Positions 1-64,000 of a stretch of 64,000 nucleotides of DNA are shown one piece after another. How positions within the stretch are numbered: position 1 is the first letter of the stretch; the number at the start of each line of letters is the position of its first letter. Under the pieces are notes generated by a model. It was given only the letters and a program-made list of their open reading frames with translations, had not been told where the DNA came from and made no database searches. Made by a program: the position numbers and the translations under genes. Origin of the DNA: Actinomycetota bacterium (GTDB lineage: Bacteria; Actinomycetota; Actinomycetes; Nanopelagicales; Nanopelagicaceae); the NCBI GenBank assembly GCA_009699575.1, contig WLNY01000008.1, positions 1 to 64,000 of the forward strand, given 5' to 3'.

Positions 1-2042
1 TCGTTCTCGCCAATGACCCAGTGAGAGAAGGTGTAACCAAGTTTGCTGAAGGTATTAGCTGCAACGGTGAAGGTGTCATCGGTTGCAACGATAAGTTGGG
101 CTGGAGCATTTCCAGTCGATCCTGATCCACCGAAATATGTCACGGTGTGCAGGGCAAGTACTTCGAGATTAAAGACCGCCGAGGAGTACCCGATTTTAGT
201 GCCTTCGGTATCTAAGTTTCCATTTGCATCAACCCAGCGTTCAGCTGTAAGTGTGTATGGAGTTCTACTTTGGGCCAAAGTTGAAGAACCACTTATAACT
301 CCGGTGGTGGTGTCGAGAAAAAGTCCTGAGGGCAGCTCAGGGGAAATTGAATACTTGTTTGCTCCGCAACCAGAATTAGAAGTCGAAGTATTAGTGATTG
401 CTTTTCCTGCGCTGACGGTTTGCGTTTCTCCAGTTGAAAAACTTATAGATGGATCTGGTGAAAGTGAAAAGAATCCACCTGCAGTCACCGTTATTGAATC
501 TGGAAAAATAAATACTTCCCATTGTTCGTCATGAGATACAGAGCGAATTATCCATGTAGCCGGGTCAACATTCGGCCCTGCAATGGCACACCAACCAGCA
601 GCCACATCTGTTCCAGTGTGTCTGGACCCTCCAAAATAAGTAGAGAGCACATGTCCGCTAGTAAAATTATGTTGAACATTTCGAGTGATGGGATGTGCGA
701 GTGATTCCCAGTTTGCAGTTAGGGTTACATTGGAAGTCCCCATTGTGTAGTTGGTTTTTACCCCGGTGGAAGGGCCACCATATACATTTCCATTCGTTCC
801 ATTATCTGTCCATCCCATGAACTGGTACCCCAGACGAATCGGGTTGGAAGCAACCGTGAATGAATCACCTTGAGCAACTGGAATATGCGTGGGCACTGGA
901 CCTGATCCAAAATAATTCAAGTCATACATAACCGTGAAAGTTTCAGCGTTGTTTTGCCAAATCGCATATAAAGTTGAATCCATTGTCGGCGTATACGTCT
1001 CAGTTAAAACAGAACCCGTTGTGGTTTCTGACCAACCTTTAAAGGAGAAATTTCCGACTGTTGAAGATTCCGCAGGAAGATTTTCAAAGGGAATAAAAAT
1101 AACATCTACTTGATCGGCTGGTTTTGTTCCATGACCCTGATTATCAAAGGCAACGGTGTACGCCAAAGGTCGCGACAATGCGAGGCTACAAGTCGCTCCA
1201 TCAACTGAGACTGAAAAATGATTATCGGAAAAATCTTCAATGGCACAGCTGGCACCGCCAGCTTTAAGAAGCAAGGAAACATTGCTCGGATCAGCACCCT
1301 GACTTGAAGTCGTAATCTGAGATGTTGGAACCGTGATGGACGGACCTGTATAAAGCGCCTGACCTTTGACTAAGCGAACATCGGCGATTTGCCCAACAAA
1401 TTTGTTTCCACCAATAACTACATCACCCTGTCCACCTGGAATTGGGTCCCCATGATTTAAGGAGTATGTATTGTTATCTGATGGAATATATAAAACTCGT
1501 ACCCCATCTAAATACATACTGAGAGTTCCACCGACACCTGTCTTAGATAACGCAATGTGGTGCCATGCATGCAAGGCAAATGAATCATAAATCTCTTTAT
1601 AAGTTAATTGATTAGATGTGGAAGTATCCTCAAGTCCAGTACCGTCGGGACCGTCCCATACGCCTGCTGGTATCTGACGATTCTGATTTACTCTATCCGT
1701 GACAAAGAAATTGCTGCCATCGAATCCAAGTCCCCATGCAAAAGAGCTTGGTATTTGATCTTCGTAGGTTCTTGCGGAAGTACTTGACCAAAACGTCGCT
1801 ACATACTGTCTAGTGCGATCTGCCTCTCCCTCCTGGACCCACATTTCAAGATTAAATGCACCATCACCCACGTCGAGTTTTGGATCGTAAGGAACAATCA
1901 CTCTTCCAAAACCTGAACCGGAGTCAACGCCAAAGCCCACCGATCCAGCTTGCGCCGCTTGTGGGGCGATCATTAAGGGGCAAAGACCTAACAACAGTGT
2001 TGCAACGAATAAACGAATAAGACTCTGTCGTGCAGTAACCAT
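1..2042 (-). CDS. large secreted LamG / InlB-repeat surface protein (N-terminal part, runs off the window)
   Basis: Absent from the ORF track because its stop lies outside the window. I read an uninterrupted frame on the minus strand from ATG at 2042 to base 1, about 680 codons. It opens with a signal peptide (MVTARQSLIRLFVATLLLGL, ending near AQA). Residues about 35-260 look like a LamG / concanavalin-type lectin domain (FNLEMWVQ, HAWHHIALSKT, LSMYLDGVRV, ADVRLVKGQAL). Then come Listeria-Bacteroides (InlB B) repeats (TVMYDLNYFGSG with GYQFMGWTDNG, and later HTVTYFGGSGS with GYTFSHWV), with a putative-Ig-like stretch (LPSGLFLDTTTGVISGSS) between them. A purine-rich site (aaagggga) precedes the ATG. 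Probable role: cell-surface or secreted carbohydrate binding or adhesion; the ligand is unknown. The plus-strand ORFs at 43-704 are shadows. Confidence 0.85.
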   Translation of the reverse strand, partial: MVTARQSLIRLFVATLLLGLCPLMIAPQAAQAGSVGFGVDSGSGFGRVIVPYDPKLDVGDGAFNLEMWVQEGEADRTRQYVATFWSSTSARTYEDQIPSSFAWGLGFDGSNFFVTDRVNQNRQIPAGVWDGPDGTGLEDTSTSNQLTYKEIYDSFALHAWHHIALSKTGVGGTLSMYLDGVRVLYIPSDNNTYSLNHGDPIPGGQGDVVIGGNKFVGQIADVRLVKGQALYTGPSITVPTSQITTSSQGADPSNVSLLLKAGGASCAIEDFSDNHFSVSVDGATCSLALSRPLAYTVAFDNQGHGTKPADQVDVIFIPFENLPAESSTVGNFSFKGWSETTTGSVLTETYTPTMDSTLYAIWQNNAETFTVMYDLNYFGSGPVPTHIPVAQGDSFTVASNPIRLGYQFMGWTDNGTNGNVYGGPSTGVKTNYTMGTSNVTLTANWESLAHPITRNVQHNFTSGHVLSTYFGGSRHTGTDVAAGWCAIAGPNVDPATWIIRSVSHDEQWEVFIFPDSITVTAGGFFSLSPDPSISFSTGETQTVSAGKAITNTSTSNSGCGANKYSISPELPSGLFLDTTTGVISGSSTLAQSRTPYTLTAERWVDANGNLDTEGTKIGYSSAVFNLEVLALHTVTYFGGSGSTGNAPAQLIVATDDTFTVAANTFSKLGYTFSHWVIGEN

Positions 2043-2083
2043 GAGTGGTTCCCCTTTATCTCAGACCAGATGGCCAAGTGAAT

Positions 2084-2110
2084 CGATATCGGAAGGTCTT
2101 TCCGATATCG
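2084..2110. promoter_or_regulatory. 27-bp perfect palindrome, candidate TetR operator
   Basis: CGATATCGGAA-GGTCT-TTCCGATATCG is a perfect inverted repeat with 11-bp arms and a 5-bp centre. It lies in the 127-bp gap between the LamG-protein gene (minus) and the tetR gene (plus). The position suits an operator bound by the adjacent TetR protein and acting on one or both genes. Binding is inferred. Confidence 0.6.
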
Positions 2111-2157
2111 GCAAAATATAGGCTATTAGGGGCTTGGGGGCTAGTCCAGAAAGGACG

Positions 2158-2163
2158 TAATAT
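2158..2163 (+). promoter_or_regulatory. -10 box of leaderless tetR
   Basis: TAATAT followed by exactly 6 nt and the GTG start at 2170. No Shine-Dalgarno sits at a normal distance, so transcription probably begins at the start codon. Confidence 0.5.
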
Positions 2164-2169
2164 GCTCAC

Positions 2170-2811
2170 GTGTCGCCTAAGAAAAAACCCTCCCCAGCTC
2201 TCGGTCGCAAGAGCGCCTACGTTGCGCGCAATCGGGCACACATACTCAAGGCAACTATTGAAGTTCTGGCTACGGACGGACAGCATCCAGCAGTTGAGCA
2301 TGTTTCCGAACGTGCTGAAATCGCGATGAGCACCATTTATAAGCATTTTAAGAACCGAGATGAACTCTTTGCAGCGGCGATGGGCGCTGCCATGGCTGAT
2401 TGGGAGGAGTGGGTTTTTAGCAAGCTCGCCCATATTCCAGATCCATTAGAGCAACTTGTATTCCCAATGCGCATGATTGCGAGATTGAAATCGACTCATC
2501 CCACCTATGCAAAACTTATTGAAAATAACCTTGCCCTCTCAGCTACTCAATTGCCATTCGTGGCCGGCTTTCCCAAGCATGTTCATGAATTAATTAGTGC
2601 GGGAGTGCTCAAGATGGATCACCCCGATATTCGAATTCAAGATTTCCAGGGTCTTCTTTTTTCTTTAGTTGTCAATCAAAGTACAAACCCTGCAGCAAAA
2701 GTAGAAGACGCAGACCTTGCAATAGAAATTGGATTATCGCTACTTAATATTTCAGCGGCAAAAGCTAGAAAAATTTCTCATGCCAAGCTACCTGATTTGA
2801 GTGATAATTAA
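2170..2811 (+). CDS. TetR/AcrR family transcriptional regulator
   Basis: 213-residue one-component repressor. The N-terminal helix-turn-helix (about residues 15-65) is typical of the family: RAHILKATIEVLATDG, then VSERAEIAMSTIYKHFKNRDELF. The C-terminal ligand domain is not recognisable. The GTG start is supported by a TAATAT box six bases upstream. It is transcribed away from the large surface-protein gene with an 11-5-11 palindrome between them, so control of that gene or of itself is likely (inference). Its TAA stop overlaps the stop of convergent arsC by three bases. Confidence 0.85.
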   Translation: MSPKKKPSPALGRKSAYVARNRAHILKATIEVLATDGQHPAVEHVSERAEIAMSTIYKHFKNRDELFAAAMGAAMADWEEWVFSKLAHIPDPLEQLVFPMRMIARLKSTHPTYAKLIENNLALSATQLPFVAGFPKHVHELISAGVLKMDHPDIRIQDFQGLLFSLVVNQSTNPAAKVEDADLAIEIGLSLLNISAAKARKISHAKLPDLSDN

Positions 2812-3218
2812 ATAGTTGGAAAGAGCTCTTCGAGTAGAGAAATTATTCGCACTTTTATCTCATCTCTAATAACTCTTACGCCTTCAATACCTTGACCGGC
2901 GGGATCATCGAGAACCCAATCCTCATAACGTTTGCCCGGATAGAACGGGCACACATCTCCGCATCCCATCGTGATTACAACATCGGATTCTTGAACAGCT
3001 TCTGGCGTCAAAATTTTGGGAGTGTTATGTGCAATATCAATTCCAACTTCATTCATTGCTTCTACGGCAACTTGATTAATTGAATCTTTCGGTGCCGACC
3101 CAGCAGAGAGAACTTCGACTCGTCCTTGCGAGAGTTCACGTAAAAATCCTGCGGCCATTTGTGAGCGACCAGCATTGTGAACGCATACAAAAAGAACTGT
3201 GGGCTTCTCGTTTTCCAT
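2808..3218 (-). CDS. arsC: arsenate reductase, low-molecular-weight phosphatase fold
   Basis: Reduces arsenate to arsenite in the cytoplasm. From the ATG at 3218 it is 136 residues (MENEKPTVLFVCVHNAGRSQ). The CX5R phosphate loop (CVHNAGR) and the later CGDVC pair are those of LMW-PTPase-type arsenate reductases, which use a thioredoxin or mycothiol relay. The ORF track start at 3257 lies upstream inside aqpS; I prefer 3218 because the family begins there. It is the last gene of a unit with the AqpS-like channel (8 bases upstream) and the DUF4389 protein, so arsenite made here can leave through the channel. Confidence 0.88.
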   Translation of the reverse strand: MENEKPTVLFVCVHNAGRSQMAAGFLRELSQGRVEVLSAGSAPKDSINQVAVEAMNEVGIDIAHNTPKILTPEAVQESDVVITMGCGDVCPFYPGKRYEDWVLDDPAGQGIEGVRVIRDEIKVRIISLLEELFPTI

Positions 3219-3225
3219 AGTGCGC

Positions 3226-3879
3226 CTACTTTCGTGTAAATAGTACTGACAGTGCAAAACCTAGTGACGCACCCAAAAGCTGAGCGGCAATAAAGGCACC
3301 TACCGACGAAGGTGCGATACCTGAAAATGTATTGGAAATACTTCGCCCAATGGTGACTGCAGGGTTAGCAAAAGATGTCGAGGAGGTGAAGAAATAGGCG
3401 CCACCTATCCACGCGGGGATAAGTATCGGCGCAAGATTGCCTCGCGTGCCTGAGGCCCCATATTCAATGATGAAAATAAGGCCACAGGTTGCAATCACTT
3501 CGCCTAGCCAGATTGCAAATCCCCCACGTGTATGGGTTGATACATTGACGGCGGGAAGTTCAAACATCACATTGGCTAAGAGTGCACCGAATAGAGCACC
3601 TGCGATTTGAACAAGCACAAATAGGAGAGCTTCGACTTTTTCAATCTTGCTCTTAACCAGCACCACCAGAGTGACTACCGGATTGAAGTGTGATCCAGAG
3701 ATAGCGGAGAAAATTGAAATTAAGATTCCCAGAACAAGCACAGTTGAAAGTGCATTAATTAATAACTGCACTCCACCATCATTCGACAAATTCACCGCCA
3801 TGGCACCAGAACCGACTACAGCAAGTACAAGAGTTGCCGTTCCGATAAATTCAGATGCCAGGCGTTGAATTTTTAACAT
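3226..3879 (-). CDS. aqpS: MIP-family channel, AqpS-like (probable arsenite exit)
   Basis: 217-residue membrane channel with about six hydrophobic segments and the two half-helix motifs of aquaglyceroporins: a variant first motif (HFNPVVT, NPV not NPA) and a normal second one (FANPAVT). The altered first motif and the adjacent arsC recall AqpS, which with ArsC confers arsenate resistance in Sinorhizobium by letting arsenite flow out. Starts 5 bases after the DUF4389 stop with no clear Shine-Dalgarno, suggesting translational coupling. Substrate is inferred from context; a general solute channel cannot be excluded. Confidence 0.8.
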   Translation of the reverse strand: MLKIQRLASEFIGTATLVLAVVGSGAMAVNLSNDGGVQLLINALSTVLVLGILISIFSAISGSHFNPVVTLVVLVKSKIEKVEALLFVLVQIAGALFGALLANVMFELPAVNVSTHTRGGFAIWLGEVIATCGLIFIIEYGASGTRGNLAPILIPAWIGGAYFFTSSTSFANPAVTIGRSISNTFSGIAPSSVGAFIAAQLLGASLGFALSVLFTRK

Positions 3880-3884
3880 TTCAT

Positions 3885-4472
3885 CTACAAGGAGAAACTT
3901 GGGTACTCATCGGTGACTAGAAGAACGCAATACCCAAAGACTCGGTTCCAATACGCGATTGAGCCAAGAACAATTTTGAGTGAAGATTCTGGATACTCAC
4001 CTGTTAAGAATGTTTGAATCCAAGCAATGATTGACACAAGAACCGCTGCTAAAGAATAAAAAAAGCCCACGATGTATAACGGAATTGCTAGGAACCATTT
4101 AACGAGGGGAAGCCAGCGATTCAAGCTAGTGCCACCTTTGATGTCAGGGAATATCACAGCAACGCGTGGGTTGCGCTCTATAGATGGATATTCATCGGTA
4201 AGAAGAAATAAATAAACCAACGCTCGGTTCATCAATTCAATCATTGCGTGATTAAAGGTGAGAACATAACTTGGATATACACCTCGAAAAAGTAGAGTGA
4301 GCACTACTGGGATTGCGATTACTCCAGCTGCGCCCCAGCCCCAGTCAGCTGCTTGGCCAAATGAGGCAATAAAAACTAATACAGGTGCGATGAGAATCCC
4401 TCGCCAAAAGACTGTCTGCTTATTCCGATTGTGAATATCAACATCAATAATTGTTTCAACTTGTGCGCTCAC
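3885..4472 (-). CDS. DUF4389 membrane protein
   Basis: About 195 residues with four or so membrane segments. The sequence TDEYPS appears twice (LLTDEYPSIE and a C-terminal VTDEYPSFSL), with a related TGEYPES between, a hallmark of DUF4389 proteins. I start it at GTG 4472, since AGGAGAGG lies nine bases before it; the ATG at 4523 in the ORF track would run across the divergent carotenoid promoter. First gene of the unit with aqpS and arsC. Function unknown; a part in arsenic handling is only suggested by position. Confidence 0.75.
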   Translation of the reverse strand: MSAQVETIIDVDIHNRNKQTVFWRGILIAPVLVFIASFGQAADWGWGAAGVIAIPVVLTLLFRGVYPSYVLTFNHAMIELMNRALVYLFLLTDEYPSIERNPRVAVIFPDIKGGTSLNRWLPLVKWFLAIPLYIVGFFYSLAAVLVSIIAWIQTFLTGEYPESSLKIVLGSIAYWNRVFGYCVLLVTDEYPSFSL

Positions 4473-4549
4473 TGATAGTTCCTCTCCTAGTGGTTCGCCT
4501 TCTCCTATCTTAGGTGCCCACACCTAACAGAGTTGGCACCTACTCGCGA

Positions 4550-4555
4550 TACTCT
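4550..4555 (+). promoter_or_regulatory. -10 box of leaderless crtA-like gene
   Basis: TACTCT, then exactly 6 nt, then GTG at 4562. No Shine-Dalgarno precedes that GTG. Confidence 0.45.
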
Positions 4556-4561
4556 TTGGGT

Positions 4562-5230
4562 GTGGTGACCGTCGTATATTTTTGGACTTTGCCAAAGCGA
4601 ATGATTCCTTTTGCATTTTTGCATATGGCACTTGATCGCCGAAAACTTCGAAATTTTTCAGGTATCGCATTTGCCAAGTTATTAGGGTGCGGCAAAGGCG
4701 AGACGTTTACTCCTTCGGATGTAGACATTACCCGGTGGGGCTTTGTCGCAACTATCAAGGAGGATGCTCTGGAATCACTTGATACATCGCACATTGTTTC
4801 GCGATGGAGATCTCGATCAACATCAGAGTTTCGAGCGGTTCTTGACCCAATTTCATCTCATGGTCTGTGGGCAAAAGAGGAGCCTTTTCAGATTGGTGCC
4901 AATATCGCTGCGGTGGGCCAAATAGCTGCAATTACTCGAGCGCGAATCGCACCGCGCCATACCCTCCGATTTTTTAAATCAGTTCCTCCTGTAACCCAGA
5001 GTCTGCATGCAAGCAAGGGCTTGATTTCGGCGATTGGAATTGGTGAAGCTCCGATAGGACTTCAAGGAACTTTTTCACTCTGGGAAAGTGCTGCGGATCT
5101 GCGTGAATTCGCTTATAAAGGTCAATCTCACGTAAAGGCGATTGCCGATACTTCAAAATATAATTGGTACTCCGAAGAGCTTTTTGCTCGCTTTTCTGTT
5201 CGTGAAACCCGAGGCTCAATTACAAGATAG
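4562..5230 (+). CDS. CrtA-like spheroidene monooxygenase family protein
   Basis: About 222 residues. The C-terminal half carries the family signature (IGEAPIGLQGTFSLWES, then GWYAEELFARF-like YNWYSEELFARF), and the middle has the TPSDVDITRWGF segment. CrtA enzymes add oxygen at C-2 of acyclic carotenoid ends. It heads the carotenoid run and is followed after 26 bases by cruF. I place the start at GTG 4562, with a -10 hexamer six bases ahead; the ATG at 4514 would overlap the opposite gene's promoter. Family assignment is firm; the oxygenated product here is unknown. Confidence 0.8.
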   Translation: MVTVVYFWTLPKRMIPFAFLHMALDRRKLRNFSGIAFAKLLGCGKGETFTPSDVDITRWGFVATIKEDALESLDTSHIVSRWRSRSTSEFRAVLDPISSHGLWAKEEPFQIGANIAAVGQIAAITRARIAPRHTLRFFKSVPPVTQSLHASKGLISAIGIGEAPIGLQGTFSLWESAADLREFAYKGQSHVKAIADTSKYNWYSEELFARFSVRETRGSITR

Positions 5231-5256
5231 GTCGAGTCGTAGGGCAGAATTACAGT

Positions 5257-6060
5257 ATGTCGATTCGCCATTATTCCCCTCGAGGAAACAGACGTCGGGG
5301 AATATCCTTTCGAGCAAGAACTTTATTGGGACTGATTTTAGGTGTAGCAATTGTTCTGCAAATTTCATACCCATTACTCGATGGTGAAGCGCTTCGGATC
5401 GTCACTATTTCAACTGTGTATTGGAGTGCTGGAGCAATGGCCCTTCATGCACTTCTCGCCTATGGTCTCAAATATGCATACAGATATTTAGGTGCCACAG
5501 TAATTTTTGCATTTCTTATCGAACTCATGGGAGTCAAAACCGGTTGGCCCTTTGGAACATATTCCTATGATGCTTCACTCGGACGCACTCTTGCTGGAGT
5601 TCCATTTGTCGTTCCGTTTGCATGGGTGATGATGGCCCACCCACTACTCGTCGCCGCTAGACGAGTGAGCGGTTCATGGGTATTTCTTTATGGAGGATTC
5701 GCTCTTGCTGCTTGGGATTTATTTTTAGATCCACAAATGGTTTCTGCAGGAAGATGGCACTGGACTTTTACAGGCGCACATGTTCCATTTCAACCAGAGA
5801 TTCCATTGTCGAATGCATTTGGTTGGTTGCTTGCGGGGATGGCGCTCATGGCAATTTTAAATCAAATTCTCCCCCGCGACCGCAGACGTGATAGCGCAAG
5901 TTTTGGTGCTACGGATTTCTATTTAGCATGGACGTACTTTGCGGGCATAGTTTCAAATGTATTTTTCTTTTCACGCCCTGGCGTAGCGCTCATCGGGGGA
6001 ATTTGCTTTGGTGCTATCTGGATTCCTTACGTATTTTCACGCTGGCTCGGTAGACCTTAA
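5257..6060 (+). CDS. cruF: carotenoid 1,2-hydratase family protein (CruF / DUF422)
   Basis: 267-residue membrane protein with about seven hydrophobic segments. The segments ELMGVKTGWPFGTYSYD and AAWDLFLDPQMV are typical of CruF / bisanhydrobacterioruberin hydratase proteins, which add water across the C-1,2 double bond of a psi end group. A glycosyltransferase follows 9 bases later, as cruF and cruG cooperate in cyanobacterial myxol glycoside synthesis. A CAGAAT six bases before the ATG may be a weak promoter, but co-transcription with crtA is also possible. Confidence 0.85.
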   Translation: MSIRHYSPRGNRRRGISFRARTLLGLILGVAIVLQISYPLLDGEALRIVTISTVYWSAGAMALHALLAYGLKYAYRYLGATVIFAFLIELMGVKTGWPFGTYSYDASLGRTLAGVPFVVPFAWVMMAHPLLVAARRVSGSWVFLYGGFALAAWDLFLDPQMVSAGRWHWTFTGAHVPFQPEIPLSNAFGWLLAGMALMAILNQILPRDRRRDSASFGATDFYLAWTYFAGIVSNVFFFSRPGVALIGGICFGAIWIPYVFSRWLGRP

Positions 6061-6069
6061 GGTCTTTCA

Positions 6070-7143
6070 ATGCTGGCACTAGCGTGTGGACTTTCAATTT
6101 TCTCACTCATATTTGTGCGCCTTAATTCTTTTCTTATACGAACTCCACAAGAGACTCTCCCAATTAGTGAAAAAATTAGCGTGCTGCTTCCCATGCGCAA
6201 CGAAGAAGAAAATGTCGCAGAATTAATTCACTGCCTTCAAGCACAAATTAATTGTGAAAATATCGAATTTCTAGCACTCGATGACAATTCTACTGATGGG
6301 ACTTATCAAGCTCTCATTGCAGCGACATCAAAGGATTCGCGGTTTACAATAATTTCTGGATCACCATTGCCAGCTTCATGGCTAGGCAAACCGTGGGCGC
6401 TTCATCAACTCTACAAAGCATCTACTGGTGACTTCCTTGTGACAGTGGATGCCGATGTGCGCATAACCCCTATAGCCATATCATCCTCAATTACTCTGAT
6501 GAAAAAGGAATCTTTGCACTTCTTCTCCCCTTATCCTCGTCAGTTAGCAGTGACTTTTTCCGAGCGCCTTATTCAGCCACTTTTGCAATGGTCCTGGCTC
6601 TCATCGGTCCCTCTGCGAATTGCCGAGAAGTCACATAATCCAGCCTTTGCTGTTGCTAACGGCCAATTTTTTATTTCCACTCGTGAATGTCTAGACACCA
6701 TTGACGGCTACACAACGATTTCCAGAGAAGTCCTCGATGACATTGAACTTGCGCGAGCATTTATACGAAGCGGTGCAACTGGAACAGTAGGAAATGGCGC
6801 GACGATCGCGACCTGTCGGATGTATTCATCTTGGCCAGAAGTGCGAAATGGTTATGCCAAATCTTTACATAAAGGATTCGGTGGAATTTTAGGAAGTATT
6901 GTTGCTATTGCTCTGATCGCTCTGACTGGAATTGTGCCACTGGTGTATGGGTTAACAGGATCTGCGTGGGGTTGGATTGGATACGAAATAATCGTGCTCT
7001 CGCGCGCAATATCTGCTCGAACTACTCGTGGACGTGCCGTTGATTCTCTTTTGCACCCAATCGCCTGCGCCCTCATAATCTACTTACTTATCTATTCATG
7101 GATCATGCGTGGAAAAATCCAATGGAAAGGCCGGACCCTGTGA
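6070..7143 (+). CDS. cruG: GT2-family glycosyltransferase, CruG-like carotenoid glycosyltransferase
   Basis: 357 residues. An N-terminal hydrophobic helix precedes a GT-A domain with LPMRNEEENV, LALDDNSTDGT and the DxD site VDADVR, then PWALHQL, as in CruG/CrtQ-type enzymes. The C-terminus has two or three membrane helices. Between a CruF-type hydratase and a desaturase, the likely task is attaching a sugar to the hydroxyl made by the hydratase. Its TGA overlaps the next gene's GTG by four bases (GTGA), indicating coupling. The symbol rests on neighbourhood and architecture. Confidence 0.75.
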   Translation: MLALACGLSIFSLIFVRLNSFLIRTPQETLPISEKISVLLPMRNEEENVAELIHCLQAQINCENIEFLALDDNSTDGTYQALIAATSKDSRFTIISGSPLPASWLGKPWALHQLYKASTGDFLVTVDADVRITPIAISSSITLMKKESLHFFSPYPRQLAVTFSERLIQPLLQWSWLSSVPLRIAEKSHNPAFAVANGQFFISTRECLDTIDGYTTISREVLDDIELARAFIRSGATGTVGNGATIATCRMYSSWPEVRNGYAKSLHKGFGGILGSIVAIALIALTGIVPLVYGLTGSAWGWIGYEIIVLSRAISARTTRGRAVDSLLHPIACALIIYLLIYSWIMRGKIQWKGRTL

Positions 7144-8666
7144 GCCACGTACTAGTAATCGGCGCTGGAATAGGTGGGATGTGCACTGCAGCTCGATTAA
7201 AAAAAGCTGGACATGAAGTAACAGTTTTTGAGAGCTCTGATCATGTAGGCGGCAAGTGTCGAACAGAATGGATTGGAAAGTACGCCTTTGATACTGGGCC
7301 ATCCTTGTTAACTCTTCCTGCGGTGTATCGAGATTTCTTTCAAAAAACTGGCAAACATTTGGGCCAAGTGGTTCACCTTGATTCAGTAGACCCATCATTT
7401 GACTATCGCTTTTCAGATGGCACGAATGTGAAATTCGCCAATCTTTCGCGTCATAAAACACTTGAAGCAATTACAGATTCCTACGGCAGTGAAAGTGCGA
7501 ACCAGTGGGATCGAATTATGCGCCGGGCAGAACGAATGTGGGATGTTTCTCGCGAACCTTTTATTGAATCCGAACTCACATCAATATTCTCTCTTTTCAA
7601 ACGTCCAACTGTCTTACGAGATCTATTTATAATCTCACCTTGGAAATCTCTGCGCTCACTCGCTGAAGAACTCTTACCAAATAGGAATCTGCGCTACATC
7701 TTGGACCGATATGCCACATACAGTGGTTCTGATCCGCGATCCGCTCCTTCAGTTTTAGCAACAATTGCATTTGTCGAAGAAGCCTTCGGCGCATGGCATA
7801 TTCAGGGTGGAATTGGTTCGTTGTCCGTGGCTATTCATCAGCGCTGTGTTGATTTGGGTGTGGCCTTTGAATTAAACACACCCGTATCTGAAATTAATCA
7901 TGATGGGAAAAAGGTCACAGGGATCACCCTGAAGGATGGTCGCACTCTTTCTAGTGACATTGTTGTCGCCAACGCTGATGCCTCTATCGTGTATGACGTT
8001 TTGATTACTGGAAAAGTACGCAAACTCCGTATGACTAGGTCACGACTGCATCGCACAACGCCTTCTCTCGCGGGCTTTACGCTGCTTCTGGGCTTACGCC
8101 CTGATGCAGACGCACCGCCACTTGAGCATCACACTATTTTATTTCCTGAAAACTATGACCAAGAATTTGATTCTATTTTTACCGAGAAAAAACCGGTGCA
8201 GGATCCAACTATTTACATATGTGCGCCTAAAGATGTACACATGGTCAAAACAGAAGGTGGACTAAGTCTGTCTGTATTAGTCAATGCACCTCGGCATAAT
8301 CCAGAAGGAGTTGATGGTTGGGATTGGAATAATGAAACGTTTAATCGTGAGTACGCTTCTAAAATAATTGACCTTATTGAAGCTCGTGGTATTCCTATCC
8401 GCAATCGTTTGGAAGTATTTGAATATCGAACTCCGGCCGATTTGGAGAGAAGTGTGAACGCGCCGGGCGGTTCCATTTATGGCACATCGAGTAATGGTGC
8501 GCGTGCTGCTTTTCTTCGCGCTCGAAATAGATCGGCTCTTAAGGGACTTTACTGTGTTGGTGGATCTGCTCATCCTGGCGGTGGGTTACCGCTGGTGGGG
8601 CTTAGCGCAGAAATCGTTGCTAACGCAATTGGCCGTACGAAAAACGCATCACCTGAAATGCACTAA
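7140..8666 (+). CDS. CrtI-family carotenoid desaturase (second copy, probably 3,4-desaturase-like)
   Basis: About 508 residues. The N-terminal Rossmann FAD site is VLVIGAGIGGMCTAARL with ESSDHVGGKCRT, and YAFDTGPSLLTLP follows; the C-terminal FAD segment is HPGGGLPLVGLSAEIV. I start at GTG 7140 because it overlaps the previous stop as GTGA and has GGAAAGG upstream; the ATG at 7098 adds 14 residues that do not match the family. With a separate crtI at 10.4 kb, this copy probably desaturates a modified intermediate (CrtD-like). The 3' end overlaps the antisense phosphatidyltransferase by 47 bases. Confidence 0.82.
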   Translation: MSHVLVIGAGIGGMCTAARLKKAGHEVTVFESSDHVGGKCRTEWIGKYAFDTGPSLLTLPAVYRDFFQKTGKHLGQVVHLDSVDPSFDYRFSDGTNVKFANLSRHKTLEAITDSYGSESANQWDRIMRRAERMWDVSREPFIESELTSIFSLFKRPTVLRDLFIISPWKSLRSLAEELLPNRNLRYILDRYATYSGSDPRSAPSVLATIAFVEEAFGAWHIQGGIGSLSVAIHQRCVDLGVAFELNTPVSEINHDGKKVTGITLKDGRTLSSDIVVANADASIVYDVLITGKVRKLRMTRSRLHRTTPSLAGFTLLLGLRPDADAPPLEHHTILFPENYDQEFDSIFTEKKPVQDPTIYICAPKDVHMVKTEGGLSLSVLVNAPRHNPEGVDGWDWNNETFNREYASKIIDLIEARGIPIRNRLEVFEYRTPADLERSVNAPGGSIYGTSSNGARAAFLRARNRSALKGLYCVGGSAHPGGGLPLVGLSAEIVANAIGRTKNASPEMH

Positions 8667-9270
8667 AGATATGAAGCACCAAAAACGCAATGGATAACAC
8701 CGTAACTCCTGGAATGCTCAATTGGAACATCAGTAGTGCCACAAAAATAAAACTAGCTCGAACTGGTCGCTCAGTAAGAGTGACTACTCCAATTTCATGC
8801 ACGCCGAGCGACTCTGCGCGAGCTCTGGCATATTCTTGAATTGCTGCAACAAGCCAAATTCCGATTGCGATTTTTGCTGGAACTCCCACAAGGTAGAGGC
8901 TGTATAGCCAGAGCGCTTCGCTGATGCGATCCACCACTGAATCTAGGAGTGCGCCCCACGCATTTTCGCGATGTTGAAATATAGCGACGCTTCCATCAAT
9001 TCCATCAAAAAATAGTGAGGCAACTATCAAAATAATTGCCCAGGGAGAGAGTGCGGTTATTGCGGTACCAATGGCTGCGAGAAGTCCAAAAATGGTCAAA
9101 ACATTGGGCGAAATTCTAAGCAAGGTGCAAATAAGTCCAAAGCGATAGGAGATGCGAAGCCAAGCACCTACAATTCCTGAGGTTGACGCATTGCTATGGA
9201 GAACACTCCAGCGCGATGCAAACTCTTCGGAACTTATCATCGAAATTAAATCTCGCTTTCTAATGTGCAC
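8620..9270 (-). CDS. CDP-alcohol phosphatidyltransferase family membrane protein
   Basis: About 216 residues with six or so membrane helices. The catalytic motif D-x2-DG-x2-A-x9-G-x3-D-x3-D is present with exact spacing (DGIDGSVAIF...GALLDSVVDR), but the arginine usual after the alanine is isoleucine. Such enzymes transfer a phosphoalcohol from a CDP-alcohol or CDP-diacylglycerol to make phospholipids; the substrate cannot be told. It is the only minus-strand gene among the carotenoid genes. Start uncertain: GTG 9270 (chosen) or ATG 9240; the track's 9321 would enter crtE. A TACCCT at 9284-9289 on this strand is a plausible -10. Confidence 0.75.
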   Translation of the reverse strand: MHIRKRDLISMISSEEFASRWSVLHSNASTSGIVGAWLRISYRFGLICTLLRISPNVLTIFGLLAAIGTAITALSPWAIILIVASLFFDGIDGSVAIFQHRENAWGALLDSVVDRISEALWLYSLYLVGVPAKIAIGIWLVAAIQEYARARAESLGVHEIGVVTLTERPVRASFIFVALLMFQLSIPGVTVLSIAFLVLHIFSAFQVMRFSYGQLR

Positions 9271-9283
9271 TCCCAGGGTTCTG

Positions 9284-9293
9284 AGGGTAGCGT
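9284..9293. promoter_or_regulatory. overlapping divergent -10 boxes for crtE and the phosphatidyltransferase
   Basis: Plus strand: TAGCGT (9288-9293), 6 nt, then GTG 9300 of crtE. Minus strand: TACCCT (9289-9284). The two hexamers share the TA at 9288-9289, so the two polymerases would compete for one site. The plus-strand call is the stronger. Confidence 0.45.
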
Positions 9294-9299
9294 TACCAC

Positions 9300-10385
9300 G
9301 TGAGCGAAGAAACCCTAGCAACTCTTTCGCGCGTACGGGAGCAAGTTAAAAGTGAGCTCAGCGCTTTTCTGGAAACCCAGGCTCAATACCTTGAGGGAAT
9401 CGGAAGCGAACTTGGGCCAGTCTCCAAGGCCCTTTCGGAATATTTGCTCGATGGCGGTAAGAGATTGCGGCCTCTATTTGCATACAGTGGATTCATTGGC
9501 GCAGGAGCGAGCCCCACTCCTGAATACATTCGTGCATTTGCAAGTCTTGAATTATTACAAGGGTGCGCACTTATTCATGATGATTTGATGGATGGTTCCG
9601 ACACTCGAAGAGGAAAACCTGCCATTCATCGATTATTCGAATCGATGCATCTTCGAGATGGTGGATCAAGTTCGGCCCAACAATTTGGCCAAGCCGCCGC
9701 AATACTTCTCGGCGATTTAGCACTTGTATATTCAGATCGAATGCTTCATGAATCTGGCGTACCAACCGCATCGCTCATTTCATCATTTTCCATACATGAT
9801 GAAATGCGAGTCGAACTCATGGCCGGACAATATCTAGATGTATATGAACAAACGCGAGGAACCCATACAGTTGCTCGCGCGCTCACTATTGCTCGATACA
9901 AATCTGGGAAGTACACCATTGAAAGACCTTTGCATTTTGGTGCAGCACTTGCAATAACTGACGCTGCCCAGCGCGCTAGGTTGCATACTCATTTTTCTGA
10001 TTACGGACTTCCATTAGGAGAAGCTTTTCAGTTGCGAGATGATTTACTAGGAGTTTTTGGAAATCCAGAACTTACCGGAAAACCCGCAGGAGATGACTTG
10101 CGAGAAGGAAAGCGAACAGTGTTGATGGCTATGACGCAAGAAAGAATAACTGCTGATGCAAACCGCCAACTTGAATTACTTTTTGGAGATCCCCAACTCA
10201 CACTTGATGGAGTTCAGACGCTTCGTACAATCATTAGTGAGTCAGGTGCGCCAACCGAACTTGAAAACATGATTGAAGACCTCACTCATACTGCTCTAGG
10301 CGCACTAGAACACGAAGAAATCAACCACGAGGCGCGCGAAATTCTTACCACCCTTGCCAATCTTGCTACGAAAAGAGCCCTATAA
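9300..10385 (+). CDS. crtE: geranylgeranyl diphosphate synthase
   Basis: 361-residue prenyltransferase joining isopentenyl diphosphate to allylic diphosphates to give the C20 carotenoid precursor. Both aspartate-rich motifs are visible: LIHDDLMDGSDTRRG (residues about 92-106) and FQLRDDLLGVFGN; GGKRLRPL is the substrate-binding segment. Start GTG 9300 is backed by TAGCGT six bases upstream. It heads the crtE-crtI-crtB run, with two bases to crtI. A farnesyl or longer-chain product cannot be excluded, but context favours GGPP. Confidence 0.9.
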   Translation: MSEETLATLSRVREQVKSELSAFLETQAQYLEGIGSELGPVSKALSEYLLDGGKRLRPLFAYSGFIGAGASPTPEYIRAFASLELLQGCALIHDDLMDGSDTRRGKPAIHRLFESMHLRDGGSSSAQQFGQAAAILLGDLALVYSDRMLHESGVPTASLISSFSIHDEMRVELMAGQYLDVYEQTRGTHTVARALTIARYKSGKYTIERPLHFGAALAITDAAQRARLHTHFSDYGLPLGEAFQLRDDLLGVFGNPELTGKPAGDDLREGKRTVLMAMTQERITADANRQLELLFGDPQLTLDGVQTLRTIISESGAPTELENMIEDLTHTALGALEHEEINHEAREILTTLANLATKRAL

Positions 10386-10387
10386 AA

Positions 10388-11893
10388 ATGGTTGCACAAG
10401 TAAAAGGCCCAACAGATCATGTCGTGATTGTCGGTGCGGGCTTGGCTGGTTTGAGCGCCGCTCTACGTCTCGCAGGAGCAGGACGAAAAGTCACAGTGAT
10501 TGAACGTGAATCTGTTCCTGGAGGACGTAACGGCCTTCTCAATAAAGATGGTTATGCATTTGATACGGGACCTACTGTATTAACCATGCCATCACTCATC
10601 AGCGATGCATTCAATTGCGTCGGTGAAGAGATGAAGGACTGGCTAGAACTCACTCCGGTGAAACCTTTGTATCGAGCTTTCTACCATGACGGCAGCCAAA
10701 TTGATGTGCATGCAAATACCGAAGAGATGGAAGCAGAAATTGAACGTACGGTCAGCGCACAAGAAGCAGCTGGGTATCGCAAATATGTTGATTTTGTAAC
10801 TAAGTTATACAAGTATGAGATGAATGATTTTATTGATAGAAATATTGATTCTCCGTTAAATCTCTTGACGCCAAATCTAGCGCGATTGATTGCCCTCGGT
10901 GGATTTCGTCGACTCTCCCCCAAGGTCAATCAGTTTCTTAAAGATCCTCGTTTGCAAAAGGTCTATTCATTTCAGGCTATGTATGCCGGCGTTAGCCCAC
11001 AGCAAGCACTAGCAATTTACGCAGTCATTGCCTATATGGACTCAGTCAACGGTGTATTTTTCCCCAAGGGTGGAATGCACGCGGTTCCTAGAGCTCTCGC
11101 TGCGGCGGCTGAAAAACATGGAGTGACGTTTAAGTACAGCACAAGCGTGACAAGTATTGAAACTTCAAATTCACGTGCAACCGCGGTCCTTACAGATACT
11201 GGCGAACGAATCGAATGTGACGCGCTTATCCTTAATCCTGATCTACCTGTTGCATGGCGTGAATTGCTTGGGAAAACACCTCTATCGGTCAAGCGCCTTA
11301 AGTACTCACCATCATGTGCAACTTTGCTTGTGGGTTCATCGAAGAAATATGACCACGTTGCTCATCACAATATTCACTTTGGGGAATCATGGGATGGCGT
11401 TTTTGATGAGTTAATCAATAAGAAAGTTTTGATGACTGATCCGAGTGTGTTGGTAACGATTCCAACAAAAGATGACGCCAATCTTGCACCTGCCGGGAAA
11501 GAGTCTTATTACATCTTGTATCCGACCCCAAATTTAGATGCAGATATTGATTGGACTAAGCAGGCAAAGCCATATCGAGATGAAATGATTAAAACTCTCG
11601 AAGCGCGCGGCTACACAGATTTCGAAGATGGAATCGAAACCGAAGTCATGACGACTCCATTGGATTGGCAAGCAAGAGGAATGGAACGTGGTGCGCCATT
11701 TGCCAGTGCGCATACGTTTTTCCAAACCGGTCCCTTTAGACCGCGAAATATGGCATCTGGATTTGAAAATGTAGTTTTCACTGGCTCGGGCACTCAACCA
11801 GGTGTCGGAGTTCCCATGGTCTTAATTTCTGGTCGTCTCGCCGCAGAACGTATCGTGGGAGAAAAAGGGCTCACGCCACATGAACGAACTTGA
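10388..11893 (+). CDS. crtI: phytoene desaturase
   Basis: 501-residue flavoprotein converting colourless phytoene to lycopene or neurosporene at the membrane. N-terminal FAD site VVIVGAGLAGLSAALRLAGAG followed by GGRNG and YAFDTGPTVLTMP; the C-terminal bacterial-type desaturase signature is GSGTQPGVGVPMVLISGRLAAERI. It is read together with crtE (2 bases upstream) and overlaps crtB by 14 bases. The better of the two CrtI-family genes for the primary desaturation, because it sits with crtE and crtB. Confidence 0.92.
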   Translation: MVAQVKGPTDHVVIVGAGLAGLSAALRLAGAGRKVTVIERESVPGGRNGLLNKDGYAFDTGPTVLTMPSLISDAFNCVGEEMKDWLELTPVKPLYRAFYHDGSQIDVHANTEEMEAEIERTVSAQEAAGYRKYVDFVTKLYKYEMNDFIDRNIDSPLNLLTPNLARLIALGGFRRLSPKVNQFLKDPRLQKVYSFQAMYAGVSPQQALAIYAVIAYMDSVNGVFFPKGGMHAVPRALAAAAEKHGVTFKYSTSVTSIETSNSRATAVLTDTGERIECDALILNPDLPVAWRELLGKTPLSVKRLKYSPSCATLLVGSSKKYDHVAHHNIHFGESWDGVFDELINKKVLMTDPSVLVTIPTKDDANLAPAGKESYYILYPTPNLDADIDWTKQAKPYRDEMIKTLEARGYTDFEDGIETEVMTTPLDWQARGMERGAPFASAHTFFQTGPFRPRNMASGFENVVFTGSGTQPGVGVPMVLISGRLAAERIVGEKGLTPHERT

Positions 11894-12785
11894 TGCTGCA
11901 GGAATTCTGGACCCACTTCTGCGTGAGTCTTATACCGAATGTAAACGCCTTAACTCTTTGCATGGAAAAACGTACTACTTAGCAACCTTATTACTGCCCG
12001 CACATAAACGACCTTTTGTTCACGCGCTCTATGGATTTGCTCGCTACGCTGATGAAATAGTCGATGACTTGGCATCAACTCTTACGCCAATTGAAAAAGC
12101 TGAAGCGCTACACACTTGGGGCCAAGAAGTTATCGAAGGAATTCGCTCAGGAACTAGCAATGACCAAGTAGGCCGCGCACTTATTGACACTGTGCAGCGC
12201 TTTAATATCCCGATTCAACATTTCATTGATTTCTTACATTCTATGACCATGGATCTCACAGTGACGAGCTATCAAACGTACGAAGATCTTATGGAGTACG
12301 TGTACGGGTCGGCATCTGTTATTGGCTTGCAGATGGTTCCAATTCTTGGACCCCTAACAGAAAGAGCCTATGAACCAGCGGAAAAATTGGGTACTGCTTT
12401 CCAACTTGCAAATTTTATTCGCGACGTGGGAGAAGATCTAGACCGCGGTCGCGTATATCTTCCCTTGCAAGAATTGGCCGACGATGGAGTGACTCGGGAG
12501 ATGCTTGAGAAAAGAGTTTTAACCCCGGAAATTATTAGCGCCTTGAAGTTTCAAATTTCTCGCGTCCGTAGACTTCAAGAGGAAGCACGTCCAGGAATTT
12601 TAGAATTAGCACCTGAGAGTCGAGCCTGTATTGAAGCGGCAAGTGAACTCTATTGCGGCATCGTGGATGAAGTAGAAAAAATTGATTACGATGTATTTAA
12701 TAAACGGGCGAAAACATCCACTGTTCGCAGGTTAAAAGTTGCTCTCCCTGCGTATGTGCGCGCCCTTTCTGCCCGTCAATCCTGA
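11880..12785 (+). CDS. crtB: phytoene synthase
   Basis: 301 residues; condenses two GGPP molecules head-to-head to phytoene. Squalene/phytoene synthase signatures: YGFARYADEIVDD (first aspartate-rich site), YVYGSASVIGLQMVPI, and NFIRDVGEDLDRGRVYLP (second site). The ATG lies inside the crtI frame, so the genes are probably translationally coupled. A TPP riboswitch for the next gene begins almost at its stop codon; the promoter TATAGT overlaps the end of this gene. Confidence 0.93.
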   Translation: MNELDAAGILDPLLRESYTECKRLNSLHGKTYYLATLLLPAHKRPFVHALYGFARYADEIVDDLASTLTPIEKAEALHTWGQEVIEGIRSGTSNDQVGRALIDTVQRFNIPIQHFIDFLHSMTMDLTVTSYQTYEDLMEYVYGSASVIGLQMVPILGPLTERAYEPAEKLGTAFQLANFIRDVGEDLDRGRVYLPLQELADDGVTREMLEKRVLTPEIISALKFQISRVRRLQEEARPGILELAPESRACIEAASELYCGIVDEVEKIDYDVFNKRAKTSTVRRLKVALPAYVRALSARQS

Positions 12786-12791
12786 TATAGT
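12786..12791 (+). promoter_or_regulatory. -10 box of the TPP riboswitch transcript
   Basis: TATAGT six bases before the expected 5' end of the riboswitch (about 12798). It starts at the last base of the crtB stop region. Confidence 0.5.
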
Positions 12792-12797
12792 TTTCAA

Positions 12798-12880
12798 CGC
12801 GGGAGCCACTGTGGCTGAGAGGGTCTGAAATTCAGATCGACCGCTTGACCCATCTGGTAATGCAGATGCGGGAGGAGTTA
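12798..12880 (+). promoter_or_regulatory. TPP (thi-box) riboswitch
   Basis: The conserved core is plain: GGGAGCC, GGCTGAGAGGG, a variable arm, GACCGCTTGACCCATCTGG, TAATGCAGATGCGGGAGGA. This is the thiamine pyrophosphate aptamer in its normal order. The Shine-Dalgarno GGAGGAG of the next gene lies at the 3' edge of the aptamer, nine bases before its ATG, so TPP binding probably blocks ribosome access. I see no terminator between aptamer and gene, which favours translational control. Confidence 0.92.
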
Positions 12881-12885
12881 CACAT

Positions 12886-13467
12886 ATGTCTACTATCGTT
12901 TTTACAGCCTGGGGTTACGACGTTTCATTCCTAGAGTTAATTGCATCAGTTACATCATTCATCGGTGTCGGACTTGGTGTCACTGCTAAAAGAATTACGT
13001 GGCCATGGTGGGCCCTGAGCAGCGCCCTCTATGCGCTGTTTTTCTATCAGGCTGATCTCTTTGCAAGCAGCGCGCTTCAGTTTGTATTCATTGCTGCAGC
13101 AATATGGGGTTGGTTTGGTTGGGGTCCTAAAGGTGCGACACCGTCAAAACTTTCACGCACTCAGCTTGCTTGGTGGAGTACAGCTCTTCTGGTTGGAACC
13201 GTGGCTTTGACTCCTGCACTCATTGCAGTGAAGGCTGCTGCTACTTGGTCGGATGCATTTATTCTTGTCGGTAGTGTCATCGCTCAAGTACTTATGGTCT
13301 ACGAAAAGTACGAGAGCTGGCCGCTGTGGTTCGTCGTCGATGCCGTTGGAACAATTCAATATGCGCGTCTTGGCTATTGGTTTACTGCGGTTCTCTACCT
13401 AGCTTTTACAATCATTGCGCTAGTTGGCTGGAGACGCTGGTATGCATCTCATCGAAGCTCTCTCTGA
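12886..13467 (+). CDS. pnuT: PnuC-family transporter, probable thiamine transporter PnuT
   Basis: 193 residues with seven or so membrane helices. It has PnuC-family sequence in both halves (WPWWALSSALYALFFYQADL and WPLWFVVDAVGTIQYARLGY), the tryptophan-rich motifs that bind the vitamin. PnuC proteins are facilitators for nicotinamide riboside (PnuC), riboflavin (PnuX) or thiamine (PnuT); the TPP riboswitch directly upstream points to thiamine or a precursor. It overlaps the downstream kinase by 26 bases. Family certain; substrate inferred from the riboswitch. Confidence 0.88.
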   Translation: MSTIVFTAWGYDVSFLELIASVTSFIGVGLGVTAKRITWPWWALSSALYALFFYQADLFASSALQFVFIAAAIWGWFGWGPKGATPSKLSRTQLAWWSTALLVGTVALTPALIAVKAAATWSDAFILVGSVIAQVLMVYEKYESWPLWFVVDAVGTIQYARLGYWFTAVLYLAFTIIALVGWRRWYASHRSSL

Positions 13468-13981
13468 TATTTGCAGCACCACTCCTCCTCACATCATTGC
13501 AATCGATGGCCGTGCTGGGGCTGGGAAGTCTCGACTAGCTGGAGAACTCCATCGCACGCTTGGTCGCTCTCACACAGTAGCTGTGATTGCCCTCGATGAT
13601 CTCTATGACGGTTGGGACAGCGCTCTCGATGAGAGCCTGACCAACAATTTGCAGAAAATAGTTTCTGCGCATCAATTATGTAAGCCTATCAACATAAATA
13701 TTTATGATTGGAATAGTGCAACATTTAACACAACTCGAACAATTAATTCAGTTGACGTCCTTATCATCGAAGGAGTCGGAAGCGGGCAAAGCGTTGTGCG
13801 CGAATCTGGGGCGACGACAATTTGGGTCGAAATTCAAGCAAATGAAGGTCTTGCTCGCGTGCTTGAAAGGGACGGCGATTCAATTTCACCACAAATGCAG
13901 AAGTGGCTAGTCCAGCAGGAAGAACACTTCAATCAAAGCCAGGTAAGAGAAAACGCTGACTTTATTCTTACCGCTGGCTAA
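13442..13981 (+). CDS. P-loop kinase, uridine-kinase-like, coupled to pnuT
   Basis: 179 residues from ATG 13442, which has GGAG nine bases upstream; the track start at 13424 adds six residues. Walker A is IAIDGRAGAGKSRLAGEL, then a uridine-kinase-like ALDDLYDGWDSAL and the strand VLIIEGVGSG. Substrate unknown. It overlaps pnuT by 26 bases and so lies under the TPP riboswitch. PnuC-type facilitators depend on a cytoplasmic kinase to trap the imported vitamin (NadR for nicotinamide riboside), so this may be the trapping kinase for thiamine or a precursor. That role is inference; a nucleoside kinase is the alternative. Confidence 0.72.
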   Translation: MHLIEALSDICSTTPPHIIAIDGRAGAGKSRLAGELHRTLGRSHTVAVIALDDLYDGWDSALDESLTNNLQKIVSAHQLCKPININIYDWNSATFNTTRTINSVDVLIIEGVGSGQSVVRESGATTIWVEIQANEGLARVLERDGDSISPQMQKWLVQQEEHFNQSQVRENADFILTAG

Positions 13982-14020
13982 ATTGGGCGCGCCATGGGGC
14001 GTATTTTAAGAGTACTTATC

Positions 14021-14026
14021 TAAGAT
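14021..14026 (+). promoter_or_regulatory. -10 box of leaderless pknL
   Basis: TAAGAT, exactly 6 nt, then GTG 14033. No Shine-Dalgarno. Confidence 0.5.
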
Positions 14027-14032
14027 TTCCAC

Positions 14033-15928
14033 GTGTCAGATCTCAGCGGTGAATTCATTGACGGACGGTATGAATTATTGCACCGTATTGCATCGGGTGG
14101 AATGGCGAGTATTTATTCTGCACTAGATACCCGACTAGATCGCAAAGTGGCAGTAAAGATTATGCATTCTCATCTTGCTCAAGATGAAGCGTTTGTAAGC
14201 AGATTTATTCGTGAGGCAAAAGCAGCAGCCGTCCTCTCCCACCCAAATATTGTCGCTGTTCAGGATCAAGGGTGGAATACAAATGGAGTCCCCGCTGTAT
14301 TTATCGTCATGGAACTCATTGAAGGATTCACACTTCGAGATTTCATCGAAGAGCGAGGTCGTTTCTCTGTAAAAGATACTTTGCAATACCTCACACCTGT
14401 GGCAAGTGCTCTCGCAATGGCTCATCGAATTGGAATTATTCATAGAGACATCAAGCCTGAAAATATTTTAGTTTCCACTGATGGAAGAATAAAAATTGCT
14501 GATTTTGGCTTGGCACATGGCGCCCTGATTGGAAGCACTATGACCGCTGAATCCAGCGTCGTCCTAGGCAGTGTTTCATATCTCTCTCCCGAGCAAGTTC
14601 AACGGGGAATTTCCGATTCACGAAGTGATGTCTACTCGACGGCAATAGTTGCATATGAATTACTCACGGGTGAAAAACCATTTTCGGGTGATTCGCCGAT
14701 TCAAATTGCTTATATGCACGTAAATAATCGTGTTCCACGAGTGAGCGAACTTCGCAATGACATTCCTGAAAAACTTGATGACCTCATTTATCGAGCCTCA
14801 AGCGTTAATCCTGATGAACGTCCCAAAGATGCTGGGCAATTTCTCGCCGAGCTACAAAGCATTACGCGCGAGCTAGATCCTAAGCGCAACCAAATGAGTC
14901 TTGAGTTGGATATTCCCATTCGGGTTGATCAGAAGAAAGTGAAAGAGCGTAAAAAGAAAAATGTTGCGCCAAAAGAACTAACAGTAGAAAGTGCGCGCGA
15001 GCCACAGTTGAAAGAAAACACAGCGCCAGTGCGCAGGCGAACTAGCAAGCGAGTTCGTCGAAATCGCAAAATTGCACTTTTGTTGGCAGTATCACTCGGA
15101 ATTGCGGGTTGGTACGCACTTGTTGGCCCAGGCGCGCGCGTGGTGGTTCCATCCATTGTTGGTGCAACTCTTGAAGAAGCGCAGAGTTCGCTCACACCTC
15201 TGGGGCTAAATACAGAAGTAGCAGAGAAGCGATTCGATGAAGACATCGCTGCAGGTAAAGTGATTGATTCTAAACCGTCAGGCGGTGGAAAAATTGATCC
15301 CGGTGGCACTGTGACAATTGTTCTCTCGAAAGGAAAAGAGCGCTACCAACTTCCAGTTTTGACGGGCTTGACGCCAGAAGCCGCATTTAAATCGATTGCT
15401 TCTCTACCACTTAAAACAGGAACAGTCGTAGAAGAATTTAACTCGACAGTTCCCAATGGATTTGTTATTTCTAGTAATCCAGGTTCTGACGTCAAATTAA
15501 AGAGGGATACGGTGATTAATCTCCTTGTGAGCAAGGGTATCGAACAAGCGGAACTGCCCATCTACCTTGGTAAGAGCGGTGAACAAGCACTCAATGAATT
15601 AACAGATTTGGGATTTGACGTAACTTCAACATTTGAATTTAGTGAGACTGTTCCGATGGGGGCTGTCATTACGCAAAACCCTGCAACAGCCCAAGCGCCA
15701 AAAGGCGGCGTAGTTGCACTTGTAATCTCAAAGGGTTCTCATAACGTCTTCATTCCAAACCTGAACTCCATTGAAGAATCCAAAGCCATTGCCGCCCTCA
15801 AAGATCTCAATCTCAAAGTTGTCGTGAAAAAAATCGGTAAGAAGCCACTCAAATATGTAATCAACATGGTCCCGAAATTTGGTACCAAGGTGGCTCGTGG
15901 AAGCACGGTCACCATCACTGTAGGCTAG
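14033..15928 (+). CDS. pknL: transmembrane Ser/Thr protein kinase with PASTA domains
   Basis: 631 residues. Kinase domain about 12-275: glycine loop IASGGMASIYSA, VAVKIM lysine, HRDIKPENIL catalytic loop, IADFGLA and SPEQ. A lysine/arginine-rich juxtamembrane linker and one membrane helix (about 346-366) follow. Outside are four PASTA repeats (starting VVVPSIVGATLEEA, YQLPVLTGL, AELPIYLGKS, VFIPNLNS), which bind peptidoglycan fragments in related kinases. PknL rather than PknB is suggested by position: a prenyl synthase upstream and class II DAHP synthase downstream recall the Mycobacterium idsB-pknL-aroG neighbourhood. Confidence 0.88.
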   Translation: MSDLSGEFIDGRYELLHRIASGGMASIYSALDTRLDRKVAVKIMHSHLAQDEAFVSRFIREAKAAAVLSHPNIVAVQDQGWNTNGVPAVFIVMELIEGFTLRDFIEERGRFSVKDTLQYLTPVASALAMAHRIGIIHRDIKPENILVSTDGRIKIADFGLAHGALIGSTMTAESSVVLGSVSYLSPEQVQRGISDSRSDVYSTAIVAYELLTGEKPFSGDSPIQIAYMHVNNRVPRVSELRNDIPEKLDDLIYRASSVNPDERPKDAGQFLAELQSITRELDPKRNQMSLELDIPIRVDQKKVKERKKKNVAPKELTVESAREPQLKENTAPVRRRTSKRVRRNRKIALLLAVSLGIAGWYALVGPGARVVVPSIVGATLEEAQSSLTPLGLNTEVAEKRFDEDIAAGKVIDSKPSGGGKIDPGGTVTIVLSKGKERYQLPVLTGLTPEAAFKSIASLPLKTGTVVEEFNSTVPNGFVISSNPGSDVKLKRDTVINLLVSKGIEQAELPIYLGKSGEQALNELTDLGFDVTSTFEFSETVPMGAVITQNPATAQAPKGGVVALVISKGSHNVFIPNLNSIEESKAIAALKDLNLKVVVKKIGKKPLKYVINMVPKFGTKVARGSTVTITVG

Positions 15929-15932
15929 CCAA

Positions 15933-16811
15933 ATGGCCTCTGCTACGAAAAAAACTCTCGCACCTCGCCCACGAATTGGCGCACACACTCCCACCTCCGG
16001 TGGCATGGCCAAGCGAGCCATTGGATATGCGCAAACAATCGGGGCGGAAGCGATCCAAGTTTTTACATCTAATCCGAGAGGGTGGGCAATGCCAGATGCT
16101 AACCCTGAAGCAGACGCACTCTTTCGTGAGAAAGCTTCCGAGCTAGATATTGAAACGTATGTGCATGCACCGTTTCTTATTAATTTAGGATCGCCAACCG
16201 ATGCGACATATCGCAACTCACTTGCATCGACGGCATATTCATTGCAGCGCGGAAAAGATATCGGGGCACTTGGTGTAGTGATTCATACCGGTTCAGCTGT
16301 TGATGTTAATCATGTTGAGAATGCATGGACTCAAATTCACGAAGGCATGATGCCAATCTTGTCGGCTCTAGCCGATGATTCACCCATGCTCTTGCTCGAA
16401 CCAACTGCAGGACAAGGTCAATCACTTGTTAAGAAATTAGATGACCTTGCTTACTACCTGAAGGCACTTGAATACCATCCAAAAGTTGGAATCTGCCTTG
16501 ATACATGTCATGTTTTTGCAGCTGGTCATGACATCAAGAAAAAAGGTGGGATGAAAGAGACAATTGACCTTCTTGTTGAAATTGCTGGAATAGAACGATT
16601 CCAACTAGTGCATGCCAATGACTCCATGGATGTGTGTGGCGCGCTTAAAGATCGACATCAAAATATTGGCGATGGGGAAATTGGAATCGATCCCTTTAAG
16701 GAACTGCTTGCCCATCCAGCAGTTGCGAACGCTCCCCTCATATTAGAAACTCCTGGGATGGAACCCGAACACGGCAAAGAAGTAGCGCTCTTGAAAAAAT
16801 TACGAGGATGA
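15933..16811 (+). CDS. nfo: endonuclease IV (AP endonuclease)
   Basis: 292 residues; cuts DNA 5' of abasic sites in base-excision repair, using a trinuclear zinc site in a TIM barrel. Signatures: IGAHTPTSGG, EAIQVFTSNPRGW, VHAPFLINL, GVVIHTGS, LLLEPTAGQG, GICLDTCHVFAAGHD, LVHANDSMDVCGALKDRHQNIGDGEIG and a final LETPG. Starts four bases after the pknL stop; its TGA overlaps the next ATG, so it is co-transcribed with the exporter. Confidence 0.95.
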   Translation: MASATKKTLAPRPRIGAHTPTSGGMAKRAIGYAQTIGAEAIQVFTSNPRGWAMPDANPEADALFREKASELDIETYVHAPFLINLGSPTDATYRNSLASTAYSLQRGKDIGALGVVIHTGSAVDVNHVENAWTQIHEGMMPILSALADDSPMLLLEPTAGQGQSLVKKLDDLAYYLKALEYHPKVGICLDTCHVFAAGHDIKKKGGMKETIDLLVEIAGIERFQLVHANDSMDVCGALKDRHQNIGDGEIGIDPFKELLAHPAVANAPLILETPGMEPEHGKEVALLKKLRG

Positions 16812-17671
16812 GCTCAATTCATGCACTTCGACTTCGGCTAGCTCCATGGGCGCTCTTGCTCGTTGCCGCGTCGTGGGGTCTGGCATTTGTTGTGATGAAG
16901 GATTCAATTGCAAGACAAAGTGTCAATAATTTTCTTTTCAGTCGATTTCTATTAGCAGCGGTCGCTATGGTTATTTTGCGCCCTCGTGTTATCAAACTCT
17001 TCAATAAAGATCTTCTGATCCGGGGAATGGTTGCTGGATTCTTTTTAGGCAGCGGCTACATCCTTCAAACACTAGGCCTAGAGCGCACAGGTGTTGCCGT
17101 AACTGGTTTTATCACTGGTTTATATGTGGTCACCACACCGCTCATCGCCGCCATTTTATTTCGTGAAAAAATTACGGCTCTCACCTGGGGATGCGTAGCG
17201 TTAGCAACAGCTGGACTTGCGCTCCTCTCATTACACGGTTTCGCAATTGGTTTTGGCGAACTTCTCGTTCTTGGCAGCGCATTTGCATTTGGCGCTCATA
17301 TTATTTGTCTAGGAAGATGGAGCAACGGTCGAGATGCTTACGCACTCACTGTTGTCCAAATCTCTACGTGCGCCGTGCTTGCAGGAATTGCCTCGATGGT
17401 TGAAGGTGGCTATTCACTCCCTCCTGATTGGGGTGTATGGTCCACGATCGTATTCACGGCAATCATCTGCACCGCCGTTGCCTTCATTGTGCAAACGTGG
17501 TCACAGGCATATATGACGACGAGCAAGGTTGCAGTCATTTTGACGATGGAAGTCGTCTTCGCTGCCCTCTTTGCAATTCTTATTGGAGGCGAAAGCCTGA
17601 CTTTGCGAATTGCCCTGGGCGGAACCGCTGTAGTGACAGCGATGTATGTCATTGTATTGAAAGAAGCATGA
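16808..17671 (+). CDS. DMT-superfamily (EamA) transporter
   Basis: 287 residues, ten hydrophobic segments in two homologous EamA halves (LVAASWGLAFVVMKDS in the first, AFAFGAHIICLGRWS in the second). Such proteins usually export amino acids or metabolites; the substrate is not readable. The ATG overlaps the nfo stop as ATGA, and threonine aldolase follows after six bases. A second EamA gene lies at 26 kb. Confidence 0.85.
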   Translation: MSSIHALRLRLAPWALLLVAASWGLAFVVMKDSIARQSVNNFLFSRFLLAAVAMVILRPRVIKLFNKDLLIRGMVAGFFLGSGYILQTLGLERTGVAVTGFITGLYVVTTPLIAAILFREKITALTWGCVALATAGLALLSLHGFAIGFGELLVLGSAFAFGAHIICLGRWSNGRDAYALTVVQISTCAVLAGIASMVEGGYSLPPDWGVWSTIVFTAIICTAVAFIVQTWSQAYMTTSKVAVILTMEVVFAALFAILIGGESLTLRIALGGTAVVTAMYVIVLKEA

Positions 17672-17677
17672 GAAACT

Positions 17678-18718
17678 ATGCGCATGGCCATTGACCTCAG
17701 ATCCGATACCGTAACTCGCCCATCACAAGAAATGCGCGATGCAATTGCATCGGCTCCTGTCGGAGATGATGTCTATGGCGATGATCCGACTGTTAATTCT
17801 TTAGAAGAACGAGTTGCACATTTATTTGGCCATGAAGCAGCGCTATTCGCACCAACAGGTTCGCTAGCTAATCAATTAGCAATTCGAATGTTGGTTGCCC
17901 CAGGTGAAGAAATTATTGCCGAAACTAATTCTCATATCGTGCGCGCTGAACTTGGCGCCGCCGCAGTATTTAGTGGAATTACAACTCGCACATGGCCTGC
18001 AGTGAATGGACTTCTTGTAGCAGATGATGCACTCAATATCGCTAGGCCAAACTCTGGACCATATCTTGTCTCTACTACTGCCATCGCAGTAGAAAATACT
18101 CACAACTTTGGTGGCGGAACCGTGCAACCACTGGCGCAGATCGAGAAACTTCGAGCAGGTGCCAATGACTTAGGTCTTGCACTTCACCTTGATGGCGCTC
18201 GAATTTGGAATGCTCATGTTGCAAGTGGCGTTTCGTTTAAAGACTATGGCAAGAATTTCGACACCATCAGCGTGTGCCTTTCGAAGGGTCTTGGCGCACC
18301 TGTTGGTTCAATCATGATTTCAACGAAAGAGCGCGTAGCTCGAGCTCGCGTTTGGCGCAAGCGATATGGCGCTGGAATGCGCCAAATAGGACTATTAGCG
18401 GCAGCTGGCCATTTCGCACTTGATCACAACATCCAACGACTCAGCGAAGATCATCGTCGCGCCAAAGATTTGGCCGTTGCGATCGCGGCCATCAATTCAT
18501 CTCTCATAGATCCAACAACTGTTGAAACTAATATTGTTGGATTAGATCTATCAGGGCTTCCTATTTCAGCTGCCGAACTCGCCACTCGTTGTAAAGAATC
18601 TGGACTCTGGATTAGCGCACTCGGGCCAAAGTATGCGCGCCTTGTCACTCATCTAGATTTTGATGATGCACAATGCGCCCAAGCAATCGAAATTTTACAG
18701 CGCGCCCTCAAAGTTTAA
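17678..18718 (+). CDS. ltaE: low-specificity threonine aldolase
   Basis: 346-residue PLP enzyme cleaving threonine to glycine and acetaldehyde. Beta-eliminating-lyase / GlyA-like features: DLRSDTVTRPS at the N-terminus, DDVYGDDPTVN, APTGSLANQLA, the aspartate of LHLDGARIWNA and the PLP lysine in SVCLSKGLGAPVGS. The second methionine (17684) is an equally possible start. Its 3' end overlaps convergent ogt by 24 bases. Confidence 0.9.
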   Translation: MRMAIDLRSDTVTRPSQEMRDAIASAPVGDDVYGDDPTVNSLEERVAHLFGHEAALFAPTGSLANQLAIRMLVAPGEEIIAETNSHIVRAELGAAAVFSGITTRTWPAVNGLLVADDALNIARPNSGPYLVSTTAIAVENTHNFGGGTVQPLAQIEKLRAGANDLGLALHLDGARIWNAHVASGVSFKDYGKNFDTISVCLSKGLGAPVGSIMISTKERVARARVWRKRYGAGMRQIGLLAAAGHFALDHNIQRLSEDHRRAKDLAVAIAAINSSLIDPTTVETNIVGLDLSGLPISAAELATRCKESGLWISALGPKYARLVTHLDFDDAQCAQAIEILQRALKV

Positions 18719-19189
18719 GAGCCACTGTTTAACATCTAAACCGTAGGCATAATTTCCAAGCGCGCCACCTGTTTTTACAATACGGTGACATGGAACAATT
18801 AAGACGATTGCATTTTTAGCACAAGCACTTCCCGCTGCACGAACTGCGGCAGGTGATCCTGAACGCGCTGCAAGATCTGCATACGAAAGTGTTTTACCTG
18901 GGCTGACTTTACGCATCGCCTTCCACGCAGACTGGGAAAAAGTTGCTCCAACTTGGCGAACGGTAATTGCGTTTATCGCAGTTAGATTTCCATTGAAGTA
19001 ATCAGAAATAAGGTCCGAAATCATAGGAATAGATTTAACTGTCTTAATTTCATGCGCTGCATCCGCAGGGTCTAGATTTTCACTCAGCGCTTTCACGCTT
19101 GAAAGATTTGCAGCGACGAGAACATGATCGTTTGCCAAGAGATTGAGTGTGCCAATTGGAGTCTTGTGGGAAGTAAGGAGTAAAGGCAC
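18695..19189 (-). CDS. ogt: methylated-DNA-[protein]-cysteine S-methyltransferase
   Basis: 164 residues; a suicide repair protein taking the methyl group from O6-methylguanine onto its own cysteine. The active site IVPCHRIV is intact, with SQSAWKAMRKVSPGKTLSYADLA and RAAGSACAKN upstream as in Ogt/AdaB. The start is GTG 19189, nine bases after the DAHP synthase stop, so probably the same transcript. Confidence 0.92.
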   Translation of the reverse strand: MPLLLTSHKTPIGTLNLLANDHVLVAANLSSVKALSENLDPADAAHEIKTVKSIPMISDLISDYFNGNLTAINAITVRQVGATFSQSAWKAMRKVSPGKTLSYADLAARSGSPAAVRAAGSACAKNAIVLIVPCHRIVKTGGALGNYAYGLDVKQWLLNFEGAL

Positions 19190-19198
19190 TGTCCAAAA

Positions 19199-20545
19199 TT
19201 ACCTATCGCGGAGCATCTCCGCAACCAAAAAGGCTAATTCGAGAGATTGCGAATGATTAAGTCGAGGATCGCAGGCGCTCTCATATCGAGTGGCGAGATC
19301 GGATTCGAGAATTTGCTCGCCCCCTCCTACGCACTCAGTGACATCATCACCAGTAAGCTCAATATGAATTCCCCCAGGATGAGTGCCCAGTGATTTATGC
19401 ACTTCAAAGAAGCCTTTTACTTCATCCATCACGTCATCAAAGCGCCGTGTCTTATAACCAGAAGGTGCTTCATAAGTATTGCCATGCATTGGATCGCACA
19501 CCCAGAGAACCTGCGCGCCTGATTTGGTTACTCCATCGACAAGAGCCGGAAGTGCTTCACGAATTTTTGATGCGCCCATGCGTGTGATAAATGTAAGGCG
19601 GCCAGGTTCGCGATCAGGGTCAAGACGATCAATGAGAGTCAGTGCGTCATCAACGGTTGATTTTGGCCCAAGTTTTACGCCAATTGGATTGCGGACCTTG
19701 GAAGCGAAATCAATATGTGCGCCATCTAATTGGCGAGTGCGCTCACCAATCCAGAGGAAATGTGCAGATACATCATATGGATTGCCAGTACGAGAATCGA
19801 TGCGTGTCAACGCCTTTTCGTATTCTAAAATCAGCGCTTCGTGGCTTGAGAAGAAATCAACTGCGCGAAATGCTTCCGGATCAACGCCTGCAGATTTCAT
19901 AAAATCTAAAGCGCGACCGATTTCTTTTGCCATTTCCTCGTAGCGATCGCCTACTGCGGAATCGCGGATAAATCCCTTATTCCATTCATGGACCTGACGA
20001 AGATCGGCAAATCCACCTTGCGTAAATGCTCGCACCAAGTTCAATGTTGCTGCAGAAGTGTTGTAGACACGCACCAATCGTGATGGATCCGGTGTTCTGG
20101 ATTGCTCAGTAAATTCCAGATCGTTGACAGCGTCACCGCGGTATGCAGGAAGAGTGACATCCCCGCGAGTTTCCAAATCATTTGAACGAGGCTTGGCGAA
20201 CTGCCCAGCCATGCGGCCAACCTTAATGACAGGAAGACTTGAGTAGTACTGGAGAACCGCGGCCATTTGCAGAATGGTTTTAATACGATTGCGAATTGAG
20301 TCCGCAGTCGCTGCTGCAAAAGTTTCTGCGCAATCTCCCCCTTGTAGCCAAAACGCTCTACCCGCTGCAGCTTCTGCAATTCGCGCCTTGAGATTGTCGC
20401 ACTCGCCTGCAAATACAAGTGGAGGAAAAGATTTCAATTCGGCAACTGCGGCAGTAACAGCTGGACCATTTTCTCCGCCTGGCCATAACGGTTGCTGCGC
20501 AGCAACGAGCCCAGGAGTGAAAAGAGTGTCAATTGATTGTGTCAT
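19199..20545 (-). CDS. aroG: class II 3-deoxy-7-phosphoheptulonate (DAHP) synthase
   Basis: 448 residues; joins phosphoenolpyruvate and erythrose 4-phosphate, the first shikimate-pathway step. Plant/mycobacterial type II features: PLVFAGECDNLKARIAEAA, FWLQGGDCAETF, VKVGRMAGQFAKPRS, SSHEALILEYE, FLWIGERTRQLDGAH and VWVCDPMHGNTYEA. The start ATG has TACTGT seven bases upstream and no Shine-Dalgarno, so it may be leaderless. ogt follows downstream. Confidence 0.95.
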   Translation of the reverse strand: MTQSIDTLFTPGLVAAQQPLWPGGENGPAVTAAVAELKSFPPLVFAGECDNLKARIAEAAAGRAFWLQGGDCAETFAAATADSIRNRIKTILQMAAVLQYYSSLPVIKVGRMAGQFAKPRSNDLETRGDVTLPAYRGDAVNDLEFTEQSRTPDPSRLVRVYNTSAATLNLVRAFTQGGFADLRQVHEWNKGFIRDSAVGDRYEEMAKEIGRALDFMKSAGVDPEAFRAVDFFSSHEALILEYEKALTRIDSRTGNPYDVSAHFLWIGERTRQLDGAHIDFASKVRNPIGVKLGPKSTVDDALTLIDRLDPDREPGRLTFITRMGASKIREALPALVDGVTKSGAQVLWVCDPMHGNTYEAPSGYKTRRFDDVMDEVKGFFEVHKSLGTHPGGIHIELTGDDVTECVGGGEQILESDLATRYESACDPRLNHSQSLELAFLVAEMLRDR

Positions 20546-20587
20546 AGTGATAACAGTAGAGAGTCTCGTGGAGTTCGCGTGGGCGAA

Positions 20588-21613
20588 TTATCCAAAGAAA
20601 ATCTGAGCCTCCGCGTACAGTGCAGGATCAACCGTCTTTAACTTCTCAGTAGCCGAAGCCAGTGGCACGCGAGCAATATTTGTTCCGTGAAGAGCAACCA
20701 TCTTGCCCCAATCGCCCTCGTGAGCTGCAGTAATTGCATGGAGACCAAAGCGTGTAGCTAGAACACGGTCAAATGCAGTGGGAGATCCACCGCGTTGAAT
20801 GTGGCCAAGAACAGATGTACGCGCTTCCTTGCCAGTCTTCGCTTCAATCTGGCCCGCTAGCCATTCCCCAATTCCAGAAAGTTTTACGTGACCGAAAGCA
20901 TCAAGAGTTTGATCTTTGGTAACCATGTCGCCCTCTTGAGGAATCGCACCTTCGGCGATGACGATAATTGGTGCGTAGTGGCTTTGGAAACGAGACTCGA
21001 CCCACTCGCATACTTTCTCAACCGAGAAAGGAATTTCAGGAATCAAAATACATGCAGCTCCACCAGCAAGGCCTGAGTGCAGTGCGATCCATCCAGCGTG
21101 ACGTCCCATTACTTCAACAATGAGGGCGCGGTGATGTGACTCTGCTGTTGTATGAAGGCGGTCAATTGCCTCCACTGCGATATTCACAGAAGTATCAAAT
21201 CCAAATGTGTAATCAGTGTTGCTCAAATCGTTATCAATGGTCTTTGGAACGCCAATAACTTTTACGCCCAATGAATCAAGTTTGGTGGCCACTCCGAGTG
21301 TGTCTTCCCCACCAATTGCAATGAGTGCATCAATTTTCATGGCTTCAAGATTTTCTTTGATTCGCTCTACGCCATTTTCAATTTTAAATGGGTTGGTCCG
21401 GGATGAGCCAAGAATTGTTCCACCGCGAGGCAAAATTCCGCGAGTTGTCTCAATTGTGAGATCCATTGTTAAGCCTTCAAGCGGGCCTTTCCAGCCATCG
21501 CGAAAACCGACAAATTCGTGACCATATTCTTTAACGCCTTTACGAACAACGGCACGAATAACAGCATTTAATCCTGGGCAATCTCCGCCGCCTGTAAGTA
21601 CACCAATGCGCAT
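20588..21613 (-). CDS. pfp: 6-phosphofructokinase, predicted pyrophosphate-dependent
   Basis: 341 residues. Family motifs: GVLTGGGDCPGLNAVIR, PKTIDNDLSNTDYTFG, MGRHAGWIALHSG, LGHIQRGGSPTAFDR. At the phosphate-donor site it reads GGEDTLG and GVPKTIDND: aspartate where ATP enzymes have glycine (position 104 in E. coli) and lysine where they have glycine (124). These are the determinants of PPi-dependent enzymes such as that of Amycolatopsis methanolica, so this should be the reversible PPi enzyme. AGGAG lies eight bases before the ATG. Confidence 0.9.
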   Translation of the reverse strand: MRIGVLTGGGDCPGLNAVIRAVVRKGVKEYGHEFVGFRDGWKGPLEGLTMDLTIETTRGILPRGGTILGSSRTNPFKIENGVERIKENLEAMKIDALIAIGGEDTLGVATKLDSLGVKVIGVPKTIDNDLSNTDYTFGFDTSVNIAVEAIDRLHTTAESHHRALIVEVMGRHAGWIALHSGLAGGAACILIPEIPFSVEKVCEWVESRFQSHYAPIIVIAEGAIPQEGDMVTKDQTLDAFGHVKLSGIGEWLAGQIEAKTGKEARTSVLGHIQRGGSPTAFDRVLATRFGLHAITAAHEGDWGKMVALHGTNIARVPLASATEKLKTVDPALYAEAQIFFG

Positions 21614-21676
21614 CAGTTGAACTCCTATGGAAAGTAAGAAAGTCTTAAAATGTGGTCAACACTGACGACGAGAGTC

Positions 21677-21682
21677 TACCCT
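21677..21682 (+). promoter_or_regulatory. -10 box of leaderless xylB
   Basis: TACCCT, exactly 6 nt, then ATG 21689. A GGTCAA 17 bp upstream could be a weak -35. Confidence 0.5.
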
Positions 21683-21688
21683 TCTCCT

Positions 21689-23098
21689 ATGGGCAATCAA
21701 AAATTAGTAGCAGGCGTTGATTCATCGACCCAATCGGTAAAGGTTGTTATCCGTGAGGCTCACACAGGGGCACTAGTGCGCCAAGGTCGCGGCTCTCATC
21801 CTGATGGCACTGAAATTGACCCCCATATTTGGAGAAAAGCTCTCGATGGTGCAATCGCCGATGCTGGCGGGTTAGACGATGTTGAGGCAATCTCAATCGG
21901 TGGACAGCAACATGGCATGGTGGCAATAGATAGCGATGGTGAGGTCATACGCGATGCACTCTTGTGGAATGACACTCGATCAGCAAAAGAAGCAACAGAT
22001 CTCAATAACGAACTTGGCGGCGATGAAGAGACTGCACGCAAAGTTGGTTCGGTATTAGTTGCTGCATTCACAGCATCGAAGTTACGGTGGCTTGCCGATC
22101 ATGAACCTGCACATGCGCAAAAGGTTGCAGCAGTAGCACTTCCGCACGATTGGCTTTCGTGGCAATTGCAGGGTGGTAAAGATTTTTCACTTTTATTTAC
22201 CGACCGAAGTGATGCCTCCGGTACTGGATATTTTGATCCCACAACTTCGCACTATCGCGACGAGATTGTAAAACTTGCACTTCGTCACGATGCCGATTAC
22301 ATACTCCCTCGCATCGTTGCCTCCAACCAATTCGGTGGGAAGACAACTGGTGGAATTCCGATTGCAGCAGGTGCGGGCGATAATGCCGGCGCGGCACTTG
22401 GTCTACAAGGGGAACCAGGCGATGTAATTGTCTCACTTGGAACAAGTGGCACCGCATTTGCAGTCTCTTCCACACCAACACATGATTCAAGCGGTCAGGT
22501 TGCAGGCTTTGCAGATGCATCAGGTCGCTTTCTTCCACTTGTCTGCACTCTTAACGCTGCTCGCATCCTTGATGCTGCAACAAAAATCCTTGGAGTCTCA
22601 CACGATGAAGTAGGAGCTCTCGCTCTTGCTGCCACGCCAGGTGCGCATGGACTCTCACTGCTTCCCTATTTCGAAGGCGAACGAACACCGAACAGACCAG
22701 ATGCCCAGGGAGTTTTAAGTGGAATGACTTTGGCTAATTCAAACCGAGAAGATATTGCTCGCGCGATGGTCGAAGGAATGTTGTGTGGACTTGTCGATGC
22801 AGTAGATGCGTTAGAAAAATTAGGTGTTGCAGTTGGAAGAATTCTATTGATTGGCGGGGCTGCAAAAAATCCAGCTATTTCATCTATTGCTAGTTCGCTT
22901 TTTGGCCGTGAAGTGCTCGTTCCACCAGCAGGTGAATATGTAGCCGATGGCGCTGCTCGACAAGCAGCGTGGGCACTACTCGGTGGCGAAAGTGCGCCGA
23001 CATGGAACCTTGGCGAAGTCGCTCATGTGAAAAGTGCGCACACGCCTGATGTTGTGGAGAGATATCGAGTATTGCGAGATCGTACGATTGCTTGGTAG
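21689..23098 (+). CDS. xylB: xylulokinase (FGGY family)
   Basis: About 469 residues; phosphorylates D-xylulose to feed the pentose phosphate pathway. Features: VAGVDSSTQSVKVVI (N-terminal phosphate site), SIGGQQHGMVAID, LLWNDTRS, VSLGTSGTAFAVS, and the C-terminal LLIGGAAKNPAISSIASSLFGR. The track start at 21650 adds 13 residues; ATG 21689 has a -10 hexamer six bases upstream. Divergent from the phosphofructokinase with a 75-bp gap. Confidence 0.9.
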   Translation: MGNQKLVAGVDSSTQSVKVVIREAHTGALVRQGRGSHPDGTEIDPHIWRKALDGAIADAGGLDDVEAISIGGQQHGMVAIDSDGEVIRDALLWNDTRSAKEATDLNNELGGDEETARKVGSVLVAAFTASKLRWLADHEPAHAQKVAAVALPHDWLSWQLQGGKDFSLLFTDRSDASGTGYFDPTTSHYRDEIVKLALRHDADYILPRIVASNQFGGKTTGGIPIAAGAGDNAGAALGLQGEPGDVIVSLGTSGTAFAVSSTPTHDSSGQVAGFADASGRFLPLVCTLNAARILDAATKILGVSHDEVGALALAATPGAHGLSLLPYFEGERTPNRPDAQGVLSGMTLANSNREDIARAMVEGMLCGLVDAVDALEKLGVAVGRILLIGGAAKNPAISSIASSLFGREVLVPPAGEYVADGAARQAAWALLGGESAPTWNLGEVAHVKSAHTPDVVERYRVLRDRTIAW

Positions 23099-23404
23099 TT
23101 ACTTCTCATCCTTGGTGACGACCATCGTTCCTTCCATAAAAACATTCACGCGAGTTATCAGGAGAAATTGACTTTGGAATTCCAAGTGTGTTCGCACGCC
23201 TACAATCGCATCAGCACCTTCTCGGAATGCCTGGAATTGAATTTTATTAAAAGCGCGGTCTAAGGAATTTTCGACGGTCCTCCCTTTGAAAACTATAAAA
23301 TAACTTAATGATGTACTACTTACGTATCCATAAGTTTCTGCAATTTCTTCATCAACTATGTGGTCAGTTGTGACTACTGTGACTTCATCCGGTGAATTTA
23401 TCAA
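23099..23404 (-). CDS. YbjQ-like (UPF0145) heavy-metal-binding-fold protein
   Basis: 101 residues. The second half (GADAIVGVRTHLEF then LLITRVNVFMEGTMVV) resembles YbjQ/UPF0145 proteins, pentamer-forming proteins of unknown function. The start is TTG at 23404, with AAGGA at a good distance. Its stop abuts the xylB stop (23098/23099). A TATAGT on this strand near 23466-23471 could be its -10. Confidence 0.65.
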   Translation of the reverse strand: MINSPDEVTVVTTDHIVDEEIAETYGYVSSTSLSYFIVFKGRTVENSLDRAFNKIQFQAFREGADAIVGVRTHLEFQSQFLLITRVNVFMEGTMVVTKDEK

Positions 23405-23604
23405 ATTAATTTCCTTCCAGTCTCTTTTTTAAAAATCAAGAGAAAAGCCAACAAATTTATTCTAACTATAATGGTAAATAATGAGATTTGTACTGAATTA
23501 CTACAAAATCGTGATCAGTAAATTCTTTCTTTCGCTTAGCCAACAGTGACGAGCCCCTAGTTCTTGTAGATTTCAGAGGCAATTTAGTCAGGGATACTTA
23601 GTTC

Positions 23605-24828
23605 TTAAGCGGTAACGCGAATTCCTTTACCCACAACAACAATTCCACCTTCAGAAACTGTGAAACGCTCGCGATCGCGTTGCATGTCTACGCCGATTTG
23701 CGCGCCTGGTTCAACGACAACTCCTTTATCTAGGATGGCGCGTCGAATGACAGCTCGATCACCAATGCGAACTGATGGCATTAGCACGGATTCGTCAACG
23801 AATGCACCACTGCCAACCATCACATCAAATGATGCAACAGTGCGATTGACATGACCGCCAGAAATAATCGAACCTGCGCCAACTATGGAGTCCTGGGCAA
23901 GTCCGCTTTCGCTAAATTTTGCAGGAGGAAGTGATGGAGGATTCGTAAGCAATGGCCACTCGCGGTTATATAAATTAAAAATTGGATGGATAGAAACCAA
24001 GTCCATGTGCGCGTCGTAGTATGCATCCAGCGAACCCACATCTCGCCAATACCCTTTATCGCGATCTGTTGCTCCTGGAACAATGTTATTTTCAAAGTCA
24101 TACACTTTTGCCAGACCATTAGCCGTGAGCATTGGAATAATATTTCCGCCGATATCGTGACGACTCTCCAGATCTTCTGAATCAACAATGAGTGCTTCTT
24201 CCATGACATCTCGTTTAAAAATGTAATTACCCATGGAGACAAGAGAAAGATCTGGATGGCCAGGCATCGCTGGCGGATCAGATGGCTTTTCATGAAAAGC
24301 TTTTATAGAAATTCCATCTTGCTCGAGTTCAATGACGCCGAAATCATGCGCTTCTGAACGCGGCATTCGAATAGCTGCAACAGTTACGCCTGCACCAGTG
24401 CTCAGATGCGCATCAAACATTTGGCTGGGGTCCATGCGGTACACGTGGTCTGCACCGAAAACTAGAACGTGCTTTGGATCTTCGTCATGAATTAAATTAA
24501 AATTTTGTAAAATTGCGTCTGCACTTCCGGTGTACCACCGTGGCCCGAGTCGTTGCTGCGCTGGGACTGGCGTAATGTAGTTTTCAAGAAGCGTAGACAT
24601 GCGCCACGTAGTTGTGATGTGACGATCCAGCGAATGCGACTTGTACTGAGTAAGAACTGCGACCTTACGCATTTGAGCATTCACGAGGTTAGAGAGTACA
24701 AAATCAATGAGGCGGTAAGAGCCACCGAATGGAACAGCAGGTTTGGCGCGGTCTGCAGTCAGTGGCATTAAGCGCTTGCCTTCACCGCCGGCAAGTACAA
24801 TTCCTAGCGGTAGTTGGACGCGACTCAT
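23605..24828 (-). CDS. glgC: glucose-1-phosphate adenylyltransferase
   Basis: 407 residues; makes ADP-glucose from ATP and glucose 1-phosphate for glycogen or alpha-glucan synthesis. N-terminal nucleotidyltransferase site [52 protein letters not shown]; then a left-handed beta-helix C-terminus. Divergent from glgM as in Mycobacterium. TATCTT lies six bases before the ATG. Confidence 0.95.
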
Positions 24829-24834
24829 GGAGCA

Positions 24835-24840
24835 AAGATA
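24835..24840 (-). promoter_or_regulatory. -10 box of leaderless glgC
   Basis: On the minus strand TATCTT, 6 nt, then ATG 24828. The whole gap to the divergent glgM start is 47 bp. Confidence 0.5.
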
Positions 24841-24875
24841 CCCTCATCAACATTCGAGTGCTAGGGGCAAAACAC

Positions 24876-26036
24876 ATGGAGAACCTCACTGTTGGGATCG
24901 TGAGTAAAGAGTGGCCGCCTGCTGTCTATGGTGGTGCTGGAGTTCATGTTGTTCAATTAACGCAAGCATTGAGAGCCAATAATGGCGTCACAGTTGATGT
25001 GCATTGCTTTGGCGGACCTCGAACTGATGGCGCCTATGGATATTTCACACCTTCGGGATTTGAAAACAGTAATCCTGCAATTGCAGCAATGGCAACAGAT
25101 TTGCAGATTGCTGAGAATTTACAGTCGGTTGATGTGGTCCATTCCCACACTTGGTATGCAAATATGGCTGGCCATAGTGCATCCCTGTTGCACGGTATCC
25201 CTCACATCGTGACTGCTCATTCACTCGAACCATTGCGTCCGTGGAAGGCTGAACAATTAGGTGGCGGTTACAAGATTTCTTCATGGGCTGAGAAAACTGC
25301 CTTTGAAAGCGCCGCTGCAATAATTGCCGTCAGCGATGGAATGCGCGCTGACGTATTGGCTGCATACCCAAATATCGATCCGCTCAAGGTGCACACAATT
25401 CGCAACGGAGTAGACACGCAAAAATTTGCGCCACATGAGAACCCAGCAACCTTGGAAAAATACGGAATTACTGGAAGGTATGCCACCTTTGTTGGGCGCA
25501 TCACTCGTCAAAAAGGGCTCGCACATTTATTACGTGCGTGGAAAAGCGTTCCTTCCGAATTTGGTCTTGTTTTATGTGCAGGAAGTCCAGACGAAGAAGG
25601 AATCGGAAACGAAGTTGCCGCCTTGATTGCCGAACTTCAAAAAGAACGTAGCAATATTTGGTGGATAAAAGAGATGCTTCCTCACGATGAACTTACCGCC
25701 GTGCTCACGGGGGCCGACGCATTCCTGTGTCCTTCCATATATGAACCACTAGGAATTGTTAATTTAGAAGCAATGGGATGCGCAACCGCCGTCATTGCTT
25801 CCCGCGTAGGCGGAATTCCAGAAGTTGTCGCAGATGGCGAAACCGGTTTCCTTGTTAATTACACCACTGATAGCGAAAAATTTGAAAGTGATTTATGTGA
25901 CACCATTACAAAGGCGCTGAGCAATCCAGTCCTCCTCAGTGAAATGGGCGCAGCTGGTCGACTACGTGCGCAAAAATACTTTGGGTGGGATGCGGTCGCA
26001 CAGGCTACTATCGCTCTCTATCGCAGCGTTCTTTAA
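24876..26036 (+). CDS. glgM: GT4 glycogen / maltose-1-phosphate synthase (GlgM-type)
   Basis: 386 residues from ATG 24876 (AGGGG ten bases upstream); the track start at 24729 lies inside divergent glgC. GT4 features: VSKEWPPAVYGGAGVHV, VVHSHTWYANMAGH, ATFVGRITRQKG and CPSIYEPLGIVNLEAMGC. Length and pairing with divergent glgC match mycobacterial Rv1212c/Rv1213, where this protein makes maltose 1-phosphate from ADP-glucose for the GlgE route. True glycogen synthase activity is the alternative; glgE was not seen here. Confidence 0.85.
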   Translation: MENLTVGIVSKEWPPAVYGGAGVHVVQLTQALRANNGVTVDVHCFGGPRTDGAYGYFTPSGFENSNPAIAAMATDLQIAENLQSVDVVHSHTWYANMAGHSASLLHGIPHIVTAHSLEPLRPWKAEQLGGGYKISSWAEKTAFESAAAIIAVSDGMRADVLAAYPNIDPLKVHTIRNGVDTQKFAPHENPATLEKYGITGRYATFVGRITRQKGLAHLLRAWKSVPSEFGLVLCAGSPDEEGIGNEVAALIAELQKERSNIWWIKEMLPHDELTAVLTGADAFLCPSIYEPLGIVNLEAMGCATAVIASRVGGIPEVVADGETGFLVNYTTDSEKFESDLCDTITKALSNPVLLSEMGAAGRLRAQKYFGWDAVAQATIALYRSVL

Positions 26037-26058
26037 TAATTATATTCAGTAAGGAAAC

Positions 26059-26925
26059 ATGACACGTCGTAGCTGGCTCCTCTTTGGACTGACCGGGTTT
26101 CTATGGGGTATTCCGTACCTGTTTATGAAAGTTGCAGTCGAAACCTTTAACCCAGCAGTCATTGTGTGTGCGCGAGTTGTCATAGGCAGCGCTATTTTGA
26201 TTCCAGTTGCAATTGCACAGAGATCCTTAGGAGGCGCATTACGAGGATTTAAATACGTCATTCCTTACGCAATATTTGAAATGATTGGTCCCTGGTTTTT
26301 TATTACAAGTGCAGAAAAAAACATCTCCTCTGGACTCGCTGGACTTTTGGTTGCAACAGTTCCAATTTGGGCAACGATTTTTGCATCAATTAATGGCGAT
26401 AAAACAGTATGGCACCATCGTCGACTCTTTGGAATCGTGATTGGTTTTATCGGAGTTTTTGCACTTGTCGGAATTGAATCAATTACAGGAAATAGTTCAC
26501 TCATTTCTATCGGAATGGTTTTGCTCGCGGCTATTGCCTATTCATATGCAGTCAATATGATCACGATGAAATTGCCTGGGGTCTCCGGGATTGCAATAAA
26601 CGCTGTCGCTATGGGATTTACGGCAATTTTCTATCTTCCTTTTGCAATACTCCAGTGGCCAGATACCGCGATTCCCGTTAAAGCATCCCTGTCATTGATT
26701 TCCCTAGGGATTTTATGTACAGCGCTGGCGTTTGTAGTCTTCTTCCAGGTGATGAAGGAAATTGGACCAGCACGCGCATCTCTTGTCACCTACGTCAATA
26801 CTGCCGTCGCTGTTTTACTCGGTGTAGTTGTTCTCTCGGAGCCAATTACTTTGGGAATCGCAATTGGGTTGCCATTAGTTCTTGTTGGATCATATTTTGC
26901 AAGCCGCAAACCTGTGAGCGTGTAA
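26059..26925 (+). CDS. DMT-superfamily (EamA) transporter
   Basis: 288 residues with ten hydrophobic segments and two EamA repeats (LFGLTGFLWGIPYLFMKVA; VLLAAIAYSYAVNMI). Substrate unknown. AAGGAAAC lies just before the ATG. It follows glgM by 22 bases and its stop lies next to that of convergent era. Confidence 0.85.
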   Translation: MTRRSWLLFGLTGFLWGIPYLFMKVAVETFNPAVIVCARVVIGSAILIPVAIAQRSLGGALRGFKYVIPYAIFEMIGPWFFITSAEKNISSGLAGLLVATVPIWATIFASINGDKTVWHHRRLFGIVIGFIGVFALVGIESITGNSSLISIGMVLLAAIAYSYAVNMITMKLPGVSGIAINAVAMGFTAIFYLPFAILQWPDTAIPVKASLSLISLGILCTALAFVVFFQVMKEIGPARASLVTYVNTAVAVLLGVVVLSEPITLGIAIGLPLVLVGSYFASRKPVSV

Positions 26926-26926
26926 T

Positions 26927-27844
26927 TTACTTCTCTGAAAAACCTAAACGCTCGAGCAGTTTAGGATCGCGTTGCCATTCTTTTGACACTTTAATATGAA
27001 GCCCTAGGAAAATCTTCGCTCCAAGGGCTCGCTCAATATCAGCGCGTGCGCGGATTCCAATATCTTTGAGTCGCTCCCCTTGGTGTCCCAAAAGAATTCC
27101 ACGCTGTGAATCACGTTCTACATGGATTGTTGCGTGAATGTCATAGAACGGACGGCTTCCGCGTTCTTCGCGTTCTGCCATTTCATCAATAGTAACCATG
27201 ATTGAGTGAGGTAATTCCTGCAGTGCATCGCGTAATGCAGCTTCGCGAATGAGTTCGCAAATAATTTGTGAAATCTCTTGATCACTCTTCATATCTTGGG
27301 GGTAATACTCGGGACCCTCAGGCAATGTCTGTGCAATCAATTCAGTGAGAAGCTCAATTTGATCATGTATCGCTGCCGAAACAGGAATAATTTCATCCCA
27401 CGTAAAACCTTTGGCAAGAGAGGTAATTCCCAAAAGTCGATTGGCGAGTGATTTCTTCGAGAGCAAATCTGTTTTGGTGATGACCGCAATTTTCTTCGCG
27501 CGCGGATGTTTTGCAATTTCCTGAGCAATATAGACATCACCTGCGCCAGAATCCTCATCGGCAGGCAGGCACATAATGATTGCGTCAACTGAATCCATAC
27601 TCTGTCCGACCACAGCATTGAGACGATGCCCCAGCAGAGTTTTCGGTTTATGTACGCCAGGGGTATCTACGAGGACCGCTTGAAACCCTGGGCGATTGAG
27701 AATTCCACGAATTGCATGTCGAGTCGTGTTGGGGTGATGAGAAGTTATTGCAATTTTCGATCCAACCAGTGCATTGATGAGAGTGGATTTTCCAGCATTG
27801 GGACGTCCAACAATTGCGACGAAGCCCGAACGAAATTCACTCAT
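26927..27844 (-). CDS. era: GTPase Era
   Basis: 305 residues; binds the 3' end of 16S rRNA and aids 30S assembly. G1 GRPNAGKST, G2 region with THHPNTTRH-like SHHPNTTRHA, G3 DTPGVHKPK, G4 TKTD, then a C-terminal KH domain (HVERDSQRGILLGHQGERLKDIG). No Shine-Dalgarno precedes the ATG; instead a small hairpin lies directly upstream. Confidence 0.95.
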   Translation of the reverse strand: MSEFRSGFVAIVGRPNAGKSTLINALVGSKIAITSHHPNTTRHAIRGILNRPGFQAVLVDTPGVHKPKTLLGHRLNAVVGQSMDSVDAIIMCLPADEDSGAGDVYIAQEIAKHPRAKKIAVITKTDLLSKKSLANRLLGITSLAKGFTWDEIIPVSAAIHDQIELLTELIAQTLPEGPEYYPQDMKSDQEISQIICELIREAALRDALQELPHSIMVTIDEMAEREERGSRPFYDIHATIHVERDSQRGILLGHQGERLKDIGIRARADIERALGAKIFLGLHIKVSKEWQRDPKLLERLGFSEK

Positions 27845-27846
27845 GG

Positions 27847-27865
27847 GAGAAGTCTCTCACTTCTC
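27847..27865. promoter_or_regulatory. inverted repeat directly before era
   Basis: GAGAAGT-CTCTC-ACTTCTC: perfect 7-bp arms, 5-bp loop, ending two bases before the era start codon and with no T-tract. It could be a weak translational or transcriptional control element. Confidence 0.3.
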
Positions 27866-27872
27866 GCGCGCG

Positions 27873-28730
27873 TTACCTAAACGATACGAATTCGAAGGCA
27901 TCGGCAACTGATGTCACTATTTCGGCAGCGCGTTCGCCAATTAGTCGGTGACATCCTTCACTCGTGGGTGAATTAATCGGACCAGGAATTGCCATTACTG
28001 GGCGTAAGAGTTCGGCGGCATCTCTGGCAGTTCGTAGTGATCCACTTCGAAATGCAGCCTCAACAACAAGAGTGGATTTAGAGAGCGCCGCAATAAGTCG
28101 ATTGCGGGTGAGGAAACGCGCTGGAATGGCTGACGTACCGGGCATAACTTCTGTGATGAGTGCGCCGTGTACTGCAATTTCTGCGAAGAGTCTTTGGTGG
28201 CCAGCGGGATAATTAATATCTAATCCGCACGCAAGCACAGCAATAGTTATTCCCTCAGCCATAAGTGCACCCCTATGGGCAGCGGCATCTATTCCGTATG
28301 CTCCCCCGCTAATAATTGCCCACTCGCGATCAACAAATCCTGCAGCAAATTCCTCAGCGATACGTACCCCATAGGAAGTTGGGTTTCGTGTTCCAACAAT
28401 TGCAAGTGATGGGATCTGCAATACGGAATTATTTCCATGAACTATCAGCGCAATCGGTGGTGCCAGTAAATCATTGAGCGGTTGAGGCCATTGCGCATCC
28501 TCTGGCGTAAGAAATGAACCAAGACTTTTGTCAATAACTGCAAGAATCGATTGGGGATCCGAATTCCGAAGACGCGTAATAACTTTCTCGTGTTTGATTT
28601 CGTCATAACCTCCGCGCAAAGCGCGCTCAAGAACATAGTTGACTCCATTTTCTACGATCTCTCTTGCCCAAAAAGGTGAACCTCCTTCAATTGCACTAAA
28701 GAGTTGGGCCCGTGCATGCATCGTTTTCAT
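27873..28730 (-). CDS. dprA: DNA-processing protein DprA
   Basis: 285 residues; loads RecA on incoming single-stranded DNA during transformation. Rossmann-like DprA core: LAIVGTRNPTSYGVRIAEEFA, IISGGAYGIDAAAHRGAL, VLACGLDINYP, GALITEVMPG, RFLTRNRLIAALS. Its ATG overlaps the comM stop (ATGA). The comM-dprA pair suggests retained natural competence or DNA-processing ability. Confidence 0.92.
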   Translation of the reverse strand: MKTMHARAQLFSAIEGGSPFWAREIVENGVNYVLERALRGGYDEIKHEKVITRLRNSDPQSILAVIDKSLGSFLTPEDAQWPQPLNDLLAPPIALIVHGNNSVLQIPSLAIVGTRNPTSYGVRIAEEFAAGFVDREWAIISGGAYGIDAAAHRGALMAEGITIAVLACGLDINYPAGHQRLFAEIAVHGALITEVMPGTSAIPARFLTRNRLIAALSKSTLVVEAAFRSGSLRTARDAAELLRPVMAIPGPINSPTSEGCHRLIGERAAEIVTSVADAFEFVSFR

Positions 28731-30238
28731 AGTTCGATCCCTTCTCGCAGCGCATAAGCCTCATGTACATCTACAAGCGTTGGGCGATCATGTTGATAGA
28801 GATCGGCAAGAGTCCATGAAGTTCGCATGACTTTATGAAGCCCACGCGCAGTCAACCTTTCGCGATCGAGTTCATCATGTAAAAAATTCATAGCGATGCG
28901 TTCGGGTTGATACGTTGTTCTTAGAGCACGACTGGGAATTTGACCATTAAGGGAAAAGGGTTCATGTGCAAATCTTTTTGATGCAACTAAACGAGCAGCA
29001 ATGACTCTTTCTCTCATTGTGGCACTGGATTCTGCTAAATCAGCACGGGCCATATCCACTCGTCCTACAGGATCAACATGCACGCGAATATCGATGCGGT
29101 CCATCAGTGGGCCGGAAAGTTTTCCTAAATATCTACGCACCTGCAATGATGTGCAAACACAGCTCGTTCCGCGACCTGTAAATTTGCCGCAAGGACAGGG
29201 GTTGGCCGCCAACACCAAGAGAAATCGTGCAGGGAATGTTAAATTGCCAATAGCGCGAGCAATCGTGATGGTTCCAGCTTCGAGTGGTTGCCGCAGGGAA
29301 TCTAAAATGCCAGGTCCGCACTCAGGAGCTTCGTCAATAAATAGCACTCCGTGATGGGCAAGTGAGCATGCTCCAGGTTTGATGAGATGTGAACCGCCAC
29401 CGACCATTGCTACCCGGGTGGTCGTATGGTGTGGTGCAACTATCGGAGCCAAGCGCGACATTGGTGATCGGGTCGCAAATGAACCAGCAATGGAATGAAC
29501 TGCCGTCACTTCAAGTGCTTCTTCTAATGTCAGTGCTGGCAAAATAGTTGGCAGTCGATCCGCAATCATAGTTTTTCCAGCCCCCGGCGGACCGATAAGC
29601 AATAAGTGATGACCACCTGTTGCCGCAATTTCGGCTGCTCGTCTTGCTAACGGTTGTCCAGCAACATCCTCGAAATCGAGTGCGGTGTCAACGACTTGTT
29701 CTAAATCTAATTCGAGATTCTCGCTTCGCTCCCCAGTTCGAAGCCACAGTAATACTTCATGTAAGTGCGACATAGGGATTATTTCCATCGATGTCATGAG
29801 CTGCGCCTCAGCGCGATTAGCCATTGGCACAACGGCGCGAAGAATTCCTGCAGAGTGGGCAGCCATGAGAGAGGGAAGAACTCCGCGCACCGCACGTAGC
29901 TTTCCATCAAGTGATAACTCCCCGAGAAAAATGATTTCAGGAATGACGCCCACAGAACTATTAGCGGCAAGAATTGCAACTGCGATTGCTAAATCAAAAC
30001 TGGATCCACTTTTTGGCATCCATGCCGGTGAGAGTGAAACTGTCACCTTTCGGTTGGGCCATTGCTCGGCGCAATTAACTATCGCAGCTCGCACGCGATC
30101 TCGAGACTCATTCAAGGCCGCATCTGGAAGGCCTAAGAGGGTATAAGAGGGAATTCCGTCTGCAATATCTACTTCAACAGTGACAACTGATCCACCAAGG
30201 CCTTGAAGTGCGACTCCAAATGTTTGTCCAAGACTCAT
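28727..30238 (-). CDS. comM: ComM / YifB family Mg-chelatase-like AAA+ ATPase
   Basis: 503 residues. An N-terminal Lon-like domain (VEVDIADGIPSYTLLGLPDAALNESRDRVRAA), then AAA+ with Walker A LIGPPGAGKTMIADRLP and Walker B GVLFIDEAPE, then a zinc-binding CPCG motif and a C-terminal lid. ComM is a branch-migration helicase promoting integration of transforming DNA. Overlaps yraN and dprA by four bases each. Confidence 0.93.
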   Translation of the reverse strand: MSLGQTFGVALQGLGGSVVTVEVDIADGIPSYTLLGLPDAALNESRDRVRAAIVNCAEQWPNRKVTVSLSPAWMPKSGSSFDLAIAVAILAANSSVGVIPEIIFLGELSLDGKLRAVRGVLPSLMAAHSAGILRAVVPMANRAEAQLMTSMEIIPMSHLHEVLLWLRTGERSENLELDLEQVVDTALDFEDVAGQPLARRAAEIAATGGHHLLLIGPPGAGKTMIADRLPTILPALTLEEALEVTAVHSIAGSFATRSPMSRLAPIVAPHHTTTRVAMVGGGSHLIKPGACSLAHHGVLFIDEAPECGPGILDSLRQPLEAGTITIARAIGNLTFPARFLLVLAANPCPCGKFTGRGTSCVCTSLQVRRYLGKLSGPLMDRIDIRVHVDPVGRVDMARADLAESSATMRERVIAARLVASKRFAHEPFSLNGQIPSRALRTTYQPERIAMNFLHDELDRERLTARGLHKVMRTSWTLADLYQHDRPTLVDVHEAYALREGIEL

Positions 30239-30606
30239 AGGACACCCACTCTGTACTCGGTTGAGAACCCACCCGAGGAGTCAATGAGAACAGCTGCAAT
30301 GTCGATGCGATAATCACAACCCAGACACTTGTGCGTTGCAAGCCAGGCAAGAGCTAGACGTTGTAATCGTTGCGCCTTGACTGGAGTAATTGCTTCAAAT
30401 GGATGGCCAAAGGCAAGTGATGAGCGCGTTTTTACTTCCACGAAAGAAAAGAATCCATCGGGTGAGAGCGCGATGATGTCAATCTCGCCTTCGCGAATTC
30501 TCCAATTGCGTTCAATGATTTCGAAGTTCTTCGAAATCAGTTCTTTCACAATCACTTCTTCGCCAAAGGCGCCAAGGACTTTATTGTTTTTCTTCACAGT
30601 AGGCAT
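30235..30606 (-). CDS. yraN: YraN / UPF0102 endonuclease-like protein
   Basis: 123 residues with the Holliday-junction-resolvase-like nuclease fold: FGEEVIVKELISKNFEIIERNWRIREGEIDIIA and FVEVKTRSS (the D/E-xK metal site). Typically found next to rnhB and comM as here. The ATG has TAGGCT eight bases upstream and no Shine-Dalgarno. Confidence 0.88.
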   Translation of the reverse strand: MPTVKKNNKVLGAFGEEVIVKELISKNFEIIERNWRIREGEIDIIALSPDGFFSFVEVKTRSSLAFGHPFEAITPVKAQRLQRLALAWLATHKCLGCDYRIDIAAVLIDSSGGFSTEYRVGVL

Positions 30607-30654
30607 GAAAAGGGAGCCTAGTTTTACTCGCTGACGGTGGAGCTCAAAACTATT

Positions 30655-31263
30655 TTAAATGTTGATAAGTGCCGCGATGTTAGAAAAAGAACGTCTATGT
30701 TCTATGCACGGACCTAAAGAAATTAATGATTGTGAATGCACGGCAGTGATATAGCCCTTATGTTGGGCAAATCCATACCCTGGAAAATCTGAATTCATCT
30801 CGCGCATGATTCGATCTCTGGTCACTTTGGCAATAATGGATGCTGCGCTAATGCAATGCGCGACTTGATCGCCTTTCCAAATTGCTACATTTGGAATTGT
30901 CATTCCTTCAATGGCATACCCATCGGTGAGAACATACGCCGGAGTAATTGAAAGTCCCTGAACCGCACGCCTCATGCCATCTAAATTTGCAGCATGTACA
31001 CCGCGTGAATCCACTTCACTGGCAGGAACGATCACGACAGAAACAGACAAGGCTTTGGCCATAATTAGGTCGTATAACTTTTCTCGAGCACTTTCCTTAA
31101 CCGCTTTAGAATCTTTTACCGCAGCAAGCTCTTGATCAAATGGATCTTCCAGAATGACACTTGCAATAACAAGTGGCCCTGCGCATGCGCCACGACCGGC
31201 TTCATCAACTCCTGCAAGTGGAGAAATGCCTGCATCGATAAGTGTGCGCTCGATTGCAATCAC
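30655..31263 (-). CDS. rnhB: ribonuclease HII
   Basis: 202 residues; removes ribonucleotides and RNA primers from DNA. Signatures: GVDEAGRGACAGPLV, KDSKAV near the start, LTDG for the catalytic aspartate, AASIIAKVTRDRIM, and FAQHKGYIT. Follows lepB by 7 bases in the same direction. Confidence 0.94.
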   Translation of the reverse strand: MIAIERTLIDAGISPLAGVDEAGRGACAGPLVIASVILEDPFDQELAAVKDSKAVKESAREKLYDLIMAKALSVSVVIVPASEVDSRGVHAANLDGMRRAVQGLSITPAYVLTDGYAIEGMTIPNVAIWKGDQVAHCISAASIIAKVTRDRIMREMNSDFPGYGFAQHKGYITAVHSQSLISLGPCIEHRRSFSNIAALINI

Positions 31264-31270
31264 GAGGAAA

Positions 31271-31924
31271 TTATTTCAAAACATCTATCTTCGAAATTAA
31301 TTTCGCATTATTAAATGGCCAAATTACCGCAACCACTCGCCCTGTTACGCGAGTCAATGGCACCTGCCCCTTATTGATATCGTCCTGGTGATATCTCGAG
31401 TCTGCCGAAGCTCCGCGGTGATCTCCCATTACCCAAATTTTTCCCGTAGCCACAGTGATATCAAATGTCATTTCACTTGGTTTATTTCCTTTAAAAATAT
31501 AGGGCTCATCTATTGATTTCCCATTAATCATGAGTCTTTCCTTCGCATCGCAACAGATCACATGATCTCCTGCAACTCCGATTACTCGCTTAACCAAGTA
31601 CTGCTTGGCAGGATTGGGCAAAATGCCTACTGCGACAAAACCTTCTTTAATTTTTGCGACAATAGAACCTGAATTGGATGCATCAGGTTCAGGTAACCAG
31701 TGTGCTGGATCGCGAAAAACTACAACATCACCACGTGAAATTGTGCGTGAAATGAAAGGCACCTTATTGACGGCAACGCGATCTTTAATCTGCAATGTGT
31801 TTTGCATCGATCCAGATGGAATAAAGAAAAATTGAACAAGAAAGCTTTTTATTACTAATGAAACCAATAAGGCCACAATGACCAAAATTGGAAACTCACG
31901 AAGGACAGAGCCCTTGCGAAACAT
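31271..31924 (-). CDS. lepB: signal peptidase I
   Basis: 217 residues, one N-terminal membrane helix. Catalytic serine in FFIPSGSMQNTL, general-base lysine in DRVAVNKV, and the downstream box VMGDHRGASADSRYH. Cleaves Sec and Tat signal peptides of exported proteins such as those in this window. Nine bases after rplS. Confidence 0.94.
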   Translation of the reverse strand: MFRKGSVLREFPILVIVALLVSLVIKSFLVQFFFIPSGSMQNTLQIKDRVAVNKVPFISRTISRGDVVVFRDPAHWLPEPDASNSGSIVAKIKEGFVAVGILPNPAKQYLVKRVIGVAGDHVICCDAKERLMINGKSIDEPYIFKGNKPSEMTFDITVATGKIWVMGDHRGASADSRYHQDDINKGQVPLTRVTGRVVAVIWPFNNAKLISKIDVLK

Positions 31925-31933
31925 TAGAAATTA

Positions 31934-32446
31934 TTACGCTTGCTCGGCAGGAGTTTCGCTTTCAACAACTGCTTCAACAACTGCTTCAACAACAGCTTCC
32001 ACTGGTGCTTCTACTGGTGCTTCGACAACAGCCTCAACTACTGGCTCTGGAATCACTACAGGTTCTGGAGTTGAAAGAATTCCGTCGCCGTATCCTTCAA
32101 TGCCATCGCGCTTTTCGCGAATCTTGGCAGCCTTACCGCGAAGGTCGCGTAAGTAGTACAACTTGGCGCGACGTACATCGCCTTTCTTAACAAGTTCAAT
32201 CTTCTCAATTACTGGTGTGTGCACTGGGAATGTGCGCTCCACTCCGACACCGTATGAAACTTTACGGATTGTGAATGTTTCGCGAACTCCATCACCTTGG
32301 CGACGGATGACAATTCCTTGAAATACCTGGATACGGCTCTTGCTACCTTCGATAACGCGAACATGGATCTTGAGTTCATCGCCAGCGCGAAACTGTGGGA
32401 TGTCTTTGCGCAGTGAAGCTGCATCTACGACGTCAAGCACGTTCAT
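31934..32446 (-). CDS. rplS: 50S ribosomal protein L19 with an acidic repeat tail
   Basis: 170 residues. The first 115 or so are normal L19 ([65 protein letters not shown]). Past the family's usual end is an extra tail of about 50 residues rich in Val, Glu, Pro and Ala, with repeats of VVEA and PVEA. AGAGGAT lies before the ATG. The tail is not needed for the known L19 role at the 30S-50S interface. Confidence 0.95.
31965..32050 (-). repeat. imperfect 12-bp repeats encoding the L19 tail
   Basis: On the plus strand, tandem near-copies of CAACAACTGCTT and of ACTGGTGCTTCT; read on the minus strand they encode VVEA and PVEA units. The number of units may vary between strains by slippage in steps of four residues. 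Confidence 0.75.
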
Positions 32447-32539
32447 TTCATATCCTCTGTTCGAATCAGTCGCGCTAGTTCTAGCGGCGCAAGGGGCTTA
32501 TCCTGCCACATGAGTGGCCTTGAGCGTAAATCGGCAGAA

Positions 32540-33325
32540 TTACTCCGCGAGCGCTTGGGCCATCAATGGATGAAGATAAGGGCCCGCTGCGAGAGTAAAT
32601 GAGCGTGTGGGCCCATTTTCCTTGGTGACTCGCGCGCCAGCCTCGGATGCAATCAACGCACCGGCAGCCAAATCCCATTCCATGAGTCCTGCCTCGAAAT
32701 AACCATCTAACTGGCCTGAAGCTACGCAGCACAGGTCAACTGCGGCGGCGCCAAATCGTCGGATATCTCTACACCGCGGAAGCAAAAGTGCGACTTGCCG
32801 CAATTGCTCCTCACGTTCTGTCACATCATATGAAAATCCGGTACCTATGAGGGCTCGATTGAGTTCAATCGGATCATTGCATGAAATTCGTGAATCATTG
32901 AGAAATGCTCCTCCCCCACGACTTGCATGCCATCGTGAATTAATTGTTGGGGCAGTGACACATCCAACTATTGCTCCGGATTCATCTTTAGCGGCAATAC
33001 TGACATTCCACCCTGGAAGTCCGTAGAAATAATTTACTGTTCCATCGAGTGGGTCGATGACCCATGTGACTCCTGATTGAGTTGGTCGTGATGCGCCTTC
33101 TTCGCCGATCATTCCATCATCGGGACGCACTTCAAGAATAGATTTCACAATATGGGCTTCACTTGCTTTATCCATCTGCGTGACGATATCCATGGCGGAA
33201 GATTTGGTAGAAAGTTCCAATATCTCCGGGCGTTGCGAGAGAAGGTCTGCGGCCTCACCTCCTACGCGAATAGCAAGTGCTAAGAGTTCGTTTATCTCGG
33301 AGCGATCGCTGATAATTTTTCCCAT
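32540..33325 (-). CDS. inositol monophosphatase family protein
   Basis: 261 residues. Metal-binding motifs: GEEGASRPT (motif A glutamates), WVIDPLDGTVNYFYGLPGW (motif B) and MEWDLAAGALIASEAGARV (motif C). Related enzymes hydrolyse inositol 1-phosphate, histidinol phosphate or fructose 1,6-bisphosphate; which one cannot be read here. Start ATG 33325 has TAGTGT six bases upstream. Divergent from the MFS gene with only 35 bp between start codons. Confidence 0.88.
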   Translation of the reverse strand: MGKIISDRSEINELLALAIRVGGEAADLLSQRPEILELSTKSSAMDIVTQMDKASEAHIVKSILEVRPDDGMIGEEGASRPTQSGVTWVIDPLDGTVNYFYGLPGWNVSIAAKDESGAIVGCVTAPTINSRWHASRGGGAFLNDSRISCNDPIELNRALIGTGFSYDVTEREEQLRQVALLLPRCRDIRRFGAAAVDLCCVASGQLDGYFEAGLMEWDLAAGALIASEAGARVTKENGPTRSFTLAAGPYLHPLMAQALAE

Positions 33326-33331
33326 CGCACC

Positions 33332-33354
33332 ACACTACGCGATAGTAATAGAAT
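33332..33354. promoter_or_regulatory. compact divergent promoter pair
   Basis: Minus strand TAGTGT (33337-33332) ends 6 nt before ATG 33325; plus strand TAGAAT (33349-33354) ends 6 nt before ATG 33361. Both look leaderless, so both promoters fit in 35 bp and the -35 region of each reaches the start of the other gene. Confidence 0.55.
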
Positions 33355-33360
33355 AAGGCC

Positions 33361-34587
33361 ATGTTTTCTGCGTATGGCACGCTCTTTCGTATTCCAGGTG
33401 CACTACGTTTTTCATTTGCGGGCTTTATTGGCCGCATGCCAATTGCGATGGATAATCTCGCATTAATTTTTATCGTCGTTGATAAGAGTGGTTCCTATGC
33501 ACTTGCTGGAGCGCTCAGCGCCGTTGCATCGATAGTAGTTGCCATGGCAGGGCCTTTTTGGGCCCGCAATTCTGATCGCTATGGTCAGGGAAAAATTCTT
33601 ATGCGTCTTGCGCCTATTCGCATTGCACTCTTTTTGCTCTTTGTCGGCCTCGTTACGTGGGGCGCGCCAATTTGGACGTGGTTCATCTGCATCATTTTTG
33701 CCGAAATGACCGCTCTCAATGCGGGCGGAATGGTTCGACGACGCTGGCTACATATTTTGAAAAAAGATCCTGCCCTCACTGAAAAGCATTTGGTGAATTC
33801 TGCATACTCATTGGAAGCTCTCGTTGATGAGATTGTATTTATTTTGGGTCCGGTCGTAGCAACATTTTGCGCCACACGTATCTCTCCTGCTGCAGGAATT
33901 ATTGCTGCAGTAATTTTTATTGCAATCGGTTTGCCAGCACTTGCTGTAATGAAATCCACAGAACCGCCGCCGATTCCGCGTAGTCTTGAAGAACCTCACC
34001 CTCCAGTTTTAAGTAACAAGCGAGTTCAGTCAGTTGTATTCCCCTGCGTTCTGATTGGTGGATTTTTTGGCGCCATGGGAATTACAGTGGTTGGTTTCGC
34101 CCAAGAGCGTGGCGCAGAAAATGTTACAGGGCTCGTTCTTGCCATCTGGGCACTTGGTAGCGCAACGTCTGCCTTGATCTCCGGTGTTATTCATTGGAAA
34201 AAAACTCATGCGGCGTTATTTCTTATTTTTCTCGTTGGGCTTTTCTTAGCCTCGCTTCCATTACTTTTCGTACATTCCATTCTGGCGCTCTCGATTGGTT
34301 TATTTCTCAACGGATTCTTTGTCGCGCCACTCATTATCAATGCCTATGGTGTTGCAGAAAACGCTGTGCCATCGGGACAAATCACCGAGACCCTTGCGTG
34401 GGTTGTCGCTGGAATGCCACTTGGCGGGGCTGTATCGAGTGCCATCGCGGGATGGGTCATTGATACCCACGGCGCGCAAGCCGCGTATTGGGTTCCGATC
34501 GCCTTTTCTGGGGCAGCAATTCTTGCCACTGCGCCTTACTTCTCTACTTATCGGGCCGCTATCGGTTACGATCGCCATCGTGACTGA
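33361..34587 (+). CDS. MFS transporter
   Basis: 408 residues, twelve predicted membrane helices in two halves (FAGFIGRMPIAMDNLALIFIV; SATSALISGVIHW). Substrate unknown; the look is that of drug or metabolite efflux proteins of the SetA/YbfB type. Its 3' end overlaps sepH by eight bases. Confidence 0.85.
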   Translation: MFSAYGTLFRIPGALRFSFAGFIGRMPIAMDNLALIFIVVDKSGSYALAGALSAVASIVVAMAGPFWARNSDRYGQGKILMRLAPIRIALFLLFVGLVTWGAPIWTWFICIIFAEMTALNAGGMVRRRWLHILKKDPALTEKHLVNSAYSLEALVDEIVFILGPVVATFCATRISPAAGIIAAVIFIAIGLPALAVMKSTEPPPIPRSLEEPHPPVLSNKRVQSVVFPCVLIGGFFGAMGITVVGFAQERGAENVTGLVLAIWALGSATSALISGVIHWKKTHAALFLIFLVGLFLASLPLLFVHSILALSIGLFLNGFFVAPLIINAYGVAENAVPSGQITETLAWVVAGMPLGGAVSSAIAGWVIDTHGAQAAYWVPIAFSGAAILATAPYFSTYRAAIGYDRHRD

Positions 34588-35389
34588 CCTTCGTTTTATA
34601 GGCAAAACGCCAGATGGCGTGAGTGTGACCCTTGCCGATACTAATGAGAATGAATTCACACTTCGCATAAGTGATTCACTTCGTTCAGCTATTAATGCGC
34701 CTCGACTCTCTTCGGTCCCATCGCAAGATGATGCCAACCTCACTGTTGCTGAAATCCAACGGCGACTTCGTGCGGGCGAATCAGCGCAGGATCTTGCACA
34801 AGAATCTGGGACTTCCATTGAAAAAATTGAACGCTTTTCTGGTCCAATCATGCAAGAGCGTTCCTACATAATAGATAGAACACACGCAATTGTTATGAAA
34901 AAAGAATTAGGTGAAGATCCACAAACTCTTTATGACATGGTGATGTCTCGCTTGCTTCCTCGAGGAGTTGGCGAAGATGCACTTGAGTGGAGTGCTTGGA
35001 GACATCACGATGGAACATGGAGCATGTCACTGAGCTATCCCAATAATGATGGCCATGGGGACGCTGTATGGCATGTTGATCTGAGTCGCAATGCAGTGAC
35101 TGCTAACGATGAAAATGCGCGCTGGATGATGGGTGAGCAACCAGCCCCCCACAAAAATTATGAACGGCCTAGCCCGGCATCTCAGATCTACACCGAAACT
35201 CTTACTTCGGTACATACCGAGGTGCGCGAAGAGCCTGACGCAGAAATACGCGAAACTCCGCGCCTTATCGCAATTCGCGATGAACCAGATGCAGCAGCTC
35301 GACTCGATGGTGTAACAGGTCGCGCGAAGGTTCCTTCATGGGATGAAATTATGTTTGGTAAAACAACCACTCAAGAAGAAGAAAACTAA
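34580..35389 (+). CDS. sepH: septation protein SepH (DUF3071)
   Basis: About 269 residues from GTG 34580, overlapping the MFS stop; the track start at 34295 is an out-of-family extension. N-terminal DUF3071: DLRFIGKTPDGVSVTLADTNE then an HTH-like segment LTVAEIQRRLRAGESAQDLAQ, and RTHAIVMKK. The C-terminal part is acidic and low-complexity. SepH binds FtsZ and promotes its assembly in actinobacteria. Overlaps the stop of the convergent phosphodiesterase by four bases. Confidence 0.88.
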   Translation: MTDLRFIGKTPDGVSVTLADTNENEFTLRISDSLRSAINAPRLSSVPSQDDANLTVAEIQRRLRAGESAQDLAQESGTSIEKIERFSGPIMQERSYIIDRTHAIVMKKELGEDPQTLYDMVMSRLLPRGVGEDALEWSAWRHHDGTWSMSLSYPNNDGHGDAVWHVDLSRNAVTANDENARWMMGEQPAPHKNYERPSPASQIYTETLTSVHTEVREEPDAEIRETPRLIAIRDEPDAAARLDGVTGRAKVPSWDEIMFGKTTTQEEEN

Positions 35390-36492
35390 TTCACTTCTCG
35401 CATCAGTAGAGGAACCTGACGTTCAATATCACTGCGGCCTCCGTGATGGCCTACCATCGCTCCTTCGAGATTCTCCCGATGAGCCTCAATGAGTACCAAT
35501 CCCCCTGTTGGGATTGCGATCAAATCCCCCATTCGATCCAGGGCATCTGAGGTGACAACTGGGCCAAATAATTCTTGGGTTACAGCTTCCTCTCGCGTGT
35601 AGACATCGGCACCTGTACCTAAGAATGCTCTCCACCGAGCAGCTACTTCATCTCGCGCCGACTGCGAACTGAGAGTTTCTTGCAGATAGATATGTCGAGC
35701 ACGAGGCTCTCCTGCGACGAGTTCAACATCATCGAGCAAATTATTGTCATGTCCCAAAATAATTTTCTCTTGCACATTTATCATCCCATGGTCGGCTGTT
35801 AGCCACACTCGAGTTCCTCGTGGAAGTTGCGTAACCAGTGCTTTGGCAACAGCGTCAACGTGAAGCAAAGCGGCAATCCATTTATCTGATCCAACGCCAT
35901 CGTTGTGACCAGCGGCATCAAGATCGTTTATATATACATAGACAAATGAAGGTTCTTTCTTGAGTGCTTCTTTTGTTCGATCGATGAGATCAGAGAGAAC
36001 ATTGGCTCCGCGATACGTCGCACCTCGAAATACTGCTTGCGTGAATCCAGTATTTTCATAACGCTTCGCTGCTACATGAGAGACAAATATTCCTTCGGCA
36101 GCTCCTCGCTCAAAAAGCGTTGGAACTGATTGCCACATGACAGGATCGACTCGTTCATCCCACTTGAGAGAATTTAAAATTCTTCCACCGCTTCGTGGGA
36201 CTCGAACGGTGTATCCCAACATTCCATGAGTACCGGGAAGTTCTCCCGTCATCAAAGTCGCCAAACTTGTTGCCGTCGTTGAAGGGAAGGAAGTCTCAAT
36301 ATTTCCCCACTGCGTAAATGTTAAAAGTGTTGGAATGTATTGGGCATATGTGGATAGGACATCGGCTCCGAGACCATCGACTAGGAAAAGAACCTCTCGA
36401 CGGTGCGTAGATTCGGGAACGGACAGAGTATTTTCCGCTGTAGATAAACCTAAACTCGAAAAAATCGAGGGGGTTATCTCAGATAAATGCAT
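35386..36492 (-). CDS. alkaline phosphatase / nucleotide pyrophosphatase superfamily protein
   Basis: 368 residues. Metal sites and nucleophile of the phosphodiesterase family: LFLVDGLGADVL (Asp), ETSFPSTTATSLATLMTG (Thr nucleophile), YINDLDAAGHNDG, TADHGM and GHHGG. No signal peptide, so probably cytoplasmic. Substrate unknown. A CAAGAT six bases before the ATG may be a weak -10. Divergent from psuG (29 bp). Confidence 0.85.
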   Translation of the reverse strand: MHLSEITPSIFSSLGLSTAENTLSVPESTHRREVLFLVDGLGADVLSTYAQYIPTLLTFTQWGNIETSFPSTTATSLATLMTGELPGTHGMLGYTVRVPRSGGRILNSLKWDERVDPVMWQSVPTLFERGAAEGIFVSHVAAKRYENTGFTQAVFRGATYRGANVLSDLIDRTKEALKKEPSFVYVYINDLDAAGHNDGVGSDKWIAALLHVDAVAKALVTQLPRGTRVWLTADHGMINVQEKIILGHDNNLLDDVELVAGEPRARHIYLQETLSSQSARDEVAARWRAFLGTGADVYTREEAVTQELFGPVVTSDALDRMGDLIAIPTGGLVLIEAHRENLEGAMVGHHGGRSDIERQVPLLMREVN

Positions 36493-36521
36493 ACGTACAT
36501 CTTGCCACTATTGTTGGGGCC

Positions 36522-37439
36522 ATGACTGCGCTATTAAATGACATTTTAAAATATTCTGACGAAGTAAAAAAGGCACTTGCTGCAGGTTCACCAGTAGTTG
36601 CACTTGAGTCGACCATCATTAGCCACGGATTGCCGCGACCATCAAATCTGACTGTCGCCCGCGAAGTCGAAGCCATCGTTCGTGAACATGGTGCGACTCC
36701 TGCCACTATTGCTGTGTTGGATGGAAATGTGCACATCGGGCTCAGCGATGACCAACTCGTGGCAATCGCTAATCGCGATGACATCATGAAAGCGTCCAGT
36801 CGGGATCTCGCTATTGCTGTGGCCTTTGGAAAAAGTGCAGCAACGACTGTCGCTGCTACGGCGCACTTAGCAGTTCTTGCTGGCATCAGAGTTTTTGCAA
36901 CAGGAGGACTCGGTGGAGTGCATCGCGGAGCAAATGAGTCATTTGATGAGTCAGCAGATTTAACTGCGCTCTCCGCACTTGATATCACTGTTGTATGTGC
37001 TGGCGTAAAATCGATTCTTGATGTGGGAGCCACATTAGAAAGATTGGAGACGTTGGCAATAGGAGTTGTTGGGTACAAAACTAATAATTTTCCTGGTTTT
37101 TATCTCACAGATTCTGGATTTGAAATTGAACATGTTGCCAATAGCGCAGACCAAATTGCACAGATGATCAAGGCTCGCACAGCTATGAAGACAAATACTT
37201 CAGCGCTCATCGTGGCAAATCCAGTTCTTCATCAAATGGATAAGAAACTTCACGATGAAGTTCTTGCCAATGGACTTGCTGCAGCCGATAAAGAAGGAAT
37301 TACAGGTAAAGCTGTCACGCCATTCTTGCTTGAATATTTTCATACTGCGTCCCAGGGCGATTCACTTCGCGTCAATATAGAAATTATTAAATCCAACAGC
37401 GCTCTTGCTGCAGATATTGCAGTAGCTCTAGGCAAGTAG
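36522..37439 (+). CDS. psuG: pseudouridine-5'-phosphate glycosidase
   Basis: 305 residues; splits pseudouridine 5'-phosphate into uracil and ribose 5-phosphate. Family signatures: VALESTIISHGLPRPSNL, HIGLSDDQL, FATGGLGGVHRGANESFDESADL, VVCAGVKSILDV, NNFPGFY and TPFLLEYF. TATTGT lies seven bases before the ATG. Followed after 14 bases by the kinase giving its substrate. Confidence 0.95.
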   Translation: MTALLNDILKYSDEVKKALAAGSPVVALESTIISHGLPRPSNLTVAREVEAIVREHGATPATIAVLDGNVHIGLSDDQLVAIANRDDIMKASSRDLAIAVAFGKSAATTVAATAHLAVLAGIRVFATGGLGGVHRGANESFDESADLTALSALDITVVCAGVKSILDVGATLERLETLAIGVVGYKTNNFPGFYLTDSGFEIEHVANSADQIAQMIKARTAMKTNTSALIVANPVLHQMDKKLHDEVLANGLAAADKEGITGKAVTPFLLEYFHTASQGDSLRVNIEIIKSNSALAADIAVALGK

Positions 37440-37453
37440 AACCTCGGCAGATT

Positions 37454-38353
37454 ATGAGTCAGCCACGCGTTCTGTGTATCGGCGATGTCATGCTCGATGT
37501 CGTTGTGAAGATTCAAGGCGAAATTCACTTCGGCAGTGACACTCCTTCGAAAATCTCCACTCACGGTGGAGGGGCTGCTGGCAATGTGGCCTCGTGGATT
37601 ACCTGTTGCAATGTAGGTGCGGAAATTGTTGCCCGTGTGGGCGATGACCCAGCAGGGCTTGCCATCACCACTGAATTTGATGCGCTCGGAGTTACCTATA
37701 ACAACTTAGTTGTAAAGGGATATCCCACTGGAGTTGTCGTCGTCCTCGTTGATAAAGATGGCGAAAGAACTATGTTTCCAGAAACGGGCGCCAACTCTGG
37801 ATTGCAAGTTCGAGATATGCCGATTTTAGAAGACTTTGTTGCTGCATATATTTCTGGTTACGCCTTACTCGATCCGCGTTCTCGACCTGGCGTACTAGAA
37901 ATGATTAAAGTAATTCGCAATCACACACTTCCAATCTTTTTTGATCCTTGCACAATTGGTGCAATGAACGATGTTGAACTATCTATTATTCGCAGTTGGT
38001 TACCTCTCATGGACGCAATATTTCCTAATGAAGAAGAAGCGCTCTACATCTCTGAAAGTTCCAACCTGGAAGATGCAATGTCGCGTTTGCTGGAGTGGAC
38101 ACCCATGGTGATTGTTAAACGAGGAGCGCAAGGTGCAGCTGGAATTATTCGCGGATCAGGTGCCATCTTCGTCCCTGCAGTTCCTGTAGCTGTCGTTGAT
38201 ACAACAGGTGCCGGTGACTCATTTGCAGCGGGCTTCATCGCTCAGCATGTCAAAGGCGGAGATTTGGCCTCATCACTTCAATCAGGAGCCCTCAGTGCGG
38301 CCCAGTGTGTTGCAAACATCGGGGCACGTCCGCAAGTTGGTCACGCACTTTAA
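37454..38353 (+). CDS. psuK: PfkB-family sugar kinase, probable pseudouridine kinase
   Basis: 299 residues. PfkB features: [20 protein letters not shown], and the C-terminal catalytic [14 protein letters not shown]. Directly behind psuG, so pseudouridine is the likely substrate: kinase then glycosidase salvage RNA-derived pseudouridine. Assignment of the substrate rests on the neighbour. Confidence 0.85.
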
Positions 38354-38379
38354 CGACACTTATTGGCACAATCGCCCCC

Positions 38380-39930
38380 ATGGCAACGGCAAAGAGTACG
38401 AAGAAGAGCGCTGCAGCAACATCTGCTGGCGGCAAAGGGAAAAAACCAGTCGGACCTAAAGCTGGCGAGTATCCAGGAAAAATCATCGATATCGATGTCT
38501 CTTCTGAAATGTCTGAGTCCTTTCTAGAATATGCCTATTCAGTAATTTATTCGCGCGCCCTTCCAGATGCTAGAGATGGACTCAAGCCTGTTCACCGCCG
38601 CATTTTGCACCAGATGTCTGAGATGGGTCTTCGTCCTGAAAAAGGTCACGTTAAAAGTGCTCGAGTAGTCGGTGAAGTCATGGGTAAATTGCACCCACAT
38701 GGCGACTCCGCCATTTACGACGCACTGGTTCGTATGGCGCAATCATTTTCAATGTCATTGCCTCTCATTGATGGGCACGGAAATTTTGGTTCACTCGATG
38801 CCGGTCCTGCAGCTATGCGTTATACAGAAGCTCGCCTTGCAAAATCTGCGCTCTCCATGGTCTCTGAAACAGATGAAGACACTGTTGATTTTGGTGCAAA
38901 CTATGACGGTCAAATTTTTGAACCACAAGTTCTCCCTGCGGCATATCCAAACTTGCTCGTCAACGGCGGCTCTGGAATTGCCGTGGGAATGGCTACCAAT
39001 ATGGCGCCACATAATCTGGGTGAAGTAATTTCAGCAACCAAACACCTCATTGATAATCCCACTGCAACCCTTAAAGCGCTCATGAAATATATTCCTGGCC
39101 CAGATTTTCCGACCGGTGGAGAACTCGTTGGTCTCGAGGGGGTTCGTGAAGCGTATGCCACAGGTAAGGGCTCATTTAAAGTGCGCGCTTCAGTTGAGAT
39201 CACAAAGGTTACTTCACGCAAAATGGGAATTGTTGTTCGCGAACTTCCCTTCACGATCGGACCCGAAAAGATTGTTGAACGAATTGCCGATCTGGCAAAG
39301 GCCAAGAAAATTACTGGAATCTCAGACATCATCGATCTCAGTGATGGCCAAACGGGAACCAACGTTGTTATCGAATTAAAAAATGGTTTCGAACCAGAAC
39401 AAGTGCTCGAGCAGTTATATAAATTAACCCCGATGGAAGATGCCTTTGCCATCAACGCCGTAGCACTTGTGAAAGGTCGACCTCAAACTCTTGGTCTTAA
39501 AGAGCTCTTGCAGGTCTTTATCGATCACCGCATTGATGTCGTGCGTAGACGCTCTAATTTTCGTAAAAACAAGGCTCAATTACGTCTGACTCTTGTCGAT
39601 GGGCTTCTGAAAGCAATTATTGATATTGATAAGGTCATCAAAATTATTAGAGCAAGTGATGATGCATCAGTTGCAAAAGATGCGCTGATTAAAGGCTTTA
39701 AACTCAATGACGAACAGGCAACCTACATCTTGGATATGCCACTTCGTCGCCTGACAAAGATGAGCAAAATCGAACTTGAATCCGAACAAAAGGAACTCAA
39801 ATCCATAATCGCTGCCCTCGATACTCTGCTCAAGAGTGAAGATGCGATTAAGAAGCAGGTATCAACTGAATTAGATGCTGTTTCAAAAGCTTTTGCCACA
39901 CCTCGTCGCACAAAAATTGGCGCTGCATAA
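38380..39930 (+). CDS. parC: DNA topoisomerase IV-like subunit A lacking the C-terminal domain
   Basis: 516 residues from ATG 38380, after a short lysine/alanine-rich tail (the track start at 38305 lies inside psuK). Breakage-reunion domain intact: [42 protein letters not shown], catalytic tyrosine in [24 protein letters not shown]. After the coiled-coil tower and gate it ends; GyrA and ParC usually have another 250-300 residues forming a DNA-wrapping propeller. Only 45 bp separate it from the next gene, so there is no remnant. Pairs with parE 1.6 kb on. Confidence 0.88.
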
Positions 39931-39945
39931 GAGGGCGATTTCATA

Positions 39946-39963
39946 CCCACGAGAAATTGTGGG
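39946..39963 (+). promoter_or_regulatory. hairpin overlapping the ABC-F ribosome-binding site
   Basis: CCCAC-GAGAAATT-GTGGG. The right arm runs into the Shine-Dalgarno GGGAGG at 39961-39966, so folding would partly hide it. Possible translational control; short arms make this tentative. Confidence 0.3.
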
Positions 39964-39975
39964 AGGATATGGCAA

Positions 39976-41574
39976 ATGATCTCCACACAAAGCCTTGAAT
40001 TACGTGCTGGAGCTCGCCTCTTAGTAAATAACGTAACCGTTCGCATCAACAACGGTGATCGCATTGGTTTTGTTGGCCGCAATGGCGCTGGAAAATCTAC
40101 TCTTGCAAAAGTCCTTGCTGGCGAAACAATGCCTTCAGGTGGCGCAGTTAATCGCACTGGCAAAATTGGTTATCTCCCCCAGGATCCACGCACTGGAGAA
40201 GATCAAGGAACTGTCGTTGATCGCATTCTTTCTGTGCGCGACCTAGATCAAATTGCAAGGCGCATGACGGCAGTCGAGCACGAGATGTCCACGACCGAAG
40301 GCGAAGCGCTTGAAAAAGCGATGGATCGCTACACCCGCGTGGAAGCAGAATTTAGCGCTGCAGGTGGATACGCGGCTACAGCAGAGGCTGAAGCAATTGC
40401 CTCATCGCTGGGAGTTCCAGAAACACTATTTTCCCAAGAGTTATCTGCGCTCTCTGGCGGTCAGCGTCGTCGTATCGAACTTGCGCGCATTCTTTTTAGT
40501 GGCGCTGAGACATTGCTTCTTGATGAGCCAACAAACCACTTAGATGCTGACTCCATCATCTGGCTTCGAGAATATCTCACCAAATATGCCGGTGGCCTTG
40601 TCATCATCTCTCACGATGTTAATCTCATTGAGACTGTCGTGAATAAAGTTTTCTACATTGATGGAAATCGAAATGTTATCGATGTTTACAATATGGGCTG
40701 GAAGCAATATTTATTGCAGCGCGAACAAGATGAACATCGCCGTAAACGCGAACGCGCCAATGCCGAAAAGAAGGCTGAAATCTTACAAAAGCAAGGCGAG
40801 AAGATGCGCGCGAAAGCTTCAAAGGCAACCGCTGCCCAAGGAATGCTTCGTCGCGCTGAGAAGTTGCGTAGCAGTCTTGAAGATGTTCGCGTTTCAGATA
40901 AAGTCGCCAAACTTCGCTTCCCCACTCCAGCTCCGTGTGGAAAAACTCCTATCTCTGCACACGATCTTTCCAAGAACTACGGCTCACTTGAAATCTTCAC
41001 CGACGTTGGTGTCATCATCGATAAAGGTTCGCGAGTTGTCATCCTTGGTCTCAACGGCGCTGGAAAAACGACGCTGCTACGTATCCTTGCTGGCGAACTT
41101 GAATCTGATACAGGTGAAGTAATTGCTGGCCAAGGACTCAAGATTGGTTATTACGCCCAGGAACACGAATCACTTGATTTTGAGAGAACAATTCTTGAAA
41201 ACATGATGAGTGCGACTCCAGATATACGCGAGCCAGAAGCGCGCAACGTATTGGGTTCATTCCTCTTTACTGGCGACGATGTACATAAACCCGTCAAAGT
41301 TCTCTCCGGTGGTGAAAGAACTCGTTTAGCTTTGGCAGTACTCGTTGTCGGCGCTGCAAATGTACTTCTCTTGGATGAGCCAACAAATAACCTTGACCCA
41401 GCTTCTCGAGCTGAAATCCTGGCAGCCCTCGGCGAATATCAAGGATCGGTTATCTTGGTATCGCACGACGAGGGCGCGGTAGCTGCCCTGAAGCCTGAAC
41501 GAGTGATTTTACTTCCTGACGGTGATGAAGATATTTGGAAAGAAGAGTACTTCGATCTTATTTCAATAGATTAA
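39976..41574 (+). CDS. ABC-F family ATPase
   Basis: 532 residues with two ABC domains and no membrane segment. First: GFVGRNGAGKSTLAKVLAG, LSGGQRRRIELARIL, LLLDEPTNHLD. Second: LGLNGAGKTTLLRILAG, LSGGERTRLALAVL, LLLDEPTNNLD. The charged linker (RREQDEHRRKRERANAEKK) is the P-site tRNA interaction motif region. ABC-F proteins act on the ribosome as translation factors or in antibiotic protection. GGGAGG lies nine bases before the ATG. Overlaps the parE stop by four bases. Confidence 0.9.
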   Translation: MISTQSLELRAGARLLVNNVTVRINNGDRIGFVGRNGAGKSTLAKVLAGETMPSGGAVNRTGKIGYLPQDPRTGEDQGTVVDRILSVRDLDQIARRMTAVEHEMSTTEGEALEKAMDRYTRVEAEFSAAGGYAATAEAEAIASSLGVPETLFSQELSALSGGQRRRIELARILFSGAETLLLDEPTNHLDADSIIWLREYLTKYAGGLVIISHDVNLIETVVNKVFYIDGNRNVIDVYNMGWKQYLLQREQDEHRRKRERANAEKKAEILQKQGEKMRAKASKATAAQGMLRRAEKLRSSLEDVRVSDKVAKLRFPTPAPCGKTPISAHDLSKNYGSLEIFTDVGVIIDKGSRVVILGLNGAGKTTLLRILAGELESDTGEVIAGQGLKIGYYAQEHESLDFERTILENMMSATPDIREPEARNVLGSFLFTGDDVHKPVKVLSGGERTRLALAVLVVGAANVLLLDEPTNNLDPASRAEILAALGEYQGSVILVSHDEGAVAALKPERVILLPDGDEDIWKEEYFDLISID

Positions 41575-43655
41575 GCGTCGATTCGGTCACGATCTATTTC
41601 AGCAGTTGAAATAAAATCTTTACGAGGCGCAACATCATTACCCATCAATAGCTCAAACATCGCCTCAGCCGCGGCGCCATCTGTCACAGTTATGCGACGA
41701 AGTGTGCGTGCATTGGGATCCATGGTTGTCTCACGTAATTGATCCGCATCCATTTCGCCAAGACCTTTATAGCGCTGGATAGGTTCTTTCCATTTCTTTG
41801 ATGCTTTACTCAAATCGCCAGTGATTTTGCGCATTTCATCATCTGAATACGTGTAAATGTATTCGCCTTTTTTGCCACCTGCACCCATCGTTTCAATTCT
41901 ATGCAGCGGTGGGATTGCGGCGAAGACTCGACCTGCATCGATCAGTGGTCGCATGTAGCGATAGAGAAGTGTGAGCAGTAGGCAGCGAATGTGTGCGCCA
42001 TCAACATCTGCATCAGACATCAAAATGATTCGACCGTATCTGGCATCATCGAGCTCGAAAGAACGTCCTGAACCAGCGCCAATCACCTGAATAATGGAAG
42101 CGCACTCAGTGTTATCGAGCATTTGAGACAGTGAAGCCTTTTGAACGTTAAGGATCTTTCCGCGAATCGGCAAGATTGCCTGGAACTCTGAATTTCGCGC
42201 AGCCTTTGTAGTTCCAAGGGCAGATTCGCCCTCAACGATAAAGAGTTCAGTGCGGGTCACATCTTCAGAACGACAATCGGAGAGTTTGGTTGGCAATGAT
42301 GAAGACTCCAGCGCATTCTTTCGACGCTGAAGATCTTTATGTGCTCGCGCTGAAATACGAGTGCGCGATGCGCCCGCAACTTTTTCTAGAATTAAGCGAC
42401 CATTGGCTTTATCGACCCGGCGCGTTGTGTTGAAAAATTCTTTCATTTTTTCAGCTACGACTGCCGTGACAATACGTGTGGCTGCTGCAGTTCCAAGAAC
42501 TTCCTTAGTCTGACCTTCGAACTGAGGTTCTGACATGCGCACGGTTACGACAACTGTTAATCCTTCTTGGATGTCATCTTTAATCACATCAGCTTCGTTA
42601 TTTTTCAACGTTTTTGTAGAACGAAGGGCTTCGTTAAATGCTTTTGTAATTGCGCGTTCAAAACCTAATACGTGAGTTCCACCTTTAGGCGTTGCAATAA
42701 TGTTTACGAACGAGCGCATCGTTGTATCAAAGCCCGTGCCCCACTTCATGGCGATATCAACTTCCATATCGCGCTCCACTTCGGTGGAGACCATGTGGCC
42801 CTTATCGTCTAGAACCGGGACAGTTTCTTGATAATGGCCGGTTCCATAAATACGGATGACCTCACCGATGGGTTCATCGGGTTGCAAAAATTCGCAGTAC
42901 TCAGAAATCCCACCTTTATGGTAAAAAGTTTGAGTCGTCTTTTCTTTCGTACGATTATCATTAACGATAAGCGTGAGGCCTGGGACGAGAAAAGATGTTT
43001 GGCGAGCGCGAGAGTAAATGTCCTCGAGGTCAAGAGTCGCTTCTTTTAAGAATATCTGCTTATCACTCCACCATTTAATGCGGGTACCCGTGATTTTGCT
43101 AGAAATCTTTCCAATAACTCGAAGTCCTGATTTCGCTTCAAATGAGGCACTAGGGCCTTCGCCATCAAAAATTCCTGCCGCACCGCGCTGAAAGGACATC
43201 CAATAAATTTTTCCATCACGATCAACTTCAACATCGAGGCGAGATGCAAGGGCGTTTACGACAGATGCACCCACTCCGTGGAGTCCACCTGATGCGGCGT
43301 ATGACCCGCCACCAAATTTTCCGCCTGCGTGTAATTTAGTGAGGACTACTTCCACTCCAGTCAGGCCAGTTTTTGGCTCTTTATCTACTGGAATTCCGCG
43401 GCCATCATCATGGACCTCGACCGAGCCATCGGCTTCCAGGTTAATTTCAATATTTTTACAATGCCCCGCGAGCGCTTCATCAACGGAGTTATCAATAATC
43501 TCCCAGAGGCAATGCATGAGCCCCCGTGAGTCTGTGGAACCGATATACATTCCTGGGCGCTTACGAACGGCGTCAAGGCCCTCTAGGACCGCTAAATCCT
43601 TTGCGGTATAGCTATCCTGTGCTGTGTTGATTTGTTGTGCATCTTTAGCGGCCAC
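41571..43655 (-). CDS. parE: DNA topoisomerase IV-like subunit B
   Basis: 694 residues. GHKL ATPase: WEIIDNSVDEALAGHC, VEVHDDGRGIPVD, HAGGKFGGGSYAASGGLHGVGASVVNAL; TOPRIM: ELFIVEGESALGTTKAARN, LMSDADVDGAHIRCLLLTLLYRYM; C-terminal GyrB-type GLGEMDADQLRETTMDP. GTG start with TAACCT eight bases upstream. Taken with the CTD-less ParC this is a second type II topoisomerase beside gyrase (gyrA/gyrB not in this window). If gyrA and gyrB are absent elsewhere, it would be the only one. Confidence 0.9.
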   Translation of the reverse strand: MAAKDAQQINTAQDSYTAKDLAVLEGLDAVRKRPGMYIGSTDSRGLMHCLWEIIDNSVDEALAGHCKNIEINLEADGSVEVHDDGRGIPVDKEPKTGLTGVEVVLTKLHAGGKFGGGSYAASGGLHGVGASVVNALASRLDVEVDRDGKIYWMSFQRGAAGIFDGEGPSASFEAKSGLRVIGKISSKITGTRIKWWSDKQIFLKEATLDLEDIYSRARQTSFLVPGLTLIVNDNRTKEKTTQTFYHKGGISEYCEFLQPDEPIGEVIRIYGTGHYQETVPVLDDKGHMVSTEVERDMEVDIAMKWGTGFDTTMRSFVNIIATPKGGTHVLGFERAITKAFNEALRSTKTLKNNEADVIKDDIQEGLTVVVTVRMSEPQFEGQTKEVLGTAAATRIVTAVVAEKMKEFFNTTRRVDKANGRLILEKVAGASRTRISARAHKDLQRRKNALESSSLPTKLSDCRSEDVTRTELFIVEGESALGTTKAARNSEFQAILPIRGKILNVQKASLSQMLDNTECASIIQVIGAGSGRSFELDDARYGRIILMSDADVDGAHIRCLLLTLLYRYMRPLIDAGRVFAAIPPLHRIETMGAGGKKGEYIYTYSDDEMRKITGDLSKASKKWKEPIQRYKGLGEMDADQLRETTMDPNARTLRRITVTDGAAAEAMFELLMGNDVAPRKDFISTAEIDRDRIDA

Positions 43656-43840
43656 GGTGGCAAAGGTTATCTTGCCAATGGGGACATCACCGGCCTAACT
43701 CGCCGAAACTGTCTCAAATAATGAGTTATCCCTCATATATTTCAAATAATTAATTAAAAAGGTTAATTATCCCATGCGAGGAATAAACAGACATGGTTTG
43801 ATGTTCCTACTACGTAAGCCATCCAAGAACGGAGAGAGAT

Positions 43841-44056
43841 ATGTCAGAACAGATGATTCTTGAAGCAGTACCTCTTAACGCCCTTGATCGTTGCGATCGA
43901 TGTGGCGCTCAGGCTTATGTCCGCGCTGTATTACTCAATGGCGGAGAGCTTCTCTTCTGCGGTCACCATGGCAAGGAATATGCCGAGAAGTTAAAGACTG
44001 TGGCTGCCAAGATTCAAGATGAGACTGCAAAGCTCGTCGAGACTCCAGCTATTTAA
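43841..44056 (+). CDS. DUF7455-type small zinc-ribbon-like protein
   Basis: 71 residues with CDRCGAQAYVRA and LFCGHHGKEY, i.e. CxxC plus CxxH able to bind one zinc. Such a protein beside the principal sigma factor is common in actinobacteria; function unknown. GGAGAGAG precedes the ATG. The 185-bp gap before it contains AT-rich sequence and a short ATGAG/CTCAT inverted repeat but no other gene. Confidence 0.82.
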   Translation: MSEQMILEAVPLNALDRCDRCGAQAYVRAVLLNGGELLFCGHHGKEYAEKLKTVAAKIQDETAKLVETPAI

Positions 44057-44068
44057 TCTTATTTTTAC

Positions 44069-44266
44069 TTAATTTCCTTGCGCAACAAATCCAGCATCAC
44101 GATGTGAGCCATCGCAATATGGCTTCTCTTTAGAGTGCCCACAGCGACATAAAGAGAAATCTGTTTTCGTTTCGAGAACATTTCCCTCTGCATCAACGAA
44201 ATCAACTGTTCCAACAACTCGTATTGAGCCATTTGGCTTTACTCGCATGGTGACTTTTTCACTCAT
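44069..44266 (-). CDS. CDGSH iron-sulfur domain protein
   Basis: 65 residues. The 2Fe-2S motif CRCGHSKEKPYCDGSH matches CxCx2Sx3PxCDGSH. Likely redox or Fe-S handling role in the cytoplasm; partner unknown. AAGGAG precedes the ATG. It lies 21 bases downstream of sigA in the same direction and may share its transcript. Confidence 0.9.
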   Translation of the reverse strand: MSEKVTMRVKPNGSIRVVGTVDFVDAEGNVLETKTDFSLCRCGHSKEKPYCDGSHRDAGFVAQGN

Positions 44267-44287
44267 GATGGGACTCCTTTGTAATTC

Positions 44288-45973
44288 TTAATCGAGGTAA
44301 TCGCGCAGCACCTGGCTACGTGATGGGTGGCGCAATTTAGACATTGTCTTTGACTCAATCTGGCGGATTCGTTCACGAGTGACGCCATACACCTTGCCGA
44401 TTTCATCAAGAGTCTTCGGCTGACCATCGGTGAGCCCAAAGCGCATCGCTACAACCCCTGCTTCACGCTCTGAGAGCGTATCTAGCACCGAATGCAACTG
44501 TTCTTGCAAGAGAGTAAAGGAAACGGCGTCAGCTGGGACAACGGCTTCCGAGTCTTCAATGAGATCACCGAATTCTGAATCTCCTTCTTCACCTAATGGC
44601 GTGTGAAGGGAGATCGGTTCGCGACCATATTTTTGAACTTCCACAACCTTTTCAGGTGTCATATCAAGTTCGCGGGCTAGCTCTTCAGGCGTCGGTTCGC
44701 GACCAAGATCTTGAAGCATCTGACGCTGTACACGAGCCAACTTGTTAATGACTTCCACCATGTGCACTGGGATACGAATTGTACGAGCTTGGTCAGCCAT
44801 CGCACGAGTGATCGCCTGGCGAATCCACCATGTTGCATAGGTCGAGAATTTGTAACCCTTGGTGTAATCGAATTTTTCAACGGCGCGAATAAGTCCGAGG
44901 TTTCCTTCTTGAATGAGATCCAAGAAAAGCATTCCTCGACCTGTATAGCGCTTTGCAAGTGAGACAACGAGTCGAAGGTTTGCTTCGAGCAAGTGATTCT
45001 TCGCGCGCTTGCCATCTTCGACAATCCACTCAAGTTCGCGCTTGAGTTTCTTCTCAATTTTCTTATCTGTAGCTAATTTAAATTCAGCAAATAGTCCTGC
45101 TTCGATGCGAGTAGCAAGCTCCACTTCGAGCTCTGCATTAAGAAGTGCTACACGACCAATTTGCTTAAGGTAATCCTTAACTGGGTCAGCAGTTGCACCT
45201 GCAGTCATCACAGTCTGGGCTGGAGCATCATCTTCCTCGGATGCTTTGAGCGTAAATGCATCCTTTTCATCGCCAGATGCTTCCTCTGTCAGATTAACAA
45301 CGCGAGGCTGATTTCCTTTTTCTTCAGCCTCTGAGTCCACAAGCTCGACTGCTTCAGCAATAAGAGTTTCAACATCTTCGAGCTCAACTTCTTCGAGTTC
45401 AACATCTTCTCCGTCAATTTTTGCAACTACCGGCTTGCCGCCTTTTTCAACTGCAGCAACAACAGGTGCTTCAACAACTACTGGAGTAGGGGGTGCGATG
45501 AGAGCAAGTTCTGTTTTCTTCAACATGCGAAATGGAGATCCAAGTCCAAGTTTCTTTAGTTTTTCTAGCATCACGGGAACAGTTGCGTTGAGTTCGCGCG
45601 CTTCATCAACGAGCTCTTTATCAATCTTCTTTGGGATTCGATTAATCGATGTCACTCCACGAGCTTCGAGTTCTGCAAGCACATCTTTATGGCGAATCGA
45701 AGCGTTCTTAGCATCGACTATCAGTTGCACATCTTTTGCATCTAAATCTTTTTTCAAAGGAATTTTTACTGGGGCAACCTTCTTAACGGGTGCGACTTTC
45801 TTAGCAACTGCTTTTTTTGCAACAGCTTTTTTCACTGCCGCTTTCTTGATCGGTGCTGCCTTCTTTACTGGCGCCGTTTTCTTTGCAACAGCTTTCTTAG
45901 CTACAACTTTTTTTGTTGCCGGTTTTACTGCTGGCTTCTTGGCCTTGTTTTTGAGCGCACTAAATACAGCCAC
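44288..45973 (-). CDS. sigA: principal RNA polymerase sigma factor (HrdB/SigA type)
   Basis: 561 residues. The N-terminal 65 residues are repeats of KKAVAKK / KKVAPVKK, followed by an acidic region. Sigma-70 regions from about 265: [16 protein letters not shown] (1.2), [53 protein letters not shown] (2), and a C-terminal [30 protein letters not shown] (4.2). Start GTG with AAAGGA upstream. A good -10 (TATAAT) lies at 46040-46045. This is the factor expected to read the TANNNT promoters seen throughout. Confidence 0.95.
45775..45940 (-). repeat. lysine/alanine repeat region of the sigma factor gene
   Basis: Degenerate tandem codons for [23 protein letters not shown] in the sigA N-terminus. 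Basic, low-complexity, likely unstructured and able to touch nucleic acid. Confidence 0.7.
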
Positions 45974-46039
45974 AATTATCCTTTTGTTTTCTCTTCTGGC
46001 CCCGAACCTTGGTGTTCGATCGCGAAGAGGCGATGGCTA

Positions 46040-46045
46040 TATTAT
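46040..46045 (-). promoter_or_regulatory. -10 box of sigA
   Basis: TATAAT on the minus strand, about 67 nt before the GTG start; GTGCAT 18 bp upstream is a weak -35. The leader holds a CGAAC-N6-GTTCG hairpin. Confidence 0.5.
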
Positions 46046-46097
46046 AATTTGTCCACAGGGCAAAATGCACATCGAAAACCCGTATTTTGGCTAAAAA

Positions 46098-47186
46098 CTA
46101 CAGGGACAGCGCTCTTCGGATGACTTCTCCCACTGCTTCGACTTCAACAAGAAAGCCGTCATGGCCAAAAGGTGAAGAAATAACGATGGCTGGCTGGGCA
46201 TGCGGAGCTAAATCTGCAATTTCAGCCTGTAAACGCGGTGGAAAAAGGCGATCTGTGTCGATTGATACAACGACAACGGGAATCTCAATAGATTCCAACG
46301 CTTTGGCTACTCCCCCGCGATCTCGGCCGATATCGTGTGAATTCATCGCCTCCGTCAAGATGATGTACGTATTGGCATCGAATCGTTTGGCTAATTTCTC
46401 GGCCTGATAATCAAGATAAGACTCCACTGCAAATCGTCCTGTGTCATCGCCTTGCAGCTGACGTCCAAATCGAACATCCATTTCGGCTTCCGTGCGATAG
46501 GTCAAATGAGCAATGCGCCTGGCGATACCCATGCCTTCAATCGGGCCGCGATCTTTATCGTAGTAATCGCCTCCAAAAAAGTATGGATCGCTGCGGATGG
46601 CTCGAATTTGAATCGAAGCGGTTCCGATTTGATCCCCCGTTGCAACCGCCGACGAACCGATGGTGCAAATCGCACCGACACGATCTGGGTATTGGACCGC
46701 CCATTCAAGAGCGCGCATTCCACCGAGAGATGGACCCACAGCCAGAAGATATTTCTTTATTCCCATGGCATCGGAAAACGCAATTTCAGCTTCGACCATG
46801 TCGCGAATTGTCAGTGAAGGAAAACGTGAGCCATATCGAGTGCCATCGGGGGCAACGCTAGATGGACCCGTGCTTCCTTGGCACCCGCCGATGACATTGG
46901 GGCAGATAATAAAATATTTATCAGAATCAAATGGCAATCCTGGACCCACCATTGATGGCCACCATCCAGGAACATCAGACCATCCAGTCATGGCGTGATT
47001 GACCAATATTGCATTATCTCGAGATGCATTTAACGTGCCCCATGTTTGATAGGCAATTGTTATCTCTTCAAGCGTTTCGCCGCTTTCTAGTAGCAAAGAG
47101 CCGATGGCAATAAATTCTCTGTCGCCTGGATCGTCACCATCGATCCATGCACCTGTTATATCTGGGTTCACAATAAAATCCTTCAT
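46098..47186 (-). CDS. metX: homoserine O-acetyltransferase
   Basis: About 362 residues; acetylates homoserine from acetyl-CoA, the entry step to methionine. Alpha/beta hydrolase with nucleophile in AVGPSLGGMRALEWA, preceded by NAILVNHAMTGWSDVPGWW and FIICPNVIGGCQGSTGPSS; C-terminal HDGFLVE gives the catalytic histidine. Start ATG 47186 chosen over the track's 47234, which lies inside the riboswitch. A SAM-IV riboswitch upstream shuts it off when S-adenosylmethionine is high. The specificity could be succinyl; sequence type favours acetyl. Confidence 0.92.
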   Translation of the reverse strand: MKDFIVNPDITGAWIDGDDPGDREFIAIGSLLLESGETLEEITIAYQTWGTLNASRDNAILVNHAMTGWSDVPGWWPSMVGPGLPFDSDKYFIICPNVIGGCQGSTGPSSVAPDGTRYGSRFPSLTIRDMVEAEIAFSDAMGIKKYLLAVGPSLGGMRALEWAVQYPDRVGAICTIGSSAVATGDQIGTASIQIRAIRSDPYFFGGDYYDKDRGPIEGMGIARRIAHLTYRTEAEMDVRFGRQLQGDDTGRFAVESYLDYQAEKLAKRFDANTYIILTEAMNSHDIGRDRGGVAKALESIEIPVVVVSIDTDRLFPPRLQAEIADLAPHAQPAIVISSPFGHDGFLVEVEAVGEVIRRALSL

Positions 47187-47199
47187 GCGCTTGCGCATC

Positions 47200-47295
47200 C
47201 ATCGCTGGCTGCACCGAGTCGTCACCCGGAGCACCCCGCCGCGGTGGAGGGTTGCCGTCTAGTAAGCCGGGGCTAGTACCTAGAACTCGTGACCT
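47200..47295 (-). promoter_or_regulatory. SAM-IV riboswitch upstream of metX
   Basis: On the minus strand the conserved order is visible: GGTCACGAG, TAGCCCCGGCTTACTA, GACGGCAACCCTCCACCGCGG, CGGGGTGCTCCGGGTGACGACTCGG. P1 forms between CACGAGT and ACTCGGTG. This matches the actinobacterial SAM-IV / SAM-I-IV aptamer, known before methionine genes. It ends about 15-25 nt before the metX start, so control is probably translational. Confidence 0.88.
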
Positions 47296-47301
47296 GATGC
47301 A

Positions 47302-47307
47302 AGCCTA
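47302..47307 (-). promoter_or_regulatory. -10 box of the SAM riboswitch transcript
   Basis: TAGGCT on the minus strand, 6 nt before the A that opens the aptamer. Confidence 0.45.
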
Positions 47308-47331
47308 GCAAGGTCTGTACAGATGCGAAAA

Positions 47332-47853
47332 TTATTCACCGAAGATCGCAGCGCACACCTTGGGATGGAGTTCAGAGCGCATTGCAGTAAAAGATGAGGC
47401 AGGCCAGTGGGCGCTAAAGACCCTGCGCAAAAGTAATGCCAGTGAATAACTAGGGTCATCATCTAGGGCTCTACGTAATGACTGTTCGGCTAGCGCATCT
47501 TCGCCTCGCTCATAACTCAGTGCGGCAAAAAGACAGGCAACCGGTGCGATGAAGTGCGGTGGCGCAAGATCGCTGAGTTCGCGCCACATCATCCAATAGG
47601 TATCAAGAGTTTGTGCGCTATGTGAGCCCAATCCAAAATCGCGCACCTGAATGTCAGATAAACGACCAATTACACGAGCTTTCAGTGCGAAATTCGTACA
47701 GGGCGTTGTGCTCATATATTCCCCAGCTAAATCAACTATTGATTTAGCCCCATCTTGTTGCATGGAGTTGAGGTCATCGCTCTGGCTATCGATTGCAAAG
47801 GATGAAACTTGATCATCGAAAGTTCCATCAAAATAGTTTAGGGCAGTTGTCAT
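47332..47853 (-). CDS. DUF4192-like protein, short form
   Basis: 173 residues. The C-terminal half (LAALSYERGEDALAEQSLRRALDDDPSYSLALLLRRV) resembles the end of actinobacterial DUF4192 proteins, which are usually about twice as long; the N-terminal half of that family is missing or unrecognisable. Function unknown. AGGAAA before the ATG; it follows the PKD protein by 10 bases. Confidence 0.55.
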   Translation of the reverse strand: MTTALNYFDGTFDDQVSSFAIDSQSDDLNSMQQDGAKSIVDLAGEYMSTTPCTNFALKARVIGRLSDIQVRDFGLGSHSAQTLDTYWMMWRELSDLAPPHFIAPVACLFAALSYERGEDALAEQSLRRALDDDPSYSLALLLRRVFSAHWPASSFTAMRSELHPKVCAAIFGE

Positions 47854-47863
47854 AAGAATTTCC

Positions 47864-48610
47864 TCAGTTCATAAAACGAGTAGGGGCGCTGACAACTTTG
47901 AGGGTTGTGACGCGAATTGTTTTGATGCGACCAGTAACTGCTCTGATGGTTCCGTTATTGCTCCATGTCCCGCCCCACGTTGCAAGGAGGGTGACTACAT
48001 ACGTTCCGGGTTGAAGATAGGCATGGCGAATTCCTCCATTGGGATAAGGGCCACCAGGATCTGTTGTGGATTGAACTCCTCCATCACCAAATGACCACGT
48101 AAAAGATGGGTGCAAGGTGACATCGACTACTTCACCAATGATGTTAAATCGTTGAACATAGGTCGTGGGTAAATCTGACCAAAAAAATACTGGCACTCTC
48201 ACAAGTGGTTCAAAATCAGGTTGATAAGCCACCCCACCAGTTGGTATCGCTTTCTCAAGTCGGTCAGCCAGAGAAATAATGGCTGACGTAGGTTTGGCAA
48301 TCTTTTTCTTCTTCATAGCCGGTTTTCTCACATATGGTTTGCGAACCACTGGTTTTTTAATAATTGGTTTCTTAACAACTGGTTTTTTGACCACAGGTTT
48401 CTTCACGATGATTTTCTTAGTGACAGGTTTCTTCACTGTTGTTGTCTTCTTGGCGCTTCCTTTCTTGCCGGTAATAATGATTTTGCCATCTTGAGTAAAT
48501 ACGTCAATGCAGGCGGTGGTTGCGCAATCAGTAGCCCCGCTTGCATGAGTAAGTGGCGCCGACGTGATGAGGAGTGAGGAGATGAGCAGGTATTTCATAG
48601 GTAGATTCAT
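47864..48610 (-). CDS. secreted PKD-domain protein with a lysine-rich repeat linker
   Basis: About 248 residues. Signal peptide (MKYLLISSLLITSAPLTHAS), a two-cysteine stretch (CATTACIDVF), then about 50 residues of KKPVV / KKPII repeats, and a C-terminal PKD-like domain (FTWSFGDGGVQSTTDPG, HAYLQPGTYVVTLLATW). Probably cell-wall associated, the basic repeat touching anionic polymers (inference). Start uncertain: TTG 48619, ATG 48610 or ATG 48598; TAGCCT lies eight bases before 48610. Confidence 0.72.
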   Translation of the reverse strand: MNLPMKYLLISSLLITSAPLTHASGATDCATTACIDVFTQDGKIIITGKKGSAKKTTTVKKPVTKKIIVKKPVVKKPVVKKPIIKKPVVRKPYVRKPAMKKKKIAKPTSAIISLADRLEKAIPTGGVAYQPDFEPLVRVPVFFWSDLPTTYVQRFNIIGEVVDVTLHPSFTWSFGDGGVQSTTDPGGPYPNGGIRHAYLQPGTYVVTLLATWGGTWSNNGTIRAVTGRIKTIRVTTLKVVSAPTRFMN

Positions 48611-48690
48611 AAGTCGCAAGGCTAAATATCTGTTGGAGGACGCATAAATTCGTGGTGCGAAGGTGTGGATAGATATGCCACTCTAGAACC

Positions 48691-49173
48691 ATGGTTGCGC
48701 GCGATGGAGATGGCTGGGTCGATTGCGACTGCGGCAATCGCCATTGGGGACTCCACGGCGCTGCTGGATTAATGATTATTCGGGACGCAACGATTTTGCT
48801 TCAGCACCGCGCACCGTGGGTGCATAACGGAGATACATGGGGTATTCCAGGTGGTGCTCGTGACTCTCACGAAACAATCATTGATGGCGCAATTCGCGAA
48901 GCAATTGAGGAAACTGGGATAGAACCAGAATTCCTCACCCCTCTTGTAATCCACGAAGATAATCATGGCAACTGGCGCTATGACACAGTGATTGCTCGCG
49001 CCACTAATAAACTCATTGCCCACGAAGTCAACGATGAATCACATGAAGTGCGTTGGGTGGAGATAGAAAAAATTGATGCAATGACGCTTCATCCGAGTTT
49101 CATTAAATCGTGGCCAGCAATAAAAGCCTTAATTGCCAATCTCGATGATCTGATCGACCCACTCCAACTGTAA
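48691..49173 (+). CDS. NUDIX hydrolase
   Basis: 160 residues with a complete Nudix box, GARDSHETIIDGAIREAIEETGI. The N-terminus (VDCDCGNRHWG) has CxC and a nearby histidine. MutT-like cleaning of the nucleotide pool is a fair guess; the substrate is unknown. The 3' end overlaps convergent hmuV by 45 bases. Confidence 0.85.
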   Translation: MVARDGDGWVDCDCGNRHWGLHGAAGLMIIRDATILLQHRAPWVHNGDTWGIPGGARDSHETIIDGAIREAIEETGIEPEFLTPLVIHEDNHGNWRYDTVIARATNKLIAHEVNDESHEVRWVEIEKIDAMTLHPSFIKSWPAIKALIANLDDLIDPLQL

Positions 49174-49728
49174 GCGTGGGATGTGAGCTACAAAAATAAT
49201 TGTTGAGCCGAGTTGGGCTAATTCTCGAAATACATCTTTAATAACTTCAACGCTGTGCGCATCTTGAGATGCCAACGGTTCATCGGCAATCAAAATCGGC
49301 GTTGACTGACTCAGGGCGCAGGCGATAGAGACACGCTGTTGTTCGCCCCCTGAAAGAGTGGAAACAAATCGGTTAGCTAGATTGTCAATCTCCAGCACTT
49401 CCAATGCAATTTGAACATCATCATGCGTGCCAGCCATTTCCAGAATTTCACGCACCGTGTAGGCAAGTGCGAATCTTTGACTTTGAGGCACAACAGCGCG
49501 CAATTGCGCAGCCTCTGTGATGCTCAGGTTTTCAAGTGGTGCGCCACCAATGGAAATTGATCCCGAAGCGATTGGAATATCTCCTGAGAGGGCTGCAATT
49601 AAAGAGCTTTTTCCAACACCATTGGGACCGATAATGGCAGTGATGTTTCCTGGGTGCGCCGTAAAAGAGATGTGCTCAATGACTGCAACACCATCTCGGT
49701 GGATACTTACATCTTTGACTTCGATCAT
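49129..49728 (-). CDS. hmuV: heme/iron ABC transporter ATP-binding protein
   Basis: About 199 residues, a single ABC domain: IIGPNGVGKSSLIAALSG, TLSGGEQQRVSIACALS, LIADEPLASQD. Start ATG 49728 overlaps the permease stop as ATGA; the track start is four residues upstream. With hmuU and hmuT it makes one importer of the FecCD/BtuCD type. Confidence 0.87.
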   Translation of the reverse strand: MIEVKDVSIHRDGVAVIEHISFTAHPGNITAIIGPNGVGKSSLIAALSGDIPIASGSISIGGAPLENLSITEAAQLRAVVPQSQRFALAYTVREILEMAGTHDDVQIALEVLEIDNLANRFVSTLSGGEQQRVSIACALSQSTPILIADEPLASQDAHSVEVIKDVFRELAQLGSTIIFVAHIPRLQLEWVDQIIEIGN

Positions 49729-50735
49729 GAAATTTTCCACACTGAACTTCGGGTACTTACAAGCGCAATCAACACTGGCGCGCCGATAAGTGAAGTCAAT
49801 AATCCGATAGGTAATTCATTAGGGCTTGCCACAGTGCGAGCTGCGGTATCGGCAGCGAGGACTATGGCAGCGCCGATAAGTGCGCCGTGAAACAACACAG
49901 TGCGATTGGTTGGACCATAGAGAAATCGCGCAATGTGCGGCGCAGCTAAACCAACAAAGGCAATCGATCCAACAGTGCTCACGGATGCACCGACGAGGAG
50001 TGAGAGAGCACCGAGAGCAACAAATCTGATGATGCGGGAATCAAACCCACGATGCCGTGCGGAGTCATCTCCAAGAGAGAGAACATCAAGTGAAGGCGCA
50101 ATTCGTGCAGCAATAATGAGTCCAGCTACAACGGATACCGCAAGAGCGATGAGATCTTTATTTGTAACAAGTGCCATAGACCCGAAGTTCCAAAAAGAAA
50201 GTGATCGGGCATCTGCTCGAGAGGCAATCGATGTTGCAACACCAACAACTGCTGCCAGCATTGCCGATACTGCGATTCCAACGATGACCAGAGTCATGCT
50301 TGACGCACTCGATCGACGCGATGCCAATGTGAAGGTAAGCATTGTTGCAAGAAATCCACCGAGGGCGCCGCACACGACAGCGCCGAATGAACCAATCGAT
50401 ACTGCGCCAACTAAAACTCCAAGTAACACCCCTGTTGCAGCTCCAGCCGATGTTCCAAGAATGGATGGCTCCGCTAATGGGTTGTTGCACGCGCCTTGCG
50501 CCATCACACCTGCTGCTCCAAGAGTCGCGCCAATAAGTAGCGCCGCAACTATGCGCGGAAAGCGAATATTCCAAATAATGTCGTGTCCGCTTTGGTCACT
50601 GTGTCGCATTGGATGAAGAAGCACGTTCCACACGTTATCGACGTGGGCTGCTCCGAGAGTAAAGGAAATAGAAATGAGCGCCAGCAAAATAGCGATGCTT
50701 ACAAATGCCCCTCGCCTACTGCTCACTCTATGCAT
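49725..50735 (-). CDS. hmuU: heme/iron ABC transporter permease (FecCD family)
   Basis: 336 residues, nine or ten membrane helices. FecCD signatures: RFPRIVAALLIGATLGAAG, GACNNPLAEPSILGTSAGAA, and SIAFVGLAAPHIARFLYGPTNR (coupling helix region). Sits between hmuT (1-base overlap) and hmuV (4-base overlap). Confidence 0.88.
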   Translation of the reverse strand: MHRVSSRRGAFVSIAILLALISISFTLGAAHVDNVWNVLLHPMRHSDQSGHDIIWNIRFPRIVAALLIGATLGAAGVMAQGACNNPLAEPSILGTSAGAATGVLLGVLVGAVSIGSFGAVVCGALGGFLATMLTFTLASRRSSASSMTLVIVGIAVSAMLAAVVGVATSIASRADARSLSFWNFGSMALVTNKDLIALAVSVVAGLIIAARIAPSLDVLSLGDDSARHRGFDSRIIRFVALGALSLLVGASVSTVGSIAFVGLAAPHIARFLYGPTNRTVLFHGALIGAAIVLAADTAARTVASPNELPIGLLTSLIGAPVLIALVSTRSSVWKIS

Positions 50736-51664
50736 TAGGCAGCTACCTTCATTATTTCTTTCGACAGAAGTGCAAGCATCGATGGAGTTCGCGGTCCAAA
50801 AGATAAGAGCAATGAATCATCAACTGCGATGATGCGAGAGTTCTTACCCGCATCCGTTTGACCCACGCCAGGTAATGCAACCAGACCTGTAACGCCTCCT
50901 ACTGATTCGAGTCCTTTTGTCATGACCAGAATGATTTCGGGATTAATTTGAGCAAGAGCTTCAGCAGTAAGAGTATTGAACGGATGAGGCATAACCTCGG
51001 CTCCCACATCACGGGCGCCAATAGCATCAAGTAAAGAATCTGCTCCAGACCCTGGGCCGCCCATAAGGTAAATAGAACTTGTTCCGCGAAGATATAAAAA
51101 GACCATGCGCGGTGCTTTTTTCATATGAACACTTGCTCGCTGAATCTCCGCTTGTATACGAGTATTGAGCGCTGTAGCGCCAGATGAAACACCGAGGGCG
51201 TCTCCGATTGCTAGTACTTTGGGAGAGATATCGACAAGAGTCCAGCTTTCAGGAATTTTTTTCACCGAGATTCCTGAAGCAACTATTTGATCAATCGCAC
51301 TTTGCGGTCCAGTCGATGCATCAATGAGGACAACATCGGGATGTGCAGCAATAATTTTTTCAGGAATTACTTGATGGCCTGAGGTGACGATAGGAACGGA
51401 GAGCAGTTGCGCATCAGTACTTGCAATGTCACGTCCTACGAGAATATTTTTTAATCCCAGGGCTGCAACAATCTCCGCTGCTCCGTTAGCCAATGCAATT
51501 ACTCGCTTACTCGTGGGAACCTCTAGAGATATTTCGTCTGCACTCAGTGTGACACTTGTGACATCACTATCGTGAATCTGAGCACTATCGACTCGAGGCT
51601 CTCCCCCGCACCCACTCAACACACACAGCATGAGCGTTGCAATGAGCAGATGCACTTTCCTCAT
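50735..51664 (-). CDS. hmuT: heme-binding ABC transporter lipoprotein (HmuT type)
   Basis: 309 residues. Lipoprotein signal with lipobox LSGC at about residue 19. PeripBP helical-backbone domain: KRVIALANGAAEIVAALGL, PDVVLIDAS, and the HmuT-like tract YLRGTSSIYLMGGPGSGADSLLDAIGA...TKGLESVGGVTGLVALPG. That tract is characteristic of hemin rather than siderophore or B12 receptors. Divergent from two secreted neocarzinostatin-like genes. Confidence 0.85.
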   Translation of the reverse strand: MRKVHLLIATLMLCVLSGCGGEPRVDSAQIHDSDVTSVTLSADEISLEVPTSKRVIALANGAAEIVAALGLKNILVGRDIASTDAQLLSVPIVTSGHQVIPEKIIAAHPDVVLIDASTGPQSAIDQIVASGISVKKIPESWTLVDISPKVLAIGDALGVSSGATALNTRIQAEIQRASVHMKKAPRMVFLYLRGTSSIYLMGGPGSGADSLLDAIGARDVGAEVMPHPFNTLTAEALAQINPEIILVMTKGLESVGGVTGLVALPGVGQTDAGKNSRIIAVDDSLLLSFGPRTPSMLALLSKEIMKVAA

Positions 51665-51688
51665 GTTTCTATTCTCTCAGCGATTTAG

Positions 51689-51713
51689 CCGACATGTATC
51701 ACTGTGTTGTCGG
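51689..51713. promoter_or_regulatory. inverted repeat between hmuT and the secreted-protein genes
   Basis: CCGACA-N13-TGTCGG in the 86-bp divergent gap. Position suits an operator for both directions, but it matches neither the DtxR nor the Fur consensus I know. Confidence 0.35.
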
Positions 51714-51750
51714 ATAAGGCCATCGGGTCCGCGTTCTACTGTTATGAACT

Positions 51751-52254
51751 ATGAGGGCGAGAAATGTGGCAGTAGTTATTTGCGTATTTCTTCTCTTCTC
51801 CTGCGCAGAAGCACACGCGTCATCACGGAAAAGTATTTCCGGACCTGCAGGGCAAGTACTTGCTGCGTCGAAAACTCTCGTCACCAATGGAGCGCGAGTC
51901 AAAGTAACAGGTGAGAATTTTGATGAGACCGTTGGAATTTATCTTGGGTTTTGCGTAGTACCCAAAAAAGGATCTGCGCCAACTCCCTGCGGTGGCGGAA
52001 TAAATAAATCTGGAATTGCAAATGCCTCGTACTGGATTTCTTCCAATCCACCACCCTATGGAGTCGGGCTTGCTCTTCCCTTTATTGCCGGAGGTCGTTT
52101 TCAGGCCACTCTGACAATCCTTCGAAAAATTGGAAAATTTGATTGCGCGAAAGTGAAGTGCGCAATTACGGTTCGAGCCGATCACACTCGAAGTGATGAT
52201 CGAAGTTTTGACTTGTTTATCCCTATGAATTTTTCTAAGACCCCAACGAAATAA
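51751..52254 (+). CDS. secreted neocarzinostatin-fold protein
   Basis: 167 residues with a signal peptide (MRARNVAVVICVFLLFSCAEAHA; LFSC could also be a lipobox). The mature part has the neocarzinostatin layout: VTNGARVKVTGENFDETVGIY, cysteine pair C-x12-C (FCVVPKK...TPC), FQATLTILR, then a tight pair DCAKVKC (C-x4-C, as DCTTAAC in neocarzinostatin) and a closing strand FDLFIPMNF. Members bind a chromophore in an Ig-like barrel. Next to the heme importer, a heme-binding role is an inference. TACTGT lies eight bases before the ATG. Confidence 0.68.
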   Translation: MRARNVAVVICVFLLFSCAEAHASSRKSISGPAGQVLAASKTLVTNGARVKVTGENFDETVGIYLGFCVVPKKGSAPTPCGGGINKSGIANASYWISSNPPPYGVGLALPFIAGGRFQATLTILRKIGKFDCAKVKCAITVRADHTRSDDRSFDLFIPMNFSKTPTK

Positions 52255-52267
52255 GGAAGTACACACT

Positions 52268-53236
52268 ATGAAACCAATAGCTCGCATCACTGCAATAGCA
52301 GCAGTTCTTGCTCTTCTACTCTCCCCCATCAGCGCTGACGCGATGACAACTTTCAATGGTGGCCCATTGACCAATCTTGATCCCACCACTGCAACTGTCC
52401 ATATTGCTTTATCAAATTTCTCAACTAAAGGTGGCCTCTACATTCAAGAGTGCGTGGCTGGCGTTGATGGTGCTCGTCCATCTATGTGCAACAAGGCTGC
52501 CGAGCTCTGGATTTCAAATGATTCGCATGCTTCTTTTGCACCTACTGCTGACATCATCTTTAAACCACAAGCGATGTTTACATCTGGAACAACGGCCGTT
52601 GATTGCCGAGTTTCCATGTGCGGAGCTTTCTTGCGCTTTGATCACACCGTGCAGGGTGATACATCTGAGGATCAATTCATTGCGCTGACCTTTAAAGCAG
52701 GTGGCGTTGTGGTGCCAACACTTCCAACAGATGAAATCACCGCAACTCTTGGTGGGGCAACTTTAAGTACTCGCACGCCGGTGGAATTTGCCTATCGTTC
52801 TCCCGCCTTAATCATTGCGACATCCAAAGCGGGCGCACCATTGACTTATGCCTCCCTTGCTCCTGAATGCGCACTTGATGGCACTCGTGTCACAGCGCTC
52901 AAGGGAAGTGGATATTGCGATATTGCACTGACTTCTGCTGGAACATCCAGTGCTGCCGGTGTCACCGCACATTTTCCATTGAAATTAATTCCGGGTAACC
53001 AAACGATTATTGCCAAGGCAATGCCAACTACATTGAAAGCAAAAAGGAGCGCAGTGCTCTCCAAAAAGACAACCTTTGGCGCTTCAATTAAATACAGCGC
53101 CAGCGGAGCATGCGTTGTTAAAGGCAATACTCTTCGCGGAGTTCGCGTTGGTACATGCACACTCAAAGCCAGTGCTCCAGCAAAAGCTGGCATGTGGAAC
53201 AGTATTGAAAATACTTACAGAATAAGTATTAAGTAG
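52268..53236 (+). CDS. secreted neocarzinostatin-fold protein with C-terminal surface domains
   Basis: 322 residues; signal peptide ending near ISADA. Residues about 30-145 repeat the pattern of the previous gene: VHIALSNFSTKGGLYIQECV...MC (C-x12-C), DCRVSMC (C-x4-C), FLRFDHT, DQFIALTF. The rest holds beta-rich segments each with a cysteine pair (CALDG...YC, CVVKGNTLRGVRVGTC). No membrane anchor seen. AAGGAAG before the ATG, 13 bases after the previous stop: one operon. Paralogy with its neighbour is visible by eye. Confidence 0.65.
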   Translation: MKPIARITAIAAVLALLLSPISADAMTTFNGGPLTNLDPTTATVHIALSNFSTKGGLYIQECVAGVDGARPSMCNKAAELWISNDSHASFAPTADIIFKPQAMFTSGTTAVDCRVSMCGAFLRFDHTVQGDTSEDQFIALTFKAGGVVVPTLPTDEITATLGGATLSTRTPVEFAYRSPALIIATSKAGAPLTYASLAPECALDGTRVTALKGSGYCDIALTSAGTSSAAGVTAHFPLKLIPGNQTIIAKAMPTTLKAKRSAVLSKKTTFGASIKYSASGACVVKGNTLRGVRVGTCTLKASAPAKAGMWNSIENTYRISIK

Positions 53237-53238
53237 GT

Positions 53239-53823
53239 CTAAGAAACGAGTGCTCGCAGGCCGTTGATGCAAAAGGTTGTTGTTGTTGTAATTTCAACCT
53301 GGGCATCGCGGCCTGCTTCAATCCTCTTTGTAGCAGCATCCGTAATGCTTTGAATAAATGCTAGGGCTTGATCGATATCTACAACTCCTGCTTGGACCAA
53401 ACTATTTTTTAACGGGGCCAGTAGGGCGCGGTGCGCCTGACCAATTGCCATCGCCCGATTTGCGGGAGTCGATGTTGCATTGAGTGCTTTAGCAAGCAGA
53501 TGTCGCCCATCGGAAATATATGTCAGCGCTGCTTCAATCCATGCCTGGATGCAGGAGAAAGGCTCTGTGCACTCTTTCACGGCATCTTTTAAGATCAGTG
53601 CAAAGCCGTGAAGTTCTTCGATGACAAGATCTGCAGTGAGTTCGGCGCTACTTCCAAAATATTCATAGACCGATGTACGAGAAAGTCCCGCGCGAGTGGC
53701 AACAGCTGCCACAGTAATTGCAGCGCCCCCTGATTCAAGTGCAATGCTTGATGCGGCTTCAATCAGCTGGGCGCGACGCCAATCCCTGTGAGATGCAAGG
53801 TCTGAAGTTTCTATGCGCGGCAT
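53239..53823 (-). CDS. TetR/AcrR family transcriptional regulator
   Basis: 194 residues. HTH: RRAQLIEAASSIALESGGAAITVAAVATRAGLSRTSVYEYFGSSAEL. It begins four bases after the dinG stop, so it is in that transcript; its 3' end meets the convergent secreted-protein gene. Target unknown. Confidence 0.85.
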   Translation of the reverse strand: MPRIETSDLASHRDWRRAQLIEAASSIALESGGAAITVAAVATRAGLSRTSVYEYFGSSAELTADLVIEELHGFALILKDAVKECTEPFSCIQAWIEAALTYISDGRHLLAKALNATSTPANRAMAIGQAHRALLAPLKNSLVQAGVVDIDQALAFIQSITDAATKRIEAGRDAQVEITTTTTFCINGLRALVS

Positions 53824-53827
53824 GAGA

Positions 53828-55834
53828 CTAGTCTGCCATTTTCTTTGATAGCCGGCGCAGGGAATCTTTCACGATTGCAGTATCAGATGTGCGCCAGAGG
53901 GGTGGCATCGAATTAAGTAAGACACTTCCATAGCGTTTTGTCACAATTCGAGAATCAAGAATGGCGACAACTCCTCGATCATCAACTGATCGAATCAATC
54001 GCCCCGTCCCTTGCGCCAGCAATAGCGCTGCGCGAGGCAATGAAATCTGCATGAATCCACTGCCTCCTGAGGCGTCAGCTTCTGCAGCGCGCGCGGACAT
54101 GACGGGTTCATCAGGGCGCGGAAATGGAATGCGATCAATGGCGACCAAAATGCATGACTGCCCTGGAACATCAACGCCTTGCCATAGTGACATCGTTCCA
54201 AGAAGGATTGATGTTTCATCACTTGCAAATCTTTCAACCAGTGGGCCAACTGCATCGCCTCGTTTTTGCGTAATGATTTTGATGGGCAATTCAGCAAGCA
54301 CTTCGCGCAAATGCGCATCAGCTGCTTCGACTCCGCGCCACGAACTAAATAGCGCCAACGTGCGCCCACCTGCTGCATCAATGAGTTCGCCAAGTTCGGT
54401 TAAAACTTCCTTGCTTGGACCATCGCGTCCAGGCTCTGGTAAATGTTTTGGCAAATACAAAACACCCTGGTTGGCAAAATCAAAAGGCGAGCCGACATCG
54501 AGCATCTGCACATTTGAAGGATCAATATCTCCGGCCTCCGAATCAGATGCTTCACTATCTACTTCAGAGCCCACGACAAAACCGATGCTCTTAGCCATTG
54601 CATCAAAACCTGTACCCACTGTCAAAGTCGCAGAAGTAGCAATAACGGGGGTCTTTGTTAGAAGATTTGCGCGAAGAACTGCTGAGACCGATAACGGGGC
54701 AAGATGCAGAGTTGAAAATGTTGGTTCATACCAGAGCACTTGCGCAACTCCTGGTCGTAAAATTTTTCCAGCCGTTGTATTAACTTCTGAAACCGCGCCT
54801 TTGACTCGCGCTCTTTCAGCGATTGCATCTGAATCAATAATTTCCTCGTCTGCATTAATCAACTGCACTATCGCAGCGGCAGCTTCCCGTACTTTTCGAA
54901 TGGGTGCCTCAAGAGAGGATGGGATCTCCTCGAGTCGTCCTTGTCGCGCTGGGTTATCACGAACATCTTGGCCGTAGTCGGCCATCGCATCATGAAAGTT
55001 ATCTGCAGCTTTTGTGAAAGCCTCTGAAAGCTTGCCCGGCATGTGTTTGCGAGCCATCGCAGCTGCGCGAATCACTCGAGTGGCAGTGAGTTCTTCGGTG
55101 ACTGCTTGGGTTGTTCGATCCATAAATTCATGAGCTTCATCTAAAATAACCGCATCTCTTTCAGGCAAGATGGGATGTGAATCTACAATTTCAATAGCGA
55201 GCAAGGTGTGGTTAGTGACCACAATATCTGCGCCTTGCGCCCGCGATTTCGCCAGTGCTGCAAAACATGTTGTGCCATAAGAGCACATATCAGCACCTAC
55301 GCATTCACGCCCTGACAATGAATTAGCAGCCCACACTCTTCGATCAACATCTGGTGCGTCGTCTCGATCACCTGAGACGCCTGGAGTTTTCGCCCAGGCA
55401 TGTAACCGCTTGGCATCTTTTCCAAGGCTAGATACTTCTAGAAGAACCTCGCCATCTGGGTCGGCGTCTTCGCTATTCATTTTTTGTTGGCAGATGTAAT
55501 TTCCCACGCCTTTATAAATTCCATAGGAAATTTCGCGACCCAAAACTTTTTCAAGCGCCGGAACAACAGCGGGAAGATCGCGCTCGACCAATTGACGTTG
55601 CAGCGCCAAAGTTGCAGTTGCCACCAAAACTTTGCGCCCATGAACAAGAGCTGGAACGATGTAGGCAAGTGACTTTCCAGTACCGGTACCGGCTTGCACC
55701 ATCAAGTGATGGCGATCGGTAAGCGCATTTGCCACCGCCTCGGCCATCTCAATTTGGCCCTCGCGCGGCGACCCACCAATTGCAGCAACGGCTGCATCAA
55801 GGGCGGCGCGTACCTGCGCCGAAAGTTCACTCAT
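53828..55834 (-). CDS. dinG: DinG-family ATP-dependent DNA helicase
   Basis: 668 residues, XPD-like 5'-3' helicase. Walker A VQAGTGTGKSLAYIVPALVHG, Walker B / DEAH VILDEAHEF, Fe-S cluster cysteines in ECVGADMCSYGTTC, and C-terminal motif VI AQGTGRLIRSVDDRGVV. Removes R-loops and repair intermediates in its relatives. The ATG has TAGGGT six bases upstream. I saw no LexA box here. Confidence 0.92.
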   Translation of the reverse strand: MSELSAQVRAALDAAVAAIGGSPREGQIEMAEAVANALTDRHHLMVQAGTGTGKSLAYIVPALVHGRKVLVATATLALQRQLVERDLPAVVPALEKVLGREISYGIYKGVGNYICQQKMNSEDADPDGEVLLEVSSLGKDAKRLHAWAKTPGVSGDRDDAPDVDRRVWAANSLSGRECVGADMCSYGTTCFAALAKSRAQGADIVVTNHTLLAIEIVDSHPILPERDAVILDEAHEFMDRTTQAVTEELTATRVIRAAAMARKHMPGKLSEAFTKAADNFHDAMADYGQDVRDNPARQGRLEEIPSSLEAPIRKVREAAAAIVQLINADEEIIDSDAIAERARVKGAVSEVNTTAGKILRPGVAQVLWYEPTFSTLHLAPLSVSAVLRANLLTKTPVIATSATLTVGTGFDAMAKSIGFVVGSEVDSEASDSEAGDIDPSNVQMLDVGSPFDFANQGVLYLPKHLPEPGRDGPSKEVLTELGELIDAAGGRTLALFSSWRGVEAADAHLREVLAELPIKIITQKRGDAVGPLVERFASDETSILLGTMSLWQGVDVPGQSCILVAIDRIPFPRPDEPVMSARAAEADASGGSGFMQISLPRAALLLAQGTGRLIRSVDDRGVVAILDSRIVTKRYGSVLLNSMPPLWRTSDTAIVKDSLRRLSKKMAD

Positions 55835-55840
55835 GAGTGC

Positions 55841-55846
55841 ACCCTA
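55841..55846 (-). promoter_or_regulatory. -10 box of leaderless dinG
   Basis: TAGGGT on the minus strand, 6 nt, then ATG 55834. The box ends at the stop region of the upstream glycerate kinase gene. Confidence 0.45.
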
Positions 55847-56953
55847 GTCACTTGACCCGACGGAGAGCGAATACTTCCTAGCCATCGCTGCCCCAGTCAT
55901 TTCTAAGTACGTAATCGCATCACTCATTGCATCCTGGCTAGAAAGAGCGAGTGATTTCAGCGTGAAAACTGCCGAATCTGCGGGGGCACTTTCTTTTACA
56001 TAGTCGCCCACACAATAATAAATTTCAATTCCTGCACTGTGTGCACGATGAGTGAGATCACCGAGAATTTTTCCTGAAAAACTTTGCGCGTCGAGTTGGC
56101 CTTCACCAGTAATGACAAGATCGGCGCTGCGAATCTCGTCATCGATGTTAGTCATCTTCGAAATTAATTCTGCACCGCTTGCAAGAGCAGCACCCCACAA
56201 TGTTCGAAGCCCATAGGCACTTCCACCTGCCGCCCCGCTTCCAGCGCAATCTGCCCTACCTACAAGGGAAGCGAAATGTCGAAGACCATTTTCAAGTGCA
56301 ATCACATCGCTATCACGTGCACCCTTTTGTGGAGCGAAGATTGCCGCCGCGCCATTGGCGCCAAGTAATGGCGCGTTGACATCAACGAGTGCAACAACTC
56401 CATCGACTGGTGGCGCAATGACATTGGTATTGAGTATGCGATCAATTGTTATAAGTGATTGCCCACCCAGTGGTATTGGTACACCTTCGCGATCAAGGAA
56501 TTGATATCCCAAAGCTGCCAGCGCCCCGGTTGCTCCATCGGTGCTTGCAGACCCACCAAGTGCGATAACGATTTTTCGAACGCGCGCATCTGCACATGCA
56601 TTTGCTAGAACCTGCCCCAACCCAAAAGTGTGTGCGCCCATCGCATCACGTGTGGCCATAAGAGTGAGCCCCGAACTCTGCGCGAGTTCGACATAGGCTG
56701 TTGCCTCACTGCCCAGTAGCCAATACGCACGAACATCGCGCCCATCTGGTCCAATCACATCTACATAGGTGCGCACGGCATCTGGTTGTACCGCTTCGAT
56801 CGCAAGTAAAGTGCCTTCCCCGCCATCGGCCATAGGTATACAGATAACTTCATCATCTGATCTGAGCGAGCGCCATCCTCTGGCAATAGCGTTTGCAGCC
56901 TCGCCACTTGTTGCGCTGCCCTTAAAAGAATCCGGTGCAATCACAATGCGTGC
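55844..56953 (-). CDS. glxK: glycerate kinase (GarK / GlxK type)
   Basis: About 369 residues; phosphorylates glycerate. Signatures: IVIAPDSFKGSATSGEAANAIARGW, PMADGGEGTLLAI, VIALGGSASTDGATGALAALGYQFLD, DLVITGEGQLDAQSFSGKI. Start ATG 56953, with AAGGA eight bases upstream; the track start adds seven residues. May link photorespiration-like or C2 metabolism to glycolysis. Confidence 0.92.
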   Translation of the reverse strand, partial: ARIVIAPDSFKGSATSGEAANAIARGWRSLRSDDEVICIPMADGGEGTLLAIEAVQPDAVRTYVDVIGPDGRDVRAYWLLGSEATAYVELAQSSGLTLMATRDAMGAHTFGLGQVLANACADARVRKIVIALGGSASTDGATGALAALGYQFLDREGVPIPLGGQSLITIDRILNTNVIAPPVDGVVALVDVNAPLLGANGAAAIFAPQKGARDSDVIALENGLRHFASLVGRADCAGSGAAGGSAYGLRTLWGAALASGAELISKMTNIDDEIRSADLVITGEGQLDAQSFSGKILGDLTHRAHSAGIEIYYCVGDYVKESAPADSAVFTLKSLALSSQDAMSDAITYLEMTGAAMARKYSLSVGSSD

Positions 56954-56998
56954 CATCTGGCAATCCTTGCACACGAGCCTAAAATCTCTGCCTCAATT

Positions 56999-57020
56999 TG
57001 TAGTTGAAATTTCAACTACA
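56999..57020. promoter_or_regulatory. 22-bp perfect palindrome, candidate operator
   Basis: TGTAGTTGAAATTTCAACTACA is fully symmetric without a spacer. It covers the -35 position of the dioxygenase promoter (-10 at 57027-57032), so a bound dimeric repressor (MarR- or TetR-type) would block it. The regulator is not identifiable here. Confidence 0.65.
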
Positions 57021-57026
57021 TTGGTA

Positions 57027-57032
57027 TAGCCT
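57027..57032 (+). promoter_or_regulatory. -10 box of leaderless dioxygenase gene
   Basis: TAGCCT, exactly 6 nt, then ATG 57039. Confidence 0.5.
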
Positions 57033-57038
57033 CATCCC

Positions 57039-57818
57039 ATGAACACCCAACAGATGCCCGCTCTCTACATTGGTCATGGCGCACCGATGATTCTCGATGA
57101 TGCGCTCTGGACCTCGCAATTAGCAGCGCTCTCTTCTAGCATCGCGCGTCCTACCGGGATTTTGATCGTCTCGGCCCACTGGGAAAGCGCACCTGTCACT
57201 TTAAGCAATCCGCGCGCTGGCACTCCATTGGTTTATGACTTTGGAGGTTTTGCGCAAAAGTTTTACGAGATGACATATAAAACTCCGGATGCATCCGCCC
57301 TTGCTTCAAAGGTTGCAGCGTTGATGCCAGCTAATGAACCCATCGCGCAGAGTGCGCGCGGGCTCGATCACGGCGCATGGGTGCCACTTCGCGTCATGTA
57401 TCCAGATGCCGACATTCCGGTCTTGCAGATGTCGATGCCGACCTCAGACCCTGGTCGATTAATGGAACTCGGCCGACGTCTTCAACCACTACGCGATGAA
57501 GGCATCCTCATTATCGGTTCTGGCTTTATGACACATGGTCTTCCATACATTCGCGATTACAGCCCAACTGCCCAAGCCCCTGGATGGTCTACTGATTTTG
57601 ATACATGGGCTGCAGAAGCACTCGCCCGAGGTGATGTGGATACGTTGGCAAACTTTAGAGAACTCGCACCTGGATTGCCCTACGCCCACCCAACCGTTGA
57701 GCACCTGACTCCCCTCTTTATTACATTGGGCGCTGCAACCTCACCTGATCGCGCGCCCGAGACAGTTATTGATGGCTTTTATATGGGCCTTTCTAAGCGT
57801 TCCATTCTTGTTGCATAA
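57039..57818 (+). CDS. ygiD: DODA-type extradiol ring-opening dioxygenase family protein
   Basis: 259 residues. Class III extradiol dioxygenase / YgiD: PALYIGHGAPM (first metal histidine), LIVSAHWES, LDHGAWVPLRVMYP, GSGFMTHGL and HPTVEHLTPLFI. YgiD opens the ring of DOPA-like catechols; the true substrate is unknown. A 22-bp palindrome over its promoter suggests induction by an aromatic compound or stress signal (inference). Confidence 0.88.
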   Translation: MNTQQMPALYIGHGAPMILDDALWTSQLAALSSSIARPTGILIVSAHWESAPVTLSNPRAGTPLVYDFGGFAQKFYEMTYKTPDASALASKVAALMPANEPIAQSARGLDHGAWVPLRVMYPDADIPVLQMSMPTSDPGRLMELGRRLQPLRDEGILIIGSGFMTHGLPYIRDYSPTAQAPGWSTDFDTWAAEALARGDVDTLANFRELAPGLPYAHPTVEHLTPLFITLGAATSPDRAPETVIDGFYMGLSKRSILVA

Positions 57819-57840
57819 GTAATTTCCGCTCTCCTGCCTT

Positions 57841-57846
57841 TACTAT
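57841..57846 (+). promoter_or_regulatory. -10 box of leaderless crtYc
   Basis: TACTAT, exactly 6 nt, then ATG 57853. Confidence 0.5.
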
Positions 57847-57852
57847 TGGCAA

Positions 57853-58188
57853 ATGCTTGCATGGAGTTACATGGCGATGATTGCTTTCACCATGGTCGGA
57901 TCTTTCTGGCTTGAAATCGCTTTGAAAGTTCGCGTTCTTGCCCGCTTGAAACGAGTAATAAAAAGTATCCTCCCCATCGCAATTCCATTTCTTATCTGGG
58001 ATGCCTACGCCATTAATCGCGGTCATTGGTATTTCGATCCAAAACAAATTCTTGGAATCTTTGGACCCTTTAATATCCCACTTGAGGAATTTCTTTTCTT
58101 TCTCATCATTCCCATCGCTGCAATCATGACTATCGAAGCTGTTCGCGCGGTGAAGAAACATTGGACTATCGGAGATGAAAAGCGATGA
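57853..58188 (+). CDS. crtYc: lycopene cyclase subunit (heterodimeric type, first subunit)
   Basis: 111 residues, three membrane helices. Lycopene-cyclase-domain features FLIWDAYAINRGHWYFDP and FNIPLEEFLFFLIIP. With the second subunit it closes the psi end of lycopene to a ring, as in Brevibacterium CrtYc/CrtYd. Overlaps crtYd as ATGA. Located 45 kb from the main carotenoid cluster with its own promoter. Confidence 0.92.
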   Translation: MLAWSYMAMIAFTMVGSFWLEIALKVRVLARLKRVIKSILPIAIPFLIWDAYAINRGHWYFDPKQILGIFGPFNIPLEEFLFFLIIPIAAIMTIEAVRAVKKHWTIGDEKR

Positions 58189-58481
58189 TCTATACCCAAA
58201 TCGCCGTTGTCGCAGTAATCGCTGCTATCACCGTGGATCTAGTCATCATTAAAAGCCAGCTCATCCGAAGCGCAACGTTTTGGACCTCGTATGCAATCAT
58301 CCTTCCATTTCAATTACTAACTAACTGGTGGCTCACTTCGCGCTCCATTGTTATGTATAACCCTGATGCATTTATGGATGTACGAATCGCTAGTGCGCCA
58401 GCTGAAGATTTGCTCTTTGGGTTTGCATTAATTCTTGGAGTCTTAAGCATGTGGGTTTTCTGGGGTCGCCGCGAAAAATAA
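58185..58481 (+). CDS. crtYd: lycopene cyclase subunit (heterodimeric type, second subunit)
   Basis: 98 residues, three membrane helices; conserved SAPAEDLLFGFALILG motif. Works only with crtYc. Beta-, gamma- or epsilon-ring specificity cannot be told. A strong terminator follows. Confidence 0.9.
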   Translation: MIYTQIAVVAVIAAITVDLVIIKSQLIRSATFWTSYAIILPFQLLTNWWLTSRSIVMYNPDAFMDVRIASAPAEDLLFGFALILGVLSMWVFWGRREK

Positions 58482-58494
58482 AATGTAGATACAA

Positions 58495-58537
58495 GAAAAA
58501 TCCCCCACACAATTAGATCGTGTGGGGGATTTTTTTA
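58495..58537. terminator. bidirectional intrinsic terminator between crtYd and nrdJ
   Basis: Perfect stem ATCCCCCACAC / GTGTGGGGGAT with a 9-nt loop, flanked by AAAAA on the left and TTTTTTT on the right, so it works for crtYd (plus) and nrdJ (minus). The only clear intrinsic terminator I found. Confidence 0.93.
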
Positions 58538-58546
58538 AGGATTTTT

Positions 58547-61369
58547 TTATGAGCAACCAGATGTGTTTCCACATCCTTCGCATACATAACAGGCACCTGA
58601 CATACGCATCTTCACGCCACATGTCATACACAAAGGTGCATCAGCTTTGACTCCCGAGAGAGCCTCCATGAGTTCAGTTGATGATCCGTACTGCTTTGCC
58701 TCTGCAGGAGCAACTTCGATCTTCACTTCAACTGACTTTGCTACTGGCGCTGCTGGAGCAGTTACTGCTGCGACCGGTGCAACAACTACGCTCTCATCTT
58801 GCGTGTATTCACCTGTATCGAGTGCACGTTGGCGCTCTGATGAAGTGTAGAGACCCATTGAGCTACGAGTGTCATATGGCAAGTAATCAAGAGCTAGACG
58901 ACGGAAGATGTAATCCATCATGGATTGCGCCATGCGGATATCTGCATCATCTGTCATACCTGCTGGCTCGAAGCGCAAGTTGGTGAACTTCTCTACAAAT
59001 GTTTCTAGAGGTACGCCGTATTGCAAACCAATTGATACTGCGATTGAGAAAGCATCCATTACGCCGGCAAGAGTTGAACCCTGCTTACCAAGCTTTAAGA
59101 ATACTTCACCGAGTGTGCCATCTGCATAAGCACCAGCAGTCATGTAACCCTCTGCACCGCCCACTGAGAACGATGTAGTTGTAGCTGGGCGAGATTTTGG
59201 AAGACGCTTACGAACTGGAGCAGCAATTACTGCAGCTTCAACGGTTGCATCTTTCTTCTTCGCCTTGCCATCAGAGAGTGGCTGACCAACCTTGCAATTA
59301 TCACGATAGACAGCAAGTGCTTTTACGCCAAGCTTCCATCCTTGGTAGTAGACCTCTTCCACTTCTTCCACAGTTGCATCTTCTGGAAGGTTGACAGTCT
59401 TTGAGATCGCACCTGAAAGGAATGGTTGGCATGCAGCCATCATTCGTACGTGGCCCATTGGCGCAATTGAACGTGCACCGAGCGCGCAGTCAAAGACGTC
59501 GTAGTGCTCAAGCTTGAGTCCTGGTGCATCAATGACGTGGCCATTAGCTGCAATGAATTCGACGATTGCTTCGATTGTCTCTTCTGTATATCCAAGTTTG
59601 CGAAGAGCTGCTGGAACTGTCTGGTTCACAATCTGCATTGAACCGCCACCGACGAGCTTCTTAAACTTAACGAGTGAGAAGTCAGGTTCGATACCAGTTG
59701 TATCGCAATCCATCATCAAGCCAATTGTTCCTGTTGGAGCAAGAACTGAGATCTGCGCATTGCGCCATCCATTCTTATCTCCTGTTGCAAGACATGAATC
59801 CCATGCCTTATTAGCCTCTGTCCATACATCACGATCAAGTGTTGTCTCTGACTTGGCCGCAGATGAAGCTGATGCATGCTTGCGCATGACGCGAGCATGA
59901 GCTTGTGCGTTACGTGCAAATCCATCGTAGGCACCAACAATGCCAGCGAGTTCTGCAGAGCGCTTGTATGTAATACCAGTCATCAGTGATGTGATTGCAC
60001 CGGCAAGTGCGCGACCGCCATCTGAATCGTATGCAAGTCCTGATGCCATCAAAAGAGCACCAAGGTTTGCGTATCCGATTCCAAGTTGGCGATAGGCCTT
60101 TGTGGTGTCGCCGATTGCCTCTGTTGGGAAATCAGCGAAGCAGATTGAAATATCCATCGCAGTGATGATCATTTCAGCAGCTCTACCAAATGTCTTTGCA
60201 TCAAATGAACCATCGCTCTTGAGGAACTTCATCAAGTTCAGTGATGCCAAGTTACATGATGAGTTATCAAGTGACATGTACTCAGAGCAAGGATTGGAGG
60301 CATTAATGCGACCTGTCTCTGGGTTTGTGTGCCAATCATTGATGGTGTCGTCATATTGAATTCCAGGATCAGCACATGCCCATGCGGCTTCTGCCATCTT
60401 GGTAAATAAGGTACGTGCATCAACTTTTTCAATAATTTCGCCAGTTGAACGAGCCTTGAGTCCGAACTCTTCGCCCTTTTCAACAGCGCGCATGAATTCA
60501 TCTGATACTCGAACTGAGTTGTTAGCATTTTGATACTGAACAGAGATGATGTCTTTTCCACCCAGGTCCATATCAAACCCTGCATCGCGAAGAGCGCGGA
60601 TCTTCTGCTCTTCTGACACTTTGGTCTCAATGAATTCTTCGATATCTGGATGATCTACATCTAGAACAACCATCTTGGCTGCGCGACGGGTTGCGCCACC
60701 AGACTTGATTGTTCCAGCCGATGCATCTGCGCCACGCATAAATGAAACTGGGCCTGAGGCTGTTCCACCTGATTTGAGTAGCTCTTTTGATGAACGAATA
60801 CGTGACAAGTTTAATCCAGCACCTGATCCGCCTTTGAAGATCATTCCTTCTTCGCGGTACCAGTTAAGAATGCTTTCCATCGTGTCATCAACCGACAAGA
60901 TAAAGCATGCGCTTACTTGCTGTGGTGAATTCGTTCCAACGTTAAACCAGACTGGGGAGTTAAAGCTAAAGATTTGGTGCAAGAGCATATGTGTAAGTTC
61001 GTGCTCAAAGATTTCTGCATCTTTATCAGTTGCAAAATATCCATATTCTTTTCCTGCTTTTGTGTAGGTAAGTACAACGCGATCAATGACCTGCTTAAGA
61101 GACCACTCGCGATTTTCAGCACCTACTGCGCCGCGGAAATACTTGGTTGTAACAATGGTCGAAGCATTTACTGACCAGAAGTCTGGATACTCAACACCGC
61201 GCTGTTCGAAAACAGTCTCGCCGGTTTTCCAGTTGCTCTGCAAAACGTCGCGACGTTCCCAGTTCACTTCATCGTAAGGGTGCACACCCTCATTGGTATA
61301 AATGCGTTCCATTGAAAGACCTTTGCCGGTCTTTGTTTTGGCTGGTCGGTTGATGACCGTATCTGACAT
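58547..61369 (-). CDS. nrdJ: adenosylcobalamin-dependent (class II) ribonucleotide reductase
   Basis: 940 residues; makes deoxynucleotides with coenzyme B12, with or without oxygen. N-terminal ATP-type region, then FKGGSGAGLNLSRIRSS, ASNPCSEYMSLDNSSCNLASLNL, LAPTGTIGLMMDCDTTGIEPDFSLV, and C-terminal redox cysteines CMTCGVKMRMSGACYVCEGCG. GGGGA lies eight bases before the ATG. It starts 19 bases after nrdR. I saw no cobalamin riboswitch; control is probably by NrdR. Confidence 0.96.
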   Translation of the reverse strand: MSDTVINRPAKTKTGKGLSMERIYTNEGVHPYDEVNWERRDVLQSNWKTGETVFEQRGVEYPDFWSVNASTIVTTKYFRGAVGAENREWSLKQVIDRVVLTYTKAGKEYGYFATDKDAEIFEHELTHMLLHQIFSFNSPVWFNVGTNSPQQVSACFILSVDDTMESILNWYREEGMIFKGGSGAGLNLSRIRSSKELLKSGGTASGPVSFMRGADASAGTIKSGGATRRAAKMVVLDVDHPDIEEFIETKVSEEQKIRALRDAGFDMDLGGKDIISVQYQNANNSVRVSDEFMRAVEKGEEFGLKARSTGEIIEKVDARTLFTKMAEAAWACADPGIQYDDTINDWHTNPETGRINASNPCSEYMSLDNSSCNLASLNLMKFLKSDGSFDAKTFGRAAEMIITAMDISICFADFPTEAIGDTTKAYRQLGIGYANLGALLMASGLAYDSDGGRALAGAITSLMTGITYKRSAELAGIVGAYDGFARNAQAHARVMRKHASASSAAKSETTLDRDVWTEANKAWDSCLATGDKNGWRNAQISVLAPTGTIGLMMDCDTTGIEPDFSLVKFKKLVGGGSMQIVNQTVPAALRKLGYTEETIEAIVEFIAANGHVIDAPGLKLEHYDVFDCALGARSIAPMGHVRMMAACQPFLSGAISKTVNLPEDATVEEVEEVYYQGWKLGVKALAVYRDNCKVGQPLSDGKAKKKDATVEAAVIAAPVRKRLPKSRPATTTSFSVGGAEGYMTAGAYADGTLGEVFLKLGKQGSTLAGVMDAFSIAVSIGLQYGVPLETFVEKFTNLRFEPAGMTDDADIRMAQSMMDYIFRRLALDYLPYDTRSSMGLYTSSERQRALDTGEYTQDESVVVAPVAAVTAPAAPVAKSVEVKIEVAPAEAKQYGSSTELMEALSGVKADAPLCMTCGVKMRMSGACYVCEGCGNTSGCS

Positions 61370-61388
61370 CTGTATATCCCCGTCTTCT

Positions 61389-61970
61389 TTAGTTCTTGCT
61401 TGTAATTTTTTGCATTGCGGAATTGCTATCTACTTTTTCAGTGCTTTTTACTTCACGAGTGATTGGGGAATTACTCGTTTCTTTCGATGTGCTCGGTGTT
61501 GCTGTGCTGGAGGAATTCGCACTCGAAGGCAGAGCGCGCAGTAAAGCGATCTCGCCTTCGAAATCTTCAAGGGAGGTAAAGTTACGGTATACCGAGGCAT
61601 ATCGCAGGTAGGCGACCTCATCGAGTTCGCGAAGTGGCGCCAAGATGGCCATGCCTACTTCTTGAGCTTCAATTTCTGCCTGACCTGTTGCGCGAAGTGT
61701 TTCTTCCACTCGTTGAGCCAGTAGAACAAGGTCATCCTCATCCACCGGCCGTCCTTGGCACGCCTTTCGTACGCCGACCAAAACCTTTGCACGGCTAAAT
61801 GGCTCCGTTGCACCGCTTCGCTTAATAATGTTAAGAAGGGCGACCTCTTGTGTGGAGAAACGCTGTCCGCACTCAGGGCATTCGCGACGACGTCGGATCT
61901 GTGTGCCCTCTTCAACCGGGCGAGAATCGACCACGCGCGAATCATCATGTCGGCAGAACGGGCAAATCAT
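61389..61970 (-). CDS. nrdR: transcriptional repressor NrdR
   Basis: 193 residues. Zinc ribbon MICPFC...[10 protein letters not shown] followed by an ATP-cone domain ([24 protein letters not shown]). Residues after about 150 form a serine/threonine-rich tail beyond the usual length. Senses dATP and represses ribonucleotide reductase genes. Operon with nrdJ; two NrdR boxes upstream suggest autoregulation. Confidence 0.95.
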
Positions 61971-62058
61971 CTCGGCGTGTCCTCTCTTCTAGGTCCCACT
62001 TTTTCTCACAATTGGCTGTAAAGAAATCTGTGAGCGGAACTGACAAAACTACCGTAAA

Positions 62059-62074
62059 AACACTACTTATGGAA
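62059..62074 (-). promoter_or_regulatory. NrdR box 1 (weaker)
   Basis: Minus strand CCATAAGTAGTG matches the consensus CWATATWTWGTG at 9 of 12 positions. 31 bp from the stronger box. Confidence 0.5.
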
Positions 62075-62089
62075 GTTTTAACTGTTTCG

Positions 62090-62105
62090 ACCACTACATA
62101 TAGGG
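62090..62105 (-). promoter_or_regulatory. NrdR box 2 (stronger)
   Basis: Minus strand CTATATGTAGTG matches CWATATWTWGTG at 11 of 12 positions. Known NrdR boxes come in pairs on the same DNA face; 31 bp is about three helical turns. Confidence 0.65.
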
Positions 62106-62162
62106 GGAACTGTAAAGCATTTCTTGAGAGTTCGCGTGATTTAGCCACAATCTATTCTTATA

Positions 62163-62201
62163 GGGCGTGTCGCGCCCTGGCTAGTTCAAAATAGCTAGCC
62201 A
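62163..62201. other. two tandem hairpins downstream of the LysM gene
   Basis: GGGCG-TGTCG-CGCCC (62163-62177) followed at once by TGGCTAG-N10-CTAGCCA (62178-62201). No T-tract on either side. They lie between the LysM gene's stop and the nrdR control region: a transcript 3' end, an insulator or a small structured RNA are all possible. Confidence 0.5.
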
Positions 62202-62238
62202 TCCCCCAGAACTGTTTATTTAAAAAGTGCGCAGCATC

Positions 62239-62592
62239 CTAACGAAGGGGAATGCGAATCTTCTGCCCAGCAAGTAAGTCGCCAGCGCCAAGAGAGTTCA
62301 CGGTGATGATCTCATCGACCATTGCGCGTACATCTGAACCATCAGCCATCGCAGTTGCGATCGACCAGATGGAATCTCCAGGGGCCACAGTCAGGACCAC
62401 ATAGCTGCCAGCCGCTGATGGACCAGCAACATCGCCCGCTCCGGCCTTGAGAGCAAAACTTGCCACCATGGCAATGGAGAGGGAAAGAACCACGAGAAAT
62501 CGCGCTAAGCGTCCACGGCGAGTAAGTGTGCCGGACGGATTGGAAGCTCTCAAAGTAGTGCTAGACACTGTGTTTATCGCGATTGTACTCAT
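62239..62592 (-). CDS. LysM-domain membrane protein, probable SOS division inhibitor
   Basis: About 117 residues: a basic N-terminus, one membrane helix (FLVVLSLSIAMVASFAL), then an extracytoplasmic LysM domain (LTVAPGDSIWSIATAMADGSD...VNSLGAGDLLAGQKIRIP). Start ATG 62592 has AGGAGAG at proper distance; the track start is 17 residues upstream. Divergent from lexA with a perfect LexA box ahead, in the place of Mycobacterium chiZ and Corynebacterium divS, which halt division during SOS. Confidence 0.85.
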   Translation of the reverse strand: MSTIAINTVSSTTLRASNPSGTLTRRGRLARFLVVLSLSIAMVASFALKAGAGDVAGPSAAGSYVVLTVAPGDSIWSIATAMADGSDVRAMVDEIITVNSLGAGDLLAGQKIRIPLR

Positions 62593-62635
62593 GGTCATCT
62601 CTCCTGCTACCTGATGTAAACCTTGGGGAAGGTTT

Positions 62636-62651
62636 TCGAACACTTGTTCGA
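62636..62651. promoter_or_regulatory. LexA (SOS) box, perfect
   Basis: TCGAACACTTGTTCGA fits the actinobacterial consensus TCGAAC-N4-GTTCGA exactly. It lies 44 bases before the LysM gene start, likely over its promoter. Confidence 0.9.
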
Positions 62652-62696
62652 TATAGCCATATTAAACACCCCACCACTGACAATTGCAACATTTTT

Positions 62697-62712
62697 TCGA
62701 ACAGGTGTTTGA
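62697..62712. promoter_or_regulatory. LexA (SOS) box, one mismatch
   Basis: TCGAACAGGTGTTTGA differs at one base. It overlaps the -35 position of the lexA promoter (-10 TACCCT at 62732-62737), giving autorepression. Confidence 0.82.
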
Positions 62713-62745
62713 ATTTTTTCCCATCGTGGCCTACCCTTATCTCTT

Positions 62746-63441
62746 ATGAGCACATCGAAGAAAACCTCCCCCGTATCTGCCACCATCACCGAGCTTCCCG
62801 ATAGCCCCGCCGGTGAATCAGGGCTCACCGCCCGCCAACTCAAGATCCTGACCGCGATCAAGGAAGCCCTTGATACCAACGGCTATCCACCCAGCATGCG
62901 CGAGATTGGCCAGGCCGCGGGCCTTGCCTCCCCTGCTTCGGTGAAATATCAGCTCGAGACCTTGGAGAAGAAAGGTTTCATCCGCCGCGACCCCACACGT
63001 GGACGCGCGCTAGAAGTGTTGTTACCTGAGGAGAAGACAGCTGAGAATTCAGCGCCTGTTGATGCCACTCGTTTGGTTCCATTGGTTGGTCGCATCGCAG
63101 CTGGTGGTCCGATTACCGCCGAGCAAGAAGTAGAAGAAACATTCCCATTTCCACAATCCCTCGTTGGAACAGGTGATCTCTTCATGCTTAAAGTTGTTGG
63201 CGAATCAATGATTGATGCCGCAATTTGCGATGGCGATTATGTTGTCATTCGTTCGCAGAAAGATTGCAACAACGGTGAAATCGTTGCAGCGATGATTGAT
63301 GGCGAAGCAACTGTAAAAACTTTCTCACGCAAAAATGGTCACATCTGGTTATTGCCAGCTAATGATTCATTTGCGCCTATCGATGGCGACCAGTGCGAGA
63401 TCTTGGGCAAAGTCACCGCCGTTATGCGCAGTATTCGCTAA
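62746..63441 (+). CDS. lexA: SOS repressor LexA
   Basis: 231 residues. Winged HTH ([51 protein letters not shown]), cleavage site RIAAGG, catalytic serine in VGESMIDA and lysine in ATVKTFS. TACCCT lies eight bases before the ATG and no Shine-Dalgarno is seen. The end overlaps the convergent Rieske gene by four bases. Confidence 0.97.
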
Positions 63442-63992
63442 ATCTTTACGTAGATAGCTCCTGCGTTTTCACTGACTTCATACTTTGGAAGTGCGCGCGT
63501 TGCTGGTCCTTGCTTCACGGCTCCTGTAAGCCAATCAAATTTCGATTGGTGACATGGACAGACCAATATTTTTCCTGATGGTTCGACAGCGCAGTTTTGA
63601 TGTGTGCATGCACCGTTAAGCGCTGTGAGATTTCCACCTGATCGCGAAAGAACTACAGGTTTGCCTGAAACAGTGACCACTTTCGATCCACCCTCTGCAA
63701 CATCGCCAGACTGCGCCACCTTGACTTGATCAGTAGGAGTCGATGGCGTGGATGTGGATGCTGAGGCGCTCGCAGAAGCTTTGGGTGAAGCGCTGGCTTT
63801 AACCGGAACGCCTTTATTCCAGACTAGTTTTGAATTCTTTTTCACACATGTGAATTTCTTGTTGCGATAAATAACGCTCTGTCCGACCTTTGTGCACTTG
63901 AGTTTTGGAGCATCGGCCGCACTTGCACCATCGCCTAAAAAGAGCGCGATAACTGAAGCTGGGATGACTGCAAGAACACCTCGGCGTGCCAT
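63438..63992 (-). CDS. secreted Rieske 2Fe-2S protein
   Basis: 184 residues as read; the frame stays open to the window edge, so the true start may lie beyond. N-terminal signal ([18 protein letters not shown], with two arginines, possibly Tat), a small two-cysteine module ([23 protein letters not shown]), an Ala/Ser-rich linker, then a Rieske domain with both cluster loops CTHQNC and CPCHQSKF. An extracytoplasmic electron carrier; partner unknown. Confidence 0.85.
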
Positions 63993-64000
63993 GGACTGGC

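What the first reader, a model, noticed from the sequence alone, without database searches (positions are those of the whole stretch)
51751..53236. Two neocarzinostatin-fold secreted proteins beside a heme importer
Both proteins show the neocarzinostatin cysteine plan: a longer first loop (C-x12-C here) and the tight D-C-x4-C (DCAKVKC, DCRVSMC; DCTTAAC in neocarzinostatin), with matching flanking strands. That fold holds a flat aromatic chromophore in antitumour apoproteins. Here the genes are divergent from hmuTUV, where corynebacteria keep HtaA-type heme receptors. I infer that an NCS-type barrel may serve as a hemophore or surface heme receptor, a use I do not know to be described.
Basis: partly seen in the sequence, partly recalled or inferred. 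Interest (0 to 1): 0.75.

Follow-up and report, generated by a model that had tools for sequence, protein, structure and literature searches.

The report
Neocarzinostatin-fold proteins for heme import
Freshwater actinobacteria that apparently cannot make their own heme keep, next to their heme importer, two secreted proteins built on the fold that carries antitumour antibiotics; the same pairing runs across many actinomycetes, so this fold probably also serves as a heme catcher, although heme binding itself has not been measured.

Summary
Two secreted proteins, A (167 aa, 51751-52254) and B (322 aa, 52268-53236), lie divergent from hmuTUV. For each, the only Pfam match is PF00960, below cut-off. 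A's predicted structure has macromomycin, neocarzinostatin and C-1027 as its nearest solved folds; B's first domain also matches neocarzinostatin. The linkage test came out strongly positive. In 151 genomes of the order, A orthologues and HmuT occur in the same 68 genomes, divergent in 66 of 66 on one contig. Elsewhere in the class, 36 of 39 genomes with A-like proteins have HmuT, and so do 79 of 80 loci fetched by motif alone. In other actinomycetes a neocarzinostatin domain sits between two HtaA heme-binding domains in one polypeptide. HmuT keeps its His/Tyr/Arg heme ligands. Genomes carrying the module lack HemE, and the order lacks HtaA and PF01126 heme oxygenase. A 25-bp dyad at 51689-51713 is conserved in 39 of 39 loci and unique in this genome; a dedicated TetR gene follows. 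Best reading: A and B capture heme for HmuTUV, with Tyr64/His145 as candidate ligands. Heme binding is untested.

The parts
51751..52254 (+). Gene A: secreted 167-aa single-domain neocarzinostatin-fold protein; disulfide pairs expected C68-C80 and C132-C137
51940..51942 (+). Tyr64 codon of A: invariant in 36 order and 37 class-wide sequences; candidate axial heme ligand (inference)
52033..52059 (+). W-I-S-S-N-P-P-P-Y motif (Trp95 invariant; Tyr103 invariant in the order) in the segment between Cys80 and the strand at 116-123; candidate pocket lid (inference)
52174..52212 (+). R142-A-D-H145...R151...D154 motif of A, invariant class-wide at R142, D144, H145, R151, D154; His145 candidate ligand or helper (inference)
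52268..53236 (+). Gene B: secreted 322-aa protein, one neocarzinostatin-type domain followed by two beta domains
52343..52702 (+). B neocarzinostatin-type domain (approx. residues 26-145; invariant Tyr58, Cys113, Cys118, Asp125, Asp135)
51689..51713 (.). 25-bp dyad CCGACA-N13-TGTCGG between hmuT and A; probable shared operator
50735..51664 (-). hmuT: heme-binding lipoprotein of the ABC importer; His97, Tyr191, Arg193 align with C. glutamicum His141, Tyr240, Arg242
49725..50735 (-). hmuU: FecCD-type permease
49129..49740 (-). hmuV: ABC ATPase; best NCBIfam hit is heme ABC transporter ATP-binding protein (sub-cutoff)
53239..53823 (-). TetR-family regulator, convergent with B; travels with the module and is the candidate binder of the dyad

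Best explanation
A and B are secreted neocarzinostatin-fold heme-capture proteins (hemophore or surface heme receptor). They work with the HmuTUV importer and do the job that HtaA/CR-domain proteins do in corynebacteria. The proposed route is: heme in the envelope or medium is bound in the cleft of the barrel that holds the chromophore in antitumour apoproteins, here lined by the subfamily-specific Tyr64, Trp95, Tyr103, Arg142 and His145; it is handed to the lipoprotein HmuT (His97/Tyr191/Arg193) and imported by HmuUV. A TetR regulator acting on the 25-bp dyad between the two divergent operons would co-regulate both. The imported heme is probably used intact, because the order lacks PF01126 heme oxygenase and most of its genomes lack heme-synthesis genes. 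Shown: fold, secretion signals, linkage, HmuT heme-ligand conservation, dyad conservation, domain fusion with HtaA, gene absences. Inferred: heme binding by A/B, the ligand residues, direction of transfer, TetR binding to the dyad.
For: Fold: nearest solved structures are macromomycin, neocarzinostatin and C-1027 for A; B's first domain aligns to neocarzinostatin with target TM 0.74. Linkage: A and HmuT in the same 68 of 151 order genomes, 66/66 divergent, gap 90-337 bp; class-wide 36 of 39 A-like genomes have HmuT (Fisher p 1.6e-18, not corrected for phylogeny). Of 80 loci fetched by motif only, 79 contain HmuT: 44 divergent-adjacent and 21 with the A-like gene just upstream of hmuT on the same strand. 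Fusion: HtaA-NCS-HtaA in one polypeptide (L142 747 aa, with an LPXTG anchor hit; L144 716 aa), both beside hmuTUV, and a 2552-aa ORF in L137 with three HtaA and two NCS domains beside hmuU. Complementarity: of 82 HmuT-bearing genomes outside the order, 37 have HtaA only, 11 the NCS type only, 25 both, 9 neither; the order members sampled have no HtaA. HmuT heme ligands conserved. Physiology: HemE in 9 of 151 genomes, none with the module; no PF01126 heme oxygenase in 151; two COX1-family oxidases in the window's genome; heme auxotrophy observed for Planktophila (PMC12381374). Regulation: dyad in 39/39 loci, shuffled mean 0.85, one site in the 1.39-Mb genome.
Against: No heme-binding measurement and no heme docking was possible. 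Pocket geometry was not examined, because model coordinates could not be opened, so Tyr64/His145 as ligands rests on conservation alone. 74 of 151 order genomes have neither HemE nor the module, so many heme auxotrophs must take up heme another way. One genome (G059) has HemB and the module. A paralogous TetR/B-like cassette carries a similar dyad but sits beside an NhaA-like gene. B loses its first disulfide in several relatives, and His126 is not invariant. C. glutamicum ThiX shares the domain yet is a respiratory supercomplex lipoprotein of unknown activity.
Confidence: 0.67

Rival explanations
1. A and B bind heme but protect against it: they sequester surplus heme at the cell surface or hold it as a store, and are co-regulated with the importer only because both respond to heme.
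For: Shared dyad and a TetR-family regulator; TetR repressors often control detoxification (general knowledge). No PF01126 heme oxygenase was found to dispose of excess heme.
Against: In 21 of 80 loci the A-like gene lies on the same strand directly upstream of hmuT, and NCS domains are fused between HtaA domains, whose known role is capture for HmuTUV (PMC12494546). Genomes with the module lack HemE, which makes scarcity likelier than surplus.
Confidence: 0.13
2. A and B do not bind heme. They are envelope proteins that help the importer indirectly (docking HmuT, binding cell-wall polymers, binding hemoproteins as substrates) or bind another flat ligand.
For: The B-like paralogue sits beside an NhaA-like gene with no heme importer; ThiX, a relative, is a respiratory supercomplex subunit; B carries two extra beta domains; an NCS-like domain also occurs in a sortase-substrate candidate with no known heme role (PMC13251363).
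Against: The invariant Tyr/Trp/Arg/His set is absent from the three canonical PF00960 proteins read for comparison but present in the HmuT-linked subfamily, which suggests a ligand site rather than a generic scaffold.
Confidence: 0.16
3. The neocarzinostatin resemblance is generic immunoglobulin-like similarity and the proteins are unrelated to that family.
For: PF00960 scores of A and B themselves are below cut-off; TM-scores to chromoproteins are moderate.
Against: Homologues of A pass the PF00960 cut-off. Structure hits place chromoproteins ahead of the many immunoglobulin folds in the library. Both proteins share the DC-x4-C hairpin.
Confidence: 0.02
4. They are apoproteins for an enediyne-like antibiotic chromophore.
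For: Fold only.
Against: Conserved partners are hmuTUV and TetR, not biosynthetic genes; the chromoprotein NCBIfam model scores 18 bits against a cut-off of 86.
Confidence: 0.02

Closest known systems
Neocarzinostatin family PF00960 (neocarzinostatin, macromomycin, C-1027, kedarcidin apoproteins)
   Same: Ig-like neocarzinostatin barrel, secreted, two disulfide loops including DC-x4-C; nearest solved folds; close homologues pass the Pfam cut-off.
   Different: First disulfide loop x11, an extra W[IV]SSNPPxY segment, and an invariant Tyr64/Trp95/Arg142/His145/Arg151 set absent from three canonical members examined; linked to hmuTUV instead of antibiotic clusters.
HtaA / CR-domain hemophores (PF04213; HtaA, HtaB, ChtA of corynebacteria)
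   Same: Secreted beta-sandwich proteins beside hmuTUV in actinobacteria; NCS and HtaA domains occur in one polypeptide in Nocardiopsis-type loci. CR domains bind hemin through Tyr with a His or Tyr helper (PMC12494546).
   Different: No PF04213 match in A or B; HtaA was not found in the order members sampled; different domain family.
C. glutamicum HmuTUV (5az3, PMC4926363)
   Same: The window's HmuT is homologous (E 2.6e-41) with His141, Tyr240 and Arg242 equivalents conserved.
   Different: Partnered by neocarzinostatin-fold proteins rather than HtaA.
C. glutamicum ThiX (7qhm chain M)
   Same: Sequence homologue of A and B (profile E 5.9e-12), lipoprotein with the same GxYxxxC, W and DH landmarks.
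   Different: Subunit of the respiratory supercomplex; soluble domain unresolved and activity unknown.

Membership tests
Neocarzinostatin family (PF00960) | Score above the Pfam gathering cut-off (25 bits) | tested here: not met
   A 13.0-13.5 bits, B 13.9-17.6 bits; homologues of A reach 36.3 and 31.8 bits. A and B are best called a divergent subfamily, linked through these.
Neocarzinostatin family (PF00960) | Neocarzinostatin-type barrel fold | tested here: met
   AlphaFold2 model of A (pLDDT 84.8) has chromoproteins as best PDB matches, top E 5e-5, target TM 0.57-0.71; B domain 1 target TM 0.74
Neocarzinostatin family (PF00960) | Two disulfide loops, the second DC-x4-C | tested here: met
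   Cys positions; first loop is x11
Neocarzinostatin family (PF00960) | Binds a flat aromatic ligand in the cleft | not testable with these tools
   No binding data; coordinates of the models were not available for pocket analysis
Enediyne chromoprotein (NF040680) | Score above the equivalog cut-off and enediyne cluster nearby | tested here: not met
   18.1 bits against 86; neighbours are hmuTUV and TetR
HtaA/CR hemophore (PF04213) | PF04213 domain | tested here: not met
   No HtaA match in A or B; no order member listed among PF04213 hits
HtaA/CR hemophore (PF04213) | Genetic linkage to hmuTUV | tested here: met
HtaA/CR hemophore (PF04213) | Hemin binding through an axial Tyr | not testable with these tools
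   Invariant Tyr64 and His145 are candidates only
HmuTUV heme importer | HmuT axial His and Tyr plus Arg | tested here: met
   His97, Tyr191, Arg193 align with His141, Tyr240, Arg242 of 5az3

The most novel reading that the evidence does not exclude
The neocarzinostatin barrel is a new class of heme-binding domain in bacterial heme uptake, alongside NEAT, HtaA/CR, HasA and HmuY. It is spread across actinomycetes, is sometimes fused to HtaA domains, is the only such protein found beside HmuTUV in heme-auxotrophic freshwater Nanopelagicales, and may be the ancestral function from which antibiotic-carrying apoproteins derived.
Probability: 0.5. Interest if true: 0.8.

Novelty: new variant of a known kind. 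Interest (0 to 1): 0.68.

Why it matters
Heme auxotrophy is what kept abundant freshwater actinobacteria out of stable culture until recently (PMC10202952), and how they collect heme is open. This gives a concrete, testable apparatus. It also offers a natural function for a protein family known mainly as carriers of antitumour enediynes, and a second surface-capture family for actinobacterial HmuTUV loci, some of which (11 of 82 HmuT-bearing genomes in the class sample outside the order) have it and no HtaA.

Tried and rejected
The PNAS paper on heme auxotrophy is not held; I cite papers that report it. Literature searches for neocarzinostatin with heme, HmuT or as a domain found no paper describing this role; an engineered neocarzinostatin-based oxidation catalyst is only listed in a reference list I saw, so it is a lead, not evidence. 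One alignment was too divergent for the contig scan and was replaced by a narrower one. HtaA membership and enediyne chromoprotein membership were rejected. A scan for the dyad in loci outside the order gave only background-level matches, so the dyad is claimed for the order only. The ABC substrate was checked rather than assumed: HmuT aligns to heme-binding HmuT with all three ligand residues.

Full report
OBSERVATION. Two adjacent plus-strand genes, A (51751-52254, 167 aa) and B (52268-53236, 322 aa), start 86 bp from the divergent hmuT. Both encode N-terminal signal peptides. The only Pfam-A family listed for either protein at E<=10 is PF00960, at 13-18 bits against a cut-off of 25, and the enediyne chromoprotein NCBIfam model gives A 18 bits against 86. 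On their own these scores are a hint, so structure and relatives were used.

FOLD. AlphaFold2 models built from alignments of 36 A and 24 B relatives gave mean pLDDT 84.8 and 89.7. Foldseek against the PDB puts macromomycin first for A (E 5e-5), then neocarzinostatin and C-1027; twelve of the best 14 hits are neocarzinostatin-family entries, and the other two are chains of one antibody complex. For B, whose three beta domains attract many multi-Ig proteins, the match that covers one domain well is a neocarzinostatin entry (4jw3_A, target TM 0.74 over 123 columns). Among class-wide homologues about 40% identical to A, one in L119 scores 36.3 bits to PF00960, and a 473-aa L111 protein holding another scores 31.8 bits, both over the cut-off. 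A and B are thus a divergent subfamily of the neocarzinostatin family.

THE IMPORTER IS A HEME IMPORTER. The window's HmuT matches C. glutamicum HmuT (5az3, E 2.6e-41) and other heme-binding proteins. His97, Tyr191 and Arg193 align with the axial ligands His141 and Tyr240 and with Arg242, which were studied by mutant structures (PMC4926363; positions). The permease is FecCD-type and the ATPase's best NCBIfam match is the heme ABC transporter ATPase, though below its cut-off.

LINKAGE. In 151 genomes of the order, HmuT and A orthologues were found in exactly the same 68 genomes. In 66 they share a contig and are always divergent, 90-337 bp apart; in the other two they fall on different contigs. 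Five more genomes have only weak paralogues of A. The set hmuVUT / A / B / TetR stays together even where its flanks differ. In the class sample outside the order, 39 genomes carry A-like proteins at E about 1e-28 or better and 36 of them have HmuT (Fisher p 1.6e-18, which ignores phylogeny). A scan of GTDB genomes by the W[IV]SSNPPPY motif alone returned 80 loci from Actinomadura, Thermomonospora, Nocardiopsis, Thermobifida, Nonomuraea, Crossiella and many Nanopelagicales. HmuT is present in 79, and the exception is cut by a contig end. In 44 it is divergent-adjacent; in 21 the A-like gene precedes hmuT on the same strand; in six it is divergent but farther off; in three the distance could not be scored because a query overlapped.

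FUSION AND REPLACEMENT. Near hmuTUV in Nocardiopsis-type genomes, single polypeptides read HtaA-NCS-HtaA (L142, 747 aa, with an LPXTG anchor hit; L144, 716 aa), and a 2552-aa ORF in L137, beside hmuU, holds three HtaA and two NCS domains. HtaA/CR domains are known hemin-binding hemophores (PMC12494546). No PF04213 match was listed for any order member sampled. Of 82 HmuT-bearing genomes outside the order, 37 have HtaA only, 11 the NCS type only, 25 both and 9 neither. The NCS type therefore partly complements and partly accompanies HtaA.

CANDIDATE SITE. Across 37 class-wide sequences Tyr64, Trp95, Phe117, Arg142, Asp144, His145, Arg151 and Asp154 are invariant, and Tyr103 is invariant in the order but not in four of the divergent class sequences. 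Three canonical PF00960 proteins read for comparison lack the RxDH and WxSS motifs. By analogy with CR domains, whose hemin iron is held by a Tyr assisted by a His or Tyr, Tyr64 with His145 is the pair to test. The model coordinates could not be opened, so I could not check whether these residues meet in one cleft; this is inference from conservation.

REGULATION. A 25-bp dyad, CCGACA-N13-TGTCGG, lies at 51689-51713 between hmuT and A. All 39 order loci tested have a site at 10 or more of 12 arm positions (34 at 11 or more), against a mean of 0.85 loci after shuffling. It occurs once in the 1.39-Mb genome. The TetR gene at 53239-53823 is its likely binder: it stays with the module, and in two genomes a paralogous TetR/B-like cassette without hmuTUV carries a similar dyad upstream of the B-like gene, opposite an NhaA-like gene. 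That cassette also shows that a B-like protein can exist away from heme import. Matches in loci outside the order were at background level, so the dyad is claimed for the order only.

PHYSIOLOGY. HemE is found in 9 of 151 order genomes and HemB in 9; eight have both, and none of those eight has the module (Fisher p 0.008, phylogeny ignored). One genome with HemB but not HemE has the module. No PF01126 heme oxygenase was found in 151 genomes, while the window's own genome encodes two COX1-family oxidases. That fits use of imported heme as an intact cofactor; other heme-degrading families were not searched. Heme auxotrophy of Planktophila and of Nanopelagicales is reported (PMC12381374, PMC10202952). 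About half the order has neither HemE nor the module, so the module is not the only route.

CONCLUSION. The best-supported account is that A and B are neocarzinostatin-fold heme-capture proteins for HmuTUV. That they belong to the heme-import module I hold at about 0.9; that the barrel itself binds heme at about 0.6-0.7. I found no description of this role in the held literature, which omits most subscription journals.

Noticed in passing
L148:5950-7903 and L149:5414-7352: Paralogous cassette: TetR, a short single-domain B-like NCS protein, a similar dyad, and a divergent NhaA-like membrane protein, with no hmuTUV nearby.
   Followed up: partly
PDB 7qhm chain M (C. glutamicum ThiX): A and B profiles match ThiX, a lipoprotein subunit of the respiratory supercomplex whose soluble domain was not resolved; it probably carries a neocarzinostatin-type domain.
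   Followed up: partly
L146:8621-9866 and L147:9347-10383: Tandem A-like domains in large-genome actinomycetes (genus g33, family f19) with no HmuT in the fetched stretch; they lack the NPPxY part of the motif.
   Followed up: no
window 47864-48619 (-): Secreted protein with long Lys/Pro-rich repeats (VKKPVVKKPIIKKP...) followed by a PKD domain; found near the module only in close relatives among the loci examined.
   Followed up: no
order sample: About half of the order's genomes (74 of 151) lack both HemE and this heme module, so another heme uptake route should exist.
   Followed up: no
G059: Genome with HemB and the heme module but no HemE detected; possibly a partial pathway or assembly gap.
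   Followed up: no
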